A stretch of 64,000 bases of DNA, from contig NZ_DS544873.1 in assembly GCF_000154725.1 (NCBI RefSeq), forward strand, positions 4,685,085-4,749,084, read 5' to 3'. Both the position numbers and the translations under genes were made by a program. The number at the start of each line of letters is the position of its first letter. Position 1 is the first letter of the stretch. Origin of the DNA: Kordia algicida OT-1. GTDB lineage: Bacteria > Bacteroidota > Bacteroidia > Flavobacteriales > Flavobacteriaceae. The notes under the pieces are model-generated. The model was not told the DNA's origin and did no database searches. It saw only the letters and a program-made list of their open reading frames with translations. Of the stretch, positions 1 to 64,000 are shown piece after piece.

Positions 1-180
1 GATGCTAGCGGAAATATGATTCGTACGACAGACAAAAAAGTCGTGGTAATTGATGGATTAAATGATTATATTGTTGTAGATAAAGAAGATGTATTGTTAA
101 TTTATCCCAAAAAGAAAGAACAAGACATTAAAAAAGTATTACAAAAAGTCAAAGATAACTTTGGTGAAAAATACGGATAA
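1..180 (+). CDS. Mannose-1-phosphate guanylyltransferase, C-terminal end (partial)
   Basis: The open frame runs in from the left edge and stops at 178-180, giving the last 59 residues. It contains VVVIDGLNDYIVVDKEDVLL followed by a lysine-rich helix, which is the C-terminal beta-helix end of GDP-mannose pyrophosphorylases. The enzyme makes GDP-mannose from mannose-1-phosphate and GTP for polysaccharide and glycoprotein synthesis in the cytoplasm. The start lies outside the window. The next gene begins 5 nt later, so the two are probably co-transcribed. The family call rests only on this tail. Confidence 0.75.
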   Translation, partial: DASGNMIRTTDKKVVVIDGLNDYIVVDKEDVLLIYPKKKEQDIKKVLQKVKDNFGEKYG

Positions 181-185
181 GACTC

Positions 186-1676
186 ATGAGTACAGAAGAA
201 GAAAATAAGTTTAATTTTTCAGAAGAAAATGAAGAAAACGAAAAAGTAAAAGCCACTCCAACACCAACAGATGCAAAAGGGTTATGGAAAGGTACAAAAT
301 CGTTTTTGTATGAATTATTGGATATACGTCAAGATGTTGACAAAGACCAAACAATTGAAGATGTCAAAAAAGATATTCCGTTTAAAGGTGCAACAGCTTG
401 GATTTTAGTATGTTCTATATTTATTGCATCGGTTGGATTAAATGCAGATTCTACCGCAGTAGTGATTGGAGCCATGTTAATTTCTCCACTAATGGGTCCA
501 ATTTTAGGAATGGGAATGTCTATCGCAATCAATGATATTTACACGTTGCGTAAATCTTTGGTCAACTTTGGTGTGATGGTATTTTTAAGTGTGCTAACTG
601 CGTTTTTATTCTTTAAATTCTTCCCGTTACAAACGGATTCTTCTGAATTATTAGCAAGAACAAAACCAGATATTCGTGATGTTTTAATTGCTTTCTTTGG
701 TGGTTTGGCATTAATTATTGCACGAACCAAAAAAGGAACAATTGCTTCTGTAATCTTTGGAGTTGCCATTGCAACAGCGTTAATGCCACCATTGTGTACA
801 GTTGGTTTCGGACTTGCTAGAGGCGGAACAAAAGGATTGGAATTTGCAGGTGGTGCTATGTATTTATTCATCATCAATACGATTTTTATTGCTCTTGCGA
901 CTTTTTTAGTCTTAAAAATTCTGCGTTTCCCAATGTTGAAATACGCAAACTCTGCAAAAAGAAGACGTATTTCACAATTGGCTTCTGTAGTAGCTTTAGC
1001 TGTGATGATTCCAGCAGTTTGGACATTTTGGAAAGTATTACATAAAAGTAATATTACAAGAGATTACGAGTTGTTTGTGCAAAAAATAGAAAAAAATCCA
1101 GAAGTTTGGTTGCAGAAACGCGAAGAAGATTTAGATATAGAAAACAAAAAAATATTTCTTCATTTCAATGGAGAAGTGCCTTCTGCTTTAGAAGCAGGTT
1201 ACAAAAGTGATGTTAAAAATTACGAAAACATAAAAGACTTTGAAGTTAAAGTTTTTGGGAATAAAAACAGAAGTGTCGATAAAATTTCTGATGCTTTAGA
1301 CAGAGCATACAAAGATTTAGATCAAAAGGATTTAATTATTCAAGGAATGCAAGAACAAATTGCAGACTTGAAACAGCAAACGCAGCTTTTAGAGGAACGA
1401 TTAAAATCAAAAGCTTCTTTAGAAAATGAAAGCTTTATCGCGTTTAGTACAGTTTCCAAAGATGCAAAAATAAAATACGCTGATTTACGTCAATTTGGAT
1501 TTGCCAAAATGTTGAATTCGAAAGATTTTATATCAGTCGATACCATTCCTGTTGCCGCAGTAAAATGGAATCCTGCATTGTCAGACAGTATTCAAACACT
1601 ACGAGAATCAGAATTGAAAGTATGGTTGCAAAAAGAATTATCACTTGATACCTTAATTATTGAACGTATTAAATAA
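186..1676 (+). CDS. DUF389 (TIGR00341-type) membrane protein
   Basis: A 496-residue protein. Residues 1-65 are a charged cytoplasmic N-terminus. About six hydrophobic segments follow between residues 70 and 285, with the family-typical stretches SVGLNADSTAVVIGAMLISP and ATALMPPLCTVGFGLA. The C-terminal ~200 residues are soluble and include a predicted coiled coil around residues 370-410. DUF389 proteins are inner-membrane proteins of unknown function; a transport role has been suggested but is not shown here. It starts 5 nt after the guanylyltransferase gene and is followed after 6 nt by a small gene, so all three may form one operon. Confidence 0.85.
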   Translation: MSTEEENKFNFSEENEENEKVKATPTPTDAKGLWKGTKSFLYELLDIRQDVDKDQTIEDVKKDIPFKGATAWILVCSIFIASVGLNADSTAVVIGAMLISPLMGPILGMGMSIAINDIYTLRKSLVNFGVMVFLSVLTAFLFFKFFPLQTDSSELLARTKPDIRDVLIAFFGGLALIIARTKKGTIASVIFGVAIATALMPPLCTVGFGLARGGTKGLEFAGGAMYLFIINTIFIALATFLVLKILRFPMLKYANSAKRRRISQLASVVALAVMIPAVWTFWKVLHKSNITRDYELFVQKIEKNPEVWLQKREEDLDIENKKIFLHFNGEVPSALEAGYKSDVKNYENIKDFEVKVFGNKNRSVDKISDALDRAYKDLDQKDLIIQGMQEQIADLKQQTQLLEERLKSKASLENESFIAFSTVSKDAKIKYADLRQFGFAKMLNSKDFISVDTIPVAAVKWNPALSDSIQTLRESELKVWLQKELSLDTLIIERIK

Positions 1677-1682
1677 AAAACG

Positions 1683-2048
1683 ATGTTTGGCTTTTTTAAA
1701 AAGAAAAATAATACTGACGAAACTCCCATAAACGGACCTGATTACAGTATGATTGATAGCAATGAAAAAGCAATTGATCTTTACAAAAAAGGAGAATTGG
1801 TCAAATTATATTTAATGCCTTTGGAATTCGGCGGAGAAGACAGTCCTGTAAATACTTTATATGTTCCTGAATTTGCTCAAGAATTCAAACAACGTTTTGA
1901 TGTCATGGTAGAAGAATTATTAAGAGAAGGAAAAGAGTTGGCGTATTCCGCAGAACCAGCATACAAAGGAAGCAGTTTTATTCCTTCTGCACTGACAATT
2001 AAAGTTACAGGAGAAAGTGAATTTACGGAAGTCATTCAAGTTTGGTAA
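1683..2048 (+). CDS. Small hypothetical protein downstream of DUF389 gene
   Basis: A 121-residue soluble protein beginning MFGFFKKKN. I do not recognise the family. It has a basic N-terminal tip, no signal peptide, no membrane segment and no cysteine. The middle (LVKLYLMPLEFGGEDSPVN) and the end look like mixed alpha/beta folding. It lies 6 nt after the DUF389 gene and probably shares its transcript. It is followed by a hairpin repeat element that probably ends transcription. Confidence 0.7.
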   Translation: MFGFFKKKNNTDETPINGPDYSMIDSNEKAIDLYKKGELVKLYLMPLEFGGEDSPVNTLYVPEFAQEFKQRFDVMVEELLREGKELAYSAEPAYKGSSFIPSALTIKVTGESEFTEVIQVW

Positions 2049-2074
2049 GCTACTTGCTAAGAAAAATAACGAAA

Positions 2075-2212
2075 GAAGCTGTCTATAAAGAATCAATCTC
2101 GTCAAACCAAGCTTGATTCAGTTTCTCATAAAAATTGATAATCAGTATAATGAGATACTAAGTCATGCCCAGAATGAGGTTTGTATTAACTTTTAGTCAG
2201 CTTCTTTTTTTT
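2075..2212. repeat. Dispersed hairpin repeat (copy A) between convergent genes
   Basis: The ends GAAGCTGTCTATAAAG (2075-2090) and CTTTTAGTCAGCTTC (2190-2204) are imperfect inverted repeats, and a T-run follows. The inside, read on the minus strand, aligns along its whole length with the element at 34707-34852: CATTCTGG, ATCTCAT, TTATGAGAAAC, GAATCAAG and GGTTTGACGA occur in the same order. It separates two convergent genes, so a bidirectional terminator role is likely. Confidence 0.75.
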
Positions 2213-2247
2213 GATTTAGACAGATAAACTAATCTAAAACATGTTCA

Positions 2248-2436
2248 TTAATTACAATGTTTACAACCAGAAGCTTCATTGGTAAATCCCCACCAAGGTG
2301 ACGTTGGAACATCTTCTGTACTTGGTGCTACTGTAGATTGCTGCGTTGTTGGAAGTCCACCTTTAACTGTAAAAGCGTTCAAATTTGAAACTGAAGTTTT
2401 CTTAAGACTCAATGACTTTAGACCCTTTTTTTTCAT
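2248..2436 (-). CDS. GG-leader precursor peptide 1 (lanthipeptide-like)
   Basis: A 62-residue peptide beginning MKKKGLKSLSLKKTSVSNLN and reaching a GG at residues 27-28. The frame stays open upstream, but the start at 2436 is chosen because it matches the leaders of the genes at 9460 and 9829. The leader resembles those of Bacteroidota class I lanthipeptide or natural-product precursors (family knowledge). The presumed core is rich in Ser/Thr, contains PWWG, and ends in CKHCN. No lanthionine synthetase, radical SAM enzyme or peptidase-ABC exporter lies in the window, so any processing would have to come from elsewhere in the genome. Confidence 0.7.
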   Translation of the reverse strand: MKKKGLKSLSLKKTSVSNLNAFTVKGGLPTTQQSTVAPSTEDVPTSPWWGFTNEASGCKHCN

Positions 2437-2479
2437 AATAATATAAAATTTAAGATTAATATTAATAAGTTCAATAAAA

Positions 2480-2503
2480 GGAAAAATGTTACCCAAAAAA
2501 TCC
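2480..2503 (-). promoter_or_regulatory. Candidate promoter element shared by precursor genes (copy 1)
   Basis: On the minus strand this reads GATTTTTTGGGTAACATTTT followed by TCC. It ends 43 nt before the ATG at 2436. A matching GATTTTGGGTAATGTTTC occurs 40 nt before the ATG of the precursor at 9460. Similar sequence at similar spacing suggests a common promoter or activator site. This is inference from two copies. Confidence 0.4.
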
Positions 2504-2614
2504 ACAGATACTTTCATTAATAATAATTTTTATGGTCATCTTCCGTGGTGATATTATGTAACGCTTTGTTAAAATTAATTACACATACTGTAAGAACCGA
2601 TAAACAATAGCGCC

Positions 2615-3628
2615 ATGTTAAAAAACACAATAATATCTTGTTTATTCATTTTAGTGCTTATTTCTTGTAACTCAAATTCAAGTTTGAATCTCGAAGGAGT
2701 TTGGGTTGAAAGCTATCGCATATATCCAGAAAACACGATTGATACAGGAAAAGTTCGTCCAGATTATGCTCACTTTCTCCATATAAAAGGAGATGCTCTC
2801 CGAATTAAAAACTTTGAAAGGAACGTGAATCGTACTATGATGATTGATACCACGCTTAATTTTACACTAAAAAACGATCTCATTATTTTTGAAGGTGATT
2901 CGATTACTTGGTCGAACGTGAAAGTCTATGAAGATAGTATGTTTATTACCTTTAATAATTATGAGCTCATACATGTAAAGTACATAAAACTTCCTAAGCA
3001 ATCGAAGAAAAGCGATTGGAATCCCGCGGGAAAACGTTATAAAGCAAAAGTAACAGGAGAAACGTATTATCATCATTATACAAACGATTCTTTGATGCAT
3101 CTTTATTTGACTGAGGGAAATAGTACATTAAAAAATAATTGGCAAATAGAAAATGTTGATAATTATAGCTTTCTATTATTGGAATCTTTTTTCGAAAGCA
3201 CACCACTTTTAATTGATTCAATTTCAGATACCAAAGTCTACGTGACAGATCATAGTTTAGAAAAGGAAACGCTCATTTTTGAAGAACAATCAAACACAGC
3301 TAAAAAGCCAGATTTATTAGTTGGAACTTGGAAATTAGTTTCAAAAGAAGAAGACACAGACGAGACGGAACAATTTTTAGGTCCGTTTTCAAAAAACAAT
3401 TTACATCAAATACAAATTACAAAAGATTCGTTTACAATATTTTATATGCCTTTCATCAAATCAACAAACAAATGGACTTATTTTTCAGATGAAAATACGC
3501 TACTGCTTGAAAAAGAAGAAAAAATGGTCAAACTTGTTGACGTAACTAAAGATACGCTTGTTTTGGAAATGAATTTAGATAAGCATAATTACAATAGCAA
3601 AAAGTTTGTGTTTACAAGAAAAGAGTAA
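2615..3628 (+). CDS. Lipoprotein with two lipocalin-like repeats
   Basis: A 337-residue protein. The N-terminus MLKNTIISCLFILVLISC is a lipoprotein signal with the lipid cysteine at residue 18. Two similar segments begin LEGVWVESYRIYPENT (about residue 26) and LVGTWKLVSKEEDTDE (about residue 235). These are the G-x-W starts typical of lipocalin-like (Lipocalin_4/5-type) beta-barrel domains of Bacteroidota lipoproteins. It is probably attached to the outer membrane or periplasmic face. The ligand is unknown. It stands alone, with a minus-strand operon converging on it. Confidence 0.65.
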   Translation: MLKNTIISCLFILVLISCNSNSSLNLEGVWVESYRIYPENTIDTGKVRPDYAHFLHIKGDALRIKNFERNVNRTMMIDTTLNFTLKNDLIIFEGDSITWSNVKVYEDSMFITFNNYELIHVKYIKLPKQSKKSDWNPAGKRYKAKVTGETYYHHYTNDSLMHLYLTEGNSTLKNNWQIENVDNYSFLLLESFFESTPLLIDSISDTKVYVTDHSLEKETLIFEEQSNTAKKPDLLVGTWKLVSKEEDTDETEQFLGPFSKNNLHQIQITKDSFTIFYMPFIKSTNKWTYFSDENTLLLEKEEKMVKLVDVTKDTLVLEMNLDKHNYNSKKFVFTRKE

Positions 3629-3668
3629 ATGTAGGTCATTGAATAAGAGAGAAGTACGCTTAAAGAAA

Positions 3669-4439
3669 TTAATCTTCTAACTCCTTTAAATAAACTTCTC
3701 TAACTTTTTTGAATAAATCGGAAGAATACACAAAATCAGTCACAGATTTATTGTCCGTTTTAAAAATCTGTTTATTCGTTCCTTCCCAAGCTTTAACACC
3801 ATTTTTTAGGAAAACAATTTTCTCTCCGATTTCCATCACAGAGTTCATATCATGTGTATTGATGACAGTCGTAATATTGTATTCGTCGGTAATTTCTTGA
3901 ATTAAATTATCAATAACGATGGCAGTTTTCGGATCCAATCCAGAATTTGGTTCATCACAAAACAAATACTTTGGATTCATGACAATAGCTCTAGCAATTG
4001 CAACACGTTTTTGCATTCCTCCAGAAGTTTCTGCGGGAAATTTATGATGTGCATCAACTAATTTTACACGTTTCAATACAAAATCGACACGATCTTGCAT
4101 CTCACTTTTAGACTGTTTTGAAAACATACGCAACGGAAACATCACATTTTCTTCCACGGTCATAGAATCAAACAAAGCACTTCCCTGAAAAACCATTCCG
4201 ATTTCAGTACGCAGTTGCCTTCTCTGTTCATCTGAAAAAGTTTTATAATCTTTTCCATCAAACAAAATAGTGCCTTCTTCTGGTGTAAACAATCCTAACA
4301 AAGATTTCAAAAAAACCGTTTTTCCAGAACCACTCTGACCAATAATCAAGTTGGTTTTTCCTTTCTCAAAAGTGGTTGAAATCCCTTTTAAAATTTCAAC
4401 ACCATCAAAAGATTTTTTTATGTTTTTTACTTCGATCAT
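3669..4439 (-). CDS. mlaF: ABC transporter ATP-binding protein, MlaF type
   Basis: A 256-residue ATPase. Walker A is IGQSGSGKT, the signature is ETSGGMQKRVAIARAI, and Walker B is YLFCDEPNSGLDP. The SGGMxKR form of the signature is typical of the Mla/Mce lipid-transport ATPases. The frame is open for 89 codons upstream, but those overlap the permease gene. The ATG at 4439, starting MIEVKNIKKSF, is the normal start and overlaps the permease stop by one base. With the permease it should drive phospholipid movement between inner and outer membrane. No MlaD-type substrate-binding gene follows in this window. Confidence 0.9.
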   Translation of the reverse strand: MIEVKNIKKSFDGVEILKGISTTFEKGKTNLIIGQSGSGKTVFLKSLLGLFTPEEGTILFDGKDYKTFSDEQRRQLRTEIGMVFQGSALFDSMTVEENVMFPLRMFSKQSKSEMQDRVDFVLKRVKLVDAHHKFPAETSGGMQKRVAIARAIVMNPKYLFCDEPNSGLDPKTAIVIDNLIQEITDEYNITTVINTHDMNSVMEIGEKIVFLKNGVKAWEGTNKQIFKTDNKSVTDFVYSSDLFKKVREVYLKELED

Positions 4440-5176
4440 TAGGTCAGTAATAATTGTGTGATGAGGTAATTTATCAAAATAATAACAACACTCGTCCAAA
4501 CGAATGAAGTTGTACTCGCTTTTCCAACTTCTAAGGCGCCACCTTTCATATAATATCCGTAAAATGAAGGAATAGTAGCCAATACAAACGCAAATACAAA
4601 GGTTTTTATAAATGCATAGGTAACGTGAAACGGAATAAATTCGATCTGTAATCCTTGAATAAAATCGGCACTTGTTGAAAAACCTCCGTAAATAGAAGCC
4701 AACCATCCGCCAAAAATTCCCAAAAACATCGCAATCGTAATCACAAAAGGATATAAAGACAGCGCAATAATTTTAGGAAACACCAAATAATTCAAAGAAT
4801 TTACACCCATCACTTCCAAAGCATCAATTTGCTCAGTAACACGCATTGTTCCAATACTTGAAGTAATGAACGAACCTACTTTTCCAGCCATAATGATAGA
4901 AATAAACGTTGGTGCAAACTCCAAAATTACCGATTGTCGTGTGGCAAAACCAACCAAATATTTTGGAATTAACGGATTGTTCATGTTCAATGCCGTTTGT
5001 ATCGAAACAACACCACCTACAAAAAAGGAAATAAAACATACAATTCCCATAGAACCAATGATTAAGTCATCGATATCTTTGAAAATAAGTTTTCTCAGCA
5101 TAGACCATTTGGTCATTTTACTAAATACGCTTTGTAACATTAAAAAATAGCGTCCTATATTTTCTAGGTAAATCAT
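4439..5176 (-). CDS. mlaE: ABC transporter permease, MlaE type
   Basis: A 245-residue integral membrane protein with about five to six hydrophobic segments. It carries the MlaE-family stretches SIIMAGKVGSFITSSIGTM and RVTEQIDALEVMGVN, in which the conserved glutamate/EQIDAL loop contacts the ATPase. It is the first gene of a two-gene operon with the MlaF-type ATPase, coupled through a one-base stop/start overlap. It lies divergent from the pafA gene. The family imports or exports phospholipids to maintain outer-membrane asymmetry. Confidence 0.9.
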   Translation of the reverse strand: MIYLENIGRYFLMLQSVFSKMTKWSMLRKLIFKDIDDLIIGSMGIVCFISFFVGGVVSIQTALNMNNPLIPKYLVGFATRQSVILEFAPTFISIIMAGKVGSFITSSIGTMRVTEQIDALEVMGVNSLNYLVFPKIIALSLYPFVITIAMFLGIFGGWLASIYGGFSTSADFIQGLQIEFIPFHVTYAFIKTFVFAFVLATIPSFYGYYMKGGALEVGKASTTSFVWTSVVIILINYLITQLLLT

Positions 5177-5323
5177 GGGTTAAAAATACATCATTCGAGC
5201 AAGCTAATAAAATAATTAACGGATTTAATGATTAGTTAAAATGTTATTTGATGTAAAACAATTATTTTTGATGCGATTTAATGATTTTGAATGTCATTTA
5301 TCAAAATAAATTTTAATCATATC

Positions 5324-7012
5324 ATGAAAAAAGGAATCCTATTAAGTCTACTATCTGTATTTTTTGTGCAATGTATTTCAGTAAAGCAAAAAGTAAAGAA
5401 AGCACCTCAAAACACAAATGTTTCCAATACAACTTCCAACACAACGACAAAGCCAAAATTGGTAGTCGGTATTGTGGTAGACCAAATGCGATATGATTAC
5501 TTAACCCGTTTTGAAAGCAAGTACAGTGAAGGCGGTTTTAAGCGAATGTTGAACGATGGTTACAACTGTAAAAACAATCATTACAACTATATTCCAACAT
5601 ATACAGGACCAGGACACGCTTCTATATACACAGGAACAACACCAGAAAATCACGGAATCATCGCAAATGATTGGTATGATAAATACATCAAAAAATCTGT
5701 GTATTGCGCATCAGACGAACGCCAATCTTCTGTTGGAGTAGAAGGAAAATGGGCAGGAAAAATGTCGCCACACAGAATGCAAACCACTACTGTAACAGAC
5801 CAATTGCGTTTAGATTCGCAACAACGCGGAAAAGTAATTGGAGTTGCTATAAAAGATAGAGGCGCAATTTTACCAGCAGGTCACGCGGCAAATGGTGCGT
5901 ATTGGTTTTATGGAAAAGACAAAGGGAATTGGATTACAAGTACGTATTACAGAAACGACTTGCCAACTTGGGTCAAAGAATTTAATGCAGCAGATGAAGC
6001 AGAAAAATATATGAAAACATGGAATACTTTGTATGACATAAATACGTATACCGAAAGTGATAAAGATGTAAGCAAATATGAAGGTACATTTAAAGGGAAA
6101 GTAAATGCAGTTTTTCCGTACGATTTGCCTAGTTTGAAAGATAAAAATGGCGGATTTGACATTTTAAAATCTACTGCTTTTGGAAATAGTCTTACGACAG
6201 ATTTTGCAATCGCAGCCATCAAAGGTGAACAATTAGGATACGACAACGAAACAGATTTCTTGGCGTTAAGCTATTCAAGTACCGATTATGTCGGACATAA
6301 ATTTGGAGTAAACTCTAAAGAAATTCAAGACACGTATTTACGTTTAGACAAAGACCTTGAACGCTTATTTGCTACTTTAGATCAGGAAGTTGGCAAAGGA
6401 AACTACACAATTTTCCTAACCGCCGATCACGCCGCTGTGCATGTGCCTTCTTATTTACAAGACTTAAAAATTCCAGCAGGATATTTTGACAACAGAGCAC
6501 TAAAAACACATTTAACTGATTTTCTAAATACAACGTATGGAAGTCAAGATTTAATTGAGAATATTTCTAGCGGACAGATCTTTTTAAATCACACAGAAGT
6601 AAAACGCTTGAAACTTTCTGCTACTGACATCGAAAATGCATTGCAAAGAGAATTATTAGCCTACGATCAAATTGCAAAAGTATACACACGCACAACATTG
6701 ACAAGTAGCGAGTTTACGCACGGAATTGCTTCGGCATTACAAAAAGGATTCAACCAAAAACGTTCAGGTGATGTTTGTTTTGTGTTAGATATTGCCACGA
6801 TTTCATATTCGCGTACAGGCTCTACACATGGCTCCGGATTTAACTATGATACGCACGTTCCGTTACTTTTTTATGGAAATGGAATTCAGCAAGGAGAAAC
6901 ATTACAGCGTACAGAAATTACAGATATCGCACCCACCATTTCAGCATTATTGCAAATTTCTTTACCAAATGCAGCAACAGGAAATCCGATAGAAGCAGCG
7001 TTAAAAAATTAG
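5324..7012 (+). CDS. pafA: Alkaline phosphatase PafA (calcium/zinc phosphomonoesterase superfamily)
   Basis: A 562-residue exported enzyme. The frame opens 11 codons earlier, but MKKGILLSLLSVFFVQC is a normal signal, possibly a lipoprotein type with Cys17. The PafA active site is visible: metal ligand Asp53 in VVDQMRYDY, nucleophile Thr94 in IPTYTGPGH, Asn115 in IIANDW, and the KDR pair in VAIKDRGAILPAGH that marks phosphomonoesterases. Further metal ligands are in TDYVGHKFG, TADHAAV and GSTHGSG. It should release phosphate from organic phosphate esters outside the cytoplasm. Its stop overlaps the end of the convergent LytTR gene by 4 nt. Confidence 0.92.
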   Translation: MKKGILLSLLSVFFVQCISVKQKVKKAPQNTNVSNTTSNTTTKPKLVVGIVVDQMRYDYLTRFESKYSEGGFKRMLNDGYNCKNNHYNYIPTYTGPGHASIYTGTTPENHGIIANDWYDKYIKKSVYCASDERQSSVGVEGKWAGKMSPHRMQTTTVTDQLRLDSQQRGKVIGVAIKDRGAILPAGHAANGAYWFYGKDKGNWITSTYYRNDLPTWVKEFNAADEAEKYMKTWNTLYDINTYTESDKDVSKYEGTFKGKVNAVFPYDLPSLKDKNGGFDILKSTAFGNSLTTDFAIAAIKGEQLGYDNETDFLALSYSSTDYVGHKFGVNSKEIQDTYLRLDKDLERLFATLDQEVGKGNYTIFLTADHAAVHVPSYLQDLKIPAGYFDNRALKTHLTDFLNTTYGSQDLIENISSGQIFLNHTEVKRLKLSATDIENALQRELLAYDQIAKVYTRTTLTSSEFTHGIASALQKGFNQKRSGDVCFVLDIATISYSRTGSTHGSGFNYDTHVPLLFYGNGIQQGETLQRTEITDIAPTISALLQISLPNAATGNPIEAALKN

Positions 7013-7758
7013 CATTCTGAAATTCCGTAACCTCTTAAAAGATCGATCATTTTTTTGCGATTTCTAAAAGAAATTAAAATCTCCACACCATTAGAAAGTG
7101 TCAACAATCCGTTTCTGGTGTAGTTTTTTACATGATTCATGTTAACTAAAAACGATCGGTGGACTCTGTGAAAATTTTGAACTTCAATCATGTCTTCCAC
7201 ACGTTTTAAATTCTTAGAAATTACCAAACTTTTATCGTTTACAGTATGTACCAGCGTGTAATTTCCTGAAGCTTCACAATAAATAATATTTGACAGTTTT
7301 ACAGGAATATATTCGTCTTTTTCAAAAATGGTAATCACTTGATTTTTACGTTCAATCTGATTCTTAAATGCTTCATACTTTCGCATGTTAAAAGCCGTAT
7401 GTTTTAGCAAATACATGTCAAGTACGCGTTTAATTTCTGTTTCCTGTACAGGTTTGTTCAAATAATAAAACGCAAAATAATCCATGGCTTTCTCTTTATA
7501 ATCGAGAAAACCCGTGGTAAAAATTACCTCAAATGTCATCTGTGTTTTCAAGTGATCCAACACATCAAAACCACTTCCGTCATTCAATTCAATATCCAAA
7601 AAGACAATATCAGGTTTGTCTGTGACAATCAGCATTACAGCATCATCAACATTAGAAGCCCAACCAAGTACATTAATATCTTTGTGGTTTCTTTTTAAAA
7701 TAGACAATAGATATTCCATAGAAGATTTTTCATCTTCAATGATAATAGCATTAATCAT
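7009..7758 (-). CDS. LytTR-family response regulator, no partner kinase nearby
   Basis: A 249-residue protein. An N-terminal receiver domain (residues 1-125) carries the acidic pair EDE near residue 9, the phospho-acceptor Asp in DIVFLDIELNDGSG (about residue 54) and the conserved lysine in YLNKP. A C-terminal LytTR DNA-binding domain (about residues 140-245) contains IIYCEASGNYTLVHT and the family motif FHRVHRSFLVNMNHV. It is a two-component transcription regulator. No sensor histidine kinase is next to it; its neighbours are pafA (convergent) and a glycosyltransferase. The target genes cannot be read from the window. Confidence 0.9.
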   Translation of the reverse strand: MINAIIIEDEKSSMEYLLSILKRNHKDINVLGWASNVDDAVMLIVTDKPDIVFLDIELNDGSGFDVLDHLKTQMTFEVIFTTGFLDYKEKAMDYFAFYYLNKPVQETEIKRVLDMYLLKHTAFNMRKYEAFKNQIERKNQVITIFEKDEYIPVKLSNIIYCEASGNYTLVHTVNDKSLVISKNLKRVEDMIEVQNFHRVHRSFLVNMNHVKNYTRNGLLTLSNGVEILISFRNRKKMIDLLRGYGISEC

Positions 7759-7871
7759 GAATAGTATGTTTTTATGGCGTTAGGGGTTTTTTGAGAGATT
7801 CTATTGTCAGCAAATTACGGTTAATTTACGAAAAAACGTAATTTTTTTCAAAAAATACGAGTTTATACTTG

Positions 7872-8750
7872 CTAGTTTTCTGACGATTGAATGCCAAAAA
7901 AACTTTTGAGTTTTCGCGCCATTTGCGTACGTCTGTATGTGCGAATAAAGCGCGCTTCTGCTGGTGTGACCATTTGGGGAACTCGTGTCTTTTTAGCAGT
8001 AAAAAAACCATCCATATAAGCAAAAAACACACGGATTTTTTTCTTTTTTAGGGCAATTTTGAAAGCAGAAATAAGCGAAATTAAGCTTCCATAACCAAGC
8101 TTATAAAAAACAGCGCCATGCTTTCGATGAACGTTCTGTTTGTAAGCATTTCCCGTAGGTTTTAAATGTTTTACTAGTAAAGATTGATCTACGTGAACTT
8201 TCCATCCGTGGAAACGTGCCAAAAGCACATCTGCAGTGTCCCAACCCAATTCTTTTTTCAAGCCACCAATTTGTTCAAAACAAGCTTTTCGATAGGCTTT
8301 AAATGGTCCGCGAACGTGATTTTTATCAGCAATAGTTTCATAAACCCAATTTCCGCTTTTTTCAATATATGCCAATCCACCTGCAATTCCAATCGTAGCA
8401 TCGTTGCTAAAATGTTTGCAAATAGTTTCAAAATAATTGTTGGGTAACACAATATCAGCATCCAATTTTACAATAATGTCAAAATCGTCATCAAGTGTTT
8501 CAAAACCTTTATAAAACGCATTGATGACTTTGCTTCCTGGCAAATGCTCGTCGCTGGAATTGGTATTTACTTTGGAGATAAAACGATGTTGGCTTGTAAA
8601 TTTGTCTATGATACTTTCGGTTGCATCTGAAGAATTATCATTCACAACTACCACTTTTTTTGGTGCTAAAGTTTGTGTCACAATAGAGTGAAGCGTTTGT
8701 TGTATAAACGCCGCTTCATTATGTGCAGGAATGACAATATAATAGTTCAT
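7872..8750 (-). CDS. Glycosyltransferase family 2
   Basis: A 292-residue GT-A fold enzyme. The N-terminus YYIVIPAHNEAAFIQQTL is the nucleotide-sugar binding start of GT2. VVVNDNSSDAT and the metal-binding DAD in IIVKLDADIVLP follow, and GWDTADVLLARFHGW is the acceptor-side region. The C-terminus is basic with one weakly hydrophobic stretch, perhaps membrane-associated. It lies 3 nt after the methyltransferase gene, so the two act together, probably in making or decorating a surface glycan. The sugar and acceptor are unknown. Confidence 0.87.
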   Translation of the reverse strand: MNYYIVIPAHNEAAFIQQTLHSIVTQTLAPKKVVVVNDNSSDATESIIDKFTSQHRFISKVNTNSSDEHLPGSKVINAFYKGFETLDDDFDIIVKLDADIVLPNNYFETICKHFSNDATIGIAGGLAYIEKSGNWVYETIADKNHVRGPFKAYRKACFEQIGGLKKELGWDTADVLLARFHGWKVHVDQSLLVKHLKPTGNAYKQNVHRKHGAVFYKLGYGSLISLISAFKIALKKKKIRVFFAYMDGFFTAKKTRVPQMVTPAEARFIRTYRRTQMARKLKSFFGIQSSEN

Positions 8751-8753
8751 ACA

Positions 8754-9281
8754 TTAGGCTTTACGTTCTGCGTACACAGCGTAATAGCGCGGAATTAAAT
8801 GACGAAGTATTGGACGTGGTGCAATTGGCGGACGCGAAGGATTGGTCCACTTTTTTGTTTTCTTAATTTCCCAACCCGATTTTTCCAAAAGCCAATCAAA
8901 CTGCCAATCTTCAAACTCGTGATAATGTCTGTCCCACGGATCTGTTTTACTACGATATGCGGTAGCAAACCACAAACGCAACGGAACGGTAACCACTAAT
9001 TTTTTCGCCTTGATTTCTTTCAATATATTAAAAGGTGCGACTAAATGTTCAAAAATTTCAAAAGCAGTCACCACATCAGCATCACTTTCTTGAACTGACG
9101 AAAAATCTTCATCCAAATCTTCTCCTTTGGTATTTTCTACAACATAACCTTCGTTGGTCATAATTTCAGAAAAAGGATTTGGTACGCCTAAATCTAAAAC
9201 TTTTGATCCATCAGGAATCACTTCTTTTAAAAATTCGAGTGTGTATTTATAACGCTTATGCGGATAGAATTTACTGTACAT
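8754..9281 (-). CDS. Class I SAM-dependent methyltransferase
   Basis: A 175-residue protein starting at MYSKFYPHKRYKYTLEFL. An earlier in-frame start at 9338 would add 19 hydrophobic residues unlike the family, so I reject it. SAM-binding motif I is SKVLDLGVPNPFSEIM, an acidic motif II is ENTKGEDLD, and DADVVTAFEIFEHL is motif IV. It is short for the family, with a compact C-terminus. It is the first gene of the two-gene unit with the GT2. Its substrate is unknown; a sugar or lipid carrier is plausible given the partner. Confidence 0.8.
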   Translation of the reverse strand: MYSKFYPHKRYKYTLEFLKEVIPDGSKVLDLGVPNPFSEIMTNEGYVVENTKGEDLDEDFSSVQESDADVVTAFEIFEHLVAPFNILKEIKAKKLVVTVPLRLWFATAYRSKTDPWDRHYHEFEDWQFDWLLEKSGWEIKKTKKWTNPSRPPIAPRPILRHLIPRYYAVYAERKA

Positions 9282-9397
9282 GTGTTGAAAGTCTTGGTAA
9301 TACAAATATATATAAACCTTAAGGAATATTGCGTACACAAAGTGTTACTTGTATGTTTATTTTGAATCAAAAAAATAGTCTTGCAAAAAAAAATCAT

Positions 9398-9419
9398 GAT
9401 TTTGGGTAATGTTTCTTCG
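9398..9419 (+). promoter_or_regulatory. Candidate promoter element shared by precursor genes (copy 2)
   Basis: GATTTTGGGTAATGTTTC lies 40 nt upstream of the ATG at 9460. It matches the element 43 nt upstream of the precursor at 2436. No clear copy is present at that spacing before the third precursor at 9829, which may be read through from this one or have another promoter. Confidence 0.4.
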
Positions 9420-9459
9420 TTTTTATCCCATTAAGATATAAACATAAAATTTTAGACAG

Positions 9460-9675
9460 ATGAAAAAACGAAATCTTAAAACCTTAAAACTTGCTAAAAA
9501 GACTATTTCTAGAGTTTCCGCACAAGCGGTCGGAGGTATTTTTAGAACTGCTGAGTGTTACACAAGACAAATTTGTCCTATAGAACCAGATCCGAGCGAT
9601 CCACTAGAACCAATTCCAGATCAGCCAACATTATTTGAAGCATCAGTGTGTTTTTGTTATTCAGCTACATGCTAA
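9460..9675 (+). CDS. GG-leader precursor peptide 2 (lanthipeptide-like)
   Basis: A 71-residue peptide. The leader MKKRNLKTLKLAKKTISRVS ends in AVGG at residues 24-27, close in pattern to the peptides at 2248 and 9829. The part after GG has five cysteines (CYTRQIC and a C-terminal VCFCYSATC) and an acidic proline-rich middle. It could be a modified natural product or a disulfide-rich secreted peptide. A hairpin with a T-run follows at 9700. No maturation or dedicated export gene adjoins. Confidence 0.75.
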   Translation: MKKRNLKTLKLAKKTISRVSAQAVGGIFRTAECYTRQICPIEPDPSDPLEPIPDQPTLFEASVCFCYSATC

Positions 9676-9699
9676 AAAATTGAATAACATATTGAATAG

Positions 9700-9723
9700 A
9701 GCGGACTTCGGTTCGCTTTTTTT
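9700..9723 (+). terminator. Rho-independent terminator after precursor 2
   Basis: AGCGGAC, loop TTCG, GTTCGCT, then a run of seven T. It lies 25 nt after the stop codon of the 9460 gene, so that precursor probably has its own short transcript. Confidence 0.85.
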
Positions 9724-9828
9724 ATACCCAACTCCAAATGATGCTGTTGAGAAATACGTTAAAACCGTAACCCGAGCTGTGCAATTTTTTATAAATTACT
9801 GTAATGAATATTAAAATCACTTTACACT

Positions 9829-10023
9829 ATGAAAAAGAAGGAATTAACATCATTACGACTTGCTAAGAAATCAATTTCCAATCTTTCGTTATCAAAAGGC
9901 GGTGGCACTAGAGCGGAACGTAGCGATCATGGAGGTGCTACTTGTTTAGTTTGTCCATCATTTGCAACACAATGTCCTGAGTGTCCAAGCGGAGAAATTC
10001 AATGTCAAAATACCGACAGATAG
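9829..10023 (+). CDS. GG-leader precursor peptide 3 (lanthipeptide-like)
   Basis: A 64-residue peptide with leader MKKKELTSLRLAKKSISNLS and GGG at residues 25-27. The presumed core holds two CxxC pairs (CLVC and CPEC) plus another Cys near the end, and many Ser/Thr. The leader matches precursors 1 and 2, while the cores are unrelated; that is the pattern of a shared processing system acting on diverse products. It lies 73 nt before a flippase gene that need not be related to it. Confidence 0.75.
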   Translation: MKKKELTSLRLAKKSISNLSLSKGGGTRAERSDHGGATCLVCPSFATQCPECPSGEIQCQNTDR

Positions 10024-10096
10024 TAAGGATCATTTTTTTTAAAAGTAGCACGTTCCATACATTTGCGTACATTTGTGATACTAATAGTTTCTACGA

Positions 10097-11617
10097 TTGG
10101 AAAAACACCAAAAAGAAGTATCGTCACAAACACTAAAATTTAGCATCATCAATTATATTGGTGCGGCTATTGGAATTGTGTCTACGCTTTTTATTTACCC
10201 AAACGACAAAGAATTTTTAGGAATCATTCGTTATATCTTTGATGGTGCACAAATTCTCATGGCGTTTTTTGTTTTTGGAACGTCACAATCATTAGTAAAT
10301 TATTTTCCACGATTTAAAGAATCAGCAGAAAAGCGAAACATCTTTTTTTCAACAACACTTTGTATTGTATTATTGAATACGCTGTTTTTTTCGATCATAT
10401 TTCTTATCATATCCAACGTCGTCAGCGGTTATGCTTTTCATTATATAAAATATTCTATTGTAGTTGGTTTTGCTTTTGCGATTATGGACGTGTGCAAACG
10501 GCAAGCCTCAAATTATAAAAAAATAGCTGTTCCAACAGTGTTGGAGCGTTTCTCGATAAAATTGTTTTTCCCAGCAATTTTTCTACTCTTATTAGCAGGT
10601 TATATCACGATGCATACAGGAATTATTTTGTATATGATTTGTTTTTTGATGATTATGATAATCGCGTTGTGGTATGTGAAAAAAGTAGCAAATATTCAAT
10701 TCACTTTTCAACCAAAAAAAGTATTTACAACTGCTTTTCGGAAAGAATATGCAAAGTACAGTCTGTTTGCATTTTTTAGCATTTTGGGTTCGTTGTTGGC
10801 ATTTAAAATTGATGGAATTATGATTCCGAATTTAATTGAAAACGAACCAACAGCAATGCTTCCACAATTTGTGTCAAATTCAACTGCCATGACAGCCAAC
10901 GGAACCTATAGTATTGGTGTTGTGTTGGCAGCAACCTTAGCCATTCCTGCGATTGGTTTGTATACCATTTACAGTCCGATTATCACAGAATATATTGCCA
11001 AAGACAACATAACTTCTTTAGGGAAAAAGTACCAAGAAGTATCTAAATTATTGTTTGCTATTGGCGGATTTTTATTGTGTTGTATCTTTCTCGGTGTAGA
11101 TGATTTATTTTCCATTCTTCCAACGAGAGAAAACTTAATCGACACCATTCCCGTGATTTTAATTTTGAGTTTTAATGTTGTGATTGATATGAGTACATCG
11201 TTCAATTCACATATTTTACTCTATTCAAAATACTATCGTTTTAATATGGTGGCGATTGCTATTTTGGTTGTACTGAATATTTCGTTGAATATTTATTTTA
11301 TCAAATACCTTCATTGGGGAATTGAAGGTGCAGCGTACGCAACGTTGATTTCCATGACTTTATACAATAGCGTGAAACTGATTTTTATTTATTCAAAATA
11401 TAAAATTCAGCCTTTTACCAAAAAGCACGTATTATTATTGCTGTGCTTTCTAGCAAGTGTGAGCGTACTGCACAATGTGCCAAATACAGCATATGTGATT
11501 TTAGATATTATTTTGAAAGTTGGTACGTTTATGCTTCTCAACGGATTTGTAATTTATAAACTTCGCATGATTCCCGCATTAAACGATTGGATTTCGGAAA
11601 AGAGAAGATTTAAGTAG
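10097..11617 (+). CDS. Polysaccharide flippase-like MATE/MVF-fold membrane protein
   Basis: A 506-residue protein with about 12-14 hydrophobic segments, typical in length for Wzx/oligosaccharide flippases. The N-terminal SIINYIGAAIGIVSTLFIYP is the usual first helix. The start codon is TTG at 10097, since no ATG lies in frame before the second membrane segment; this start is less certain than others. It should move a lipid-linked glycan across the inner membrane. It is isolated from glycan genes except for the GT2/methyltransferase pair 1 kb away on the other strand. Confidence 0.8.
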   Translation: MEKHQKEVSSQTLKFSIINYIGAAIGIVSTLFIYPNDKEFLGIIRYIFDGAQILMAFFVFGTSQSLVNYFPRFKESAEKRNIFFSTTLCIVLLNTLFFSIIFLIISNVVSGYAFHYIKYSIVVGFAFAIMDVCKRQASNYKKIAVPTVLERFSIKLFFPAIFLLLLAGYITMHTGIILYMICFLMIMIIALWYVKKVANIQFTFQPKKVFTTAFRKEYAKYSLFAFFSILGSLLAFKIDGIMIPNLIENEPTAMLPQFVSNSTAMTANGTYSIGVVLAATLAIPAIGLYTIYSPIITEYIAKDNITSLGKKYQEVSKLLFAIGGFLLCCIFLGVDDLFSILPTRENLIDTIPVILILSFNVVIDMSTSFNSHILLYSKYYRFNMVAIAILVVLNISLNIYFIKYLHWGIEGAAYATLISMTLYNSVKLIFIYSKYKIQPFTKKHVLLLLCFLASVSVLHNVPNTAYVILDIILKVGTFMLLNGFVIYKLRMIPALNDWISEKRRFK

Positions 11618-11619
11618 TT

Positions 11620-12081
11620 TTATTGTTTTGAATTATTTGTAGCATTCTTTTCTGCAATTGCTACTTGCTTTTCTAGTAATTCTGTCATACGACTCAACAA
11701 CTCAATATCCTTTGGTGTCACTACAGTTTTATTTTTAGGATCTTGCGCTTTAGTTTTGATAGAATTCATAAATTTCACCACCAAAAAAACGGTAAACCCT
11801 ATAATTAGAAAATCAACGAAGACTTCAAAAAGTTTTCCGTAAGCAATAGCAACTTCGTCTATTTTAGTTGTGCCATTGTCAACAGCTTCACGTAAAATAA
11901 GTTTCTTATTTGACCAATTAATACCATCTGTAAGTAACGAAAGTGGCGGTAGAAATACTTCTTTTACCAAAACATCAATCACTTTATTAAAAGCAGTACC
12001 GATAATAACACCAATTGCAATGTCGATCATATTTCCTTTTACGGCAAATTCTTTAAACTCTTTAAAAAGTCGAAGTTTCAT
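11620..12081 (-). CDS. mscL: Large-conductance mechanosensitive channel MscL
   Basis: A 153-residue protein. The first helix FKEFAVKGNMIDIAIGVIIG is the MscL pore-lining helix. A periplasmic loop (LTDGINWSNKKLILREAV) follows, then the second helix VDFLIIGFTVFLVVKFMN and a cytoplasmic helix bundle. It is a homopentameric inner-membrane valve that opens under membrane tension during osmotic downshock. Its end lies 2 nt from the convergent flippase stop. Confidence 0.95.
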   Translation of the reverse strand: MKLRLFKEFKEFAVKGNMIDIAIGVIIGTAFNKVIDVLVKEVFLPPLSLLTDGINWSNKKLILREAVDNGTTKIDEVAIAYGKLFEVFVDFLIIGFTVFLVVKFMNSIKTKAQDPKNKTVVTPKDIELLSRMTELLEKQVAIAEKNATNNSKQ

Positions 12082-12428
12082 GTAATTATTTTTTGCAAAA
12101 ATAGGAATCCTTTTTATTATATCGATTTAAATTTGTGCAATAAATTAGTGTTGAAATCAATTAAAAACCGATGTTCTTTCAGAGTACTTCTCGATACCAT
12201 ACTTTGTCTATTTTGACTACGTTCAATGTGACAATAATTACTCTGAAGTGACGGTTATTGTTTCTAAGAATTTCAAGAGTAAAAAGTCTAAAAGAGCGCA
12301 AGCACGATCTCACAATTGTCTAAAAGATTCCTGTCTGCATAGGAGTGACATAAGCGAAGAAAGTCTAAAAGCGAAGCGATCTCACAGCAAAGCGGTCTAA
12401 CATCTCACAGCGGAAGCGATCTAAATAA
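12082..12428. other. Gene-free spacer upstream of mscL with degenerate repeats
   Basis: No convincing gene. The part next to mscL carries its promoter box. From 12286 to 12424 short units recur: GTCTAAAAG at 12286, 12318 and 12363; GCGATCTCACAGC and CATCTCACAGC at 12376-12411; GAAGCGATCTAA at the end. A piece ATTCCTGTCTGCATAGGAGT (12327-12346) looks like an intergenic repeat common in this family of bacteria. It seems to be a patchwork of decayed repeat elements. Confidence 0.5.
12096..12103 (-). promoter_or_regulatory. Candidate mscL promoter -7 box
   Basis: On the minus strand this reads TATTTTTG, a full match to the Bacteroidota TAnnTTTG box, 14 nt before the mscL ATG. I could not assign a confident -33 TTG. 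Confidence 0.5.
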
Positions 12429-13223
12429 TCAATCTTTCTGAATCGTTTCAATAGAAGTCTTAATTCCTTTAATAAGCGAAGAACTAAACCCTTGATGTTC
12501 CATTTCGTTCAAGCCTGCAATTGTACAACCTTTTGGTGTTGTTACTTTGTCAATTTCTTCTTCGGGATGATTGCCGTTTTGGAGCAATAATTCGCTCGCA
12601 CCTTTTACCGTTTGTGAAGCAATTTTGGTGGCGGTTTTGGCATCAAATCCAATTTCAATTCCACCTTGAATCATCGCACGGATAAACCGCAATACATACG
12701 CAATTCCGCAAGCACCAAGTACGGTTGCAGCGTCCATAAGACTTTCGTCAATTTCAATAGTTTCGCCCAAAGCATCAAAGATAAAAGTTGCCTTTTTGAT
12801 ATTTTCTGCGGAAGCATTTTTTGAAGCTATACACGTAAGCGATTCGCCAATTGCCGCAGCCGTATTTGGCATTGCACGTACAATTTGAATCTCCGAAGTC
12901 AAACAATTTGAAAGTTGTTCTAAAGAAAAATCGCTAATTACAGAAATGATTAAATGATCTTTAGTAATGTGCGACGCAAGTTCTTTTAAAACACTTTCAA
13001 TACGATACGGTTTGAGCGCAAATATTAAGATTTTCGACTGTTGTACCGCCAAAACATTGTCGGAAGTAGTGTGAACTCTCTGCGCTTTCAAATCGTCTAA
13101 AAGTGCTACTTTTGTTCGTGTTACATAAATCTGCTCAGGATTGTACTGTTGTTTCAACAATCCTAGCGCAATTGATTTACCTAAATTTCCGCCACCAATA
13201 ATGGCAATTGTATCTTGATTCAT
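12429..13223 (-). CDS. proC: Pyrroline-5-carboxylate reductase
   Basis: A 264-residue enzyme that reduces pyrroline-5-carboxylate to proline with NAD(P)H. The start MNQDTIAIIGGGNLGKSIAL is used; an earlier in-frame Met at 13247 overlaps the preceding gene. It has the Rossmann GGGNLG, ALKPYRIESVL, AMPNTAAAIGES, and the C-terminal signature region LGACGIAYVLRFI to TPKGCTIAGLNEME. It begins one base after the stop of the ketoacyl-synthase III homologue, so the two are co-transcribed. Confidence 0.93.
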   Translation of the reverse strand: MNQDTIAIIGGGNLGKSIALGLLKQQYNPEQIYVTRTKVALLDDLKAQRVHTTSDNVLAVQQSKILIFALKPYRIESVLKELASHITKDHLIISVISDFSLEQLSNCLTSEIQIVRAMPNTAAAIGESLTCIASKNASAENIKKATFIFDALGETIEIDESLMDAATVLGACGIAYVLRFIRAMIQGGIEIGFDAKTATKIASQTVKGASELLLQNGNHPEEEIDKVTTPKGCTIAGLNEMEHQGFSSSLIKGIKTSIETIQKD

Positions 13224-13224
13224 T

Positions 13225-14283
13225 TTAGTATTTATAAACAATGGCATTGATGTTCATTCCAGCACCAACACTAGCAAACATCACAATATCGCCTTTTTGA
13301 ATATCTTGATTTTCTACTTTTCCTTTCGTGACCATATCAAATAACGTTGGAATCGTAGCTACCGAGCTGTTTCCAAGATCATGAATGCTCATTGGCATAA
13401 TACCTTCGGGAGCTTTTTTATCGTACAATCCGTAGAAACGTTCTACAATAGCTTCGTCCATTTTTTCATTTGCCTGATGAATGAAAATCTTTTTTAAATT
13501 ATCAATAGGAACTCCGCTTTTATCCAAGCAATTTTTCATGGCTAATGGAACATTTGTAAGAGCAAATTCGTAGATTTTTCGCCCGTACATTTTTATATAA
13601 CGTGTGTCTTTACACAATTCTTGATTGTTAGATTTTCCATAGTATAAAAAGTATGCTTCATCGTATGTAAATGTTGCTGTTTCGTGTGCAATAATACCAG
13701 TTTCATCTTCAGAAACTTCAATGATTGAAGCACCAGCGCCATCAGAATAGATCATAGAATCACGATCGTATTTGTCAACAACTCTTGAAAGTGTTTCAGA
13801 ACCGATTACCAAACATTTTTTTGCAATTCCTGCTTTAATAAATGCATAGCCTTGTATCATTCCTTCAACCCAACCTGGGCATCCAAAAAGGATATCGTAC
13901 GCAACACATTTAGGGTTTTTGATGCGTAATTTGTGTTTGACTCGACTTGCCAAACTCGGCAATATATCACTTTGTATTGTTCCGTGTTGTACATCGCCAA
14001 AATTGTGAGCAAAAATAATATAGTCAAGTTCCTCAGGATTTATGTTGGCATCTTTTATAGCTTTTTCAGCAGCAAAAAATGCTAAATCCGAAGAACATTG
14101 ATTCGTTTCAGCATATCTGCGTTCATCAATTCCAGTAATAGACTGAAACTTTTTTATAATAATACTTGTGTTCTGTTTAAAGGGGCTACCATCTTCATTT
14201 AGGAATTTATGCTGGAGGAAATCTTCATTTGTTTCAACTTCAGAGGGAATATAGCATCCTGTCCCAGTTATTTTGACATTCAT
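13225..14283 (-). CDS. 3-oxoacyl-ACP synthase III-like (FabH-type thiolase fold) protein
   Basis: A 352-residue condensing-enzyme homologue. The catalytic triad of the FabH family is present: Cys135 in ILFGCPGWVEG, His269 in IFIHQANEKMD and Asn305 in HDLGNSSVATIP. It should condense an acyl-CoA with an acyl-ACP or transfer an acyl group. It belongs to a FabH-like branch common in Flavobacteriia, and the genome probably has a separate housekeeping fabH. The gene leads an operon with proC, a pairing with no obvious metabolic logic. Confidence 0.87.
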   Translation of the reverse strand: MNVKITGTGCYIPSEVETNEDFLQHKFLNEDGSPFKQNTSIIIKKFQSITGIDERRYAETNQCSSDLAFFAAEKAIKDANINPEELDYIIFAHNFGDVQHGTIQSDILPSLASRVKHKLRIKNPKCVAYDILFGCPGWVEGMIQGYAFIKAGIAKKCLVIGSETLSRVVDKYDRDSMIYSDGAGASIIEVSEDETGIIAHETATFTYDEAYFLYYGKSNNQELCKDTRYIKMYGRKIYEFALTNVPLAMKNCLDKSGVPIDNLKKIFIHQANEKMDEAIVERFYGLYDKKAPEGIMPMSIHDLGNSSVATIPTLFDMVTKGKVENQDIQKGDIVMFASVGAGMNINAIVYKY

Positions 14284-14464
14284 ACCAATATCAGTTTTTT
14301 AAGATTTAAGACAACTAAATTAATGATTATACATCTGTAATTACTTTGAAGGCGATTCAAAGTTGCAATTTTTGAGGATAATGCATTGAAATGTTAATGT
14401 TTTGAGGAATTCGTAAAATAAAACCTTAAAAAATGATAATTATTTAATTAAAAAAGCAGACGTT

Positions 14465-14495
14465 AAAAAAAAGGAACGTTTTTTTAAGACGTTCC
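14465..14495 (-). terminator. Rho-independent terminator after gcvP
   Basis: On the minus strand GGAACGT (14495-14489) pairs with ACGTTCC (14479-14473) and is followed by a run of eight T. It lies 12 nt after the gcvP stop. Confidence 0.85.
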
Positions 14496-14507
14496 TTTTT
14501 TATAATT

Positions 14508-17354
14508 TTATGCTTCTGCGTACGCTTCAATTGGCGCACAGGTACAAATTAAGTTTCGATCTCCATATGCGTCATCAACTCTACGAACTGATGGCCAAAA
14601 TTTATTATCGGCAACATATGGTAAAGGAAAAGCTGCTTTTTGACGTGAATATGGTAAATTCCATTCTTCAGCTGTTAGCATGCTTAATGTATGTGGAGCA
14701 TTTTTCATCACATTGTTAGTGTCACTTGCAGATGCCTCTGATATTTCTTCGTGAATAGCCAACATTGCATCACAGAACCTGTCTAGTTCAGCAACACTTT
14801 CACTTTCTGTAGGTTCAATCATAATGGTTCCAGCTACAGGGAATGATACTGTTGGTGCATGAAATCCATAATCCATTAAACGTTTTGCAATGTCTGTTAC
14901 TTCGATTCCGTGTTGTTTGAACGGTCTGCAATCAATAATCATTTCGTGTGCACAACGTCCACGTTCATTAGTGTAAAGAATGTCAAATTGACTTTCTAGC
15001 CTTCCTTTGATATAGTTTGCATTTAAAATTGCGTATTCTGTAGCTTCTGTCAATCCTCTAGCACCTAACATAGCAATGTATCCGTAAGAGATTAAACATA
15101 CTAATGCGCTTCCCCAAGGTGCGGACGAAATGGCTGTGATTGCTTTTTCGCCTCCAGTTTCAATAACGGGATTGCTTGGTAAGAAAGGTACTAAGTGAGC
15201 TGCCACACAAATTGGTCCAACTCCAGGTCCGCCACCACCGTGAGGAATGGCAAATGTTTTGTGTAGGTTTAAGTGACAAACATCTGCACCAATGGTTGCA
15301 GGATTTGTTAATCCTACTTGTGCATTCATGTTGGCACCATCCATGTAAACTTGTCCACCGTTATCATGAATGATTTTGGTAATTTCTTTAATAGTAGCTT
15401 CAAAAACACCATGCGTTGAAGGATATGTTACCATTAGCGCGGCTAAGTTGTCTTTGTGTAACAATGCTTTTTCGCGTAAATCATCTACATCAATATTTCC
15501 GTCTTCTGTTGTTTTAGTTACAACAACTTTCATTCCTGCCATGACAGCACTTGCCGGATTTGTTCCGTGTGCGGAAGAAGGAATTAAACAGATGTTTCTG
15601 TGTGTATCTCCATTGGCTTCATGAAACGCTCTGATAACCATGAGACCTGCAAATTCTCCTTGTGCTCCAGAGTTTGGTTGCAATGAAGTTCCTGCGAATC
15701 CTGTTACTACATTTAGTTGATGTTCTAGTTCTTTGAGTAGAATTTGGTAGCCTTCTGCCTGATCTACAGGAACAAAAGGGTGAATGTTATTCCATTGCGC
15801 TGAACTTAACGATAACATTTCTGCTGCAGCGTTCAATTTCATCGTACAAGAACCTAAAGCAATCATAGAATGATTTAGTGATAAATCTTTACGTTCTAGT
15901 TTTTTGATGTAACGCATCATTTCTGTTTCTGAATGGTAACTGTTGAATACAGCTTCTTCCATAAACGTAGTTTTGCGCGCTACTGATGGTAATATTTTTG
16001 TGGTGTTTGTCGTCTTGATTTCTACGGTTTCTTTTTCCGCAGCAGCGGCAAAAATAAAGGCAATGTCTTGCAAATCGCGATTCGTAGTTGCTTCGTTGAT
16101 TGAAATTGCAACCGATTCATCATCAATATAGAAAAAGTTGACTTCGTTTTGTTCTGCAATTTCTTTCACTTTGGCAGCATTTGCTTTTACAACAATAGTG
16201 TCAAAGAATGCTGTATTCGTTTGCTCGAAACCTAATGTTTCTAGCGTTTTTGTTAAATCAACAGCTTTTGAATGGACATTATTTGCAATGTATTTTAATC
16301 CGTTTGGACCGTGATATACTGCGTACATTCCTGCCATAACAGCGAGCAATACTTGCGCTGTACAGATGTTTGAGGTTGCTTTGTCTCTTTTGATGTGTTG
16401 TTCGCGTGTTTGTAATGCCATACGCAACGCGCGATTTCCATCAGTATCTTTGGTTACTCCGATGATACGACCTGGAATGTTACGTTTGTACGCTTCTTTT
16501 GTTGCGAAGAAACCTGCATGTGGACCGCCATATCCTAATGGAATTCCGAAACGTTGTGTGGTTCCCACGACAACATCGACACCAAAGTTTCCTGGAGATT
16601 CTAGTAATACTAAGCTTAAAATATCAGCAGCAACCGCAACTTTTATGTCGTTTGCATTTGCTTTTTCTGTAAATGCTCTGTAGTCAAAGATTTGTCCGTA
16701 TTTTCCAGGATATTGAAGCAATGCTCCAAAGTATTCTGATGAAAAGTCAAATTCTTCATGATTTCCAAAAACCAATTCGATGCCAATAGGAGTTGCACGT
16801 GTTTTTAGTAATGAAATGGTTTGTGGTAACACTTCATTAGAAACAAAAAACTTTACGACGTTATCTTTTTTCTGTGCTCTCGATCGAACGGAAAATAACA
16901 TTCCCATAGCTTCTGCTGCTGCGGTACTTTCGTCAAGTAGTGAAGCATTGGCGAGTTCCATTCCTGTCAATTCTGTTACGACAGTTTGAAAGTTTAATAA
17001 AGCTTCGAGTCTTCCTTGTGCTATTTCTGCTTGGTATGGTGTGTAGGCAGTATACCAACCTGGATTTTCAAAGATATTACGTTGAATTACAGGTGGCGTT
17101 ACCGCTTCGTGATATCCTAAACCAATGTATGATTTGAATATTTTATTATGTCCCGCAAGGTTTTGCATGTGCGATAAAAATTCGTTTTCGCTGAGTCCTT
17201 CAGGAAGTGCAAGTGCGTTTTTCAAACGAATTTCATCAGGAATAGTTTCGTCAATAAGTTGCTCTAATGAATCAACTCCGATGGTTTGTAACATGTGCGG
17301 AACGTCTTTTGCACGCGTTCCGTTATGTCTTAATGAAAAAGAATCAGTTTTCAT
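14508..17354 (-). CDS. gcvP: Glycine dehydrogenase (decarboxylating), P-protein of the glycine cleavage system
   Basis: A 948-residue full-length P-protein with the N- and C-terminal halves fused. The N-terminal half has the GCVP repeat (GLGYHEAVTPPVIQRNIFEN, YTPYQAEIAQGRLEALLNFQ). The C-terminal half has the PLP site HLNLHKTFAIPHGGGGPG with the Schiff-base lysine at residue 699. It decarboxylates glycine and loads the aminomethyl group onto the H-protein. It is a single-gene unit with a TAnnTTTG promoter upstream and a hairpin terminator downstream. The other Gcv genes are not in the window. Confidence 0.97.
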   Translation of the reverse strand: MKTDSFSLRHNGTRAKDVPHMLQTIGVDSLEQLIDETIPDEIRLKNALALPEGLSENEFLSHMQNLAGHNKIFKSYIGLGYHEAVTPPVIQRNIFENPGWYTAYTPYQAEIAQGRLEALLNFQTVVTELTGMELANASLLDESTAAAEAMGMLFSVRSRAQKKDNVVKFFVSNEVLPQTISLLKTRATPIGIELVFGNHEEFDFSSEYFGALLQYPGKYGQIFDYRAFTEKANANDIKVAVAADILSLVLLESPGNFGVDVVVGTTQRFGIPLGYGGPHAGFFATKEAYKRNIPGRIIGVTKDTDGNRALRMALQTREQHIKRDKATSNICTAQVLLAVMAGMYAVYHGPNGLKYIANNVHSKAVDLTKTLETLGFEQTNTAFFDTIVVKANAAKVKEIAEQNEVNFFYIDDESVAISINEATTNRDLQDIAFIFAAAAEKETVEIKTTNTTKILPSVARKTTFMEEAVFNSYHSETEMMRYIKKLERKDLSLNHSMIALGSCTMKLNAAAEMLSLSSAQWNNIHPFVPVDQAEGYQILLKELEHQLNVVTGFAGTSLQPNSGAQGEFAGLMVIRAFHEANGDTHRNICLIPSSAHGTNPASAVMAGMKVVVTKTTEDGNIDVDDLREKALLHKDNLAALMVTYPSTHGVFEATIKEITKIIHDNGGQVYMDGANMNAQVGLTNPATIGADVCHLNLHKTFAIPHGGGGPGVGPICVAAHLVPFLPSNPVIETGGEKAITAISSAPWGSALVCLISYGYIAMLGARGLTEATEYAILNANYIKGRLESQFDILYTNERGRCAHEMIIDCRPFKQHGIEVTDIAKRLMDYGFHAPTVSFPVAGTIMIEPTESESVAELDRFCDAMLAIHEEISEASASDTNNVMKNAPHTLSMLTAEEWNLPYSRQKAAFPLPYVADNKFWPSVRRVDDAYGDRNLICTCAPIEAYAEA

Positions 17355-17393
17355 CGGCTATAATTTTTCTTTTTTATAGTTGTGTATATTCCG

Positions 17394-17426
17394 CAAAAGT
17401 ACAACTAAAAAATCACTTCTTTACAA
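17394..17426 (-). promoter_or_regulatory. gcvP promoter (Bacteroidota type)
   Basis: On the minus strand TACTTTTG (17401-17394) fits TAnnTTTG. A TTG at 17426-17424 lies 22 nt upstream, within the range of -33/-7 spacing in the phylum. The start codon is 40 nt downstream. Confidence 0.6.
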
Positions 17427-17488
17427 TTTTACAGGCTTGCACATATGGAAAGTTTTTAACGAAAAAGATAGGTTATGAACAGTTTCGC

Positions 17489-17496
17489 TATTTTTG
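17489..17496 (+). promoter_or_regulatory. Candidate -7 box directly before the 17501 gene
   Basis: TATTTTTG matches TAnnTTTG and ends 4 nt before the ATG at 17501. If used, the transcript would have almost no leader. No -33 TTG is visible at the expected distance. Confidence 0.35.
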
Positions 17497-17500
17497 TTTG

Positions 17501-18316
17501 ATGGATGTTTTTAAAAAACTTTTTAATTTTTATTTAGATAGTAGTATTCACATCGGTTTGAGCGTATATGCGCTTACCTATTGTACGTTGATGTTGTTTG
17601 GTTTACCGTATGATGAAGCTGTTTTGTATTTCACATTTTACGGTACAATTGTGACGTATAATTTTATAAAATATGGAAGTTCGGCTAAACAATATTTTTT
17701 TGTGACAACGAAATACATGAAAATCATTCAGTACGTGAGTTTTGTATGTTTTGTTTTGACAGTATATTATGCCTATCAGTTACAACTGCAAACGTTGCTT
17801 GTTGCAGTTGGATTGAGTTTGTTATCATCTTTATATATTATTCCTTTTTTGCCTAATAGAAAGAATTTTAGAACGTTAGCGGGATTTAAAATTTCAATTG
17901 TTGCATTGTGTTGGACAGGCGTTACAGTAGTAATACCACTTGTAAATGCAAATGCGTTTGTGATGGAAACAACAGTATTGTTGACTTGCTTACAACGTTT
18001 TATATTGATATTAATTTTAATGATTCCTTTTGAAATTAGCGATTTGTCCTATGATGAAGAAGCTTTGGGTACACTGCCACAACGTATCGGAATTAAGCGA
18101 ACCAAACAAATTGCATATGTTTGGATTGTACTATTTTTAGTTTTAGAATATGCAATTAGAAGTACAATTTCAACAGCGTTTTATATGACTGTAGGAGTTA
18201 GTATTGTATTATTTGCTAGTATTTGGTATTCAGGCATAAAAAAATCGAAATACTTTACTTCTTTTTGGGTAGAAAGTATTCCGATTGTATGGTTTTTACT
18301 TTTAGTATTTGTGTAA
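17501..18316 (+). CDS. UbiA-like prenyltransferase-family membrane protein
   Basis: A 271-residue protein with about eight hydrophobic segments. The frame is open from 17267, but that part overlaps the gcvP start region, and MDVFKKLFNFYLDSSIHIG is a natural start. The segment FEISDLSYDEEALGTLPQRI followed by G resembles the second Asp-rich motif and TLPxRLG stretch of UbiA/MenA enzymes. The first NDxxD-type motif is not clear (only YNFIKYG at the expected place), so catalytic activity is uncertain. It is divergent from gcvP and converges with the anti-sigma-like gene. Confidence 0.6.
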   Translation: MDVFKKLFNFYLDSSIHIGLSVYALTYCTLMLFGLPYDEAVLYFTFYGTIVTYNFIKYGSSAKQYFFVTTKYMKIIQYVSFVCFVLTVYYAYQLQLQTLLVAVGLSLLSSLYIIPFLPNRKNFRTLAGFKISIVALCWTGVTVVIPLVNANAFVMETTVLLTCLQRFILILILMIPFEISDLSYDEEALGTLPQRIGIKRTKQIAYVWIVLFLVLEYAIRSTISTAFYMTVGVSIVLFASIWYSGIKKSKYFTSFWVESIPIVWFLLLVFV

Positions 18317-18574
18317 TTAGTACTTGCTCATTTCTTCTTGAAGCTTGCGTTGCATTTCTGCCTTCTTATCGTTTTCAATCGCGTCAATATTTGATTTTTC
18401 TACAAGCTTTGTCAACTTATTATTGTTACTTGAGTATGCTCTAGTAATGCGACACCAAGACAATCTTACGTTTAATTTCACTTTTTCCCAGAAACTCGCT
18501 TCTCCATATTGTGATTTGTCACAGATATGTTTTGCTTCTTCACAGGATATGAAAAATTTATTTTTTGTACTCAT
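18317..18574 (-). CDS. Small anti-sigma-factor-like protein
   Basis: An 85-residue protein with FISCEEAKHICDKSQYGEAS and later LSWCRITRAYS. This pattern is found in short flavobacterial proteins encoded just after ECF sigma genes and resembles zinc-type anti-sigma domains, though the usual HxxxCxxC is reduced (NVRLSWCRI). It has no membrane segment. It starts 11 nt after the sigma factor stop, which supports a role in controlling that sigma factor. It is the last gene of the long minus-strand run. Confidence 0.6.
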   Translation of the reverse strand: MSTKNKFFISCEEAKHICDKSQYGEASFWEKVKLNVRLSWCRITRAYSSNNNKLTKLVEKSNIDAIENDKKAEMQRKLQEEMSKY

Positions 18575-18585
18575 CTAATTTCTTA

Positions 18586-19140
18586 TTAATACCAATTTTG
18601 TTCTAAACATCCAGAAAGCGCTGTTCGTGCTCTATGAATGATAACCCAAAGGTTAGACGCAGTTATATTTAATTCATTACAAATGGTTTCCGTGTCGTAG
18701 CCCAAAATTGTTTTCATCTTAAAAATAGTCGCTTGCTTTTCAGGAAGCTTGTCAATACAATCTTCAATGGCGAGACCGAGTTCTTCATTTTGAATTTGAT
18801 CTTCGGCATTTTTATCATAATTATCAGCAACACGTTCTTCCAGCCAGTCTCCTTCAGATTCTGAGTCAGCATTGTAATTGATTCTAACTTCGGCTTGCCC
18901 TTTTTTAGAATTTATTTTACGATAATAATCAATGATTTTACGCTTCAATATAGAGATAAGCCACGTTCTTTCAGAAGCTTCTCCTTTGAAATTTGCCATT
19001 GATTTTAATCCTGCAAAGAAGGTCTCTTGGACTAAATCTTGCGCAGTTTCTCTATCGTTTACCCTTACAATAGTGTAATTGAACAGATAATCTGCATAGA
19101 GTGTAATCCATTTGTTAGGATCCAGTTGATGGTTTGGCAT
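18586..19140 (-). CDS. RNA polymerase ECF-type sigma-70 factor
   Basis: A 184-residue protein starting MPNHQLDPNKWITLYADYLF; the frame is open for 31 more codons upstream but lacks sigma homology. Region 2 contains DRETAQDLVQETFFAGLKSM and RTWLISILKRKIIDYYRK. Region 4 contains CIDKLPEKQATIFKMKTILG and a helix-turn-helix (TETICNELNITASNLWVIIH). It directs RNA polymerase to an unknown promoter set. It is followed 11 nt later by an anti-sigma-like gene and preceded by an SRPBCC gene 89 nt upstream. Confidence 0.9.
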   Translation of the reverse strand: MPNHQLDPNKWITLYADYLFNYTIVRVNDRETAQDLVQETFFAGLKSMANFKGEASERTWLISILKRKIIDYYRKINSKKGQAEVRINYNADSESEGDWLEERVADNYDKNAEDQIQNEELGLAIEDCIDKLPEKQATIFKMKTILGYDTETICNELNITASNLWVIIHRARTALSGCLEQNWY

Positions 19141-19229
19141 TTGAGAACTAATTATTTTTTCAAATGTAAATGATAATTGTTGAAATAAAAAATTATCATT
19201 TCGTAAGGAAAGACTGAATATGTTAAATA

Positions 19230-19679
19230 TCACATTTCTGCCGTTTGTTTGATGTGGTTGTTACGTTGTAGGAGGAATTTTGTGAGATAACGCTTTAGAA
19301 TGAGATAGTTAAAAAGTTGTCCAACAATACCATACGGGACTTCATATGTTAAAATGTCGATCATTTCTGTTTCATTTTCCGTTTCTTCAAAAATATGTTC
19401 GTGACGAAAACTTTTGAAAACACCTGCAATCATTTCATCTACAAAATAATTGGGTGATTTAAACTCAGAAATTAAACTTGTGTGCTTGAGATACATTCCA
19501 AAATGTTTGGCACGCCACGTAACAGTTTCTCCTAAATTAATTTTTCCCGAAGTTTTTCCTGCAATTGCTTTTTCACGTGTGTTTTTGGTGGAAGTTTCGT
19601 GTACAGAAATATCTCTGGAAAGATCAAAAACTGTCAAAATTGGAGCTTTTATGAATGTTTTTAGACGAATTGTGGTCAT
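19230..19679 (-). CDS. SRPBCC (START-like) family protein
   Basis: A 149-residue protein starting MTTIRLKTFIKAPILTVFDL. The opening strand followed by IKAPxxxVFDLSRDISVHETS, and later LGETVTWRAKHFGMYLKHTS and FVDEMIAGVFKSFRHEHIFE, is the helix-grip fold annotated as SRPBCC or polyketide-cyclase-like. Such proteins bind hydrophobic ligands or act as chaperone-like cyclases. No catalytic residues can be assigned. It lies 24 nt after the DUF2071 gene. SRPBCC, DUF2071 and TIGR01777 genes often travel together in Bacteroidota (family knowledge). Confidence 0.8.
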   Translation of the reverse strand: MTTIRLKTFIKAPILTVFDLSRDISVHETSTKNTREKAIAGKTSGKINLGETVTWRAKHFGMYLKHTSLISEFKSPNYFVDEMIAGVFKSFRHEHIFEETENETEMIDILTYEVPYGIVGQLFNYLILKRYLTKFLLQRNNHIKQTAEM

Positions 19680-19703
19680 GTTGTAAAAATACAAGCTATT
19701 ATT

Positions 19704-20429
19704 CTAAAGCTTTTTTATGTGTTTTAGTGTTTTTTTTGGCTCAACCGTAATTGCGGAACCTTCCATTAAAAAGACAGAATCAGGTTTTTGTGTGGTTAAA
19801 TGTGCAAATTTTTTTCCATAATTTAATTCAAAATCAATGTTTACATCATAGTTGTCAACCTGAAAATATAACCATTTTGGATGTGTGACTTCATATTCAA
19901 AAGTTTTAGAATCGTTGTATTGCGTATAGCCGAAATAGTGTTCGGTAATGAATTCAATTTCTGAGTTTTCAGGAAGCATTTTAGGATTATTTTTTGCGTG
20001 TACAGAAACCGATTGTTCTTTATTATTTTTATGCCAAGTGTATGAAATGTCTAAAGTTTCTGGCGTAAGCTTCCAAATATGTGACATTGGCAACGTTACA
20101 TAATGTTCATTGTACACGGTATTTGCTACAAAACTCAGAATCCGTTTCGGAACAATTTCCTGAATAAAAACGGTTCCACGTTTCCAAGTATTGCCTTCTT
20201 TTCTTTTCACATAAAAACGTAAGTTGACTTCTTCAAATGTATGTAAGCTTGGCATTCTACAACCCAATACTTTGGTGTTTTTAAACATAAAACCTACAAT
20301 ACTGACCAAACATTTGCCTTCCCAAATATCTAAAACGGTTCCTTTTGGAACATACGCTTCTAGTAATTCAGGAGCTACTGTATAATTGAAAAACACTAAT
20401 TTTCGCCATTCGGCAGTTAAAAAACTCAT
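19704..20429 (-). CDS. DUF2071 (YqjF-like) protein
   Basis: A 241-residue protein. The N-terminus FLTAEWRKLVFFNYTVAPEL, then LEAYVPKGTVLDIWEGKCLV and VNLRFYVKRK, fits DUF2071/YqjF proteins, which share the acetoacetate-decarboxylase-like beta-barrel. The biochemical role is unknown. It is linked to the TIGR01777 epimerase 11 nt upstream. Confidence 0.85.
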   Translation of the reverse strand: MSFLTAEWRKLVFFNYTVAPELLEAYVPKGTVLDIWEGKCLVSIVGFMFKNTKVLGCRMPSLHTFEEVNLRFYVKRKEGNTWKRGTVFIQEIVPKRILSFVANTVYNEHYVTLPMSHIWKLTPETLDISYTWHKNNKEQSVSVHAKNNPKMLPENSEIEFITEHYFGYTQYNDSKTFEYEVTHPKWLYFQVDNYDVNIDFELNYGKKFAHLTTQKPDSVFLMEGSAITVEPKKTLKHIKKL

Positions 20430-20440
20430 TTTTTCTTTTT

Positions 20441-21355
20441 TTATCTTGTTATGATTTCTCGAATTGCTTTTTCCGCAGTTGGATACTTAAATTGAAAGCC
20501 TGAAGCTACTAATTTTTCAGGAATGACAAACCTACTTTTCAGAATCAATTCGGCTTCTGTTTTGATAATGCGTGCGCCCAATTTGAGTAGCCATTTTGGC
20601 TGAAAGAGTCCAAAAGGAACTTTTAGTACTTTTCTAATTGTTTTCATAAAATCTTTATTCGGAATCGGATTTGGAGCTGTTATGTTAAACGTTCCAAGTT
20701 TGTTTTCTTCCAATAAAAATTCAACAGCGCGGCAAAAATCGTGTTCATGAATCCAGCTTACTTTTTGTTTTCCATTTCCTTGTGTGCCGCCCAAACCCAG
20801 TTTTGTTAGATTTTTTAAGGGAAGAAACGCACCTCCATTTTTCCCTAAAACAATTGAAGTTCGCAGTGCGATTTTAAAGGTTTTTGGTGTTTGACTTTTA
20901 TAGAAAGCTTTTTCCCAAGATTTGGCAACGTTCATTGAAAAATCGTCTCCAACAATCCCGTTTTCTTCGGTCATTTTTTTATGTAAAGAATGTTGGTAAA
21001 TGGTCGCTGTAGATGAATTCATCCATACTTTTGGTGGTACGGCACATGCTTGTACCGCTTTTCCTAACACTTCCGTAGCATCGACTCTAGAATTCAGAAT
21101 TTCAGCTTTGTTTTTTTCGTTGTAACGACAATCAACTGATTTTCCTGTAAGATTGATTAAAACATCTGCGCCTTCTAGTTCCGTAATCCAAATGTCAATT
21201 GTTTTCGCATCCCATTCCACATAATGCAACGCATCATTTCCTGTTTCTTTGACGTTTCTGGAGAGAACGATAATTTCATAATTTTTCGGCAAAAAGTATG
21301 CAATAAGTGCTTGCCCTAAAAATCCGCTTCCGCCTGCAATGACCATTTTTTTCAT
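20441..21355 (-). CDS. TIGR01777-family NAD-dependent epimerase/oxidoreductase
   Basis: A 304-residue extended-SDR protein. The Rossmann start is MVIAGGSGFLGQALIAYFLP. DVLINLTGKSVDCRYNEKNK is the family hallmark, and the C-terminal DUF1731 part begins near LGLGGTQGNGKQKVSWIHEH. It probably acts on a nucleotide-linked or lipid substrate with NAD(P); the substrate is unknown. It sits 8 nt after a small membrane-protein gene and 11 nt before DUF2071. Confidence 0.88.
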   Translation of the reverse strand: MKKMVIAGGSGFLGQALIAYFLPKNYEIIVLSRNVKETGNDALHYVEWDAKTIDIWITELEGADVLINLTGKSVDCRYNEKNKAEILNSRVDATEVLGKAVQACAVPPKVWMNSSTATIYQHSLHKKMTEENGIVGDDFSMNVAKSWEKAFYKSQTPKTFKIALRTSIVLGKNGGAFLPLKNLTKLGLGGTQGNGKQKVSWIHEHDFCRAVEFLLEENKLGTFNITAPNPIPNKDFMKTIRKVLKVPFGLFQPKWLLKLGARIIKTEAELILKSRFVIPEKLVASGFQFKYPTAEKAIREIITR

Positions 21356-21363
21356 AGTGATTT

Positions 21364-21786
21364 TTATTTTTGGTAACCAAAGTTTGGTTGCTGTTGCATG
21401 TTTACTTGTTGATTCAATTGTTTTTGTCTTGCCACTTTTCTTCCGCGAAGGAATAAAAATAAGTTTAAGAGTAACATCACGCCAAGATAGATAGAGAAAC
21501 CTCCAATTTTTCTACTTAAAATTTCAATGACTCGTTGACTTGACACTTCTTCAGTATATCCAAAATATGCAATTTTCATGATGACCAAAGCCCAACCGAT
21601 GTTTACTAAATAGAAACCTACTTCAAAGAGTTTATTGGTGGCAATAGCAATGTTTTCTTGACCTCGAAAGATTTCTACCATAAAGCTTTTTCCACTTTCA
21701 AAAAGTTTTTTTGAGACAAAGATGGTGAGTCCGATGACAATTGGTAGGTAAATAAAATACGCGATGACAATTTTTGTTGATTCCAT
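21364..21786 (-). CDS. Small membrane protein, paralogue of the upstream gene
   Basis: A 140-residue protein with three to four hydrophobic segments and a Gln-rich cytoplasmic tail (KQLNQQVNMQQQPNFGYQK). It aligns with the adjacent 119-residue protein from the N-terminus on: IAYFIYLPIVIGLTIFVSKK against ISYLLYIPIIFFITVKVGWI, then TNKLFEVGFYLVNIGWA against INKLLLIGYYLINLGAA. I do not recognise the family. It is probably an inner-membrane pair formed by duplication. Confidence 0.7.
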   Translation of the reverse strand: MESTKIVIAYFIYLPIVIGLTIFVSKKLFESGKSFMVEIFRGQENIAIATNKLFEVGFYLVNIGWALVIMKIAYFGYTEEVSSQRVIEILSRKIGGFSIYLGVMLLLNLFLFLRGRKVARQKQLNQQVNMQQQPNFGYQK

Positions 21787-21793
21787 AATAATA

Positions 21794-22153
21794 TTAGTTA
21801 ATTACTTCTGTTTGTTTTTTTCTGTTTAAAAATTTAATCCAAAAGATGTTGTTATAGTGCATAATTGCGAGTGCTAAGATTGTTTTTCCCAGTATATCGG
21901 CGAGTGCGTTCATCATTTCATAACCATTTTGTACCGTTTCCCAATACGCAATGGTAATGGTGGCTGCACCCAAATTGATGAGGTAATAGCCAATGAGCAA
22001 AAGTTTGTTGATGCTTGCCACAATTTCAGGATCATTTTGTATAATAGTACACATGAAAACTTCTCCATTTTTGTAAAGAATCCAACCGACTTTTACGGTA
22101 ATAAAAAAGATAATCGGAATGTACAATAGGTAACTAATGATGTTGAAATTCAT
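21794..22153 (-). CDS. Small membrane protein, paralogue of the downstream gene
   Basis: A 119-residue protein with three to four hydrophobic segments. It is homologous to the protein encoded 7 nt downstream (matching YLLYIPI, LYKNGEVFMCTI and LLLIGYYLINLGAA). It ends in a basic tail, KFLNRKKQTEVIN. It lies 6 nt after the methyltransferase gene. Possible roles are heteromer formation or a membrane platform for the neighbouring enzymes; neither is shown. Confidence 0.7.
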   Translation of the reverse strand: MNFNIISYLLYIPIIFFITVKVGWILYKNGEVFMCTIIQNDPEIVASINKLLLIGYYLINLGAATITIAYWETVQNGYEMMNALADILGKTILALAIMHYNNIFWIKFLNRKKQTEVIN

Positions 22154-22159
22154 GCCGAA

Positions 22160-23047
22160 TTATTTTTTTGCTGTGATGATGTAATATCCAAAACTGTTCA
22201 AGTTTAAACTTGATAATAATGCAGCAAACGATCCTTTTAAGTTTTGTAAGCTTTCTTGTTTCAACAGTTCTTTTTTGAATAGTTTTTTCAGGATAAATCC
22301 GCTAATGGTAAACGGAACGTGTAATACTGATGGCGCAACTCTGTACCAAATATTTTCAACTTTAATGTCTTTAAAACCGAGTTTTTTCAAGTCAGTTTTT
22401 ACTCGATTGATGTTTGCCAGACTTTCCAAACTCCACGATTCACACAAGCTTCTATAAGTATATTTTGCCAATGGATTCATGTCTTTAAAATCTTTCTTTG
22501 TAAAAGCATCTGCCATCACAAAAGTTGCTCCTGGTTTCATAATGCGATATGTTTCTTGCAACGCTTTTGTGCTACAACCTGAGTGACATAAACTTTCAAT
22601 TGCCATGGCACCATCAAAAGAATTTTCAGGGAAAAATGTATTGGTGTAATCTCTGTTGAGAATGGTACCGCGTTCAGAATTTATGAGTTCATTTCCTTTT
22701 TTCACTTGAAACGGCGTAATAGTCAAACCTGTTACGGCAAGTTTTGGGTAATTTTCAATTCCGTAACGAATGGAAGCGCCCATTCCGCAACCCAAATCGA
22801 CAATATGCTTTTTTTTATTTTCAATATTTAAGCGTTTAAAAACTTGCTTGTTCATTTGATTGAGCATCGTATCTCGTGAAAAAACAGAAGTTTGAAAAGG
22901 AATATAGTAGCCAAAGTGCATGTTTAAATCATTGCTCCAAAAGCGATAATCTTCTGTTGTTTCATTGTAAAAATCAATGACTTTTTCGTTGTTGGAAGGT
23001 TTTTCAATTTCCTTTTTTAAATAGGTGAGTAGACATAGATTTTTCAT
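22160..23047 (-). CDS. SAM-dependent methyltransferase (small-molecule/lipid type)
   Basis: A 295-residue protein starting MKNLCLLTYLKKEIEKPSNN, chosen because its ATG overlaps the previous stop by 4 nt; the frame itself is open farther upstream. MHFGYY precedes the SAM motif HIVDLGCGMGASIRYG, and LAVTGLTITPFQVKKGNELI and FDGAMAIESLCHSG follow. This layout matches the branch that includes tocopherol/sterol and geranyl-diphosphate methyltransferases, so a lipid or isoprenoid substrate is likely (inference). Confidence 0.82.
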   Translation of the reverse strand: MKNLCLLTYLKKEIEKPSNNEKVIDFYNETTEDYRFWSNDLNMHFGYYIPFQTSVFSRDTMLNQMNKQVFKRLNIENKKKHIVDLGCGMGASIRYGIENYPKLAVTGLTITPFQVKKGNELINSERGTILNRDYTNTFFPENSFDGAMAIESLCHSGCSTKALQETYRIMKPGATFVMADAFTKKDFKDMNPLAKYTYRSLCESWSLESLANINRVKTDLKKLGFKDIKVENIWYRVAPSVLHVPFTISGFILKKLFKKELLKQESLQNLKGSFAALLSSLNLNSFGYYIITAKK

Positions 23048-23394
23048 AATACTTGTTTTTTTAGTTGATATACGATGTAGGTAAAATATGTTCCGAGACT
23101 CATAGGAATCAATATGATTAAACATAATGTAAGTATTCCTGATAGTGGAGAACCTTCGCCAATGGTAATCCAATAGAAAAAACACAATAAAAATATGGTA
23201 CTAAGTATGCCATAGGTAGAAAGATGTTGTTTCATTTTTTCGGAAAACTTGTCGTAATTAAACAGTAATACGAAGAATAGAATGACTTGAATTCCGCCAA
23301 GAAGTACTTGCATGAACATTCCGTAAATGAAGGTTAAATACAATACCAAAGTGAGGTAGTAAAAAATGTTGTTGGTGTAATAAATGAATTTCAT
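23044..23394 (-). CDS. Small hypothetical membrane protein, first gene of the GbsR-linked operon
   Basis: A 116-residue protein with four hydrophobic segments and little else. I do not recognise the family. It overlaps the methyltransferase start by 4 nt (ATGA). The 30-bp palindromic site at 23407-23436 ends 13 nt before its ATG. If that site's TTG worked as a -33 box with the spacing seen at gbsR, the -7 box would fall on this ATG, so either the start or the promoter is placed slightly differently. Confidence 0.7.
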   Translation of the reverse strand: MKFIYYTNNIFYYLTLVLYLTFIYGMFMQVLLGGIQVILFFVLLFNYDKFSEKMKQHLSTYGILSTIFLLCFFYWITIGEGSPLSGILTLCLIILIPMSLGTYFTYIVYQLKKQVL

Positions 23395-23406
23395 AACTAT
23401 TATATA

Positions 23407-23436
23407 TTTTAAACTTTCAAAAAATATTGAAATTTT
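23407..23436 (-). promoter_or_regulatory. Palindromic operator, operon copy
   Basis: The core TTTCAAAAAATATTGAAA is an inverted repeat (TTTCAA/TTGAAA). The surrounding 30 bp is identical at 28 positions to the site at 23999-24028 in front of the regulator gene. It lies between gbsR and the first gene of the operon. Confidence 0.65.
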
Positions 23437-23475
23437 GATTGAAATAAAAAAGGAAAATGAATTCCTTTTGTGAGT

Positions 23476-23979
23476 TTATTTTAAGAGTTTAATGAATGTT
23501 TTTGTGATCCAATTTGCCTCTTGATTTACGACTCGATTCATAATGGAATCTGCCGTTTCTGCCAATTCATGCAGTGATTTTGTTTGTTTGATAAATTCTT
23601 TCGTTTTATCAGTTCCATCATCTTCAATGCTACTTACTTCTTTTAGTACTTTCAATGTTGGCTGAATTTCTCGTCTGCTACGTTCACGAGCAATCTGTTT
23701 TGCGAGTTCTTGTATGTCTTTCTCAGAAGAAAAGAATTCTTTTCGTTCGCCAACTACAGAAGTTTTAAATACTATTCCCCAATCGATCAACTGTCGTAAA
23801 TTCATGCTTGTATTTCCTCTTGAAATATGCAATTCTCCCATGATATCTTCCATAGATAACGGTTCAGGAGAAATTAAAAGTAACGCGTGAATTTGCGCCA
23901 TTGCTTTGTTAATTCCCCATAACGTACCTAATGATCCCCAGGTTTGTATAAACTTATCTTTTGCATCTTTGTAATTCAT
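23476..23979 (-). CDS. GbsR/MarR-family transcription regulator
   Basis: A 167-residue protein. The opening FIQTWGSLGTLWGINKAMAQ and the winged helix (MEDIMGELHISRGNTSMNLR, LIDWGIVFKT, GERKEFFSSE) are characteristic of the GbsR family of MarR-like repressors. A C-terminal helical dimerisation part follows. It is separated by 81 nt from the operon downstream. Matching palindromes in front of both suggest that it represses or controls itself and the operon. The signal is unknown. Confidence 0.88.
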   Translation of the reverse strand: MNYKDAKDKFIQTWGSLGTLWGINKAMAQIHALLLISPEPLSMEDIMGELHISRGNTSMNLRQLIDWGIVFKTSVVGERKEFFSSEKDIQELAKQIARERSRREIQPTLKVLKEVSSIEDDGTDKTKEFIKQTKSLHELAETADSIMNRVVNQEANWITKTFIKLLK

Positions 23980-23983
23980 AGTA

Positions 23984-24028
23984 CAAATGTATGATATTTT
24001 TTAAACTTTCAAAAATTATTGAAAATTT
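23984..24028 (-). promoter_or_regulatory. gbsR promoter overlapping a palindromic operator
   Basis: On the minus strand TTG (24012-24010), 18 nt, then TACATTTG (23991-23984) make a full Bacteroidota promoter. The TTG lies inside the palindrome core TTTCAAAAATTATTGAAA (24007-24024), so binding there would block the polymerase. The -7 box ends 4 nt before the ATG, which implies a very short or absent leader. Confidence 0.6.
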
Positions 24029-24171
24029 ATTTTTGTTTTGAAGATGAGTTTAAAGGAAAACACTTGTTATTACTAGGCGTTTTTGGGGAAATATTTTTTT
24101 AGTGATTCGATAAATTAGAAGCGGAAATGATGTAGTTAATATATAGAGCATCACAATGATAAAATATGAAG

Positions 24172-24257
24172 AAGCAATCTGTTCGTTTCAAATACTACTT
24201 TTAAATCTAAAACAAACAGATTGCCACGAATTTTTTCTAAAAATTCTCGCAAAGACG
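24172..24257. repeat. Dispersed intergenic repeat (GCAATCTGTT type)
   Basis: GCAATCTGTT at 24173-24182 pairs with AACAGATTGC at 24214-24223. The stretch 24212-24257, read on the minus strand (CGTCTTTGCGAGAATTTTTA, then GAAAAAATTCGTGGCAATCT), matches 44551-44597. Two short open frames here on both strands look like by-products of the repeat. Confidence 0.6.
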
Positions 24258-24365
24258 TTTTATATTTTATTTTTTCTAACAAGTCTAGAAACGTTATTAA
24301 TGTAGCAATTTGAAAATTTGAAAATGTATCAATTGGTTCCAAACAACACTCAAATTTGTCTTAGA

Positions 24366-24550
24366 AAACCCGTTGTGCATTTTGAATTCAAATATATCAT
24401 GAACGTCAGTTCGAGTGATTTTGAGGCACGAAAAATTGTATCGAGAACATTTTTAGTACGAAAAATTCTATTCTCGATACAAATTTTACTCATTTTCAAT
24501 CGTAAAATTCACTCGAACTGACGAATTTTATCAAAATGCACAACGGGTTT
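24366..24550. repeat. MITE-like long inverted repeat, about 185 bp
   Basis: The left end AAACCCGTTGTGCATTTTGA is repeated in inverse at the right end (CAAAATGCACAACGGGTTT). The arms continue to match inward: GTCAGTTCGAGTGA on the left against TCACTCGAACTGAC on the right, then TTGTATCGAGAA against TTCTCGATACAA. There is no transposase. It may be a non-autonomous element or a very long hairpin. Confidence 0.7.
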
Positions 24551-24677
24551 AGAAACACATATAACATTTAAAACTTAACATTTAGCATTTAATATAAAAC
24601 TCAATAATAATCTCAGAAACAACCTTGAATCATTGAATTTTTGAATGTTTTAATTGAGCAAAGCGAATACAAAAAGT

Positions 24678-26711
24678 CTAATTCTCTACTAATCCTGCAC
24701 GTTTCAATAATGCATCTGGTTTTGGTTCGCTTCCGCGGAAACGTTTGTATAAAGTCATAGGATGTTCGGTTCCACCTTTAGATAATACATGTGTTGCAAA
24801 TTTTGAAGCAACTTCTTTGTTAAAAATATCCGTTTCTTTAAAATATTCAAACGCATCAGCATCCAACACTTCTGCCCATTTGTAACTGTAATATCCAGAA
24901 GAATAGCCACCTTGAAAAATGTGTGAAAACGATGTGCTCATTGCAGTTTTTGGGTTTTCAGGAAACAAACGTGTGTTGGCAAAAGCGGCTTTTTCGTGTG
25001 CTTTTAAATCTGTAATTGACGTCGGATCGATTCCGTGCCAACTCATATCGAGCAATCCAAAACTCAATTGACGCAAGGTTGCCATTCCTTCTAAGAAGGT
25101 TGCAGAAGCTTTTATTTTTTCAATATATTCCATCGGAATGACTTCGCCAGTTTCATAGTGTTTTGCAAAAATAGCGAGCGCTTCTGCTTCATAACACCAA
25201 TTTTCCATTACTTGACTTGGCAATTCTACAAAATCCCAAAATACGGAAGTTCCGCTTAAACTTGGATACGTTGTGTCTGCTAACATTCCGTGTAACGCAT
25301 GTCCAAATTCATGGAAAAGTGTCGTAACTTCATTAAACGTTAATAAGGAAGGTTTTGATGGTGTGGGTTTGGTAAAATTACAGACAATAGATACATGCGG
25401 GCGTTCTACAACTCCATCTTTGCGTAGTTGCGATTTGTAGGAAGTCATCCAAGCTCCGTTTCGTTTTCCTTTTCGTGGATGGAAATCTGCATAAAATACT
25501 GCGACAAAATTATTGTTTCCATCAAACACTTCGTATGTTTTTACATCTTCATGATACACATCAATATCAGAAACTTGCTCAAAACGTAAATCAAATAACT
25601 TGTTAGCTACCGTAAAAGCGCCATCAATTACATTTTCAAGTTTAAAATACGGTTTCAGTTTTTCATCATCCAAATTGAATAATTCTTGCTTTAATTTTTC
25701 GGAATAATATGAACTATCCCAACTTTGTAATTGCTCAATTCCGTCTAGTTTTTTTGCAAAATTTGACAATTGTTTGAATTCGCGCTCCGCAGCAGGTTTT
25801 GCTTTTTCGAGCAATTCATTCAAAAATGAAAATACTTTTTTAGGTGTTTCTGCCATGCGTTCTTCCAACACAAAATGTGCATGCGTTTCATAACCTAATA
25901 AATTAGCTCGCTGATGACGCAGTTTTGCAATTTCCAACACATTTGCCTGATTGTCCAATTCGTCACCTTTAAAACATTTTGAACCAAATGCAGTTGCAAG
26001 TTTTTGGCGTAATTCGCGATTATCAGCATATTTCATAAACGGAATATAGCTTGGATATGCCAAAGTGAAAATCCAGCCTTCTTTGTTTTCGCTTTTCGCG
26101 ATAGCTCTTGCAGCTTCTAAAGCGCTACTAGGAATTCCAGCAACATCTTTTTTGTCGGTTAAATGCATTTGAAACTTATTGGTTTCAGCAAGTACATTTT
26201 CACCAAAAGTCAGGCTTAATTTAGCAAGTTTCTTATCAATATCACGAAGAATTTCTTTTTTATCGGCTGGTAAATTAGCTCCATTTCGTGAAAACGATTT
26301 GAACTTTTTATCTAATAATGTGTGTTGTTCTGTGGTCAGATTGAGAGTATCTTTTTGCTCATAAACCGCTTTTACACGTGTAAATAACTTTTCGTTTAGC
26401 GCAATATCATTAGATAATTCAGTCAACATCGGAGAAATTTCTTGGGCTAACTTTTGAATTGTTTCGTTTGTTTCTGCCGAATTCAGATTAAAAAAGATAC
26501 TTGTGATGCGATCTAATTGTGCTCCTGAATATTCCAACGGTTCAATGGTATTTTCAAAAGTTGGTACATTTTCATTTGCCGTAATGGTGTCAATTTCTTC
26601 TTTTGTACGTGAAATTTCTAGCTCAATTGCTGATTTAAAATCATTTACATCTATTTTGGAAAAAGGTGCTGTGGTATATTTTGTGAGAAATTTTGAAGTT
26701 AAAATATTCAT
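24678..26711 (-). CDS. M3-family zinc metallopeptidase (oligopeptidase / dipeptidyl carboxypeptidase type)
   Basis: A 677-residue cytoplasmic enzyme, the usual length for the Dcp/oligopeptidase A group. The zinc site is TTLFHEFGHALHGML near residue 470, with the third ligand glutamate in VFWDFVELPSQVMENW. RKGKRNGAWMTSYKSQ and FSHIFQGGYSSGYYSYKWAE are the family's substrate-binding regions. It breaks down short peptides. I cannot separate Dcp from OpdA activity by eye. It stands alone behind a repeat-rich spacer. Confidence 0.92.
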   Translation of the reverse strand: MNILTSKFLTKYTTAPFSKIDVNDFKSAIELEISRTKEEIDTITANENVPTFENTIEPLEYSGAQLDRITSIFFNLNSAETNETIQKLAQEISPMLTELSNDIALNEKLFTRVKAVYEQKDTLNLTTEQHTLLDKKFKSFSRNGANLPADKKEILRDIDKKLAKLSLTFGENVLAETNKFQMHLTDKKDVAGIPSSALEAARAIAKSENKEGWIFTLAYPSYIPFMKYADNRELRQKLATAFGSKCFKGDELDNQANVLEIAKLRHQRANLLGYETHAHFVLEERMAETPKKVFSFLNELLEKAKPAAEREFKQLSNFAKKLDGIEQLQSWDSSYYSEKLKQELFNLDDEKLKPYFKLENVIDGAFTVANKLFDLRFEQVSDIDVYHEDVKTYEVFDGNNNFVAVFYADFHPRKGKRNGAWMTSYKSQLRKDGVVERPHVSIVCNFTKPTPSKPSLLTFNEVTTLFHEFGHALHGMLADTTYPSLSGTSVFWDFVELPSQVMENWCYEAEALAIFAKHYETGEVIPMEYIEKIKASATFLEGMATLRQLSFGLLDMSWHGIDPTSITDLKAHEKAAFANTRLFPENPKTAMSTSFSHIFQGGYSSGYYSYKWAEVLDADAFEYFKETDIFNKEVASKFATHVLSKGGTEHPMTLYKRFRGSEPKPDALLKRAGLVEN

Positions 26712-26889
26712 TATATCTGAATTATATGTATTTAATCGAAATTTAAAATTTAAGTATGTAGGAAAAAACTAAATAAAAGTACTAGCTGTAATTTTATATA
26801 AACAAATTTAGGATCTCCCTTTTTATGAGATTCAAAGATAAAGATTTTACTCAAAACAATAAATGCCCCCAACAATGGAAAGTTTGACA

Positions 26890-29346
26890 ATGAAAAGAAT
26901 GTTTACAATTATTTTATTAATAGTAGGTGTTTCAACAATGATAGCGCAACCATCTTCTGATGGCTTTTATCTTGATGGAGTAGACGACTATATAGTTGTG
27001 CCAAATACTACTAATATTAATAGCACGACTACAAATAATAGAACTTACGAGACATATTTTAAAGTGACCTCAACAAGTAACCGACAAATGATCTTTAAGG
27101 AAGGTGCTGGAACTAGAGCTGTAATTGCTTATGTTGAGAATGGATACCTGATAATGGGAGCATATAACAGAGCAGATTATACTCCACAGTGGCAAGGTAC
27201 ATATTACAGAAAGCCTATTTCTGCAAATACATGGTATCATTTTGCATTTGTTTTTGATAATGCACAACCAGGAAATGCCACAACAAATCCTATGAATGCT
27301 TCAGCAAATACAGCTTTAAAATGGTATTTGGATGGTGTATTACAAACAGAATTGTCAGGTTACCAAGTGGGAGGACATAATACATTCCGAATTGGTTATA
27401 AAAATGAAAGTTTACGTTTTCCTACATGTGGTTCTTGGACTACTTCAGGAACATCAGAATATTGTTTTGGTTCTATTTCAAATGATGGTGGAGGAAATGA
27501 GTATTATTTTCAAGGAAATATTTGGGGTTTTAGAATTTGGAATGATGTTCGTACTGTAACAGAAATTAATGACAACAAAGATGTTTTAATTTCATCTGTA
27601 GGTACAGATGATCTAGTAGCAGCTTTAGATGGCGATACGCTTACTTATTTAAACAGTAGTGATAATCCAGTAGAAGCTGACGCATCCAATATAACTTCCA
27701 TTACCTGGTCTGCAACGGCTGCTTCAAATGATTGGAATACAGCAGCAAATTGGGATGGCGGTATTGTGCCAGATGCTTCTGAATTGGAATCAGTAATTAT
27801 TCCGAGTTCTACAAACTACCCAGTAATTACTTCACACATAAAAGTAGGTAAAATTCAAGTAGCAGCAACAGCTTCTGTTACCGTAAATGCTGGCGCAACA
27901 CTAGATGTATATTATGATCTTACAAACAATGGAACTATTACTATTGAAGACGACGGAGCGTTACTTTCACGAGAAAACAGAAATGTAAAAGGATCAGGGA
28001 ATTTTATCGTAAAACGTGATTCTCCAAATTATGCTGACAGATATTTTTATTCTTATTGGTCTACGCCAGTAGCTGAAACTGATGCCACTATTGCCACAAT
28101 TTTTCCAAATGTTGGAGGTTATGACTATTATTGGAACGCTTCAGCAACTAATGCTTTTTGGAATAACGATCATACTGACATGGAAGTGGGTAGAGGTTAT
28201 GCTCTTCGTGCAAATCATCTTGATGTAGAAACTGCGGTTTTTGATGGTACGGTAAATAATGGAAATATCACAGAGCCGGTTTATTACACGGTAGACCCTG
28301 ATACAGGGGAATCAGGATATAATATTATAGGAAACCCATATCCTTCTGCAATCGATTGGCAATCTTTTCAAAAAGACAACTCAGACGTAATTGAAGGAAC
28401 AGTTTATTATTGGAGGCAAACAGATGCGCCAATAGGAGACAACTTAGCTTCCGATTATATAGAATACAACAATACAGGGGCAAACCCTTTAGGTGCCGCA
28501 GATGGAAACATTGGAACTGCACAAGGATTTGCCGTACAAGCAAAAGCAGGTGGCGGAACGGTAACTTTCAAAAATACACACAGAGTTGTCGCAAATAATA
28601 CACAATTCTTTAGACCCAATAATGGAACAGATGGTTTGATTACTCCAGAATCAACTGTTGCTACAGAATCAAGCAATAGTCAAACAGATGGAAGATTATC
28701 ACTACGCATGTCTGGTGGCGGATTGTACGCAACACAATTGCTAGGCTTTATTCCAGAAGGAACAGAAGCCTATGATAATACTTATGACGGGCCATTTATC
28801 AATGAAGGCGCAAGCATTGAATTCTATTCTTACATAATAGACAGTAAAATGTCTATCCAAGCATTGCCAGAATTAACAAATCAATCTATGGAAATTCCTT
28901 TAGGATATCAAGTTGTATCAAGCGGAACATATACAATTCAGATTGATGCAGAATACATATCGGATGATTTTGATATCGTTTTGGAGGATAGATACGAAAG
29001 CACTTTTACTGATTTAAGACAAACTTCATATACATTCACAACGAATCCTACAGAAGAAAATGATCGTTTCTTCTTAAAAGTGCAATACAGAAATACATTA
29101 AGTGTTGAAGATTTAATAATTCCTGACGATGAAATAAATGCGCTGTTTACTAATAATGTATTGGTCACAGTTACTAATTACAAAGATCTAAAAACAATAT
29201 CTTTATATGATATTTCAGGTAAGAAATTAGTTGAAAGTGAATATACCCAAGCATTACAACTTCCTAAGCTATCTCAAGGAATATATTTGGTAAGTTATGT
29301 CTCTGAAAAAGGCAAATTGGTTACTAAGAAACTTATTAAGAATTAG
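26890..29346 (+). CDS. LamG-domain cell-surface protein with T9SS sorting domain, copy 1
   Basis: An 818-residue protein. The start MKRMFTIILLIVGVSTMIAQ is chosen over a Met nine codons upstream because it gives a signal peptide and exactly the length of copy 2. After the signal comes a concanavalin/LamG-like domain (DGFYLDGVDDYIVVPN to FRIWNDVRTVTEIN, residues ~20-240). Then come a repeat-like part with WNTAANWDGGIVPD, a beta-rich middle (FYSYWSTPVAETDATIATIF) and a conserved beta domain near DGRLSLRMSGGG. The last ~75 residues are a type A T9SS sorting domain (ISLYDISGKKLVES, LPKLSQGIYLVSY). Probably a secreted adhesin or glycan binder. Confidence 0.85.
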   Translation: MKRMFTIILLIVGVSTMIAQPSSDGFYLDGVDDYIVVPNTTNINSTTTNNRTYETYFKVTSTSNRQMIFKEGAGTRAVIAYVENGYLIMGAYNRADYTPQWQGTYYRKPISANTWYHFAFVFDNAQPGNATTNPMNASANTALKWYLDGVLQTELSGYQVGGHNTFRIGYKNESLRFPTCGSWTTSGTSEYCFGSISNDGGGNEYYFQGNIWGFRIWNDVRTVTEINDNKDVLISSVGTDDLVAALDGDTLTYLNSSDNPVEADASNITSITWSATAASNDWNTAANWDGGIVPDASELESVIIPSSTNYPVITSHIKVGKIQVAATASVTVNAGATLDVYYDLTNNGTITIEDDGALLSRENRNVKGSGNFIVKRDSPNYADRYFYSYWSTPVAETDATIATIFPNVGGYDYYWNASATNAFWNNDHTDMEVGRGYALRANHLDVETAVFDGTVNNGNITEPVYYTVDPDTGESGYNIIGNPYPSAIDWQSFQKDNSDVIEGTVYYWRQTDAPIGDNLASDYIEYNNTGANPLGAADGNIGTAQGFAVQAKAGGGTVTFKNTHRVVANNTQFFRPNNGTDGLITPESTVATESSNSQTDGRLSLRMSGGGLYATQLLGFIPEGTEAYDNTYDGPFINEGASIEFYSYIIDSKMSIQALPELTNQSMEIPLGYQVVSSGTYTIQIDAEYISDDFDIVLEDRYESTFTDLRQTSYTFTTNPTEENDRFFLKVQYRNTLSVEDLIIPDDEINALFTNNVLVTVTNYKDLKTISLYDISGKKLVESEYTQALQLPKLSQGIYLVSYVSEKGKLVTKKLIKN

Positions 29347-29599
29347 GTGTTTGGGTGTTGATAACTCTACTTCTAATGATCGGCTATTTGCCGAAATATC
29401 TTTTGTTTAAAAGTAGAATTTTTATAAGATAAATAAATATCCCATCGATCTATTTGTTTCTTTTATCGATTTTATACTATTTTTTTTGTAGGAAAAAACT
29501 ATTTTTGTATTCTATAGAATCTTTATATACCTGATATTCTGTAATTGCAAAATTTGAAAACCAAAGATAAAAAAATTACGTATATAAATTAAAAGCCAA

Positions 29600-32056
29600 A
29601 TGATGAAGAAACTATACACACTAGCAATATTATTGTTAACAGTATCTGGAATGATGGCACAACCACCGTCAGATGGATATTACCTAGATGGAACAGATGA
29701 TTATATTGAATTAAATGATTCCGATAATATAAATACAACCATAATTGCCAATAGAACTATTGAAGGATATTTTAAGGCAGACGATGCTACCACGAAGCAA
29801 GTTATTTATGAAGAAGGTGGAAACTCACGAGGAATTCTTATTTACGTAGAAAATAATTACATTATTGTTGGAGCTTACAACAGACCTAGTGGTGATTATA
29901 CACCGCAATGGGAAGGAACTTATTTTAGAGAACCTATTACTGATGATACTTGGTATCATGTAGCCCTCGTGTTTGACAATTTAGCACAGCCAACAGGTTC
30001 TACAATTTCAGCAACAAGTAACACAGCATTTAAATGGTATTTAGATGGAACACTTATGGACTCTAAAGCTGGTTTTCAAATTAGAGGACATTCAGGTGAT
30101 GTAAATTTAGGACGTTCAGACTCAAACATGCGTTATGCAAATTGCAGTACTTGGACTTCTGGAGGAAGTTCTGAATATTGTTTTAATAACAACACGCAGG
30201 TCTCATCAGGAAATTATTTCGCAGGAAATATTTGGGGATTCAGAATTTGGGATGATGTCCGAACAGCAACAGAAATTGATAATAATAAAGATGTACTCAT
30301 CACTACTGTTGGAACAGACAATTTAGTAGCAGCTTTGGATGGTGATACTGTCACATATTTAGACGATAGTGACGCCGTTACAACAGATTCTGCAAGTAAC
30401 AAAACGGTCATTACTTGGTCGGCAACGGCAGCTTCAACAAGTTGGACTACAGGAAGTAACTGGGTTGGCGGAACAGCTCCTGATGCTACAAAACTAGAAT
30501 CTGTAGTTATTCCGAGTTCCACAAACTATCCTGTACTTACAGCACATACTGTTGTTGGAGAGCTAACGGTAGATGCTTCAGCTTCTATTACAGTAAATGC
30601 TGGCGCAACATTAGATGTGTATTATGATCTTACAAATAATGGAACAATTACAGTTGAAAATGATGGAGCATTACTAGCTAGAGAAAACAGAGATGTAAAA
30701 GGATCAGGGAATTTTATAATAAAACGTGATTCTCCAAATTATACTGACAGATATTTTTATTCTTATTGGTCTACGCCAGTAGCTGAAACTGATGCCACTA
30801 TTGCCACAATTTTTCCAAATGTTGGAGGTTATGACTATTATTGGAACGCTTCTGCGACCAATGCTTTTTGGAATAACGATCATACTGACATGGAAGTGGG
30901 TAGAGGTTATGCTCTTAGAGCAAATCATTTTAATGTAGAAACTGCGGTTTTTGATGGTACTGTAAATAATGGTGATATCACGGAAACCGTATATTATACA
31001 GTTGATCCAGGTACAAGCGAATCAGGATATAATATCATTGGAAATCCATATCCTTCTGCAATCGATTGGCAATCTTTTCAAAAAGACAATACCGATGTCA
31101 TTGAAGGAACTGTATACTATTGGAGGCAAACAGATGCACCAATAGGAGACAATTTAGCTTCCGATTATATTGAATATAACAATACAGGTTCAAACCCTTT
31201 AGGTGCCGCAGATGGAAACATTGGAACTGCACAAGGATTTGCGGTACAAGCAAAAGCAGGTGGCGGAACGGTAACTTTCAAAAATACACACAGAGTTGTC
31301 GCAAATAATACACAATTCTTTAGACCAAATAATGGAACAGATGGTTTGATTACTCCAGGATCTACTGTTGCTACAGAATCAAGCAATAGTCAAACAGATG
31401 GAAGATTATCACTACGCATGTCTGGTGGCGGATTGTACGCTACACAATTACTAGGCTTTATTCCAGATGGAACAGAAGCTTACGATGATACATTTGACGG
31501 ACCATTTATCAATGAAGGAGCAGGAATTGAATTTTATTCATATGTGACAAATAGTAAAATGGCGATTCAGGCATTGCCAGAATTGACAAATCAATCTATG
31601 GAAATTCCTTTAGGATATCAAGTTGTGTCAAGTGGAACATATACAATTCAGATTGATGCAGAATACATATCAGATGATTTTGATATCGTTTTGGAAGATA
31701 GATACGAAAGCACTTTTACTGATTTAAGACAAACTTCATATACATTCACAGCGAATCCTACAGAAGAAAATGATCGTTTCTTCTTAAAAGTGCAATACAG
31801 AAATACATTAAGTGTAGAAGATGTTGTAGTTTCTGAAGACGAAGTAAATGTATTATTCAATGATAATGCGCTTAAAACCATTACAAAGCGTTCAGACTTT
31901 GAAACAATTGCGCTGTATGATATTTCAGGAAAGCAGTTAATTCAGCGTGAATATTCAGATGTAGTTACTATGCCACAATTAGCAAGAGGTGTATATGTAG
32001 TGAAGTATACTACTGATAACGGAATCGTGCTCACAAAAAAAGTGCTAAAGTCTTAA
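29600..32056 (+). CDS. LamG-domain cell-surface protein with T9SS sorting domain, copy 2
   Basis: Also 818 residues, with the same architecture as the gene 2710 bp upstream: signal peptide MMKKLYTLAILLLTVSGMMA, LamG-like domain, ANW-type segment (here GSNWVGG), central beta part and T9SS type A end (IALYDISGKQLIQ, MPQLARGVYVVKYT). The central part is almost identical to copy 1 at nucleotide level, while the LamG and sorting domains differ clearly. A TATTTTTG box at 29500-29507 and a GTAGGAAAAAACTA shared with copy 1 lie upstream. Confidence 0.85.
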   Translation: MMKKLYTLAILLLTVSGMMAQPPSDGYYLDGTDDYIELNDSDNINTTIIANRTIEGYFKADDATTKQVIYEEGGNSRGILIYVENNYIIVGAYNRPSGDYTPQWEGTYFREPITDDTWYHVALVFDNLAQPTGSTISATSNTAFKWYLDGTLMDSKAGFQIRGHSGDVNLGRSDSNMRYANCSTWTSGGSSEYCFNNNTQVSSGNYFAGNIWGFRIWDDVRTATEIDNNKDVLITTVGTDNLVAALDGDTVTYLDDSDAVTTDSASNKTVITWSATAASTSWTTGSNWVGGTAPDATKLESVVIPSSTNYPVLTAHTVVGELTVDASASITVNAGATLDVYYDLTNNGTITVENDGALLARENRDVKGSGNFIIKRDSPNYTDRYFYSYWSTPVAETDATIATIFPNVGGYDYYWNASATNAFWNNDHTDMEVGRGYALRANHFNVETAVFDGTVNNGDITETVYYTVDPGTSESGYNIIGNPYPSAIDWQSFQKDNTDVIEGTVYYWRQTDAPIGDNLASDYIEYNNTGSNPLGAADGNIGTAQGFAVQAKAGGGTVTFKNTHRVVANNTQFFRPNNGTDGLITPGSTVATESSNSQTDGRLSLRMSGGGLYATQLLGFIPDGTEAYDDTFDGPFINEGAGIEFYSYVTNSKMAIQALPELTNQSMEIPLGYQVVSSGTYTIQIDAEYISDDFDIVLEDRYESTFTDLRQTSYTFTANPTEENDRFFLKVQYRNTLSVEDVVVSEDEVNVLFNDNALKTITKRSDFETIALYDISGKQLIQREYSDVVTMPQLARGVYVVKYTTDNGIVLTKKVLKS

Positions 32057-32131
32057 ATTAGAGTTATTAAGAACCATAAATTTTGCGTATCATTGCCGTA
32101 GAGAGACTAAATGCCCTCAAAAATCTCTATT

Positions 32132-32929
32132 ATGAAAGCAACATTACTACCAGCACTTTTCTTTCTAGGAATACTCTTTGTTTCTTACGGACAAGAATGT
32201 GGAAACCCTTGGATCAATTATAAGAAACAAAACGACAAACTTGAAAAAGTAGCTACTGAAAACAGCCCTACAGATGGTCGTATTTCATTGCGTTTGGCAG
32301 GAAATGGTTCGTTTGTTACCATTCTTCTTGGATTTATTCCAGAAGGAACTGTAAATTTTGACGATGGTTATGATGGTCCATTTATAAACGATGGCGCCGT
32401 TATAGAGTTTTATTCTTTCTTAGGAACAACGCGACTTTCCATTCAAGCTTTGCCTGAACTCACAAACGTAAACACGCAAGTACCATTAGGATACGAACTT
32501 ACTTCTGATGATATGTATACCATATCAATAGATGCGGAATTTTTAAATCCTAATTTTGATATCATCTTAGAAGATACTCAAGAAAATATTTTGACAGACT
32601 TACGTCAAACAAGCTATACATTTTCAGGTGTTATTGGAGAAGCTCATAGTCGTTTTTACCTCAATTTAGTATATCGCAATACATTAAGTATAAACGATGA
32701 CATAACATCATCTAAGGAGGTTTTTGAATATTTTATAGAAAATACTATAAATTTTGTGACGAAAAGAACAGATATAGAAAAGGTAGTACTTTACAATTTA
32801 GCAGGAAAACGTATAACTTCTAGCAATTTTAAAAAGAAAATAACCTTCAAAAACCTACCAAAAGGGATCTATTTTATACAATACACAACAACTTCAGGAA
32901 GTAAAATTATCAAGAAAATCATCAAATAA
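32132..32929 (+). CDS. Short T9SS protein related to the C-terminal third of the LamG pair
   Basis: A 265-residue protein starting MKATLLPALFFLGILFVSYG, a signal peptide. From about residue 40 it follows the end of the two upstream proteins: PTDGRISLRLAGNGSFVTIL, LGFIPEGT, YDGPFIN, IQALPELTN and LTDLRQTSYTF, then a T9SS type A sorting domain (VVLYNLAGKRITSS, LPKGIYFIQY). It lacks the LamG and middle domains and has its own signal peptide, so it is a free-standing version of the conserved C-terminal beta module rather than a fragment. It lies 75 nt after copy 2. Confidence 0.8.
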   Translation: MKATLLPALFFLGILFVSYGQECGNPWINYKKQNDKLEKVATENSPTDGRISLRLAGNGSFVTILLGFIPEGTVNFDDGYDGPFINDGAVIEFYSFLGTTRLSIQALPELTNVNTQVPLGYELTSDDMYTISIDAEFLNPNFDIILEDTQENILTDLRQTSYTFSGVIGEAHSRFYLNLVYRNTLSINDDITSSKEVFEYFIENTINFVTKRTDIEKVVLYNLAGKRITSSNFKKKITFKNLPKGIYFIQYTTTSGSKIIKKIIK

Positions 32930-33154
32930 CTCAAAAAAATAACGTCTTGTCTTTTATATGTGCATTTCATCGATTTAGTATAGAAATGTATTTCACTATG
33001 ATTCGAATTATCAGATAATTAAGAATTTTGTCCTGTTGATTTAGTAGAAAAATGTTTTTCAAGGTTTAACAATATATGTAACCTGCTTAACACATAATTA
33101 CAGTGTTAATAGCCCTAATAACTGTATTATAATTAAAATGGATTGGTTGATGTA

Positions 33155-33187
33155 AAACCCTTTAAGTACAACTTAAAGGGTTTTTTT
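33155..33187 (+). terminator. Rho-independent terminator
   Basis: AAACCCTTTAAGT, loop ACA, ACTTAAAGGGTTT is a perfect 13-bp stem followed by T residues to 33187. It lies 226 nt after the last T9SS gene and would end its transcript. Confidence 0.85.
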
Positions 33188-33424
33188 ATGACATATATTG
33201 AAGTGCAAAGATGTAAAATAAAAGAAGAAATACCTTTCGTCGAAAAGTTTGTGCACTTAAACGAGAAAGCATATTTAAAACAGTTCAAAAAGTAAAAAAG
33301 ATAAACAAAGCAATACATTTGAATCATCAATACAAACTACTTTATCCAAATTTATTTTTGGGGTAAAAAATGATTAATAATATGGTAGGTTAGTTTTATT
33401 TTTAAATGGTTTGTAAAGATAATG

Positions 33425-33448
33425 AAGCCGCTTTTCGAAGCGGCTTTT
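33425..33448 (+). terminator. Rho-independent terminator
   Basis: AAGCCGCTT, loop TTCG, AAGCGGCTT then TT: a 9-bp GC-rich stem with a short T-run. No open gene ends here, so it may terminate a small RNA or read-through from upstream. Confidence 0.7.
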
Positions 33449-33602
33449 ATTATTATATGTAGTATATCAAAGCTTCTCACTACAAATCTATCTTTTCTAA
33501 AAACTTCAAGTCTTCTTCTTAAAAAGACGTTAAAAAATACCGCGAATTTCAAAAGAGTTCATCTTAACATCGTATGAGCTAACACATTTTTCATGTAGAT
33601 TT

Positions 33603-33610
33603 TATATTTG
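33603..33610 (+). promoter_or_regulatory. Candidate hpf promoter -7 box
   Basis: TATATTTG fits TAnnTTTG. It overlaps a possible upstream start at 33608, which supports the later start at 33662 and a leader of about 45 nt. Confidence 0.45.
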
Positions 33611-33661
33611 GATAAATGCTGTAAGGGCATACAATACGAACCTTTTAAATACAAAATAGAT

Positions 33662-33964
33662 ATGGATATAATATTTGAATATCACGATGTAACCGCAAGT
33701 GAATCTCTAGAAGCATTTGCTACAGAAAAAATAAACAAACTAGCAGAAAAATATCAAATGGTCATCCGAGCTGATGTGTTTTTTAAAACAGAAAATACAT
33801 CTTCAGACGAAACAGGAATGATCTGCAACATTCGTTTGAGTTTGCCAGGTCCACGATTATTCGCAGAAGCGAGTCACGATAACTTTAGAGATGCTATCTC
33901 AGAATCTGTGAATGATTTAGAACGCCAATTACGCAAGCGAAAAGAAAAAATGATGACACACTAA
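33662..33964 (+). CDS. hpf: Ribosome hibernation promoting factor / RaiA family (short form)
   Basis: A 100-residue protein starting MDIIFEYHDVTASESLEAFA. Its beta-alpha-beta-beta-beta-alpha layout, the segment YQMVIRADVFFKTENTSSDE and the helix FRDAISESVNDLERQLRKRK ending in basic residues fit short HPF/YfiA proteins, which bind the 30S subunit in slow growth and protect or pair ribosomes. A frame extension to 33608 is rejected because it runs through the promoter box. It lacks the C-terminal domain of long HPF. Confidence 0.87.
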   Translation: MDIIFEYHDVTASESLEAFATEKINKLAEKYQMVIRADVFFKTENTSSDETGMICNIRLSLPGPRLFAEASHDNFRDAISESVNDLERQLRKRKEKMMTH

Positions 33965-34009
33965 AAATCATTCAGATTAAAAATTAATAATAAAAACAAA
34001 AAAAGAACT

Positions 34010-34675
34010 ATGCAGAAGAATAAAGAAAATATATTAGTTGCAGGAGCAACAGGAAACACAGGAAATAAAGTTGTAAACTTATTAAAGCAATCTCAATACT
34101 TCAATCCGATTGCAATGGTGCGTAAAGAAGAACAACGTGCTCAATTTGAAAATAAAAACATAGAAACCGTTATGGGCGATTTGGAAGAAGACCTCTCAAA
34201 TGCTGTCAAAAATGTAGACAAAATTATTTTTGCGGCAGGATCTAACGGAAAAAAAGTGATTGCTGTAGATCAAGAAGGTGCTAAAAGATTGATTGACGCC
34301 GGAAAAAAAGAACGTGTAAAGAAATTTGTTATGTTGAGCTCCATGGGCGCAGATCAGCCAGAAAAAGCAGGAGATTTACAAGATTACATGCAAGCCAAAG
34401 CAAATGCTGACGATTACCTAAGAATTAGCACACTTGATTATGCAATTGTACGTCCAGGAACATTGACAAATGAAGCCGGATTAGGAAAAATAAAATTGGG
34501 TGATCAGTTAGATCGTTCAGGGGAAATCAGTCGTGACGATGTCGCACAAACTTTAGTAAGATCTCTACATGATGATGCAGCGCACAACAGGACTTTTGAA
34601 ATTCTTAAAGGAGAATCATTAATTGCAGACGAAATGGATAAAGTTGCTAAAAGAGACGAATATATCGTCAAATAA
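34010..34675 (+). CDS. NmrA/SDR_a5-like NAD(P)-binding oxidoreductase
   Basis: A 221-residue atypical short-chain dehydrogenase. The N-terminal NILVAGATGNTGNKVVNLLK is the dinucleotide-binding loop, NVDKIIFAAGSNGKK marks the next strand, and MLSSMGADQPEKAG followed by YMQAKANADDYL is the region where SDR_a5 proteins replace the usual YxxxK. It may act as an NAD(P)H-dependent reductase or redox sensor. Its end faces purE across a hairpin element. Confidence 0.85.
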   Translation: MQKNKENILVAGATGNTGNKVVNLLKQSQYFNPIAMVRKEEQRAQFENKNIETVMGDLEEDLSNAVKNVDKIIFAAGSNGKKVIAVDQEGAKRLIDAGKKERVKKFVMLSSMGADQPEKAGDLQDYMQAKANADDYLRISTLDYAIVRPGTLTNEAGLGKIKLGDQLDRSGEISRDDVAQTLVRSLHDDAAHNRTFEILKGESLIADEMDKVAKRDEYIVK

Positions 34676-34706
34676 GCATAATTTATCCTAGTATCGGAAA
34701 CTAAAA

Positions 34707-34852
34707 AACGAGACTGTCTAAAAAAGTGTATTAAAACGTCATTCTGGACTTGATCCAGAATCTCATCATATTGATTTTCAGCTCTTATGAGAAACCGAAT
34801 CAAGTTCGGTTTGACGAAATCTGTACTTTTTTAGACAGTCTCGTTTTTTTTA
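34707..34852. repeat. Dispersed hairpin repeat (copy B) and bidirectional terminator
   Basis: A perfect 21-bp inverted repeat, AACGAGACTGTCTAAAAAAG plus T (34707-34727), pairs with 34825-34845, then a T-run. The interior matches the element at 2075-2212 in the opposite orientation. It sits between the convergent SDR and purE genes. Confidence 0.8.
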
Positions 34853-34872
34853 AATATAAAATTCAACAAGTT

Positions 34873-35358
34873 CTATTCAGACACTTTCTTCGCGCCTTCA
34901 ATCACTTTCTGTTTCAAACCTTCTTTGTACACTAAAATTTTATCCAACACGCATTTATCAGAACTTCCAATAATCTGTGCCGCCAAAATTCCTGCATTCT
35001 TCGCGCCATCAAGGGCAACAGTTGCAACTGGAACGCCACCTGGCATTTGTAAAATAGACAATACAGAATCCCAACCATCAATAGAATTTCTCGATTTCAC
35101 AGGAACTCCAATCACAGGTAATGGAGACAACGAAGCTACCATTCCAGGTAAATGCGCAGCGCCACCAGCACCAGCAATTACGACATTAATTCCGCGTTTG
35201 TGTGCGTTTTTTCCATAATCAAATAACTTCTCTGGAGTTCGGTGTGCAGATACAATATCAACTTCAATTTCAATATCAAAACCTTTCAAAATATCAATTG
35301 CTTCTTGCATCACAGGAAGATCGCTTGTACTTCCCATAATAATTCCAACTTTTGCCAT
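34873..35358 (-). CDS. purE: N5-carboxyaminoimidazole ribonucleotide mutase
   Basis: A 161-residue class I PurE. MGSTSDLPVMQEA, the histidine-containing SAHRTPEKLFDYG and AGAGGAAHLPGMVAS are the substrate-binding loops. It converts N5-CAIR made by PurK into CAIR in purine synthesis. It begins 1 nt after the purK stop, so the two genes form one operon. Confidence 0.97.
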   Translation of the reverse strand: MAKVGIIMGSTSDLPVMQEAIDILKGFDIEIEVDIVSAHRTPEKLFDYGKNAHKRGINVVIAGAGGAAHLPGMVASLSPLPVIGVPVKSRNSIDGWDSVLSILQMPGGVPVATVALDGAKNAGILAAQIIGSSDKCVLDKILVYKEGLKQKVIEGAKKVSE

Positions 35359-35359
35359 A

Positions 35360-36514
35360 TTACTTACTAATTACGTTGATTGTTTGTTTTACAGTTGCCG
35401 CTACTTTTCGTGCTTCGGCTACATCTTCATTTACAATAGTAACATGTCCCATCTTACGAAACGGACGTGTTTGTTTCTTACCGTAAATATGTGGTGTTAC
35501 GCCTTCCAACTGCATAATTTTTTCAATATTCTCATACACAACTTCGCCAGTATGTCCTTCTGCACCTACCAAATTTACCATAATTCCAGCTACTTTACTT
35601 GCGGTATTTCCTAACGGGAGATTCAAAATAGCACGAATATGCTGTTCAAACTGATCGGTATAACTCGCTTCAATACTATAATGTCCGCTATTATGTGGTC
35701 TTGGCGCGACTTCGTTTACTAAAATCTCGTCGTTTTGTGTTTGAAACAACTCTACTGCTAAAATTCCTGTATGCTGTAAAGCTTCTGAAACTTGCAAAGC
35801 TACTTTTTTCGCTTTCGCTTGAATGTTCTCAGGAATTCTCGCCGGACAAATCACATATTCCACCTGATTTGCTTCTGGATGAAACTCCATTTCTACCACA
35901 GGATATGTTTTTACTTCGCCTGAAACATTACGTGACACAATTACCGCGAGTTCATTTTTAAACTCAACTAATTCTTCGCACATACATTCTACATTTGGCA
36001 AACGTTCCAAATCTGCTAACGAACGAACAATCTTTACGCCTGTACCATCATAACCAAACTGCGTACTTTTCCACACAAACGGAATAGAAATCACGTCATT
36101 TTCTACGCTATGTAACAATTCTTCCAACGACATATAAATAGAAAATGGTGCTGTTGGAATATGATGTTTCTGGTAAAAAAGCTTCTGAATTCCTTTATTT
36201 TGAATTGTTTGCAATGTTTTTGCAGATGGATATACGTGTACGCCTTCATCTTCAAGCTTTTGCAAAGCATCTACATTTACGTGTTCAATCTCAAACGTAA
36301 GTACATCAACATTCTTTCCAAAATTATACACCGTTTCAAAATCCATCAAATCACCTTGATGAAACTCATTACAAGCTATTTTGCAAGGCGCTTCGGCACT
36401 TGGATCTAAAACGGAAGTGTACACATCAAACTTACGTGTGGTGTAAAGTAGCATTTTACCTAACTGGCCGCCACCTAGAATTCCTAATTTAAAATTAGAG
36501 GAGAAATAATTCAT
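35360..36514 (-). CDS. purK: N5-carboxyaminoimidazole ribonucleotide synthase
   Basis: A 384-residue ATP-grasp enzyme. The N-terminal LGILGGGQLGKMLL, central FVWKSTQFGYDGTGVKIV (ATP lid) and VEYVICPARIP, and NEVAPRPHNSGHYSIEA (metal and substrate site) are PurK hallmarks. It carboxylates AIR using ATP and bicarbonate. It is the first gene of the purKE operon and divergent from the hpt-adk fusion. Confidence 0.97.
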   Translation of the reverse strand: MNYFSSNFKLGILGGGQLGKMLLYTTRKFDVYTSVLDPSAEAPCKIACNEFHQGDLMDFETVYNFGKNVDVLTFEIEHVNVDALQKLEDEGVHVYPSAKTLQTIQNKGIQKLFYQKHHIPTAPFSIYMSLEELLHSVENDVISIPFVWKSTQFGYDGTGVKIVRSLADLERLPNVECMCEELVEFKNELAVIVSRNVSGEVKTYPVVEMEFHPEANQVEYVICPARIPENIQAKAKKVALQVSEALQHTGILAVELFQTQNDEILVNEVAPRPHNSGHYSIEASYTDQFEQHIRAILNLPLGNTASKVAGIMVNLVGAEGHTGEVVYENIEKIMQLEGVTPHIYGKKQTRPFRKMGHVTIVNEDVAEARKVAATVKQTINVISK

Positions 36515-36721
36515 GGGTTTTCACATTTTTCACAAAAGTACAAATCTAAGTTTACAGTCAGAAGAAAAGTTTGTGTTACTTCTTAGGCAACTACTTTGAG
36601 AAAAGTCCGTGAAGCATTCAGTAAAAACTATAAAAGCATTTTAAAACGAGCATCGGAGCAATATAAATCTCGATTATTTAGTAAAAGTAAACTCGTTAAA
36701 TGGTATTCATAAATCAATTCG

Positions 36722-36729
36722 TATCTTTG
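36722..36729 (+). promoter_or_regulatory. Candidate promoter -7 box of the hpt-adk operon
   Basis: TATCTTTG followed by CACC is the typical flavobacterial -7 box and start region. It would place the transcript start near 36734, about 60 nt before the GTG start. The -33 TTG is not clear. Confidence 0.5.
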
Positions 36730-36793
36730 CACCTTTAAAATGATAAAGTATCGCTATTTAAGAGGTATAAATCATTAAATTTTTACAGGAAAC

Positions 36794-37900
36794 GTGATTA
36801 AATTACACGACAAATATTTTAAAAAATTTATATCTGAAACGCAAATTCAGGAAGCTGTCGCAAACATGGCTGCTGAAATGGCAGAAGATTTAAAAGAAGA
36901 CCGCCCAATTTTCATTGGAATATTAAATGGTGTCTTCATGTTTTTTTCTGATTTTATGAAAGCCTATCCGTATACCTGTGAAATGAGCTTTATAAAATTG
37001 GCTTCCTATCACGGAACGACTTCTTCTGGTGATATCAAAGAACTAATCGGACTTTCGCAAGATATTGAAGGAAGAACGGTTGTGGTCTTAGAAGATATCA
37101 TTGACACAGGAAATACCTTAGACGAATTACACAAAATATTCAAGGCAAAAAAAGTAAAACAATTTAAAATTGGAACCTTATTTTTCAAGCCAGAAGCATA
37201 TACAAAACAACACAAAATAGATTATATCGGAATGGAAATTCCTAACGAATTCATTGTCGGTTACGGACTTGACTATGATGAATTGGGAAGAAACTTACCC
37301 GAAGTTTACCAATTACATACACACAACATGATTAATTTAATTTTATTCGGAAAGCCAGGTGCTGGAAAAGGAACACAAGCAAACTTCTTAAAAGAAAAAT
37401 ACGATTTGGTACATATTTCTACGGGAGACGTATTTAGATACAACATGAAAAATGATACTGAACTAGGAAAACTAGCCAAGTCATACATTGACAAAGGTGA
37501 CTTAGTTCCTGATGAAGTAACAATTAACATGTTGCAAGCAGAAGTAGAAAAAAAACCTGAAGCAAAAGGTTTCATCTTTGATGGTTTCCCAAGAACCACC
37601 GCACAAGCAGAAGCACTAGATAATTTCCTAGCATCAAAAGACATGGGAATTTCAGCAACAATTGCTTTAGAAGCTGATGATGAAATTTTAATTCAACGTT
37701 TACTAGAACGTGGAAAAGTTAGTGGACGCGCTGACGATCAAGATGAAGATAAAATTAGAAATCGTTTTGATGAATACAATCAAAAAACAGCTCCATTAAT
37801 TGATTTTTACAAAAAACAAAACAAGTTTCACAGTGTAAATGGTATTGGAACTATTGACGAAATTACAGTACGTTTAAGCAACGTTATTGATGAATTATAA
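36794..37900 (+). CDS. Fused hypoxanthine phosphoribosyltransferase - adenylate kinase
   Basis: A 368-residue fusion starting with GTG. Residues 1-175 are an HPRT-type phosphoribosyltransferase with the PRPP loop VVVLEDIIDTGNTLDEL (97-113). Residues 179-368 are a short-lid adenylate kinase beginning MINLILFGKPGAGKGTQ, with FDGFPRTTAQAEAL and RGKVSGRADDQDEDKIRNR. It couples purine salvage (hypoxanthine to IMP) and AMP/ATP balancing in one polypeptide. Met179 (37328) is a natural adk start, so a separate kinase could also be made by internal initiation. Such fusions are known in Flavobacteriaceae. The DUF3050 gene overlaps its end by 11 nt. Confidence 0.93.
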   Translation: MIKLHDKYFKKFISETQIQEAVANMAAEMAEDLKEDRPIFIGILNGVFMFFSDFMKAYPYTCEMSFIKLASYHGTTSSGDIKELIGLSQDIEGRTVVVLEDIIDTGNTLDELHKIFKAKKVKQFKIGTLFFKPEAYTKQHKIDYIGMEIPNEFIVGYGLDYDELGRNLPEVYQLHTHNMINLILFGKPGAGKGTQANFLKEKYDLVHISTGDVFRYNMKNDTELGKLAKSYIDKGDLVPDEVTINMLQAEVEKKPEAKGFIFDGFPRTTAQAEALDNFLASKDMGISATIALEADDEILIQRLLERGKVSGRADDQDEDKIRNRFDEYNQKTAPLIDFYKKQNKFHSVNGIGTIDEITVRLSNVIDEL

Positions 37901-38696
37901 TAAAGAAATATACATACAAAAACTAACACAAGAATTAGCGCCACTACAACAACAAATAGTGGCACATTCTTTATACAATAAAGTGAATTCTGTAGCGGCG
38001 TTAAACGCATTTATGGAATATCACGTATTTGCGGTATTTGATTTTATGTCACTGTTAAAAGCATTGCAAATACATTTAACGCAAACGCAAATACCTTGGA
38101 TTCCGAAAGGAAATCCTGTGACAAGACGTTTTATCAACGAAATCGTCTTTGGAGAAGAAAGTGATATTGACAAAGACGGAAAACCGCTGAGTCATTACGA
38201 AATGTACGTGGAAGCCATGAATGCTTCTAATGCAAATACACAACTTATTTCGGAATGTATCACAGAAATTTCAAATGGTAAATCGGTTGCCGAAAGTTTA
38301 ATCGCGGTCAACGCACCAAAAGCCGTACAAGATTTTGTAAACTTCACGTTTTCAATCATTAAAACCAATGAAGTTCATAAAATTGCGGCGGTATTTACCT
38401 TTGGTAGAGAAGATTTAATTCCAAACATGTTTTTGGAAATGGTCAGAGGAATCGATCAAAAAAATATTGATGCCAATTTGGACAAGTTTATCTATTATCT
38501 AGAAAGACATATTGAATTAGATGGTGACGAACACGGACCATTAGCATTACAAATGGTACAAGAACTTTGTGGTGCAGACACTCAAAAATGGGAAGATTGT
38601 ATCCACGTAAGCAAACAAGCTTTACAACACAGAGTTGCACTTTGGACAGCAATTGAACAGCACATAGAAGTACTTTCGGAACGTGAATTTGCGTAA
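37890..38696 (+). CDS. DUF3050 (heme-oxygenase-like fold) protein
   Basis: A 268-residue all-helical protein whose ATG at 37890 lies inside the end of the adenylate kinase frame. FMEYHVFAVFDFMSLLKALQ and, later, FTFGREDLIPNMFLEM and YLERHIELDGDEHGPLALQM give a spaced Glu/His set (EYH, E/H in RHIELDGDEHG) like diiron or heme-oxygenase-like folds. Family function is unknown; an oxidase or heme-binding role is a guess. It is translationally coupled to hpt-adk and followed by obg 20 nt later. Confidence 0.85.
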   Translation: MNYNKEIYIQKLTQELAPLQQQIVAHSLYNKVNSVAALNAFMEYHVFAVFDFMSLLKALQIHLTQTQIPWIPKGNPVTRRFINEIVFGEESDIDKDGKPLSHYEMYVEAMNASNANTQLISECITEISNGKSVAESLIAVNAPKAVQDFVNFTFSIIKTNEVHKIAAVFTFGREDLIPNMFLEMVRGIDQKNIDANLDKFIYYLERHIELDGDEHGPLALQMVQELCGADTQKWEDCIHVSKQALQHRVALWTAIEQHIEVLSEREFA

Positions 38697-38716
38697 CGAA
38701 CTAAAAAAATGATACA

Positions 38717-39715
38717 ATGACAGATGGGAATTTTGTAGACTATGTAAAAATGCACCTAACTTCTGGAAACGGCGGAAAAGGTTCTATGCATTTACTGCGT
38801 GAAAAATATAATGCGAAAGGCGGACCTGATGGAGGAGATGGTGGACGTGGTGGACATATCATTGTCCGTGGAAACCAAAACCTTTGGACACTATTTCATT
38901 TTAAGCTGAAACGACACTACAAAGCAGAACACGGCGGACATGGAAGTAGCAACAGAAGCACAGGAGCCGATGGAGCCGATGTATACTTAGACGTACCATT
39001 AGGAACTGTAGTGCGTGACAAAGAAACCAACAATGTCATTTTTGAAATTACGGAACACGGTGAAGAAAAAATCGTAGCAAAAGGCGGAAAAGGCGGACGT
39101 GGAAACTGGCATTTCAAATCATCTACAAATCAAACGCCACGATACGCACAACCTGGAATTCCTGGAGAAGAAGTTGATGTAATCTTAGAGCTAAAAGTCT
39201 TGGCTGATGTTGGTTTGGTAGGATTTCCAAACGCTGGAAAATCAACTTTACTCTCTGTCATCACTTCGGCAAAACCCAAAATTGGCGATTACGAATTCAC
39301 AACCTTAAAGCCCAACTTAGGAATTGTAGAATATCGTGACTACAAATCGTTTGTCATGGCAGATATCCCTGGAATCATTGAAGGTGCTTCCGAAGGAAAA
39401 GGCTTGGGTCACTACTTTTTGCGTCACATTGAACGAAATTCAACCTTACTATTCTTAATTCCTGCGGATAGTGCAGATATTTCTAAAGAATACGACATTC
39501 TACTCAACGAGTTAAAAAAATACAATCCTGAAATGCTCGATAAAGAACGTTTCATTGCCATTTCGAAATCGGACATGTTAGACGACGAACTCAAAGCAGA
39601 AATGCGCGTAGAGCTCGACAAAGACCTAAACGTTCCATACATGTTTATTTCTTCCGTGGCGCAAGAAGGCATCATGGAATTAAAAGACAAACTCTGGGAA
39701 ATGTTAAACAACTAA
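38717..39715 (+). CDS. obgE: Obg/CgtA-family GTPase
   Basis: A 332-residue protein. The N-terminal glycine-rich Obg domain ([20 protein letters not shown], then [14 protein letters not shown]) is followed by the G domain with P-loop [12 protein letters not shown]3 [17 protein letters not shown], and the G4/G5 region ISKSDMLDD and FISSVAQEG. It helps late assembly of the 50S ribosomal subunit and responds to growth state. It lacks the C-terminal extension of some homologues. A terminator follows 5 nt after the stop. Confidence 0.96.
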
Positions 39716-39719
39716 TACG

Positions 39720-39744
39720 AAGCGACTTTACAGTCGCTTTTTTT
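39720..39744 (+). terminator. Rho-independent terminator after obg
   Basis: AAGCGACT, loop TTAC, AGTCGCTT followed by T to 39744. It ends the hpt-adk / DUF3050 / obg transcript. Confidence 0.9.
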
Positions 39745-39841
39745 GTTCCTTTTTTCTGAATTAAATAAGCAATCTGAGGAAATTTATATCAGAAAAAACT
39801 AAAAATACCTATCTTACGTTCTGAAACCGAAAACCAAAATC

Positions 39842-40810
39842 GTGAAAAAACAACTTGCCATACTTTTATGCTTATTTTGTACGTATTTTTCTTTTGGTCA
39901 GGAAATTACTTTTGAAGACGAACTCGCTTATGTTGATGGAAAACCGTATGTGAAAATAGAGAAGAAATCTAAAAGAAAGTATTTTGTTTATGATGTAAAA
40001 ACGAATGAAAAACTTCTGAAGGTCAAGGTTCAATCCAGATACAACAAACGATACAATCGCTATGATTATGATCTATACTTCTACTTTTATCCAATAAAAA
40101 AAGATCTACTTTTTCGTGATGTAGCTGTGGAAGATGAAACAAACTTAGTGCAATTTCTATATGATGAAGGAATGTTTCAATCAAAAAAAGAAATCACAAC
40201 AACCGTATTGTTAGAAGAATTCAAACGGTTAAGTGCGAGAGCGAAGTGTGAAAAAATATTAAAGAATGACTTTTCGCAAATTATAAACGATCATTTTGTG
40301 TCTATCGTACAAAAAGATACAATTGTCATCAATGAAATGAAATACAGGTGTGTTTACACAGCATTTTATACAAAAAAAGCAATGTATGATCGGTTTGGAA
40401 AATGGCATAAAGTCGTCTTTCCGTATGAAGGTTCTCGCCATCCTAATTTAATTTGGAAAAACGTGAAATTACTAGAAGAATTAGACAAAAAATTTACGGT
40501 AATTGCTAGAGGTTATGAAGGTCGAGGAACAATATATGCCTCCATGATGATTTTAGACGAAAAAGGAAAAGACATGTTGGCAAAAAATGCACCACACCGT
40601 TTTCAGTTAGTCGAGCTTTTTGGAAATTTCATCAAAAAAAGCAACAAGGAAGGAGATTTTTATGAAACCTATTGGACAACTTTTGATCCAGAACGTTGGA
40701 AGCAAATTCAAGAATACAAAAGAAGAAAAAATACCACACGTGCACGATCTCCATTTTTTCAAAAACCAAGTCAATCAAGAACAGTCATTCGCAATGAACC
40801 AAAACAATAA
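39842..40810 (+). CDS. Exported hypothetical protein
   Basis: A 322-residue protein with a GTG start and signal peptide KKQLAILLCLFCTYFSFGQ. The mature part is rich in Lys, Arg and Tyr (NKRYNRYDYDLYFYFYPIKK) and ends in a basic Arg/Gln-rich tail (RRKNTTRARSPFFQKPSQSR). I do not recognise a family and see no catalytic motif. It stands alone between obg and the peptidase E gene. Confidence 0.7.
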   Translation: MKKQLAILLCLFCTYFSFGQEITFEDELAYVDGKPYVKIEKKSKRKYFVYDVKTNEKLLKVKVQSRYNKRYNRYDYDLYFYFYPIKKDLLFRDVAVEDETNLVQFLYDEGMFQSKKEITTTVLLEEFKRLSARAKCEKILKNDFSQIINDHFVSIVQKDTIVINEMKYRCVYTAFYTKKAMYDRFGKWHKVVFPYEGSRHPNLIWKNVKLLEELDKKFTVIARGYEGRGTIYASMMILDEKGKDMLAKNAPHRFQLVELFGNFIKKSNKEGDFYETYWTTFDPERWKQIQEYKRRKNTTRARSPFFQKPSQSRTVIRNEPKQ

Positions 40811-40890
40811 GTGAAATAAAAAAAATTAACTTAGAAAATATCTCACACAACCCACAACAGGAGCAAAGCGACCAAAACCCAAAACCCAAA

Positions 40891-41577
40891 ATGAAAACAC
40901 TATTCACCTACGGCGGACAAGTCAATAAAGGATTTGTAAAATATACCGCAAAACTCACTGGAAAAAAGAAACCACGCATTTGCTTTTTACCAACTGCTAC
41001 AGGCGATGCACTTTGGTATATTGAATATTGGTACCAATTGTGTCACGATTTGGAAATAGAACCACATGTATTAAAAGTCTGGATCAATTCGAGTACGCAA
41101 GATTGGGAATTTGAAGATTACTTACTCGAAATGGACGCCATAATTGTTGGTGGCGGAAATACCTTAAACATGATGACGTTGCTTAAAGCACACGAAATCG
41201 ACAAAGCATTATACAAAGCTTACGAAAACGGGATTGTCTTAGCAGGAGGAAGTGCAGGTTCGTTGTGTTGGTTCAATGGAGGATTTACAGATTCACGTCC
41301 CAAAAAACTCACCTTTGTGGAAGGTTTCAATTTCTTACCGTTCAGTCATTGTCCGCATTATCATTCGGAAGCGTCGCGTCGTCCGTTATTTCACAGCAAC
41401 ATTGCCAATGGAATTTTGACCGATGGTTATGCGTGTGATGATTTATCAGGAATTGTATTTGAAAACGGAAAACCCATCAAAGCAATGTCACTCGACGAAG
41501 ACAATCATTCGTATTATGTCTACAAAAAAGATGACGAACTCATTGAAGAACGTTTGGAATCTGAATTGTTCTCATAA
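40891..41577 (+). CDS. Peptidase E (family S51)-like protein
   Basis: A 228-residue cytoplasmic protein with a class I glutamine-amidotransferase-like fold. AIIVGGGNTLNMMTLLKAHE and the nucleophile elbow VLAGGSAGSLCWFNGG, with Ser in GGSAGS, match family S51, whose known member cleaves Asp-X dipeptides. PFSHCPHYHSEASRRP probably supplies the histidine. The exact substrate is uncertain because S51 also contains cyanophycinases; its size fits PepE. Confidence 0.85.
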   Translation: MKTLFTYGGQVNKGFVKYTAKLTGKKKPRICFLPTATGDALWYIEYWYQLCHDLEIEPHVLKVWINSSTQDWEFEDYLLEMDAIIVGGGNTLNMMTLLKAHEIDKALYKAYENGIVLAGGSAGSLCWFNGGFTDSRPKKLTFVEGFNFLPFSHCPHYHSEASRRPLFHSNIANGILTDGYACDDLSGIVFENGKPIKAMSLDEDNHSYYVYKKDDELIEERLESELFS

Positions 41578-41586
41578 ATCCAATAA

Positions 41587-41618
41587 AAGTATGCTGAGCG
41601 GAGTTGAAGCGTACACTT
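41587..41618. repeat. REP-like short palindrome between convergent genes
   Basis: AAGTATGCTGAGCGGAGTTG followed by AAGCGTACACTT is an imperfect palindrome. Its core GAGCGGAGTTGAAGC resembles the GAGCGnAGTCGAAG-type elements found between genes in flavobacteria (family knowledge). It fills the gap between the peptidase E stop and the convergent T9SS gene. Confidence 0.5.
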
Positions 41619-42252
41619 ACAATCGAATAGCTTTCTTAGTCTCCAACGGAAGTCCATCAGCGACAATTCGTATCAAATACATGCCTTTTGGTTGTTTTGA
41701 AAGATCAATCTGCGGAATTTTTGAAAGCTTTGAATATGTTTTTGATTGTACCAATTGACCGTTCATGTTATACACATCTAAAGCAAGGTTTGTAAAATCG
41801 CTCTCTAGTTGTAGCTGAAATATTCCGCTAGCAGAAGGATTTGGAAAAAGTGTAGTCTGAGCAGGAACATACTTTTCTGTAGTATAAATAACTTTACAGC
41901 TAAAACCACAACTTATTTTCCGATTATTGCCATATGCAATAACAACCGTAGTGTCTAATGCTTCAAAATTGTTTTCCAATATTATTGAAACTTCTTTTTC
42001 CTTTGAAATAATAACTTCTTTCGTTTCAAAACCCAAGTAAGAAATCTCTAAAACGGTCATTCCATCAATGTCAATTGTAAACTGTCCGTTTTCGTTTGTA
42101 ATCGTTCCCTTTTTTGAATTTTTCACAAGTACATTCGCATTTGCCAATACGTTTTTTTCTTCATCGTATACAGTTCCTGTGAGGGTTCGTTTCTGTGCAA
42201 AGCAGCAAATAGAAATAGAAAATAATAGTGTAAAAAGTAGTTTTGTTCTCAT
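41617..42252 (-). CDS. Small secreted protein with carboxypeptidase-regulatory-like and T9SS sorting domains
   Basis: A 211-residue protein. Signal peptide RTKLLFTLLFSISICCFAQ is followed by a CarboxypepD_reg-like beta-sandwich (RTLTGTVYDEEKNVLANANV, GTITNENGQFTIDI, LEISYLGFETKEV) at residues ~22-100. A spacer with two Cys comes next, then a T9SS type A sorting domain (LFPNPSASGIFQLQLES, DLSKQPKGMYLIRI). It is probably exported to the surface; no enzymatic domain is present. It is divergent from the cyclophilin-like gene. Confidence 0.82.
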   Translation of the reverse strand: MRTKLLFTLLFSISICCFAQKRTLTGTVYDEEKNVLANANVLVKNSKKGTITNENGQFTIDIDGMTVLEISYLGFETKEVIISKEKEVSIILENNFEALDTTVVIAYGNNRKISCGFSCKVIYTTEKYVPAQTTLFPNPSASGIFQLQLESDFTNLALDVYNMNGQLVQSKTYSKLSKIPQIDLSKQPKGMYLIRIVADGLPLETKKAIRL

Positions 42253-42262
42253 AAATTATGTG

Positions 42263-42279
42263 TTTGATTCTGAATCAAA
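42263..42279. promoter_or_regulatory. Perfect palindrome in a divergent promoter region
   Basis: TTTGATTC-T-GAATCAAA is a perfect 17-nt dyad 11 nt upstream of the T9SS gene start at 42252 and 92 nt before the ATG at 42371. A near-consensus TATCTTTC box follows at 42287-42294. It is a candidate operator for one or both genes. Confidence 0.4.
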
Positions 42280-42370
42280 ACTATTGTATCTTTCTTCAAT
42301 AGAAAATGACGAATGCGTAAACGTTCCTTTTCAATGAGTGAAGTTTCAATTTGACCAAACAATTATTTGT

Positions 42371-42751
42371 ATGCAACCTATTTTATCTTCAGAAACAACA
42401 AAACTTATCATTATTTGGGATGAATCTTGCGGAATTATCAATCAGATAAAAAACACCAAATCGTTAGAAGGAATTGCAACACACATTCAGGGAGAAGTAT
42501 TTTTTTATCAATACGAATTAGACATTCCGTTTAACGGAGAACAGCGAGAAGTTTTTGACGTTGGCGATATCGTTTATTGGCGATCGGAAACGGATAAAAC
42601 CAAATTCGGCATTTTATTCATGTACGGAAACACAACCTATGGCGATGGCACAAAACCACGAACCTCAAGTCCGGGAATTAAAATTGGAACGGTTGTGAAT
42701 TACAAAGATATTTCGCAAATTCAATCGGGCGAAAACGTAAAATTAGGATAA
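42371..42751 (+). CDS. Cyclophilin-like fold protein
   Basis: A 126-residue protein; the ATG at 42371 is preferred over an upstream GTG at 42338. VFDVGDIVYWRSETDKTKFG followed by ILFMYGNTTYGDG resembles the GDIxYWxPG...IFFG core of the cyclophilin-like/DUF3830-type family. It has no signal peptide. The biochemical role is unknown. It lies 3 nt before a VOC protein gene, so the two are co-transcribed. Confidence 0.6.
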   Translation: MQPILSSETTKLIIIWDESCGIINQIKNTKSLEGIATHIQGEVFFYQYELDIPFNGEQREVFDVGDIVYWRSETDKTKFGILFMYGNTTYGDGTKPRTSSPGIKIGTVVNYKDISQIQSGENVKLG

Positions 42752-42754
42752 CTT

Positions 42755-43123
42755 ATGAAAAACTTTAACATACAATCTATCAGCACATTTATTGGCGCAA
42801 AAGATTATGAACTTTCTAGAAGCTTCTATCGTGATTTAGGTTTTGAGGAACTTGTCACGTCACCAAAAATGTCATATTTCCGAATGGGAAATTTTGGCTT
42901 CTATCTCCAAGATATGTATGTAAAAGATTGGATAGACAATTCGATGGTTTTCCTAGAAGTTACAGATTTACAAAAACACTTTGAACATATAAAATCATTA
43001 GAATTACACACAAAATACAAAAATGTACGACTCAAAGAAATTGTGTATTGCGATTGGGGAAATGAATTCTTTATCTACGATCCATCAGGAATATTGTGGC
43101 ATATTGGGGAATTTATAAATTGA
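42755..43123 (+). CDS. VOC-superfamily (glyoxalase/bleomycin-resistance-like) protein
   Basis: A 122-residue protein with two beta-alpha-beta-beta-beta units: SISTFIGAKDYELSRSFYRD (first unit) and SMVFLEVTDLQKHFEHIKSL to FFIYDPSGILWHIGEF (second). The last segment carries the usual metal-ligand glutamate position of VOC proteins. It could be a lyase, a dioxygenase or a ligand-binding protein; nothing in the sequence decides. It is paired with the cyclophilin-like gene. Confidence 0.87.
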   Translation: MKNFNIQSISTFIGAKDYELSRSFYRDLGFEELVTSPKMSYFRMGNFGFYLQDMYVKDWIDNSMVFLEVTDLQKHFEHIKSLELHTKYKNVRLKEIVYCDWGNEFFIYDPSGILWHIGEFIN

Positions 43124-43306
43124 TTGAAAGTTCGTTCTGGTAGTGACGTGTCATAGCTTTCATCCACAAAATAAAATAATGTAAGGGACTACGTTTTTCT
43201 ACTTGAATTTTACGATAAAGCTCCTTTTTATCACATACAATTCGAGAATTTGTAATCTTTATCCTAACTTTATAAGAATACTATAATGTTAATGTAGCGT
43301 TTAATT

Positions 43307-44536
43307 ATGAATTCTTATCAAGAAAAAGCAGCAAAGAAAACTCAGAAATCTGTAGCAAATGAAGTCATGCAACAACAGGCGACTTCAGCTGTTTTTCAAT
43401 TTGAGGACAATCGACCTGAAACTGCTGTACAATTAAAAATAAAAGAAAAACTAGCAGCAACAAATTCCGCAACTCCAATTCAGCAAAAGAAAAACAACAC
43501 AGGATTGCCAAATAAATTAAAATCTGGAATTGAAAATCTTTCTGGGCATTCCATGGACGATGTCAAAGTATATTATAACTCTAGCAAACCCGCACAACTT
43601 AACGCACATGCATACGCGCAAGGAACAAATATTCACATCGCATCCGGACAAGAAAAACACTTGCCACATGAAGCTTGGCATGTTGTACAACAAAAACAAG
43701 GTCGTGTAAAACCTACCAAACAACTCAAACAAAAAGTCAATATCAATGATGATGTAGGTTTGGAGAAAGAAGCAGATATCATGGGCGCGAAGGCGATGCA
43801 GATGAAAGCGAAAACTACTACTTATGCCAAAAAAGCAACAGCTAGTTCTTCAAAAGAAACCTTGCAATTATTTAGCTACAGAGGAAAAGCTCCTATAAAA
43901 GGAGTGACTATGAGCGTAAAAATTGTAAACGGAGGTGGAAGACTTACTATTATAGACGAAACAGAAACGGATAAAGCAGTCGGACATTTAGGAGGTTACA
44001 TAAAATATAGTATTGACAAAGCAAATCAAGAATTGGTATTGGATCATTTTGAAGCGCATCCTTCTGGTGCAGGTTTGGGAACTTTATTAATGTTCGAACT
44101 TGCAAACTTGGCTACACGACATGGTTTTAAAATTATTTCAGTGGCAAATCCTGCGTTATCTGCAATGGGCGCTTACAAAGCCTTTGGTGGTGTGCCAAGA
44201 GATGCACAAGAACACGAAGCTAGAACAGAGATGTACGCAGGCGCAATGCAAGAAAACCCAAGAGTACATAGAAACTTTGTGAAAAATGAAGCACATGCAA
44301 TTGCCGATAGTGTTGTTGGAAAAGAAAAATATTTTAATCCAGGTCTCAAACCACTTGCAGAAGCAAATACGTATATTGGAGCAGTAGGCGATCATAAAGC
44401 CGCCCATTCTGGTGCAGATGATATTCATAGAGCGGCAGATTTAAGCGCACTTTCATCACAGCTCATTTATCATGTAAATACGTTAAATCGAACAACATTT
44501 ACTAGCTTAGACAGAAGATGGGATATTACAGGATAA
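43307..44536 (+). CDS. DUF4157 (eCIS core) protein fused to a GNAT-like domain
   Basis: A 409-residue protein without a signal peptide. Residues 1-65 are Gln/Lys/Ala-rich and disordered. Residues ~67-165 are a DUF4157 domain (LPNKLKSGIENLSGHSMDDV, KVYYNSSKPAQLNAHAYAQG) with the metallopeptidase-like HEAWH at 121-125 and a downstream LEKEAD. DUF4157 is the domain often attached to cargo of extracellular contractile injection systems (family knowledge). Residues ~205-300 look like a GNAT acetyltransferase: EAHPSGAGLGTLLMFELANL is the acetyl-CoA loop and FKIISVANPALSAMGAYKAF the following strand and helix. The last 110 residues are unassigned. No eCIS sheath, tube or immunity gene is adjacent. 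Confidence 0.75.
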   Translation: MNSYQEKAAKKTQKSVANEVMQQQATSAVFQFEDNRPETAVQLKIKEKLAATNSATPIQQKKNNTGLPNKLKSGIENLSGHSMDDVKVYYNSSKPAQLNAHAYAQGTNIHIASGQEKHLPHEAWHVVQQKQGRVKPTKQLKQKVNINDDVGLEKEADIMGAKAMQMKAKTTTYAKKATASSSKETLQLFSYRGKAPIKGVTMSVKIVNGGGRLTIIDETETDKAVGHLGGYIKYSIDKANQELVLDHFEAHPSGAGLGTLLMFELANLATRHGFKIISVANPALSAMGAYKAFGGVPRDAQEHEARTEMYAGAMQENPRVHRNFVKNEAHAIADSVVGKEKYFNPGLKPLAEANTYIGAVGDHKAAHSGADDIHRAADLSALSSQLIYHVNTLNRTTFTSLDRRWDITG

Positions 44537-44550
44537 TTGATTTTTTTGAA

Positions 44551-44597
44551 ACGTTATTGCGAAATTTTTAGAAAAACTTGTGGCAATCTGTTGTTTC
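44551..44597. repeat. Dispersed intergenic repeat (GCAATCTGTT type), second copy
   Basis: ACGTTATTGCGAAATTTTTA followed by GAAAAACTTGTGGCAATCTG and TTGTTTC matches the minus strand of 24212-24257. It lies between the convergent DUF4157 gene and the first macroglobulin gene. Confidence 0.6.
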
Positions 44598-44631
44598 AAT
44601 AACTATTTTACCTATTCACAAACAACAAAAA

Positions 44632-47600
44632 TCAATCTACTGTAATCCGAATACCTTTTGTATGACTTCGAATCTCTGGCGCGTACATACTTTCAATCGT
44701 AGTGATTCCGTTAGAAAATACTCCAGTATTGTTTACGCGTAATTCATATGTTATCATAAACACACCTGCTGGAATTTTGTCAAAAAAGAAATTGCTACTC
44801 GCGTCACGCGTACTTTCAAAATACCCAACACCATCTTGCCATTTGTATTGCGACAGTACATTTACAGGTTCTAAACCTGCGGCGCGCATGTCTTTTAAGT
44901 GAATAAATTCAACGTCTTTTTTATTCCTAATCGTTAAACGAACGGTAATCAAATCACCAATTTTTAAGGAACGTTTTGCCAAAGGAACTAAGACTTCTTT
45001 GTCACCTTTCTTTTCTTTGAGAAATAATTCTTTGCTGATTTGTAAAGAAGCTTCATCGTTTTGAGAAACTTGATCTAATTCTTCAAAATACTGCCAATAC
45101 ACAGCGCCATAACCTGCTACTTTTCCATTGTTTTTCACTTTTATAGTAGCTTTCTCCTTGGTAATTTCATCTTTGTTCCAAGAGGTTTTAAAATATCCTG
45201 TTCCAGCTTCTTTTACGGTTTCTTCAAGTTTTTTGGTTTTGATTTTTTCGGTTCCTATGGTAAGAATAGTATTGTCTTTGATGGATGCAAATTGCTTCGG
45301 ATTCAATAGCAAAGCATAAATCGCTTTGGTAGTCGCTTTTGTCGTTGCCCATTTTGTGGTTTGTTTTTGTCGCAACAACCATAATTGCAATTCCTGAACT
45401 ATTTTTTCATCGTTGGTAATTTCTGCAAAAGCTTCCATCAACAATGCATGTGTTTCTACGGCGTGCGAGTTGTAATAACGACGCTCCGTTACTTCTTTCC
45501 AATACATGCCTTTTTCTTCCGACTTTACAGCAGATTCCTCCAGAGATTCCATAATTTTCTTCGCTTCTTTTCGTTGTCCCATTCGCGCTAACGAAAGTGC
45601 AACCATAGCTTTTTCTTCAATCGATAAATTCAACCAATCTTTTTGTAATGTTGTTAAGTAAAATTCCATCGCTTTTTTGACTTTTTTCGGAATTTCCATC
45701 ACATCAGGAATCATACTTCTGGTGTATAAATAGCGGATTTGTTGCTTGAATTTGTAGTCGCTTGGCGATTGTACCAAGTTCGCATGTGCCACTAAAAAAC
45801 GATCGTCTGTGTATTGATATGCAAAATCCATAATTTGATTTGGTTCACTATTTTTCTTGTACGAGATTGCATTCAATTTTACCAAATGAGCATATGTTTG
45901 TAAAATATGAAGTGTGATATACAAGTTTTCTTTTCCGCCAGAAAACCAAGGGAATCCGCCAGATTCTCCTTGTAAATCGTCCAATTTTTGCCACATTTCA
46001 AACTGCAAATCGCTCATGATTTTTTTGTCGAATAGTTTCGCCAATTGTTGTTTTTTCTCCGTTTCCGAAACTGCATCACGCGCCCAAGGAGTTTCCGAAA
46101 TTAATAAAGATTTTAATTCGGGATTTTTCTCTAAATCAGACGTCAATTGTCCGTTTGCTTTCCACGCTTCAAACACTTCTTGTATTTTTGGCGAACTTTG
46201 TAAAATATGTATGGCAATCGCATTGGCGTACAAACGCGAGAAGGTTTGCTCAGCACATTCATACGGATATTCTATTAAATACGGCAATGACTGAATTGCG
46301 CTCCATGTCGGGTTTGACGTATATTCTAGCGTCAATTTGTGTTGCTTCAAACTTGCACTTGTGTTGTTGGCGAGTTTGCTAAAAGTGACTGTTTTTTCTT
46401 CATTAGGTTTTACCCAAAAAGGTTTTGCTTCCGTGATAAGCACACTGTTTTTTAATACAGGCAACGCACTTTCTTCTCCATCAGAGAACGTTCCCGCTTT
46501 AGCGATCACTTTATACTGAATTGCATTAAAACCTTCTGGAATATAGAGTTTCCAAGATATATTGGTGTTTCCTTTTTTATCAATCGTAAAGGCTTTGTTT
46601 TTATCTTCTAAATGAACTTTTGCGTCAATCGATTCCATCGTATATGCGTCATACAAACGAAGCGACGCAATTCCTTTGACAGATTTTTGCTGTAAGTTTA
46701 CGACTTTCGTCGAAATGACAATCGTATCTTTTTCACGTAGAAAACGCGGCATATTTGGGACAACCATCAATTCTTTTTGCGTAACGGCATTTTTTTCAAT
46801 AATTCCGTACATTCCGTTTTTTTGATGCGCCAATAGTTGAAACTTCCAACGTGTTAACGATTCTGGAACTTCAAATTCTACCGCAACATTTCCTTCGGCA
46901 TCTGTTCGCAAATGTGGATAGAAAAACGCCGTTTCTTTCAGATTTTTTCGGGTTTCTACCGTATTAATATCTTCTTCCGTTAAGCCAACTGTGACTTCCA
47001 TTCCGTTGATGTTTTCCTTACGTGTTCCGTATTTGGTTGTAATAATAACAACTCCACCAGCACCACGACTTCCGTAAATAGCAGTTGCAGCAGCATCTTT
47101 TAAAACACTCAAAGAAGTGATATTGTCGCTATTCATGCTTCTAAAAGCATTTTGACTTACAGGAACACCATCAATTACAAATAAAGGTTCTATATCGCTT
47201 TTTAATGAGTTACGACCTCTGATAACGATCACGCCGTTTTCTCCCGGAGCGCCATTTCCTGTATTTACCGTAACTCCTGCGGAAGCTCCTTGTAAAATTT
47301 GATCTAGCGTTGTTATCGGTACTTGCTCAATAGTGTCACCATCAACCGTTGCAATTGCCGATGCTACTTTCGCACTATTTACTGCGCCACCATAGGCTAC
47401 CACAACAACTTCATCAAGTTGTTGCTCATCTGGTCTTAGTACAGTATTGATGTTATTTAGCTTTCCGACAACAATTTCTTCCGTATGATAACCTATATAA
47501 CTGATTGCTAGAATATCATTAGAAGTTGCATTGATGGTATACAAACCATCAAAATCTGTCGTGACACCTTCTTTAGTTCCTTTGATAATAATAGAAGCGC

Positions 47601-50600
47601 CTGGTAATGGCATTCCAGTATCGTCAACTACATGTCCTGTGATGTTTCCTGAAAAAACTGGCTTTTCTTTGATGGACTTTTCTCTTTTGAGTTTTTGTAA
47701 GTATTTGTGATTTTCGCTGTGTATATTTTTAAAGCTTAATCCGAACCATTTGAATTTAAGATAGTTTCTAAAGTTTGGCGTTGTTAAATGTGTTACTAAG
47801 TTGTAAATTTCATACGAACTTGAGTTGCCGAAAAAGTTACTTTTTACCCTAGGCGCGTAATATTGATTGTCAAAAAAGTAGTCAAAATCCGCATCCCACG
47901 TATGTGGTATGAATTGATCTAGCGATTCATCATACATAGACGCTAATACTTCGGCGTCGCTTCCTTTTTGGTCTAAGTCTAAAATTTTAAACTGCCATTT
48001 TTCTTTTTGTCCAGGTTGCAATTTGTTGCGAAATGTGGCTGTTTCAATCGATAGGAATTTGTTTCTTTCGTAGAGTTTGAACGAATATTTTTGCTGATAG
48101 AATTCATTAAACTTCGTATACAACATGTGCAGTGTAATTTCTTCGGTAAATTTTTTATCAAGCGGAATTTTTATAATTTTAGAACCTTTTTCAATAGTGA
48201 CCGATTGTGTTTTTACCAACTTTTCTTTGTGGAATAAGTGCAACATCACATTCAGAGAATCATCGCGCAAAGCGGTAGCAAGTTTTACCTTTATAAAACC
48301 ATCTTTTTTGAATTCGCTGTTGAGCACATTGTATTCAAAAAGTGTATTTCCGGTAGCATAGAGGTCTTTTGGATCAGTAAGCCAGAATGTTTCTGTATTG
48401 CGAACGGTATCTTTAGTTTTTTCGTCAAAAGCATAGGTTTCCATAGTATATTCGCCAGTTTCCCAAGTAGAAGTGTTTATGCTAAGTTTGGCATTCGTTT
48501 CCGTATTGAAAGTCATGTTGGCAACTTCGGCACCTTTTTTATTGCTTTCCTGTTTTTCTTTTTCGTCATATAGAATGTGCGGAAATTGTTGGATAAATTT
48601 TTCTTTCGGAATAATTTGATTGTCAGGAAAACGCCACGGACGTCTTTTAAGAATTCGTTCTGTATTGATGCGCTTGTATATTTTTACACGACCATTTGTG
48701 GTAACGGGAACATAGTTTACATCTTCGGCAGCAATGTTAATTTGAAATGTTTCGTTACGATCTTTTTTTGTAGGAATCATCACGCGGAGATTGAATCCTT
48801 GTTTGGCAGCAGTAACAGATTTCCACGCCGTTTGCGTTTCGCCATTGATATCTGTAACATCAATAGAAATACTGTAACGGTACGATTTGATATGTTCTTT
48901 TTTAATATTTATAGCTGTTTCAGCCAAAAACGGAATCACAAAGTTTCCTTTTTCGTCAGTTTTTAGTGTTCCTTCTTTGATGATTTTCTTTTTTGAAAGA
49001 TCACGATATATTCGATAATGTCTATAATCAATGTTTGCTTCGCGTTCAATTGTATAACTAACTTTAGCATTGGTAACGGCACTTCCGAGCAATGCTTTTG
49101 CTTTTCCTGAGATTTTTACAGAATCGTTGAACGTGATGTTTTCCGTTAACGGATTCATGACAACTTCAAAGCGTGGACGTTTGTATTCTTCTACGTTAAA
49201 ATTGGCTTCGCCTTCTTCAAAATCGTGCAAAAAATCCCAAAAAGGATGTTCGCCTTCGTAGTCATCATCTTCGTCTACAATAATGCTAAATCTGCCTGTA
49301 GTTGCGTTTTTAGGAATTTTGAACGAGTTGCTAAACGTACCAAATTCGTTGGTTTTGAGGCGTAATGTTTCAAAATCATCATCTACAGATTGTATGCTTA
49401 CTTCACAATGTACATTTGGTACTACAGAACTAACTCCGTTTTTTTGTTGAATAAAAATTACTTTGTAATGCACGGTTTGTCCCGGACGATAAATGCTTCT
49501 GTCCGTAAAAATAAAAGGTTTGGCTTCCCAGTTTTTAGGTTCTCCTTTTTTGGACTTATAATTACGAGCTAGGGAAGTGTTCTGATAGTATAATGTATCG
49601 TTTTGGTATATGATGTATTTTTTAATTCTGTTGCTTTTTTTACGTTTGCGAATTTTGGCATTTCCTAGAAGATTGGTTCTAACAAATTGATTGATGATTT
49701 TCTTTTCGTCAAAAATTTTAATCGTTGCATTGTAAATCGGTTTTCCAGTTTCACGATGTACAATTGTATACATTTCTGCATCGTTCAATTCAGTAACAAT
49801 CTCCGATAAGTTTGTTTTTTGCATTATGTCATACGCCAATACTTCCGATTTTTTATGGTGATGAGAACCATCTGAAAGTGTGACTAAATATCTTCCAACA
49901 GGCAGCTTTGGAATGCTGATTTCGATCGAATGATCGTAATAATCTTTCGGAATTTTGGTGTTGTAACTTTTTTCTAAAACGGGTTTGTTGTTTTTGATAT
50001 AGGCTGCAATTACCGAATCTCGTTTGTTATATTTTACACCTTCTAAGAACGTATGCGAAATACGATACGTTTTTAAATATACCGTATCAACATTTCTCAA
50101 TGAAATACGCGAAAGCATCGGTTTGTTGGCAGTAGTATATTCTTGAATTTTGAATTCTAAGCTCTTTTGTTCAATTTTCTTTTTAAGAATTTGACATTTA
50201 ATACTTCCTTCCGAGTTTGGATAGTTTGCGATTACTTTTTCTGCAATTGCCAACGCATTTACACGTAACATTTGTTTATTGTCTTGCGAACGTGTGTAGT
50301 ATTTTTGAGAAGTATTTACATAATGTGACGCCAATTCGTATTGAATTAACGCTTCTATTGGATCATTCTCGTATTGTTTTGCCAATTTTTGCAATGAGTT
50401 TTCATACCATTCGTTGCTATCATTTTTTTGTGAATTTGAAAGGGCATATTTTAAGCGTTGTAATACAACATCTATAAGCGCTTCTTTTTTATTGCTATAG
50501 GTTTTTTCAAGTTTTTTATATAGTGCTAATGTGTTTGTTTTGGCGACAACTGTTTTGCTATCAATTGGCAATTTTTGTTTGATAAATATGGATGATGCAG

Positions 50601-51267
50601 AAAATTCTTTTTCGGTAATTTTGTAAACATCATCATTTCGATATCCGTAGGGAACTTGATTTTTGTAAAAATCTAAAGCATTGTGTATTAAAAGATCATA
50701 CAAATTTGTACGGTACTTTGTGGTATTTGCTTTTCCGTCTAAAAGTAGCATGTAATCTTTTATTGGAAACTGTTGCAGTTCGGATTCTTGCGCTATAGAA
50801 TGCTGAAAATGTTTGTGTATTTGAGAAATAAATGTTTTGGTGTCCCACAATTGAAAGTCAGTAGGAATCGTATCAGAATCCACAATAGATCGCTGTCGGA
50901 GTTTGTATTGATATTTATTAAAATATTGCGCTAAAAATCGCGCGTACATATTTTCTAAAATTGCATTTGTGGGAAACGAATGTTTGTCAATTTCTGTTCT
51001 TAAATTTTGTAAAACTTCCACTTCAGAATCATCCGTAAGGAATAAAGAAAACTTTGCCCGATACAACAAACTTCTTACAATTTGCACCGTATTTTGTTCC
51101 TCATTGGCATGTTTGTAAATGCGTTGTACAATTCTATTGGCGGAAGCTGGTTTTCCTTTAATTTCCAATTTTTCTACTTTTTCCCAACGCTTATCGTAGT
51201 TATATTGGGCAAAACTTAGTTGAAAACACAAGAATGCAAAAATGCTCAGTACGTAAAAATTTTTCAT
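44632..51267 (-). CDS. Alpha-2-macroglobulin-family protein with inserted SusC-type plug module
   Basis: A 2211-residue exported protein; MKNFYVLSIFAFLCFQLSFA is the signal peptide, and an upstream Met at 51300 is less suitable. The N-terminal ~400 residues are helical. MG domains include the MG2 hallmark FIFTDRSIYRPGQTVHYKVI. The thioester site YPYECAEQTFSRLYAN lies near residue 1670 and is followed by the alpha/alpha toroid and a C-terminal receptor-like domain (MRAAGLEPVNVLSQYKW). Between the MG and A2M parts (residues ~1205-1410) sits a CarboxypepD_reg plus TonB-plug/SusC signature module. Bacterial A2Ms trap attacking proteases in the periplasm or at the surface. Confidence 0.9.
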   Translation of the reverse strand: MKNFYVLSIFAFLCFQLSFAQYNYDKRWEKVEKLEIKGKPASANRIVQRIYKHANEEQNTVQIVRSLLYRAKFSLFLTDDSEVEVLQNLRTEIDKHSFPTNAILENMYARFLAQYFNKYQYKLRQRSIVDSDTIPTDFQLWDTKTFISQIHKHFQHSIAQESELQQFPIKDYMLLLDGKANTTKYRTNLYDLLIHNALDFYKNQVPYGYRNDDVYKITEKEFSASSIFIKQKLPIDSKTVVAKTNTLALYKKLEKTYSNKKEALIDVVLQRLKYALSNSQKNDSNEWYENSLQKLAKQYENDPIEALIQYELASHYVNTSQKYYTRSQDNKQMLRVNALAIAEKVIANYPNSEGSIKCQILKKKIEQKSLEFKIQEYTTANKPMLSRISLRNVDTVYLKTYRISHTFLEGVKYNKRDSVIAAYIKNNKPVLEKSYNTKIPKDYYDHSIEISIPKLPVGRYLVTLSDGSHHHKKSEVLAYDIMQKTNLSEIVTELNDAEMYTIVHRETGKPIYNATIKIFDEKKIINQFVRTNLLGNAKIRKRKKSNRIKKYIIYQNDTLYYQNTSLARNYKSKKGEPKNWEAKPFIFTDRSIYRPGQTVHYKVIFIQQKNGVSSVVPNVHCEVSIQSVDDDFETLRLKTNEFGTFSNSFKIPKNATTGRFSIIVDEDDDYEGEHPFWDFLHDFEEGEANFNVEEYKRPRFEVVMNPLTENITFNDSVKISGKAKALLGSAVTNAKVSYTIEREANIDYRHYRIYRDLSKKKIIKEGTLKTDEKGNFVIPFLAETAINIKKEHIKSYRYSISIDVTDINGETQTAWKSVTAAKQGFNLRVMIPTKKDRNETFQINIAAEDVNYVPVTTNGRVKIYKRINTERILKRRPWRFPDNQIIPKEKFIQQFPHILYDEKEKQESNKKGAEVANMTFNTETNAKLSINTSTWETGEYTMETYAFDEKTKDTVRNTETFWLTDPKDLYATGNTLFEYNVLNSEFKKDGFIKVKLATALRDDSLNVMLHLFHKEKLVKTQSVTIEKGSKIIKIPLDKKFTEEITLHMLYTKFNEFYQQKYSFKLYERNKFLSIETATFRNKLQPGQKEKWQFKILDLDQKGSDAEVLASMYDESLDQFIPHTWDADFDYFFDNQYYAPRVKSNFFGNSSSYEIYNLVTHLTTPNFRNYLKFKWFGLSFKNIHSENHKYLQKLKREKSIKEKPVFSGNITGHVVDDTGMPLPGASIIIKGTKEGVTTDFDGLYTINATSNDILAISYIGYHTEEIVVGKLNNINTVLRPDEQQLDEVVVVAYGGAVNSAKVASAIATVDGDTIEQVPITTLDQILQGASAGVTVNTGNGAPGENGVIVIRGRNSLKSDIEPLFVIDGVPVSQNAFRSMNSDNITSLSVLKDAAATAIYGSRGAGGVVIITTKYGTRKENINGMEVTVGLTEEDINTVETRKNLKETAFFYPHLRTDAEGNVAVEFEVPESLTRWKFQLLAHQKNGMYGIIEKNAVTQKELMVVPNMPRFLREKDTIVISTKVVNLQQKSVKGIASLRLYDAYTMESIDAKVHLEDKNKAFTIDKKGNTNISWKLYIPEGFNAIQYKVIAKAGTFSDGEESALPVLKNSVLITEAKPFWVKPNEEKTVTFSKLANNTSASLKQHKLTLEYTSNPTWSAIQSLPYLIEYPYECAEQTFSRLYANAIAIHILQSSPKIQEVFEAWKANGQLTSDLEKNPELKSLLISETPWARDAVSETEKKQQLAKLFDKKIMSDLQFEMWQKLDDLQGESGGFPWFSGGKENLYITLHILQTYAHLVKLNAISYKKNSEPNQIMDFAYQYTDDRFLVAHANLVQSPSDYKFKQQIRYLYTRSMIPDVMEIPKKVKKAMEFYLTTLQKDWLNLSIEEKAMVALSLARMGQRKEAKKIMESLEESAVKSEEKGMYWKEVTERRYYNSHAVETHALLMEAFAEITNDEKIVQELQLWLLRQKQTTKWATTKATTKAIYALLLNPKQFASIKDNTILTIGTEKIKTKKLEETVKEAGTGYFKTSWNKDEITKEKATIKVKNNGKVAGYGAVYWQYFEELDQVSQNDEASLQISKELFLKEKKGDKEVLVPLAKRSLKIGDLITVRLTIRNKKDVEFIHLKDMRAAGLEPVNVLSQYKWQDGVGYFESTRDASSNFFFDKIPAGVFMITYELRVNNTGVFSNGITTIESMYAPEIRSHTKGIRITVD
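47030..47655 (-). other. Inserted CarboxypepD_reg + SusC/RagA plug module inside the macroglobulin gene
   Basis: It encodes GHVVDDTGMPLPGASIIIKG and DFDGLYTINATSNDILAISY (carboxypeptidase-regulatory-like), then LDEVVVVAYGGAVNSAKVAS, the plug TTLDQILQGASAGVTVNTGN and the SusC/RagA signature PLFVIDGVPVS, SVLKDAAATAIYGSRGAGGV. No beta-barrel follows; the frame returns to macroglobulin sequence (NLKETAFFYPHLRTDAEGNV). The paralogue at 59399 has a short unrelated linker at the same place. Confidence 0.85.
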
Positions 51268-51543
51268 CTGTGGATTTGTTTCTATTGGTTGATAGGACAA
51301 ATAACTACTAATAGCCTTAAAGATACAATATCAAATTAGGCAACACGCATTATCAATTAGGGAACTTGTTTTGTTTTTAGATGAGATTCTTATAGTTTTA
51401 GTACCAATCTCGATTTTAAACAATTTCTTTAAACTAAAAGTCTTACAAACACGTTATGGGGTATGAATCATTATTATTTGTGATTCAAAAAATAATCAAC
51501 GATTCAGCAACGAATCATTTGTATTCCTGTATCTTTAAAACTT

Positions 51544-52677
51544 ATGAAAAACTATTATATATTTCTTCTCTCTTTTTGTTTTGCTTTCGCGAATGTACAT
51601 GCGCAGGAATTTCCAAGACCTGAACTTGTTTCGCCAGAAGCGACATTTTACACCTATTTAGACAATGAAAACATTTCTGATCCGACAAAATACAACGGAA
51701 AGGTAAAGAAAATAACGCGTACGCTTAGAGAATACGAACAAGGCTCACAGCTTACTTCTACACAAAAAACAATGCAGTTTCTCAATACTGACGGCGAACT
51801 TGAAAGAACAGAGACACGGACGTATGTTTACGGAATTGAAGATACTAAAGAAGTCATCAATCATTTGGAAAACCCAAAAGCAGAAGTTAAAAAAGTAGGA
51901 AATCGAACGCTGAAAATCATTAAAAATGAACTCAATGAAGATGTTGGTTATGAATATGATGATAAAGGCGATGATGTGTATGTGTATGAAAACGATTTGT
52001 TGACTACATTTTATAACAATAATGACAGTATTTCATACCAATATGACGCCAAAAACCGATTGGTTGAAGTCAAAACTTTAGAAAGTCTTCTTTTAGAAGA
52101 ATTCAATGAAGAAAACGAATCTACAACCATGTGGCGTTCTTCTTTTGAAGATCGTGGATATGAAAAAGTCATCTACAGAAATGATTTGCCTATCAAAAAA
52201 ATCATCTATTATAAATATGGTGAAGTCATCGATGTTTATAAAAAAACATTCACGTATACGCCTGATAAACGATTGGAAAAGTTTGAAACTCTTTACACAC
52301 GGTACTTGTTTGATTACTATGTAGATTCCATAGCAATTAACAAACAAGATTACAAAACATTTCCAACAGTAGAAATGAATGACAGCATTCAAAAAGGAAT
52401 ATTCACATACTCACCAACCAAAAAAATAGAAGCTTACCAACGTACAAAAGGGAAAGATCGTGAAGAATATACAATCATATATGACAAAAATGATCGCATG
52501 CATATTGTTGAAGGAACGCTAACATTTTATCAAAAAGGACGTTTGGTTACATTGCCCGTAGAATACGAATATTTATATGATGACAAAGGAAATCCAAAAA
52601 ATATAAACTCCTATTATTATCTTGGCGGAGAAAAAATGTTGCACAAAGAAACCTCTTTTGAGATTGAATATTACTAG
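51544..52677 (+). CDS. Exported hypothetical protein with YD-like strand repeats
   Basis: A 377-residue protein with signal peptide KNYYIFLLSFCFAFANVHAQ. The mature part contains repeated strand pairs of the type ISYQYDAKNRLVEVKTL, KTFTYTPDKRLEKFETL, YTIIYDKNDRMHIVEGTL and YEYLYDDKGNPKNIN, similar to YD/RHS-like beta repeats, but without the full Rhs core. I do not recognise a named family. It starts a plus-strand series of five further genes. The same style of repeat recurs in the lipoprotein at 54722. Confidence 0.72.
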   Translation: MKNYYIFLLSFCFAFANVHAQEFPRPELVSPEATFYTYLDNENISDPTKYNGKVKKITRTLREYEQGSQLTSTQKTMQFLNTDGELERTETRTYVYGIEDTKEVINHLENPKAEVKKVGNRTLKIIKNELNEDVGYEYDDKGDDVYVYENDLLTTFYNNNDSISYQYDAKNRLVEVKTLESLLLEEFNEENESTTMWRSSFEDRGYEKVIYRNDLPIKKIIYYKYGEVIDVYKKTFTYTPDKRLEKFETLYTRYLFDYYVDSIAINKQDYKTFPTVEMNDSIQKGIFTYSPTKKIEAYQRTKGKDREEYTIIYDKNDRMHIVEGTLTFYQKGRLVTLPVEYEYLYDDKGNPKNINSYYYLGGEKMLHKETSFEIEYY

Positions 52678-52694
52678 CAAAAACACATAGCAAG

Positions 52695-53492
52695 ATGCTC
52701 AAAAAATCAATACTATTATTTTTAGGAAGTTTACTATTGCTGCAATGTAAAAGTGATTTTACTGTAGAATACATCAAAAAAAATAGTGACCAAGAAGAAG
52801 AACGTCTTACCGATTCTCAAATGTTCAAACATTTTATACTCAACTTTGAAAAAAATGATGAGCGATTTGCACAAAGCTTTGCAAAAATAAACTTCAAACA
52901 GACTGTTTTTGAGAAAGATTCGCTTTGGGTTGTAACTGACATTCAGCAGCAAAAATCAAATGAGGAAGGAATTATCATGTATCAAAAATCGCCTGTTGTT
53001 TCGTATGCAAAAGATGAAGATGCTTTTTATATAAAAGTACAACTTACCACAGAATTTTCAACCTCGCCAGAAGTTATGATGGATGGTGAAAAAAGTATCA
53101 ACTTTGTAGAAACCTACGATGGCTTAAGAACTTGGATCGAAAACGGAACAAGCAGTAAAGACACGATAGAATTTGTTGGATTAGGCAAAAAGAACATTTC
53201 TACGGATGTACTTTCTATCGTAACTAAACTGCTCATCACACAAAAAGGAAACAGACTATTTGTAGCAGATGAAACCGAATTACAAGGAACTGAATTCTTA
53301 AAATTTGAAAACTATTACGGAGCTGATACATACCGAATTATCGAAGAAAATACATTTCCAGAACGTTTTGTGTTTGAGAAAACTAAAGGTTTCCGACCAT
53401 ACACAACGACACAAAAAAACGCAAATGGAACAACCGAAACCATCTATTCTAAATATGACAGTATTGGCGTCTTAAAACCTAAAGTGCAATGA
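52695..53492 (+). CDS. Hypothetical lipoprotein
   Basis: A 265-residue protein with lipoprotein signal LKKSILLFLGSLLLLQC; the lipid cysteine is residue 18, followed by KSDFTVEY. The mature part is beta-rich, with no family I recognise. It lies 17 nt after the YD-like protein gene, and its stop overlaps the next start by 4 nt, so translation is coupled. Confidence 0.72.
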   Translation: MLKKSILLFLGSLLLLQCKSDFTVEYIKKNSDQEEERLTDSQMFKHFILNFEKNDERFAQSFAKINFKQTVFEKDSLWVVTDIQQQKSNEEGIIMYQKSPVVSYAKDEDAFYIKVQLTTEFSTSPEVMMDGEKSINFVETYDGLRTWIENGTSSKDTIEFVGLGKKNISTDVLSIVTKLLITQKGNRLFVADETELQGTEFLKFENYYGADTYRIIEENTFPERFVFEKTKGFRPYTTTQKNANGTTETIYSKYDSIGVLKPKVQ

Positions 53493-54001
53493 GAAAAATA
53501 ATCGTATTTATTATTGGAGTCATGATCGTAATTGGTTGTGTAAATTCTAAAAAGGTACAAGTGAGTACATCAAAATCTTCAGAATGGAGAGATCATAATG
53601 CCGCAGAAGGCAAACCATTCTATAACTCAAAAGAAGCTTGTAAAAAAGTATTAGGCACATTAGATGTTATAAGCAGACTGCATAAAAATTCTTTAGAGGA
53701 AAACGTATTTAACGGTGGCATGTCTTCTAGGAAATATGTCATTATAAAAGATACAATTACCTATTATACACCGTATGGTGAAATTGCAAATATTGGATCT
53801 TGCAGTTGTAAAGATCGAACTTTAACAGTCGATTGGAAAGAACAATACAAGCGAACAATTAAATATCAAATTTACTTTAATTCGGCTGACACAGTAGAAT
53901 TAAGATATTATGATTATCCTTACAGTATGGACACTTTTACTTATGATAAAACAAAAGCACCCAATAATCCGACAAAGATTTTGGGCGTAATGCAAAGATA
54001 A
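53489..54001 (+). CDS. Hypothetical lipoprotein
   Basis: A 170-residue protein with signal RKIIVFIIGVMIVIGC (lipid Cys17). The mature domain has a KACKKVLG segment and an IGSCSCKDRTL motif with a C-x-C pair, then YKRTIKYQIYFNSADTVELR. Family not recognised. It overlaps the preceding gene by 4 nt (ATGA), and 105 nt separate it from the next. Confidence 0.7.
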   Translation: MRKIIVFIIGVMIVIGCVNSKKVQVSTSKSSEWRDHNAAEGKPFYNSKEACKKVLGTLDVISRLHKNSLEENVFNGGMSSRKYVIIKDTITYYTPYGEIANIGSCSCKDRTLTVDWKEQYKRTIKYQIYFNSADTVELRYYDYPYSMDTFTYDKTKAPNNPTKILGVMQR

Positions 54002-54106
54002 AATTAGAGTAATAAAACAACACTTTTATATTTATAAATTGTATAGTCATTTTTTTTAAGACTGGTAAGCAAAAAATAAATAGAAGAAACTCTTATAATT
54101 TTTAAT

Positions 54107-54685
54107 ATGGTACAAAGAATTATTTTCTGGGTTTTTGGAATGAGTTTGCTGATTGGCTGTAGCGGAAAGGTTTCAGAAAAAGAAACGCCAACAATTCAAT
54201 CACAAGAAAATATAATACAAACAGATTCCGTAGCAACAAATGATGCTGAAATCATTGCCCCAAAAGGAAGTCAGGTGTTTTCAGAAAGTGTCAAACTTCG
54301 CTATCTCAGTATTTTACACGGTTACATTCTAAGATCAATAAATGTAAGTGAATGTGAAGGCACTGATGTTGATCTTGGAATAGAAGATCAAGACAAAAGT
54401 ATCAATAGCTTATCAATTACAAAAGATGCTTTTACCGTTCAATTTTCAGTAGTAGAAAACTGTTGTTCAGCATTTTTGTGCGAAGCTGAAATTGTAGAAG
54501 AAACTACGCTAAACATCATTTATCAACCTTTTGGGCGTCATTGTTCGTGTAACTGTCAATTTGATATGGAATACACATTTCAGATAGATGATACTTTGGA
54601 AGATATTGGTCAAAAGCTCACAAAAATTAAGCATATTCAATTCAATAACGAACCTACTTCAAAAGTTGAATTTAAAGAATATTAA
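54107..54685 (+). CDS. Hypothetical Cys-rich lipoprotein
   Basis: A 192-residue protein with signal VQRIIFWVFGMSLLIGC (lipid Cys18). A polar linker is followed by a domain with many cysteines (VVENCCSAFLCEAEIVEETT and FGRHCSCNCQFDMEYTFQID), suggesting disulfides or metal binding. The C-S-C-N-C motif recalls the GSCSCKD in the upstream lipoprotein. Family not recognised. Confidence 0.7.
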   Translation: MVQRIIFWVFGMSLLIGCSGKVSEKETPTIQSQENIIQTDSVATNDAEIIAPKGSQVFSESVKLRYLSILHGYILRSINVSECEGTDVDLGIEDQDKSINSLSITKDAFTVQFSVVENCCSAFLCEAEIVEETTLNIIYQPFGRHCSCNCQFDMEYTFQIDDTLEDIGQKLTKIKHIQFNNEPTSKVEFKEY

Positions 54686-54721
54686 CATTACTTTAGAACC
54701 TCAAAATACACCTCAACTATC

Positions 54722-55366
54722 ATGAAATATTTGTGCCTGTTCGCGTTTTGCTGTCTATTAAGTTGTGCCACTAAAACCAAACCTTTAGATCCTTGTTTTA
54801 TGGAAGCAGGCATCAAAACGGCAAAAAGTTTTGACAAAGACAATCCGTTGGGAGAAAAAACAGAAAAATACATGCTTGTGGAATATGACGAACAAGGAAA
54901 ACCGCTCAAAGTTGTCAATACCATTCAAAAAATGAAGTCTGACTATATCTATGAAGATGGTAAATTGAAATATGTGATTGCGACGAATTCAATGTCAGAT
55001 GTTGATGAAATCAAAGCAGAAGTTCGTGTAGATACCTTATTCATTACCAAAAACGATGACAAAGGGAGAAAGTTAGAAGGCGTTGGTGGCAATGGCGTTA
55101 AATATGAATTTTCATATGTTGGTTGTGAGCAAGAAGCAACAATCATTTATGATGAAACTGGTGTAAAGCGAAACATGATGCAACTTTTTAAAGAAAACGG
55201 AAACATTAAGAAACGCGTCACTACGTTTTATTATCCTGGCGAATCTTCAGTAACTTCAAAATACATTGATTACAAATTTGACAGCAAAGGACATTGGATT
55301 GAAAGAAGTTTGGAACGTCAAAATGGAACTATTGAAACCGAATTGAGAGTTATAGAATACTACTAA
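54722..55366 (+). CDS. Hypothetical lipoprotein with YD-like strand repeats
   Basis: A 214-residue protein with signal KYLCLFAFCCLLSC (lipid Cys15). Repeated strand pairs are LVEYDEQGKPLKVVNTI, SDYIYEDGKLKYVIAT, ATIIYDETGVKRNMMQLF and YKFDSKGHWIERSLE, like those of the exported protein at 51544. It starts 36 nt after the Cys-rich lipoprotein and is followed 3 nt later by a cytoplasmic protein gene. Confidence 0.72.
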   Translation: MKYLCLFAFCCLLSCATKTKPLDPCFMEAGIKTAKSFDKDNPLGEKTEKYMLVEYDEQGKPLKVVNTIQKMKSDYIYEDGKLKYVIATNSMSDVDEIKAEVRVDTLFITKNDDKGRKLEGVGGNGVKYEFSYVGCEQEATIIYDETGVKRNMMQLFKENGNIKKRVTTFYYPGESSVTSKYIDYKFDSKGHWIERSLERQNGTIETELRVIEYY

Positions 55367-55369
55367 ATC

Positions 55370-55921
55370 ATGGGATTAGATATTTTATTACAAACAGAAA
55401 TAGAAACTGCATTTAGCTTAGAGGATTTCGATAAATTTAGTCTAAGTCGTGAATTTTGTAATTTAATGTGTCGAAAAGATGTAGTAGAACACGAATCTGA
55501 ATTGGATCAAATAGGCAAAATTACAAATGTAGATATTTCTTGTTTTTACTTGATGGAAACCTATCCTGATGAAGATTACATAGAAGATTGTTTAGAATTT
55601 GCAGAAACAGAAGCGGAAAAAGAGCAAATTCTCGCGGAAGCGAAAATAGCTAAAAAAGCAATTGAAGGAAATATTGATTTAGTATTGCAAACACTCCATC
55701 AATTATTAGAAAAATTAGCAAAAATTGATAATTTACCAAATTTGTTATTACCTACAGAATTTGATACACTCAACTCTAAATACTATTTTTCAGATTTTAC
55801 AATAAATAAAGGAAAAGGTTATATTGATAATAACTTCGGACACGATTTGCGTAACTTTCAGCGTTTTGTAGCAAATGCAAAAAGCAAAGGAAACCAAACA
55901 GTTTGGTTTACATATGGATAA
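55370..55921 (+). CDS. Hypothetical cytoplasmic acidic protein
   Basis: A 183-residue protein beginning MGLDILLQTEIETAF, with no signal peptide. It is acidic and helical (DCLEFAETEAEKEQILAEAK), and a C-terminal aromatic part ends in GNQTVWFTYG. It looks like the small single-domain proteins often found as immunity partners or orphan genes in Bacteroidota, but I do not recognise the family. It is the only cytoplasmic member of the series and lies 3 nt after the lipoprotein gene. Confidence 0.65.
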   Translation: MGLDILLQTEIETAFSLEDFDKFSLSREFCNLMCRKDVVEHESELDQIGKITNVDISCFYLMETYPDEDYIEDCLEFAETEAEKEQILAEAKIAKKAIEGNIDLVLQTLHQLLEKLAKIDNLPNLLLPTEFDTLNSKYYFSDFTINKGKGYIDNNFGHDLRNFQRFVANAKSKGNQTVWFTYG

Positions 55922-55952
55922 AATAACTTTTTTTAAAATCTTAAAAGAACAA

Positions 55953-56375
55953 TTATTCCCTGCGAAACGCATGTAAAGTAAATACGTTACCGTTATCAAA
56001 ATGCATTTCCAACGTCATCTTATCATCTATAATTTTTGTGATAAAAAAATGATTTTTATCTGTAATAGCCGTATGCGGTGAGCCAAGATCGAGTGTGTGT
56101 ACTACATTGATTTCGTTGTCTTTCAATGTCCAAGTTCCTTCAATGCCATCTTTAAAATGATATTTTACAGTAGCATCATTGTAAATAAATTTACCGTTGG
56201 GTTTAAAAATATAAATATTGCCTTCATAGCTATTTACAGCTTTCTTGAATTCCTCATTGTTAGAAGTCGCCTCAATAATTTTACACTTTCCTAGAATTAA
56301 ATCTTCTCTCACATTCAAACAAGAAAGCACGCTGAAAAACAAAAGAAGATAAAATACAAGAATGTGTTTTTTCAT
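55953..56375 (-). CDS. Lipocalin-like hypothetical lipoprotein
   Basis: A 140-residue protein with signal KKHILVFYLLLFFSVLSC (lipid Cys19). The mature part has LILGKCKIIEATSNNEEFKK, NIYIFKPNGKFIYND and GIEGTWTLKDNEINVVHTLD, the strand pattern of short lipocalin-like proteins of Bacteroidota. It lies on the opposite strand from its neighbours. Ligand and function are unknown. Confidence 0.68.
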   Translation of the reverse strand: MKKHILVFYLLLFFSVLSCLNVREDLILGKCKIIEATSNNEEFKKAVNSYEGNIYIFKPNGKFIYNDATVKYHFKDGIEGTWTLKDNEINVVHTLDLGSPHTAITDKNHFFITKIIDDKMTLEMHFDNGNVFTLHAFRRE

Positions 56376-56505
56376 ATTGTGAATTTGTTTTTCAAAAATA
56401 GTATAAAAACATAACTATCAAGAAGCACTTTAAAAACAAAAACAGTTTGAAAGTAAGTTTATTTTGGTATTTTTATAAGAATTTACGTTTAAACAGAAAA
56501 GTATC

Positions 56506-59394
56506 ATGATTGAAACTATAGGATTAATAACAGTAGGGACTTGGTTAGGTAATAAACTTTTAGGCAAAGGTTTTGATAAAATCTATTCCAAAGTTACCTC
56601 TAAAAGTTTCAATGCTAAATTTTATAAGAAAGTAGATGCGGCCGCAAAAAAGTTACAGGAAATATATCCAAAAGTACTTGGTGGGAATATAGAATACTTC
56701 TTTAAAAATCAGGATGTTTTTAATGAGTTAATGAAACTCTTATTTATAAATTCAAAAGTTAGTTATGAGCTTATAGAAGAGAAGTTTGACATGGAAACTC
56801 TTCCTAAGGACTTTATATTGGATTTTGTGAAATTACTAAAAGAAGAACTTTATTTAGATGACTATTTTAAAGATTTACTAGCAAACAAAGAAATTTATTT
56901 AATTGTAGTTGGAATATCTAATGATATTAAAGATATCAAAGCAGTCTCTTTATTATCTCACAAAGAAATTAAAAGTATTCAAAAACTGCTACGGGCTAAA
57001 ATTCATGATACCTTTTCTATAAGTACTTTTCTGAAAAATTATAAAAAATTTCTAGAAAATAATTTTTCTCAATTGAATTTTATCGGATTAGGACTTGAAT
57101 CAAATATTAATAAAGGAAAACGGAAAAAATTGAAAGACTTATTTGTTAAGCCTACATTTTCTATCGCGATTAATAAATTGAATCAAGAATTTATTTTAAA
57201 TACTGTTCCTGATATACAAAAAAATGAGTTTGTTACTCTTAGGCAAATATTTAATTTTAATAAAAACCTTGTAATTATTGGAAATCCAGGTAGTGGTAAA
57301 TCTATATTGACAAAATTTATTGCGCTTAAAATCTTTAAGAAAGATAAATCAGTTTTTGAAACAGAGTCAATTTTTGATAGGATACCATTTCGTGTTGAGT
57401 TACGAAAGTTTCATGCTTTCAAGAAGGAGTATAATAAAGGATTGATAAAATATTTAAAATCTCTATTAGAAATTGAATATAGTCTTGACAATATCACAGA
57501 TGATAATATTGAAAGTATTCTCTTAAATCAACAAACAATGATGATATTTGATGGCTTAGATGAGATTTTTGACTTAAATGATAAGATTTCAATTCGAAAT
57601 GATATTCAAAATTTTATAGATAAATACGAAAATTCTAGAGTTGTTGTTACATCAAGAATTATTGGTTATAGTGACGCGTCATTTCAAGAAGATTCGATGA
57701 TTCAACTTTCAATTAATGACTTTGATAATGACCAAATAGAAGAATATGTGAAAAATTGGTATTCTATTGAAGAAGAAGATCAAGACATACGTGAAAGAGA
57801 AATAGAAGATTTATTATCCAAACGAAATCTGATAGATGATGAATTGATATCCAATCCATTATTACTTTCTTTAATAGTAATTTTATATAGGAATAATTTA
57901 AAAGTTCCTGAATCAAAATTAGAAATTTATCAATCATGCACTAAAACTTTGGTTGACAAATGGGATCATAGTAAAGAAATGGAGATAAACTTAAGTCAAG
58001 AAATTTACAAAAGAAAAGATACCATTTTTGCTGACTTAGCTTATTGGCAGTATAAAGAATTAAGTACAGAAGATGGAAAAGTAACTTATCAACGGGCAAA
58101 AAACACAGTAGCAAAAACTTTGGTAGAAAAATTGAAGATATCTGATGAATTTACGACTGATAGTGAATCGGAAGATTTCTTAACTTACGCTCAAAAGCGG
58201 TCATTATATTTTGATAATAACTTTACACACAAGACTTTCCTAGAATATTATACAGCTTATTGGATTTTCACAAATATTGAAAAGAAACATAAGAAAGATG
58301 AGAGAAATGATTTAATATCTGAGTATATTATAAACCCATATTGGCATATTGTATTAGAATTATTACTCAATATGATTGATAAAGATCAAGCTGATAATGA
58401 GATAATGGATGATTTAATTAATTACCAATTGGAAAAAAATAAAATATCTTCTGTTTTTTTCTTGCAAATATTTAGTACTGTTCAAAATGTTAGTTTACAG
58501 GTTTTTAAGAATGTGTTTGATGTGTTTTTACACGTGTATTTGGATAAAAAAAGTACTCAAAATTATAAAAATGGAGTAAAATATGATAGGGAAATGAGAG
58601 CTTATTTTGTCATTACAGAGAAACTTTTTTTAGAAAAAACATTTAGAAAAATAATTTCAGAATCTATTTTTGATTTATTGAAAAGTAAAACTAATATAAG
58701 TAAACTGTTATTAAGCTTGTATTTAGAATTAAAAACTTCGGAAATAGATGAAAGTAATATAGATTCCAATGATATAAAGATAAAGTGTAATTTCATTAGT
58801 TCTTGCAATGAAGAGCTATTTGAAATGACTCCATTGATATATGTAATGAAAGAGTTTATTACAAATGAATTAAGTATACATAGTAACCCTATTCCATTTG
58901 CCTCAAAGATTTTAGAAAAGTTTGATAAAACAACTCTTGATTATTCTTTGAAGGCTGAGTTTGCAAATTTCAGATATTTACCTTTACAAGTGATTTTTTT
59001 AAAAACGGTATTATTTAGTGATGATATACGATTACTTAAAAAGTATTTATTTTTTTGTGAGAAAAACAATATTGAATTGACAAATTTAGTCAATCATGTA
59101 TTTTCAAGATTATTTTTTATAGAAAAAGATTTTAAATTTCAAAATCTTATTGAAAATTTCAAAAATTTAAATGATAATAGTTATTTTCATTTATTATTAG
59201 TAGCCATCTATCAAATTCGTATGTATAGTGTGTATGAGGAAAATCATAACTTGGATTTATCCCTTTTAAATGATTTAAATTTAGATGATGATAGTTTAAA
59301 AAAAATATACTTCATTTTAGATAAGCAAAATATGACAAAAGAACTAAGGCAATTTTTGATAAAAGAATGTAATTTAGAGAATCAAAAATCGTAA
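56506..59394 (+). CDS. NACHT-domain NTPase (bNACHT-like, putative defence protein)
   Basis: A 962-residue protein, very AT-rich. Residues 1-230 are a helical N-terminal domain. The NACHT ATPase follows with Walker A IIGNPGSGKSILTKFIALK (G259-S266), Walker B MMIFDGLDEIFD (about 345-356), sensor RVVVTSRIIGYSD and NPLLLSLIVILY. The C-terminal ~400 residues are helical with a TFLEYYTAYWIF motif typical of bacterial NACHT proteins. Bacterial NACHT proteins are STAND ATPases, several of which protect against phages (family knowledge); no separate effector domain is obvious here. It stands alone between a lipoprotein gene and the second macroglobulin gene. Confidence 0.88.
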   Translation: MIETIGLITVGTWLGNKLLGKGFDKIYSKVTSKSFNAKFYKKVDAAAKKLQEIYPKVLGGNIEYFFKNQDVFNELMKLLFINSKVSYELIEEKFDMETLPKDFILDFVKLLKEELYLDDYFKDLLANKEIYLIVVGISNDIKDIKAVSLLSHKEIKSIQKLLRAKIHDTFSISTFLKNYKKFLENNFSQLNFIGLGLESNINKGKRKKLKDLFVKPTFSIAINKLNQEFILNTVPDIQKNEFVTLRQIFNFNKNLVIIGNPGSGKSILTKFIALKIFKKDKSVFETESIFDRIPFRVELRKFHAFKKEYNKGLIKYLKSLLEIEYSLDNITDDNIESILLNQQTMMIFDGLDEIFDLNDKISIRNDIQNFIDKYENSRVVVTSRIIGYSDASFQEDSMIQLSINDFDNDQIEEYVKNWYSIEEEDQDIREREIEDLLSKRNLIDDELISNPLLLSLIVILYRNNLKVPESKLEIYQSCTKTLVDKWDHSKEMEINLSQEIYKRKDTIFADLAYWQYKELSTEDGKVTYQRAKNTVAKTLVEKLKISDEFTTDSESEDFLTYAQKRSLYFDNNFTHKTFLEYYTAYWIFTNIEKKHKKDERNDLISEYIINPYWHIVLELLLNMIDKDQADNEIMDDLINYQLEKNKISSVFFLQIFSTVQNVSLQVFKNVFDVFLHVYLDKKSTQNYKNGVKYDREMRAYFVITEKLFLEKTFRKIISESIFDLLKSKTNISKLLLSLYLELKTSEIDESNIDSNDIKIKCNFISSCNEELFEMTPLIYVMKEFITNELSIHSNPIPFASKILEKFDKTTLDYSLKAEFANFRYLPLQVIFLKTVLFSDDIRLLKKYLFFCEKNNIELTNLVNHVFSRLFFIEKDFKFQNLIENFKNLNDNSYFHLLLVAIYQIRMYSVYEENHNLDLSLLNDLNLDDDSLKKIYFILDKQNMTKELRQFLIKECNLENQKS

Positions 59395-59398
59395 ATCC

Positions 59399-62300
59399 CT
59401 AATCCACTTTCACACGAACACCTTCACTATGACTGCTAAATTCTGGTGCGTACATGCTTTGAATCGTAGAAATTCCATTGGAGAAATCCCCAGCATTATT
59501 GACACGTAAATCGTATTCAAATACAAAAACTCCTTTTGGTAAATAGTCAAAAAAGAAATTTGTACTCGCATCTTTTGTACTTTCATAATACCCCAAACCA
59601 TCTTGCCATTTGTATTGCGACAATACGTTAATTGGTTCTAAACCAGCCGCGCGCATGTCTTTCATATGCACAAATTCCATTGGTCGGTCGTTTCGTAACT
59701 CAATGCGTACACGAACCAAATCGCCCACTTCAAGTTTAGTATTTTCGTCAATTTCTGTGATAATTTCACCAGTAGCATCATACGTACGTTTGAACAATTT
59801 TTTGCTCAATTTTAAAGACGTTTCCGCAGTGGTAATTTTATCCAAATCTTCAAAATATTGCCAGTACAATCCGCCCCAAGCAATGCCTTTTCCTTTTTTT
59901 GTTAGTGTAACTTTTGCCATTTCTGGTTTCACTTCGTTTCCATTCCAAGATTTCTTAAAATATCCTGTGCCAGCTTCTACTTTTACAGCTTCCAAATCGG
60001 CAGGTGTAATTTTCTGATCGCATACAGTTACCTCAACCATGTCCGTAACTGAAAGCCAGTCGCTTCCTTGTAATAATAACGCGTACACCGCTTCCGTTGT
60101 TGATTTTGTGGTAGACCAACGATTGGTTTGTTTGTGCTTTAACAACCATATTTTTAAATTATCTACCGTAGTGACATCGTTTGAAATTTCAGAAAAAGCT
60201 TCAATCATCAATGCCTGCGTTTCAATTGGCGCTTGATACCAATACCAAGAAGCCGTATTTTCTTTCCAATACATACCCAATTCGTCACTCGTAATACTAT
60301 TTTCTTCTAACGAACGTAAAATTGCCGTTGCCGTTTTTGGATGATTCATTCGGTGTGAAACCATCGCCATCAAACCTTTTGCATACAAACGACGACTAAG
60401 CCAATAGTTATCTATTTGATCTAAATAATAGTCAGAAATCGTAGTAACTTCTTTTGATTTTGGAATTTCAGGGAAAAAGCTTCGCATGTATAAATAATGC
60501 AGTTGTGAATACGACAAATGATCTTTAGATAAGTCTGCTTTCTTATTGTATTTGCGAATATCCTTGTATTCTTTTATAAATTCAGCATCAAGATAACGCA
60601 TTGCTTTTTGAATGATTTTTGTGGTTTCTTTGTCATTCACGGAAACATTTAATTTCTGTAAATGTCCCAAACCTGTAATGATGTGTTGTGTGACGAATCG
60701 GTTTGCGCGTCCGCCTTTAAACCAAGGAAATCCACCAGAAGATAATTGCATTTGAGTTAACTTCTGAATGCTTTTAGATTGCTCATTTTTCATGCGATTG
60801 AGATCGAAAAGTAACGCAATTCGTTTTTTCTGTTCCGTTTCAGATAGTGCGTCGCGAACCCAAGGCGTTTCTTGAATAATCAATGATTTTAATTCCTGAT
60901 TCTTCTCTAAATTACTCAACAAAGCATCAGAAGATTTCCACTGATTGAATACTTCTTGAATTCTCGGATTGCTATTCGCAATGTGACTCGCTAGCGAATT
61001 CGCGTAATAACGAGCAAAAGTTTGTTCTGCACATTCATACGGATATTCCATTAAATACGGCAACGCTTGCACTGCATACCACGCAGGATTGGACGTAATT
61101 TCTAAACTTAGTTTGTGGTGCTCCAAACTTGATGATGCATTGGCAGATCCAGTCGAAGCGAGTTTATCTAACGTAAACGTTTTGGTTTCGTCGGAACGAA
61201 TCCACATTGGCAACGTTTCTGTCACCAACATTCTGTTAGACAATACAGGAAGTGCACTTTGTTCTCCATCACTAAATTCGCCAGCTTTTGCTGTAATGGT
61301 ATATTGAACAGCCTGAATTCCTTTTGGAATGTACAATAACCATGAAACTTGCGTGTTTCCGTTGGCTGTTACCGAAAATGATTGTTTGGGAGTTCCTGTG
61401 CGCGGAAATAATGCGGGATTGATATCGTTTCCTGTCATAGGATCAATAAGTTGTAACATGGCAGTTCCACTTATATTTTTATCAGAAAGATTTGATATTT
61501 TACTACTAATGACAATTTCATCACCTTCACGCAAAAAACGTGGTACATTTGGCAATATCATCAACTCTTTTTGTGTCACTGTTGAGAGCGTTTCTGTTGC
61601 GCTATTCAAGTCTTTGGTATGTGCTAACAGTTGTAAATTCCATTTGGTTAAGGCTTCTGGAGTAGTGAATGTAAACGAAACATTTCCGTCGGCATCTGTT
61701 TGTAATTGTGGAAAGAAAAATGTGGTTTCTTGCAGATTTTTTCGAGGAACTACAGTTTCTATTTCTTTTTTTGTCACTTTTTCTTTTTGATATACGTTTC
61801 CTCTGTAAGTGTTAAAATCATCACCATCACCATCTCCAAGCGATTCTTCTTCGGCGTCGTTAACATAACCACGACCAGCATTGCTGAAAGCCAATACGCT
61901 TCCAGATCCTTCAACGTCATCCATTACAGGTGCAGCCATTCGTTTTTCACTTACACTATTTGCTTCAAGAGCCATTTTTTTAAAGCGTACTCGTGAACGT
62001 TGGTAAAAATAGAGTCCGAACCAATTTAAACGATCGTAGGATTGGTAGTGGTATTCTTTGTCTATAGTTTCGTAAGCATTGAATCTTGTTGTTCCAAAAC
62101 TTCGGTTGGCGTTGATGTTGATGTAACTGTAATATTGTGGTCTGTTGAATGGAGAAAATTGCCAATTGTGTTCTCTGAATTCATCCAAAGACGCATCGTA
62201 CATGCTCGAAAGCATTTCTGCGGCTACTTTTTCGCCTTTTGGACCTTTGATGCGGAAACTCCAAGTTTCTTCTTGTGCAGGTTTTAGTTTGTCTCTAAAC

Positions 62301-64000
62301 GTGAGTGTTTCAATAGTTAATTGCGATGGCGGATAACTTACCACAACCGGAATTTGTTGCTCAATGAAACTGTTAAAAATTGTGGTAGTACAGTGAATTT
62401 TAAAACCACCTTCATCTTCTTTGTTTACAGGAATTCGGATGACTTTTTTCCCATTTTCTGTAGAAACCAAGTAAGATGCTATAAGGCGTTTGTTTTTTTC
62501 AACATCAACGGTTACTTGTAGGTTTTTGACGCCTGATAGAATGGTCAATACCACTTCTTCGTTTGGTAGATATTTATCTTTGTCAGTTAAAATTTCTACG
62601 AGTTTGTTGTCAGTTGTAGTTTTATCTTTTTTATCAAAAACAGTGGTAAATGCTATGTCTTTGATTTCATAACCGTTTTCGTCGGTTGTGGTAAGTTCGA
62701 CAATGTACTTTCCGGATTCCCAACGTTTTATTTTTCCCAGAGACATTTCTGCGGAAGCGCCAGTATTAAAAGACTCACTAAAGACATTTTTGCCTTTTTT
62801 CCAAAATTTATAATCTTGTTCTTCTTTAGTATACGCTTCGTGCGGAAACAGTTCTTTAAAATCTTTTTCGGAGATAGACGTATAATCGGGAACAGGAATC
62901 TGACGTTTGCGCAATACACGATCGGGCGCTTGTAGTTTGTGAATGGTAATGGTTCCTTTGGCAGGAACTTTTTCGCCATTTAAGTTTTTCGTGATAATTT
63001 TAAGTTGCTGATTTTTTTCGGAAACATCTAGTTTTTGAGGAACAACTACGCTTGCTTTTAGACTGTGATACCCAACACGTACAATGGTTGAGGTGCTTCG
63101 CGTTTCACCGTTGATATCTGTGATATCTGCCGAAATTTCATAGTCAAATACAGGTAATAATTTTTTATCTACACTAGCATCTGGAATGGCTTTAAAGGAA
63201 ATTTTAAAGTTTCCAGTAGCGTCTGTAGTCGTTTCTCCGTTGGTAATTTGTTGCGATTTTGTATTGATATACGGTCTTCTCCAATATACCCAACTTGGAT
63301 AACGCGGCGTACGTTTTACAGAATAAATTACTTTGGCATCTGAGATTACACTTCCAGCAAAAGCTTTAGCGTTTCCTTTGGTAATTACGCTGTCGTTGAT
63401 GGCAAATGTTTCAGAAATTGGTAAGAATTCTGCTGAAAATTTTGGGCGTTTGTATTCTTCCACAGAAAAGTTTGTACTTCCTAAATTTCGCCCAGTTTGT
63501 CGGATGGTAATTGAGTAATTTCCTGTGAGTCCGTTATTTGGTAAAACAAATTCTCCTTTTATGGAACCGTATTCATTTGTTGTAAGTGTGATTGTTTTTA
63601 CTTCTTGATAGTTGGCATCTCGTAAAAATACGTCTACTTTTTCGTTAGTGAGAATTGTAGAAGTTGTTCCATCTCTGCGCAATAGAATTCCTTTGAAATG
63701 TACAATTTGTGCAGGTCTGTAAATACTTCTGTCAGTGAACAAAAAGCCAACATTGATAGGTTTATCTTCGCCAAAACTACGATTGGATATGTAGAAGTTG
63801 CCAAAATGTGCGGTGTCTTTTTTTGTGGCAATGGTAACATTGATATCGCTCATACGATAACTACGCTCACTTTCTAGCGTGATGCTTCCCGTATTGTCTG
63901 TAGTAAGTGTTTTGCTTCTGGATTTTCTTTCGTAACCAAGGTCGTAATCTATATGCACATTTTGATTCACAATTGGTGTTCCGTCAGTTCGGTTGACTAC
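59399..64000 (-). CDS. Alpha-2-macroglobulin-family protein (5' end outside window)
   Basis: At least 1533 residues; the frame is open through 64000, so the start lies to the right. MG2 hallmark FLFTDRSIYRPAQIVHFKGI, further MG domains, thioester site YPYECAEQTFARYYAN (codons near 61028-61060), toroid and C-terminal domain (MRAAGLEPINVLSQYKW). It is a paralogue of the gene at 44632. Where that protein carries the SusC-type module, this one has a short acidic linker (DDVEGSGSVLAFSNAGRGYV, EEESLGDGDGDDF). It probably acts as a surface or periplasmic protease trap. Its stop lies 5 nt from the NACHT stop. Confidence 0.93.
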   Translation of the reverse strand, partial: VVNRTDGTPIVNQNVHIDYDLGYERKSRSKTLTTDNTGSITLESERSYRMSDINVTIATKKDTAHFGNFYISNRSFGEDKPINVGFLFTDRSIYRPAQIVHFKGILLRRDGTTSTILTNEKVDVFLRDANYQEVKTITLTTNEYGSIKGEFVLPNNGLTGNYSITIRQTGRNLGSTNFSVEEYKRPKFSAEFLPISETFAINDSVITKGNAKAFAGSVISDAKVIYSVKRTPRYPSWVYWRRPYINTKSQQITNGETTTDATGNFKISFKAIPDASVDKKLLPVFDYEISADITDINGETRSTSTIVRVGYHSLKASVVVPQKLDVSEKNQQLKIITKNLNGEKVPAKGTITIHKLQAPDRVLRKRQIPVPDYTSISEKDFKELFPHEAYTKEEQDYKFWKKGKNVFSESFNTGASAEMSLGKIKRWESGKYIVELTTTDENGYEIKDIAFTTVFDKKDKTTTDNKLVEILTDKDKYLPNEEVVLTILSGVKNLQVTVDVEKNKRLIASYLVSTENGKKVIRIPVNKEDEGGFKIHCTTTIFNSFIEQQIPVVVSYPPSQLTIETLTFRDKLKPAQEETWSFRIKGPKGEKVAAEMLSSMYDASLDEFREHNWQFSPFNRPQYYSYININANRSFGTTRFNAYETIDKEYHYQSYDRLNWFGLYFYQRSRVRFKKMALEANSVSEKRMAAPVMDDVEGSGSVLAFSNAGRGYVNDAEEESLGDGDGDDFNTYRGNVYQKEKVTKKEIETVVPRKNLQETTFFFPQLQTDADGNVSFTFTTPEALTKWNLQLLAHTKDLNSATETLSTVTQKELMILPNVPRFLREGDEIVISSKISNLSDKNISGTAMLQLIDPMTGNDINPALFPRTGTPKQSFSVTANGNTQVSWLLYIPKGIQAVQYTITAKAGEFSDGEQSALPVLSNRMLVTETLPMWIRSDETKTFTLDKLASTGSANASSSLEHHKLSLEITSNPAWYAVQALPYLMEYPYECAEQTFARYYANSLASHIANSNPRIQEVFNQWKSSDALLSNLEKNQELKSLIIQETPWVRDALSETEQKKRIALLFDLNRMKNEQSKSIQKLTQMQLSSGGFPWFKGGRANRFVTQHIITGLGHLQKLNVSVNDKETTKIIQKAMRYLDAEFIKEYKDIRKYNKKADLSKDHLSYSQLHYLYMRSFFPEIPKSKEVTTISDYYLDQIDNYWLSRRLYAKGLMAMVSHRMNHPKTATAILRSLEENSITSDELGMYWKENTASWYWYQAPIETQALMIEAFSEISNDVTTVDNLKIWLLKHKQTNRWSTTKSTTEAVYALLLQGSDWLSVTDMVEVTVCDQKITPADLEAVKVEAGTGYFKKSWNGNEVKPEMAKVTLTKKGKGIAWGGLYWQYFEDLDKITTAETSLKLSKKLFKRTYDATGEIITEIDENTKLEVGDLVRVRIELRNDRPMEFVHMKDMRAAGLEPINVLSQYKWQDGLGYYESTKDASTNFFFDYLPKGVFVFEYDLRVNNAGDFSNGISTIQSMYAPEFSSHSEGVRVKVD

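What the first reader, a model, noticed from the sequence alone, without database searches (positions are those of the whole stretch)
47030..47655. SusC/RagA plug module inserted into an alpha-2-macroglobulin
About 205 residues comprising a CarboxypepD_reg-like domain, a TonB plug and the SusC signature (LKDAAATAIYGSRG) sit between the MG and thioester-bearing parts of a macroglobulin. No beta-barrel follows. The window contains a paralogue (59399) that lacks the module at the same site, which gives a clean before/after comparison. The module may let the trap bind TonB, a SusD-like partner or the peptidoglycan side, or it may sit in the bait region and act as bait. Its function is inference.
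Basis: partly seen in the sequence, partly recalled or inferred. Interest (0 to 1): 0.75.

Follow-up and report, generated by a model that had tools for sequence, protein, structure and literature searches.

The report
Protease trap baited with transporter piece
A giant bacterial protein that probably traps proteases carries, where such traps hold their bait, a piece copied from a nutrient transporter; related bacteria have put such pieces there more than once, so the trap may lure proteases by imitating the cell's own transporter.

Summary
The Kordia protein at window 44632-51267 (-) is a thioester alpha-2-macroglobulin (A2M) holding a SusC segment: N-terminal extension (NTE), TonB box, plug and SusC signature, no barrel. 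It is no assembly error: the genome is one contig and 8 of 11 Kordia genomes have the fused gene.

New here: (1) structural comparison puts the insert at the A2M bait site, where complement C3/C5 carry the anaphylatoxin; the paralogue has 126 residues predicted disordered there. (2) It is not one old fusion: modules from different Flavobacteriaceae fall in different parts of the SusC tree (one origin rejected, AU p 2e-10), and the Kordia modules group with a Kordia SusC that lies 34-106 kb away in 6 of 8 genomes. (3) Baits are hypervariable but favour this source: 42 of 80 in a phylum sample hold a SusC-type motif (about 3 expected by chance). (4) The Kordia module looks constrained (dN/dS about 0.24; dS high).

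Best reading: a bait built from the cell's own transporter N-terminus, acting as decoy substrate. Source and repeated capture are shown; the bait position is modelled; bait function is inferred. Neutral tolerance and TonB coupling remain rivals.

The parts
44632..51267 (-). Fused A2M gene. The listed ORF starts at TTG 51300; the likely start is the ATG at 51267 before MKNFYVLSIFAFLCFQLSFAQ (signal-peptidase-I type signal by eye; no lipobox by eye)
49246..49515 (-). MG2 domain (residues 596-685)
47653..47913 (-). Low-confidence linker between the first half of the split MG domain and the module (residues about 1130-1216)
   Evidence: AlphaFold2 model, block means 39-53 for model residues 161-250
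47026..47652 (-). Whole SusC-derived module (residues 1217-1425)
47401..47643 (-). SusC N-terminal extension (NTE), CarbopepD_reg_2 (residues 1220-1300)
47386..47421 (-). TonB-box motif QLDEVVVVAYGG (residues 1294-1305)
   Evidence: corresponds to VDEVVV of SusC Bt1763 (PMC7782687, passages); loop with pLDDT block means 26-40
47050..47370 (-). TonB plug domain (residues 1311-1417)
   Evidence: pLDDT block means 27-33 in the first 20 residues, 50-53 up to model residue 400, 68-75 after
47032..47121 (-). SusC/RagA signature (residues 1394-1423)
   Evidence: TIGR04057
46672..46932 (-). A2M domain PF00207 (residues 1457-1543), directly after the module
46246..46257 (-). Thioester motif CAEQ (residues 1682-1685)
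44674..45045 (-). bMG10 domain (residues 2086-2209), holding the EXMY-type motif ESMY at 2203
59399..64000 (-). Paralogous A2M without the module (5' end outside the window; the ORF of 2073 codons, stop to stop, is in locus L357)
61730..62107 (-). Bait stretch of the paralogue at the same site: 126 residues listed with pLDDT under 50
   Evidence: model residues 280-405

Best explanation
This is a periplasmic type-I (thioester) bacterial A2M whose bait region has been rebuilt from the periplasm-facing N-terminus of a SusC transporter. Shown by sequence: the module is SusC-derived; Bacteroidota A2Ms repeatedly hold NTE / TonB-box / plug segments at this place, and modules of different lineages come from different SusC groups; in Kordia the closest SusC is one that lies nearby in most genomes. 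Modelled: the place is the bait slot. Rough: the Kordia module is under purifying selection. Inferred: it works as bait by imitation. A plug without its barrel and an exposed TonB-box loop are a protease-sensitive copy of what a protease meets when it attacks transporters from the periplasm. Cutting it springs the trap, and the CAEQ thioester couples to the protease. Fast turnover of baits then reflects a changing set of proteases.
Against: No cleavage, trapping or expression was measured. The NTE is predicted well folded, so it is a poor bait on its own. 38 of 80 phylum-sample baits show none of the five motifs. SusC segments also occur in proteins that are no traps: VWA proteins and an M56-like membrane protein (named by eye; plug-VWA junction), so capture need not be about proteases. 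dS medians are 1.2-1.9 in the A2M regions and some pairs were undefined, so dN/dS is rough. Modules evolve fast, and the AU test shares the model's pull between long branches (note).
Confidence: 0.5

Rival explanations
1. Neutral tolerance: the bait loop simply tolerates insertions, and SusC N-termini land there because SusC genes are abundant and recombine often; the pieces then decay.
For: Many baits hold only partial pieces, and states change often, even between near relatives (L102 full, L114 without the plug; at least 7 changes of 'full' forced by starred branches, with labels set by motif counts and therefore noisy). SusC pieces also sit in other proteins.
Against: dN/dS 0.24 in the Kordia module, as in the MG part. 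8 of 8 fused Kordia copies keep NTE, plug and signature while median dS is 1.4. Other domains are rare in the 80 baits: one TSP_3 match, and Ig-like or BamP matches that may be cross-hits of the NTE (not checked one by one).
Confidence: 0.25
2. TonB coupling: the TonB box in the bait lets TonB-ExbBD grip the trap, either to hold it near the outer membrane or to pull on and unfold the plug, so that the trap is armed by the proton motive force.
For: The box LDEVVVV corresponds to VDEVVV, shown by deletion and alanine mutants to be needed for SusC Bt1763 function (PMC7782687, passages). It lies in a low-confidence loop between NTE and plug. It is the most frequent single motif: 28 of the 42 motif-bearing baits of the phylum sample, 18 of them without the plug's C-terminal half. 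An NTE-TonB box unit also occurs in a VWA-type protein of this genome (L009, by eye).
Against: 14 of 42 motif-bearing baits have no TonB-box call (of these, L193 and L202 only just pass their threshold), and 38 of 80 have no motif. In some Kordia copies the box has drifted (LESVMIVASG in L022). Nothing here shows binding.
Confidence: 0.2
3. Assembly or annotation artefact joining two genes.
For: None found.
Against: Single-contig genome, 8 of 11 congeners, and named genomes of several other genera with the same architecture.
Confidence: 0.01

Closest known systems
Type-I bacterial A2M (E. coli YfhM/ECAM, Salmonella SaA2M)
   Same: MG2, A2M and bMG10 domains, CXEQ thioester (CAEQ), EXMY-type motif (ESMY); structural match to 4ziq and 4rtd
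   Different: Bait holds a folded NTE and a plug instead of a short disordered stretch; no lipobox by eye; PBP1C in this genome lies near a third A2M, not near this one
SusC/RagA TonB-dependent transporters
   Different: No beta-barrel; the module is internal, more than 1200 residues into the protein
Complement C3/C4/C5 (anaphylatoxin inserted at the same place)
   Same: A whole extra domain at the activation-cleavage site of an A2M-fold protein (alignment to C3b and C5b; that the anaphylatoxin sits just before the C3b alpha' chain is recalled)
   Different: Unrelated insert; captured more than once and changing, not one ancestral domain
VWA (YfbK-like, by eye) proteins of Bacteroidota with SusC pieces
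   Same: Another unrelated protein carrying NTE, TonB box and plug (L376) or NTE and TonB box (L009)
   Different: No trap and no bait region; the plug-VWA junction matched in 4 of 198 genomes, one of them the source of the query

Membership tests
Type-I bacterial A2M | MG2, A2M (PF00207) and bMG10 domains | tested here: met
   all above gathering scores
Type-I bacterial A2M | CXEQ thioester motif | tested here: met
   CAEQ at residues 1682-1685
Type-I bacterial A2M | Bait region inside the split MG domain before MG7 | tested here: met
   by modelling: the module lies there; the site is disordered in the paralogue's model
Type-I bacterial A2M | Gene beside pbpC (PBP1C) | tested here: not met
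   PBP1C at 3807139, about 8 kb from a third A2M at 3817228; the fused gene is 0.9 Mb away. A frequent, not an obligatory, feature (recalled)
Type-I bacterial A2M | Protease trapping through the thioester | not testable with these tools
   needs purified protein
SusC/RagA transporter | NTE, TonB box, plug and SusC signature | tested here: met
   TonB box by comparison
SusC/RagA transporter | Beta-barrel after the plug | tested here: not met
   TIGR04056 matches positions 2-214 of 981 only, below its cut-off; A2M domains follow
Complement-like insert | Extra domain at the activation site of an A2M-fold protein | tested here: met
   by modelling
Complement-like insert | Anaphylatoxin fold of the insert | tested here: inconclusive
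   the insert matches CarbopepD_reg and Plug and its first domain the SusC NTE fold; no comparison with an anaphylatoxin was made

The most novel reading that the evidence does not exclude
A bacterial 'integrated decoy': across Bacteroidota the protease trap copies the periplasmic face of the cell's own transporters into its bait again and again, renewing it from SusC genes, so that proteases (or protein-import parasites) that attack TonB-dependent transporters cut the trap instead; the retained TonB box may in addition let TonB engage the trap.
Probability: 0.3. Interest if true: 0.85.

Novelty: new variant of a known kind. Interest (0 to 1): 0.66.

Why it matters
How A2M baits arise and change is, to my knowledge, little studied in bacteria. 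Here donor genes, acceptor site and more than one capture can be seen in sequenced genomes, so bait evolution becomes testable. If the decoy reading holds, it is a bacterial parallel to the integrated decoys of plant immune receptors and to the anaphylatoxin insertion of complement (both recalled), and it points to transporter N-termini as targets of proteases in the periplasm. It also shows NTE-TonB box-plug as a travelling module beyond transporters.

Tried and rejected
Assembly error: rejected. One old fusion inherited by all: rejected by tree and AU test. An AU test on the 121-row tree did not finish; it was replaced by one on 49 rows picked by hand after seeing the quick 121-row tree: 23 of 59 modules and 26 of 62 SusC rows. 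The p value is therefore not blind; both trees force at least 4 label changes. Sequences matching under 175 profile positions had been left out of the 121 rows.

Recent gene conversion from the SusC of the same genome: the window module shares a long stretch with SusC L002, but in the most similar block only 7 of 18 identical residues use the same codon, so a recent event is not supported. Paralogue as 'before' state: rejected. TonB box as a motif kept by all: rejected.

Sequence search of PDB with the window protein and with A1 found SusC-type proteins and animal A2Ms but no E. coli A2M; that match came from structure comparison. Foldseek alone gave low TM-scores (TMq 0.13-0.26 in the 50 rows shown), and several VIA rows have rmsd near 20: the model is multi-domain with uncertain domain placement (pTM 0.44).

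Caveats on counts; 24 of 199 family genomes (counted by hand in the listing) match the junction profile from position 33 or below in a long frame; read in full, 18 of these hold a full module and 6 a partial one (G151, G068, G038, G202, G169, G185), while G024, G166 and G187, listed with matches from 73-76, also hold full modules: at least 21 of 199. The 124 A2M ORFs gave 122 distinct baits; three of the 124 lacked the left anchor (150 residues taken instead) and one bait (L125, 719 residues) is mis-cut. Motif profiles come from 62 SusC rows of Flavobacteriaceae and miss other families (baits L188 and L198 were not called).

Literature: listings showed no paper on this fusion; each listed only part of the hits (20 of 38, 15 of 51, 15 of 42, 10 of 79, 10 of 15, 10 of 17). 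One search was useless because 'SusC' matched 'susceptible'. Passages of PMC4007534 mention A2Ms among large bacteroidial proteins but neither TonB nor plug. Most subscription papers are not held.
Full report
What is there. The minus-strand gene at 44632-51267 encodes an A2M of about 2211 residues with MG2, A2M and bMG10 domains, a CAEQ thioester motif and an ESMY motif, and a signal peptide without lipobox by eye. Inside it, residues 1217-1425 are a SusC N-terminus: CarbopepD_reg_2 (NTE), TonB box QLDEVVVVAYGG, Plug and SusC signature. No barrel follows; PF00207 starts at 1457. The closest solved relatives of the segment are SusC and RagA proteins (8aa4, E 1.6e-38).

It is real. The genome is one contig. 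In the genus, 8 of 11 genomes hold the fused gene with an intact frame; G003, G009 and G010 have only the paralogue type. The genus is Kordia, from the title of a matching record (L227). Among the 80 best named loci, a whole-module match in one stretch (profile positions from 8 or below to 206 or above of 210) was found, besides Kordia, in records of Flavobacterium, Nonlabens, Lutibacter, Lacinutrix, Zhouia, Wocania, Myroides, Roseivirga, Fulvivirga and others; NTE and plug as two stretches in Tenacibaculum and in a Prevotella MAG (L286, ORF of 1880 codons). In the family sample at least 21 of 199 genomes hold a full module.

How the site varies. Baits of 124 A2M ORFs were cut between conserved anchors (122 distinct). 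They range from full NTE + TonB box + plug, through NTE + TonB box only, plug only, or short relics such as EEVVVTGYG or LSGKVAGV, to plain low-complexity linkers. A profile scan built from 62 SusC sequences alone found the TonB box in 61, plug start in 49, IRG in 46, VIDG in 41 and plug end in 42 of 122 baits, with thresholds at the 99th percentile of shuffled baits; equal-length control stretches of the same proteins gave 0-3 of 122 per motif. In the 80 baits of the phylum sample: 42 with at least one motif, 28 with the TonB box, 9 with four or five motifs, 14 with other motifs but no TonB-box call, 38 with none. For 'at least one motif' the controls are 4 of 80 upstream, 0 of 80 downstream and 3.6% of 1600 shuffled baits, that is about 3 of 80; of the 14 without TonB box, L193 and L202 only just pass. 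Pfam on these 80 baits: CarbopepD_reg_2 in 19, Plug in 13; the other families are Ig-like domains (4 members or fewer) and single matches, one TSP_3 among them. NCBIfam: TIGR04056 in 24, TIGR04057 in 13, BamP in 10 (best E 1e-8; possibly an NTE cross-hit, not checked), other TonB receptors in up to 8.

Where it came from. In a tree of 23 A2M modules and 26 SusC N-termini the eight Kordia modules form one clade (100/99) inside a group with Kordia SusC genes (100/100). Of the 15 modules from other genera, three (L082, L084, L229) fall in the same wider group but outside this one, and 12 fall in two other groups together with other SusC genes. No bootstrap tree of 200 has the modules as one clade, and forcing this is rejected (p-AU 2.3e-10; rows picked after a first tree; modules evolve fast, so long branches are a caution). 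The Kordia SusC nearest to the module lies 34-106 kb from it in 6 of 8 genomes, on another contig in one (G008), and 2 Mb away in the window's genome. The window module is 66-67% identical to that SusC of its own genome but 55-61% to its own orthologues; SusC orthologues are far more alike (93% median). Median dN/dS over 28 pairs: module 0.236, MG part 0.219, TED part 0.149; SusC orthologues in the same region 0.082. So the module looks constrained, less than in SusC; dS medians of 1.2-1.9 make these values rough. On a tree of 70 A2M backbones, 'full module' (four or five motifs) needs at least 7 changes on starred branches. There the window paralogue lies in a set of 25 rows: 10 full, 11 partial, 4 without motif.

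Other donors. The bait of L137 (G332) resembles the TonB-box region of three transporter-sized ORFs of its own genome (46-50% over 34-37 aa). The bait of L198 (G224) is 79% identical over 34 aa to a SusC-type ORF of its own genome. The same genome carries a VWA-type protein (by eye) with NTE, TonB box and plug, 73% identical over 207 aa to that SusC. A plug next to VWA matched in 4 of 198 genomes.

How it may work. Shown: source, repetition. Modelled: place. Rough: constraint. Inferred: cutting in the module springs the trap. Plugs without barrel are likely protease-sensitive (recalled from other transporters; here only the low to middling pLDDT speaks for it), and the TonB-box loop is predicted unstructured. 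I put decoy bait first (0.5), neutral tolerance second (0.25), TonB coupling third (0.2). The TonB box is functional in SusC (Bt1763 deletion and alanine mutants, PMC7782687, passages), but a third of motif-bearing baits have no TonB-box call, which argues against a general need.

Novelty. The parts are known families, and the architecture is probably present in sequence databases under automatic names (not checked). The literature listings seen (partial lists) named no paper describing it; subscription papers are largely outside that library.

Noticed in passing
window 41617-42252 (-): 211-aa protein with a likely signal peptide (by eye), a SusC-type NTE (CarbopepD_reg_2), a TonB-box-like stretch TTVVIAYGN and a type IX secretion tail (Por_Secre_tail): another reuse of the SusC N-terminus.
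   Followed up: partly
L009 (own genome 621045) and L376 (G224): VWA-type proteins (by eye) with NTE + TonB box (L009) or NTE + TonB box + plug (L376); plug-VWA junction in 4 of 198 phylum genomes.
   Followed up: partly
L016 (own genome 246203): M56/BlaR1-like membrane protein (by eye) ending in a plug-type stretch (PLFILDGKEV...VSVLKGDSATEKYGKKGKNGVVIVETK).
   Followed up: no
window 56506-59394 (+): NACHT-domain NTPase of 962 aa between the two A2M genes; possible defence gene.
   Followed up: no
window 43307-44536 (+): Protein with an eCIS core domain (PF13699), next to the fused A2M gene on the other strand.
   Followed up: no
own genome 3807139-3817479: A third A2M (open frame 1870 aa) lies about 8 kb from PBP1C, the classical yfhM-pbpC type pairing.
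   Followed up: no
L004 (own genome 884878): SusC-type gene that appears broken: 329-codon ORF with NTE and plug, followed by a barrel part as a separate ORF.
   Followed up: no
L181, L182, L184 (f19) and L136 (f3): Baits with a CarboxypepD_reg-type domain (Pfam for L181; others by eye) but no SusC motif; whether it is a SusC NTE or another Ig-like domain is unclear.
   Followed up: partly
L183 and, by eye, L174, L175, L112 (family f2): Baits with TSP_3-like D-rich repeats beside or instead of the TonB-box relic (one TSP_3 match, taken to be L183 by its sequence).
   Followed up: no
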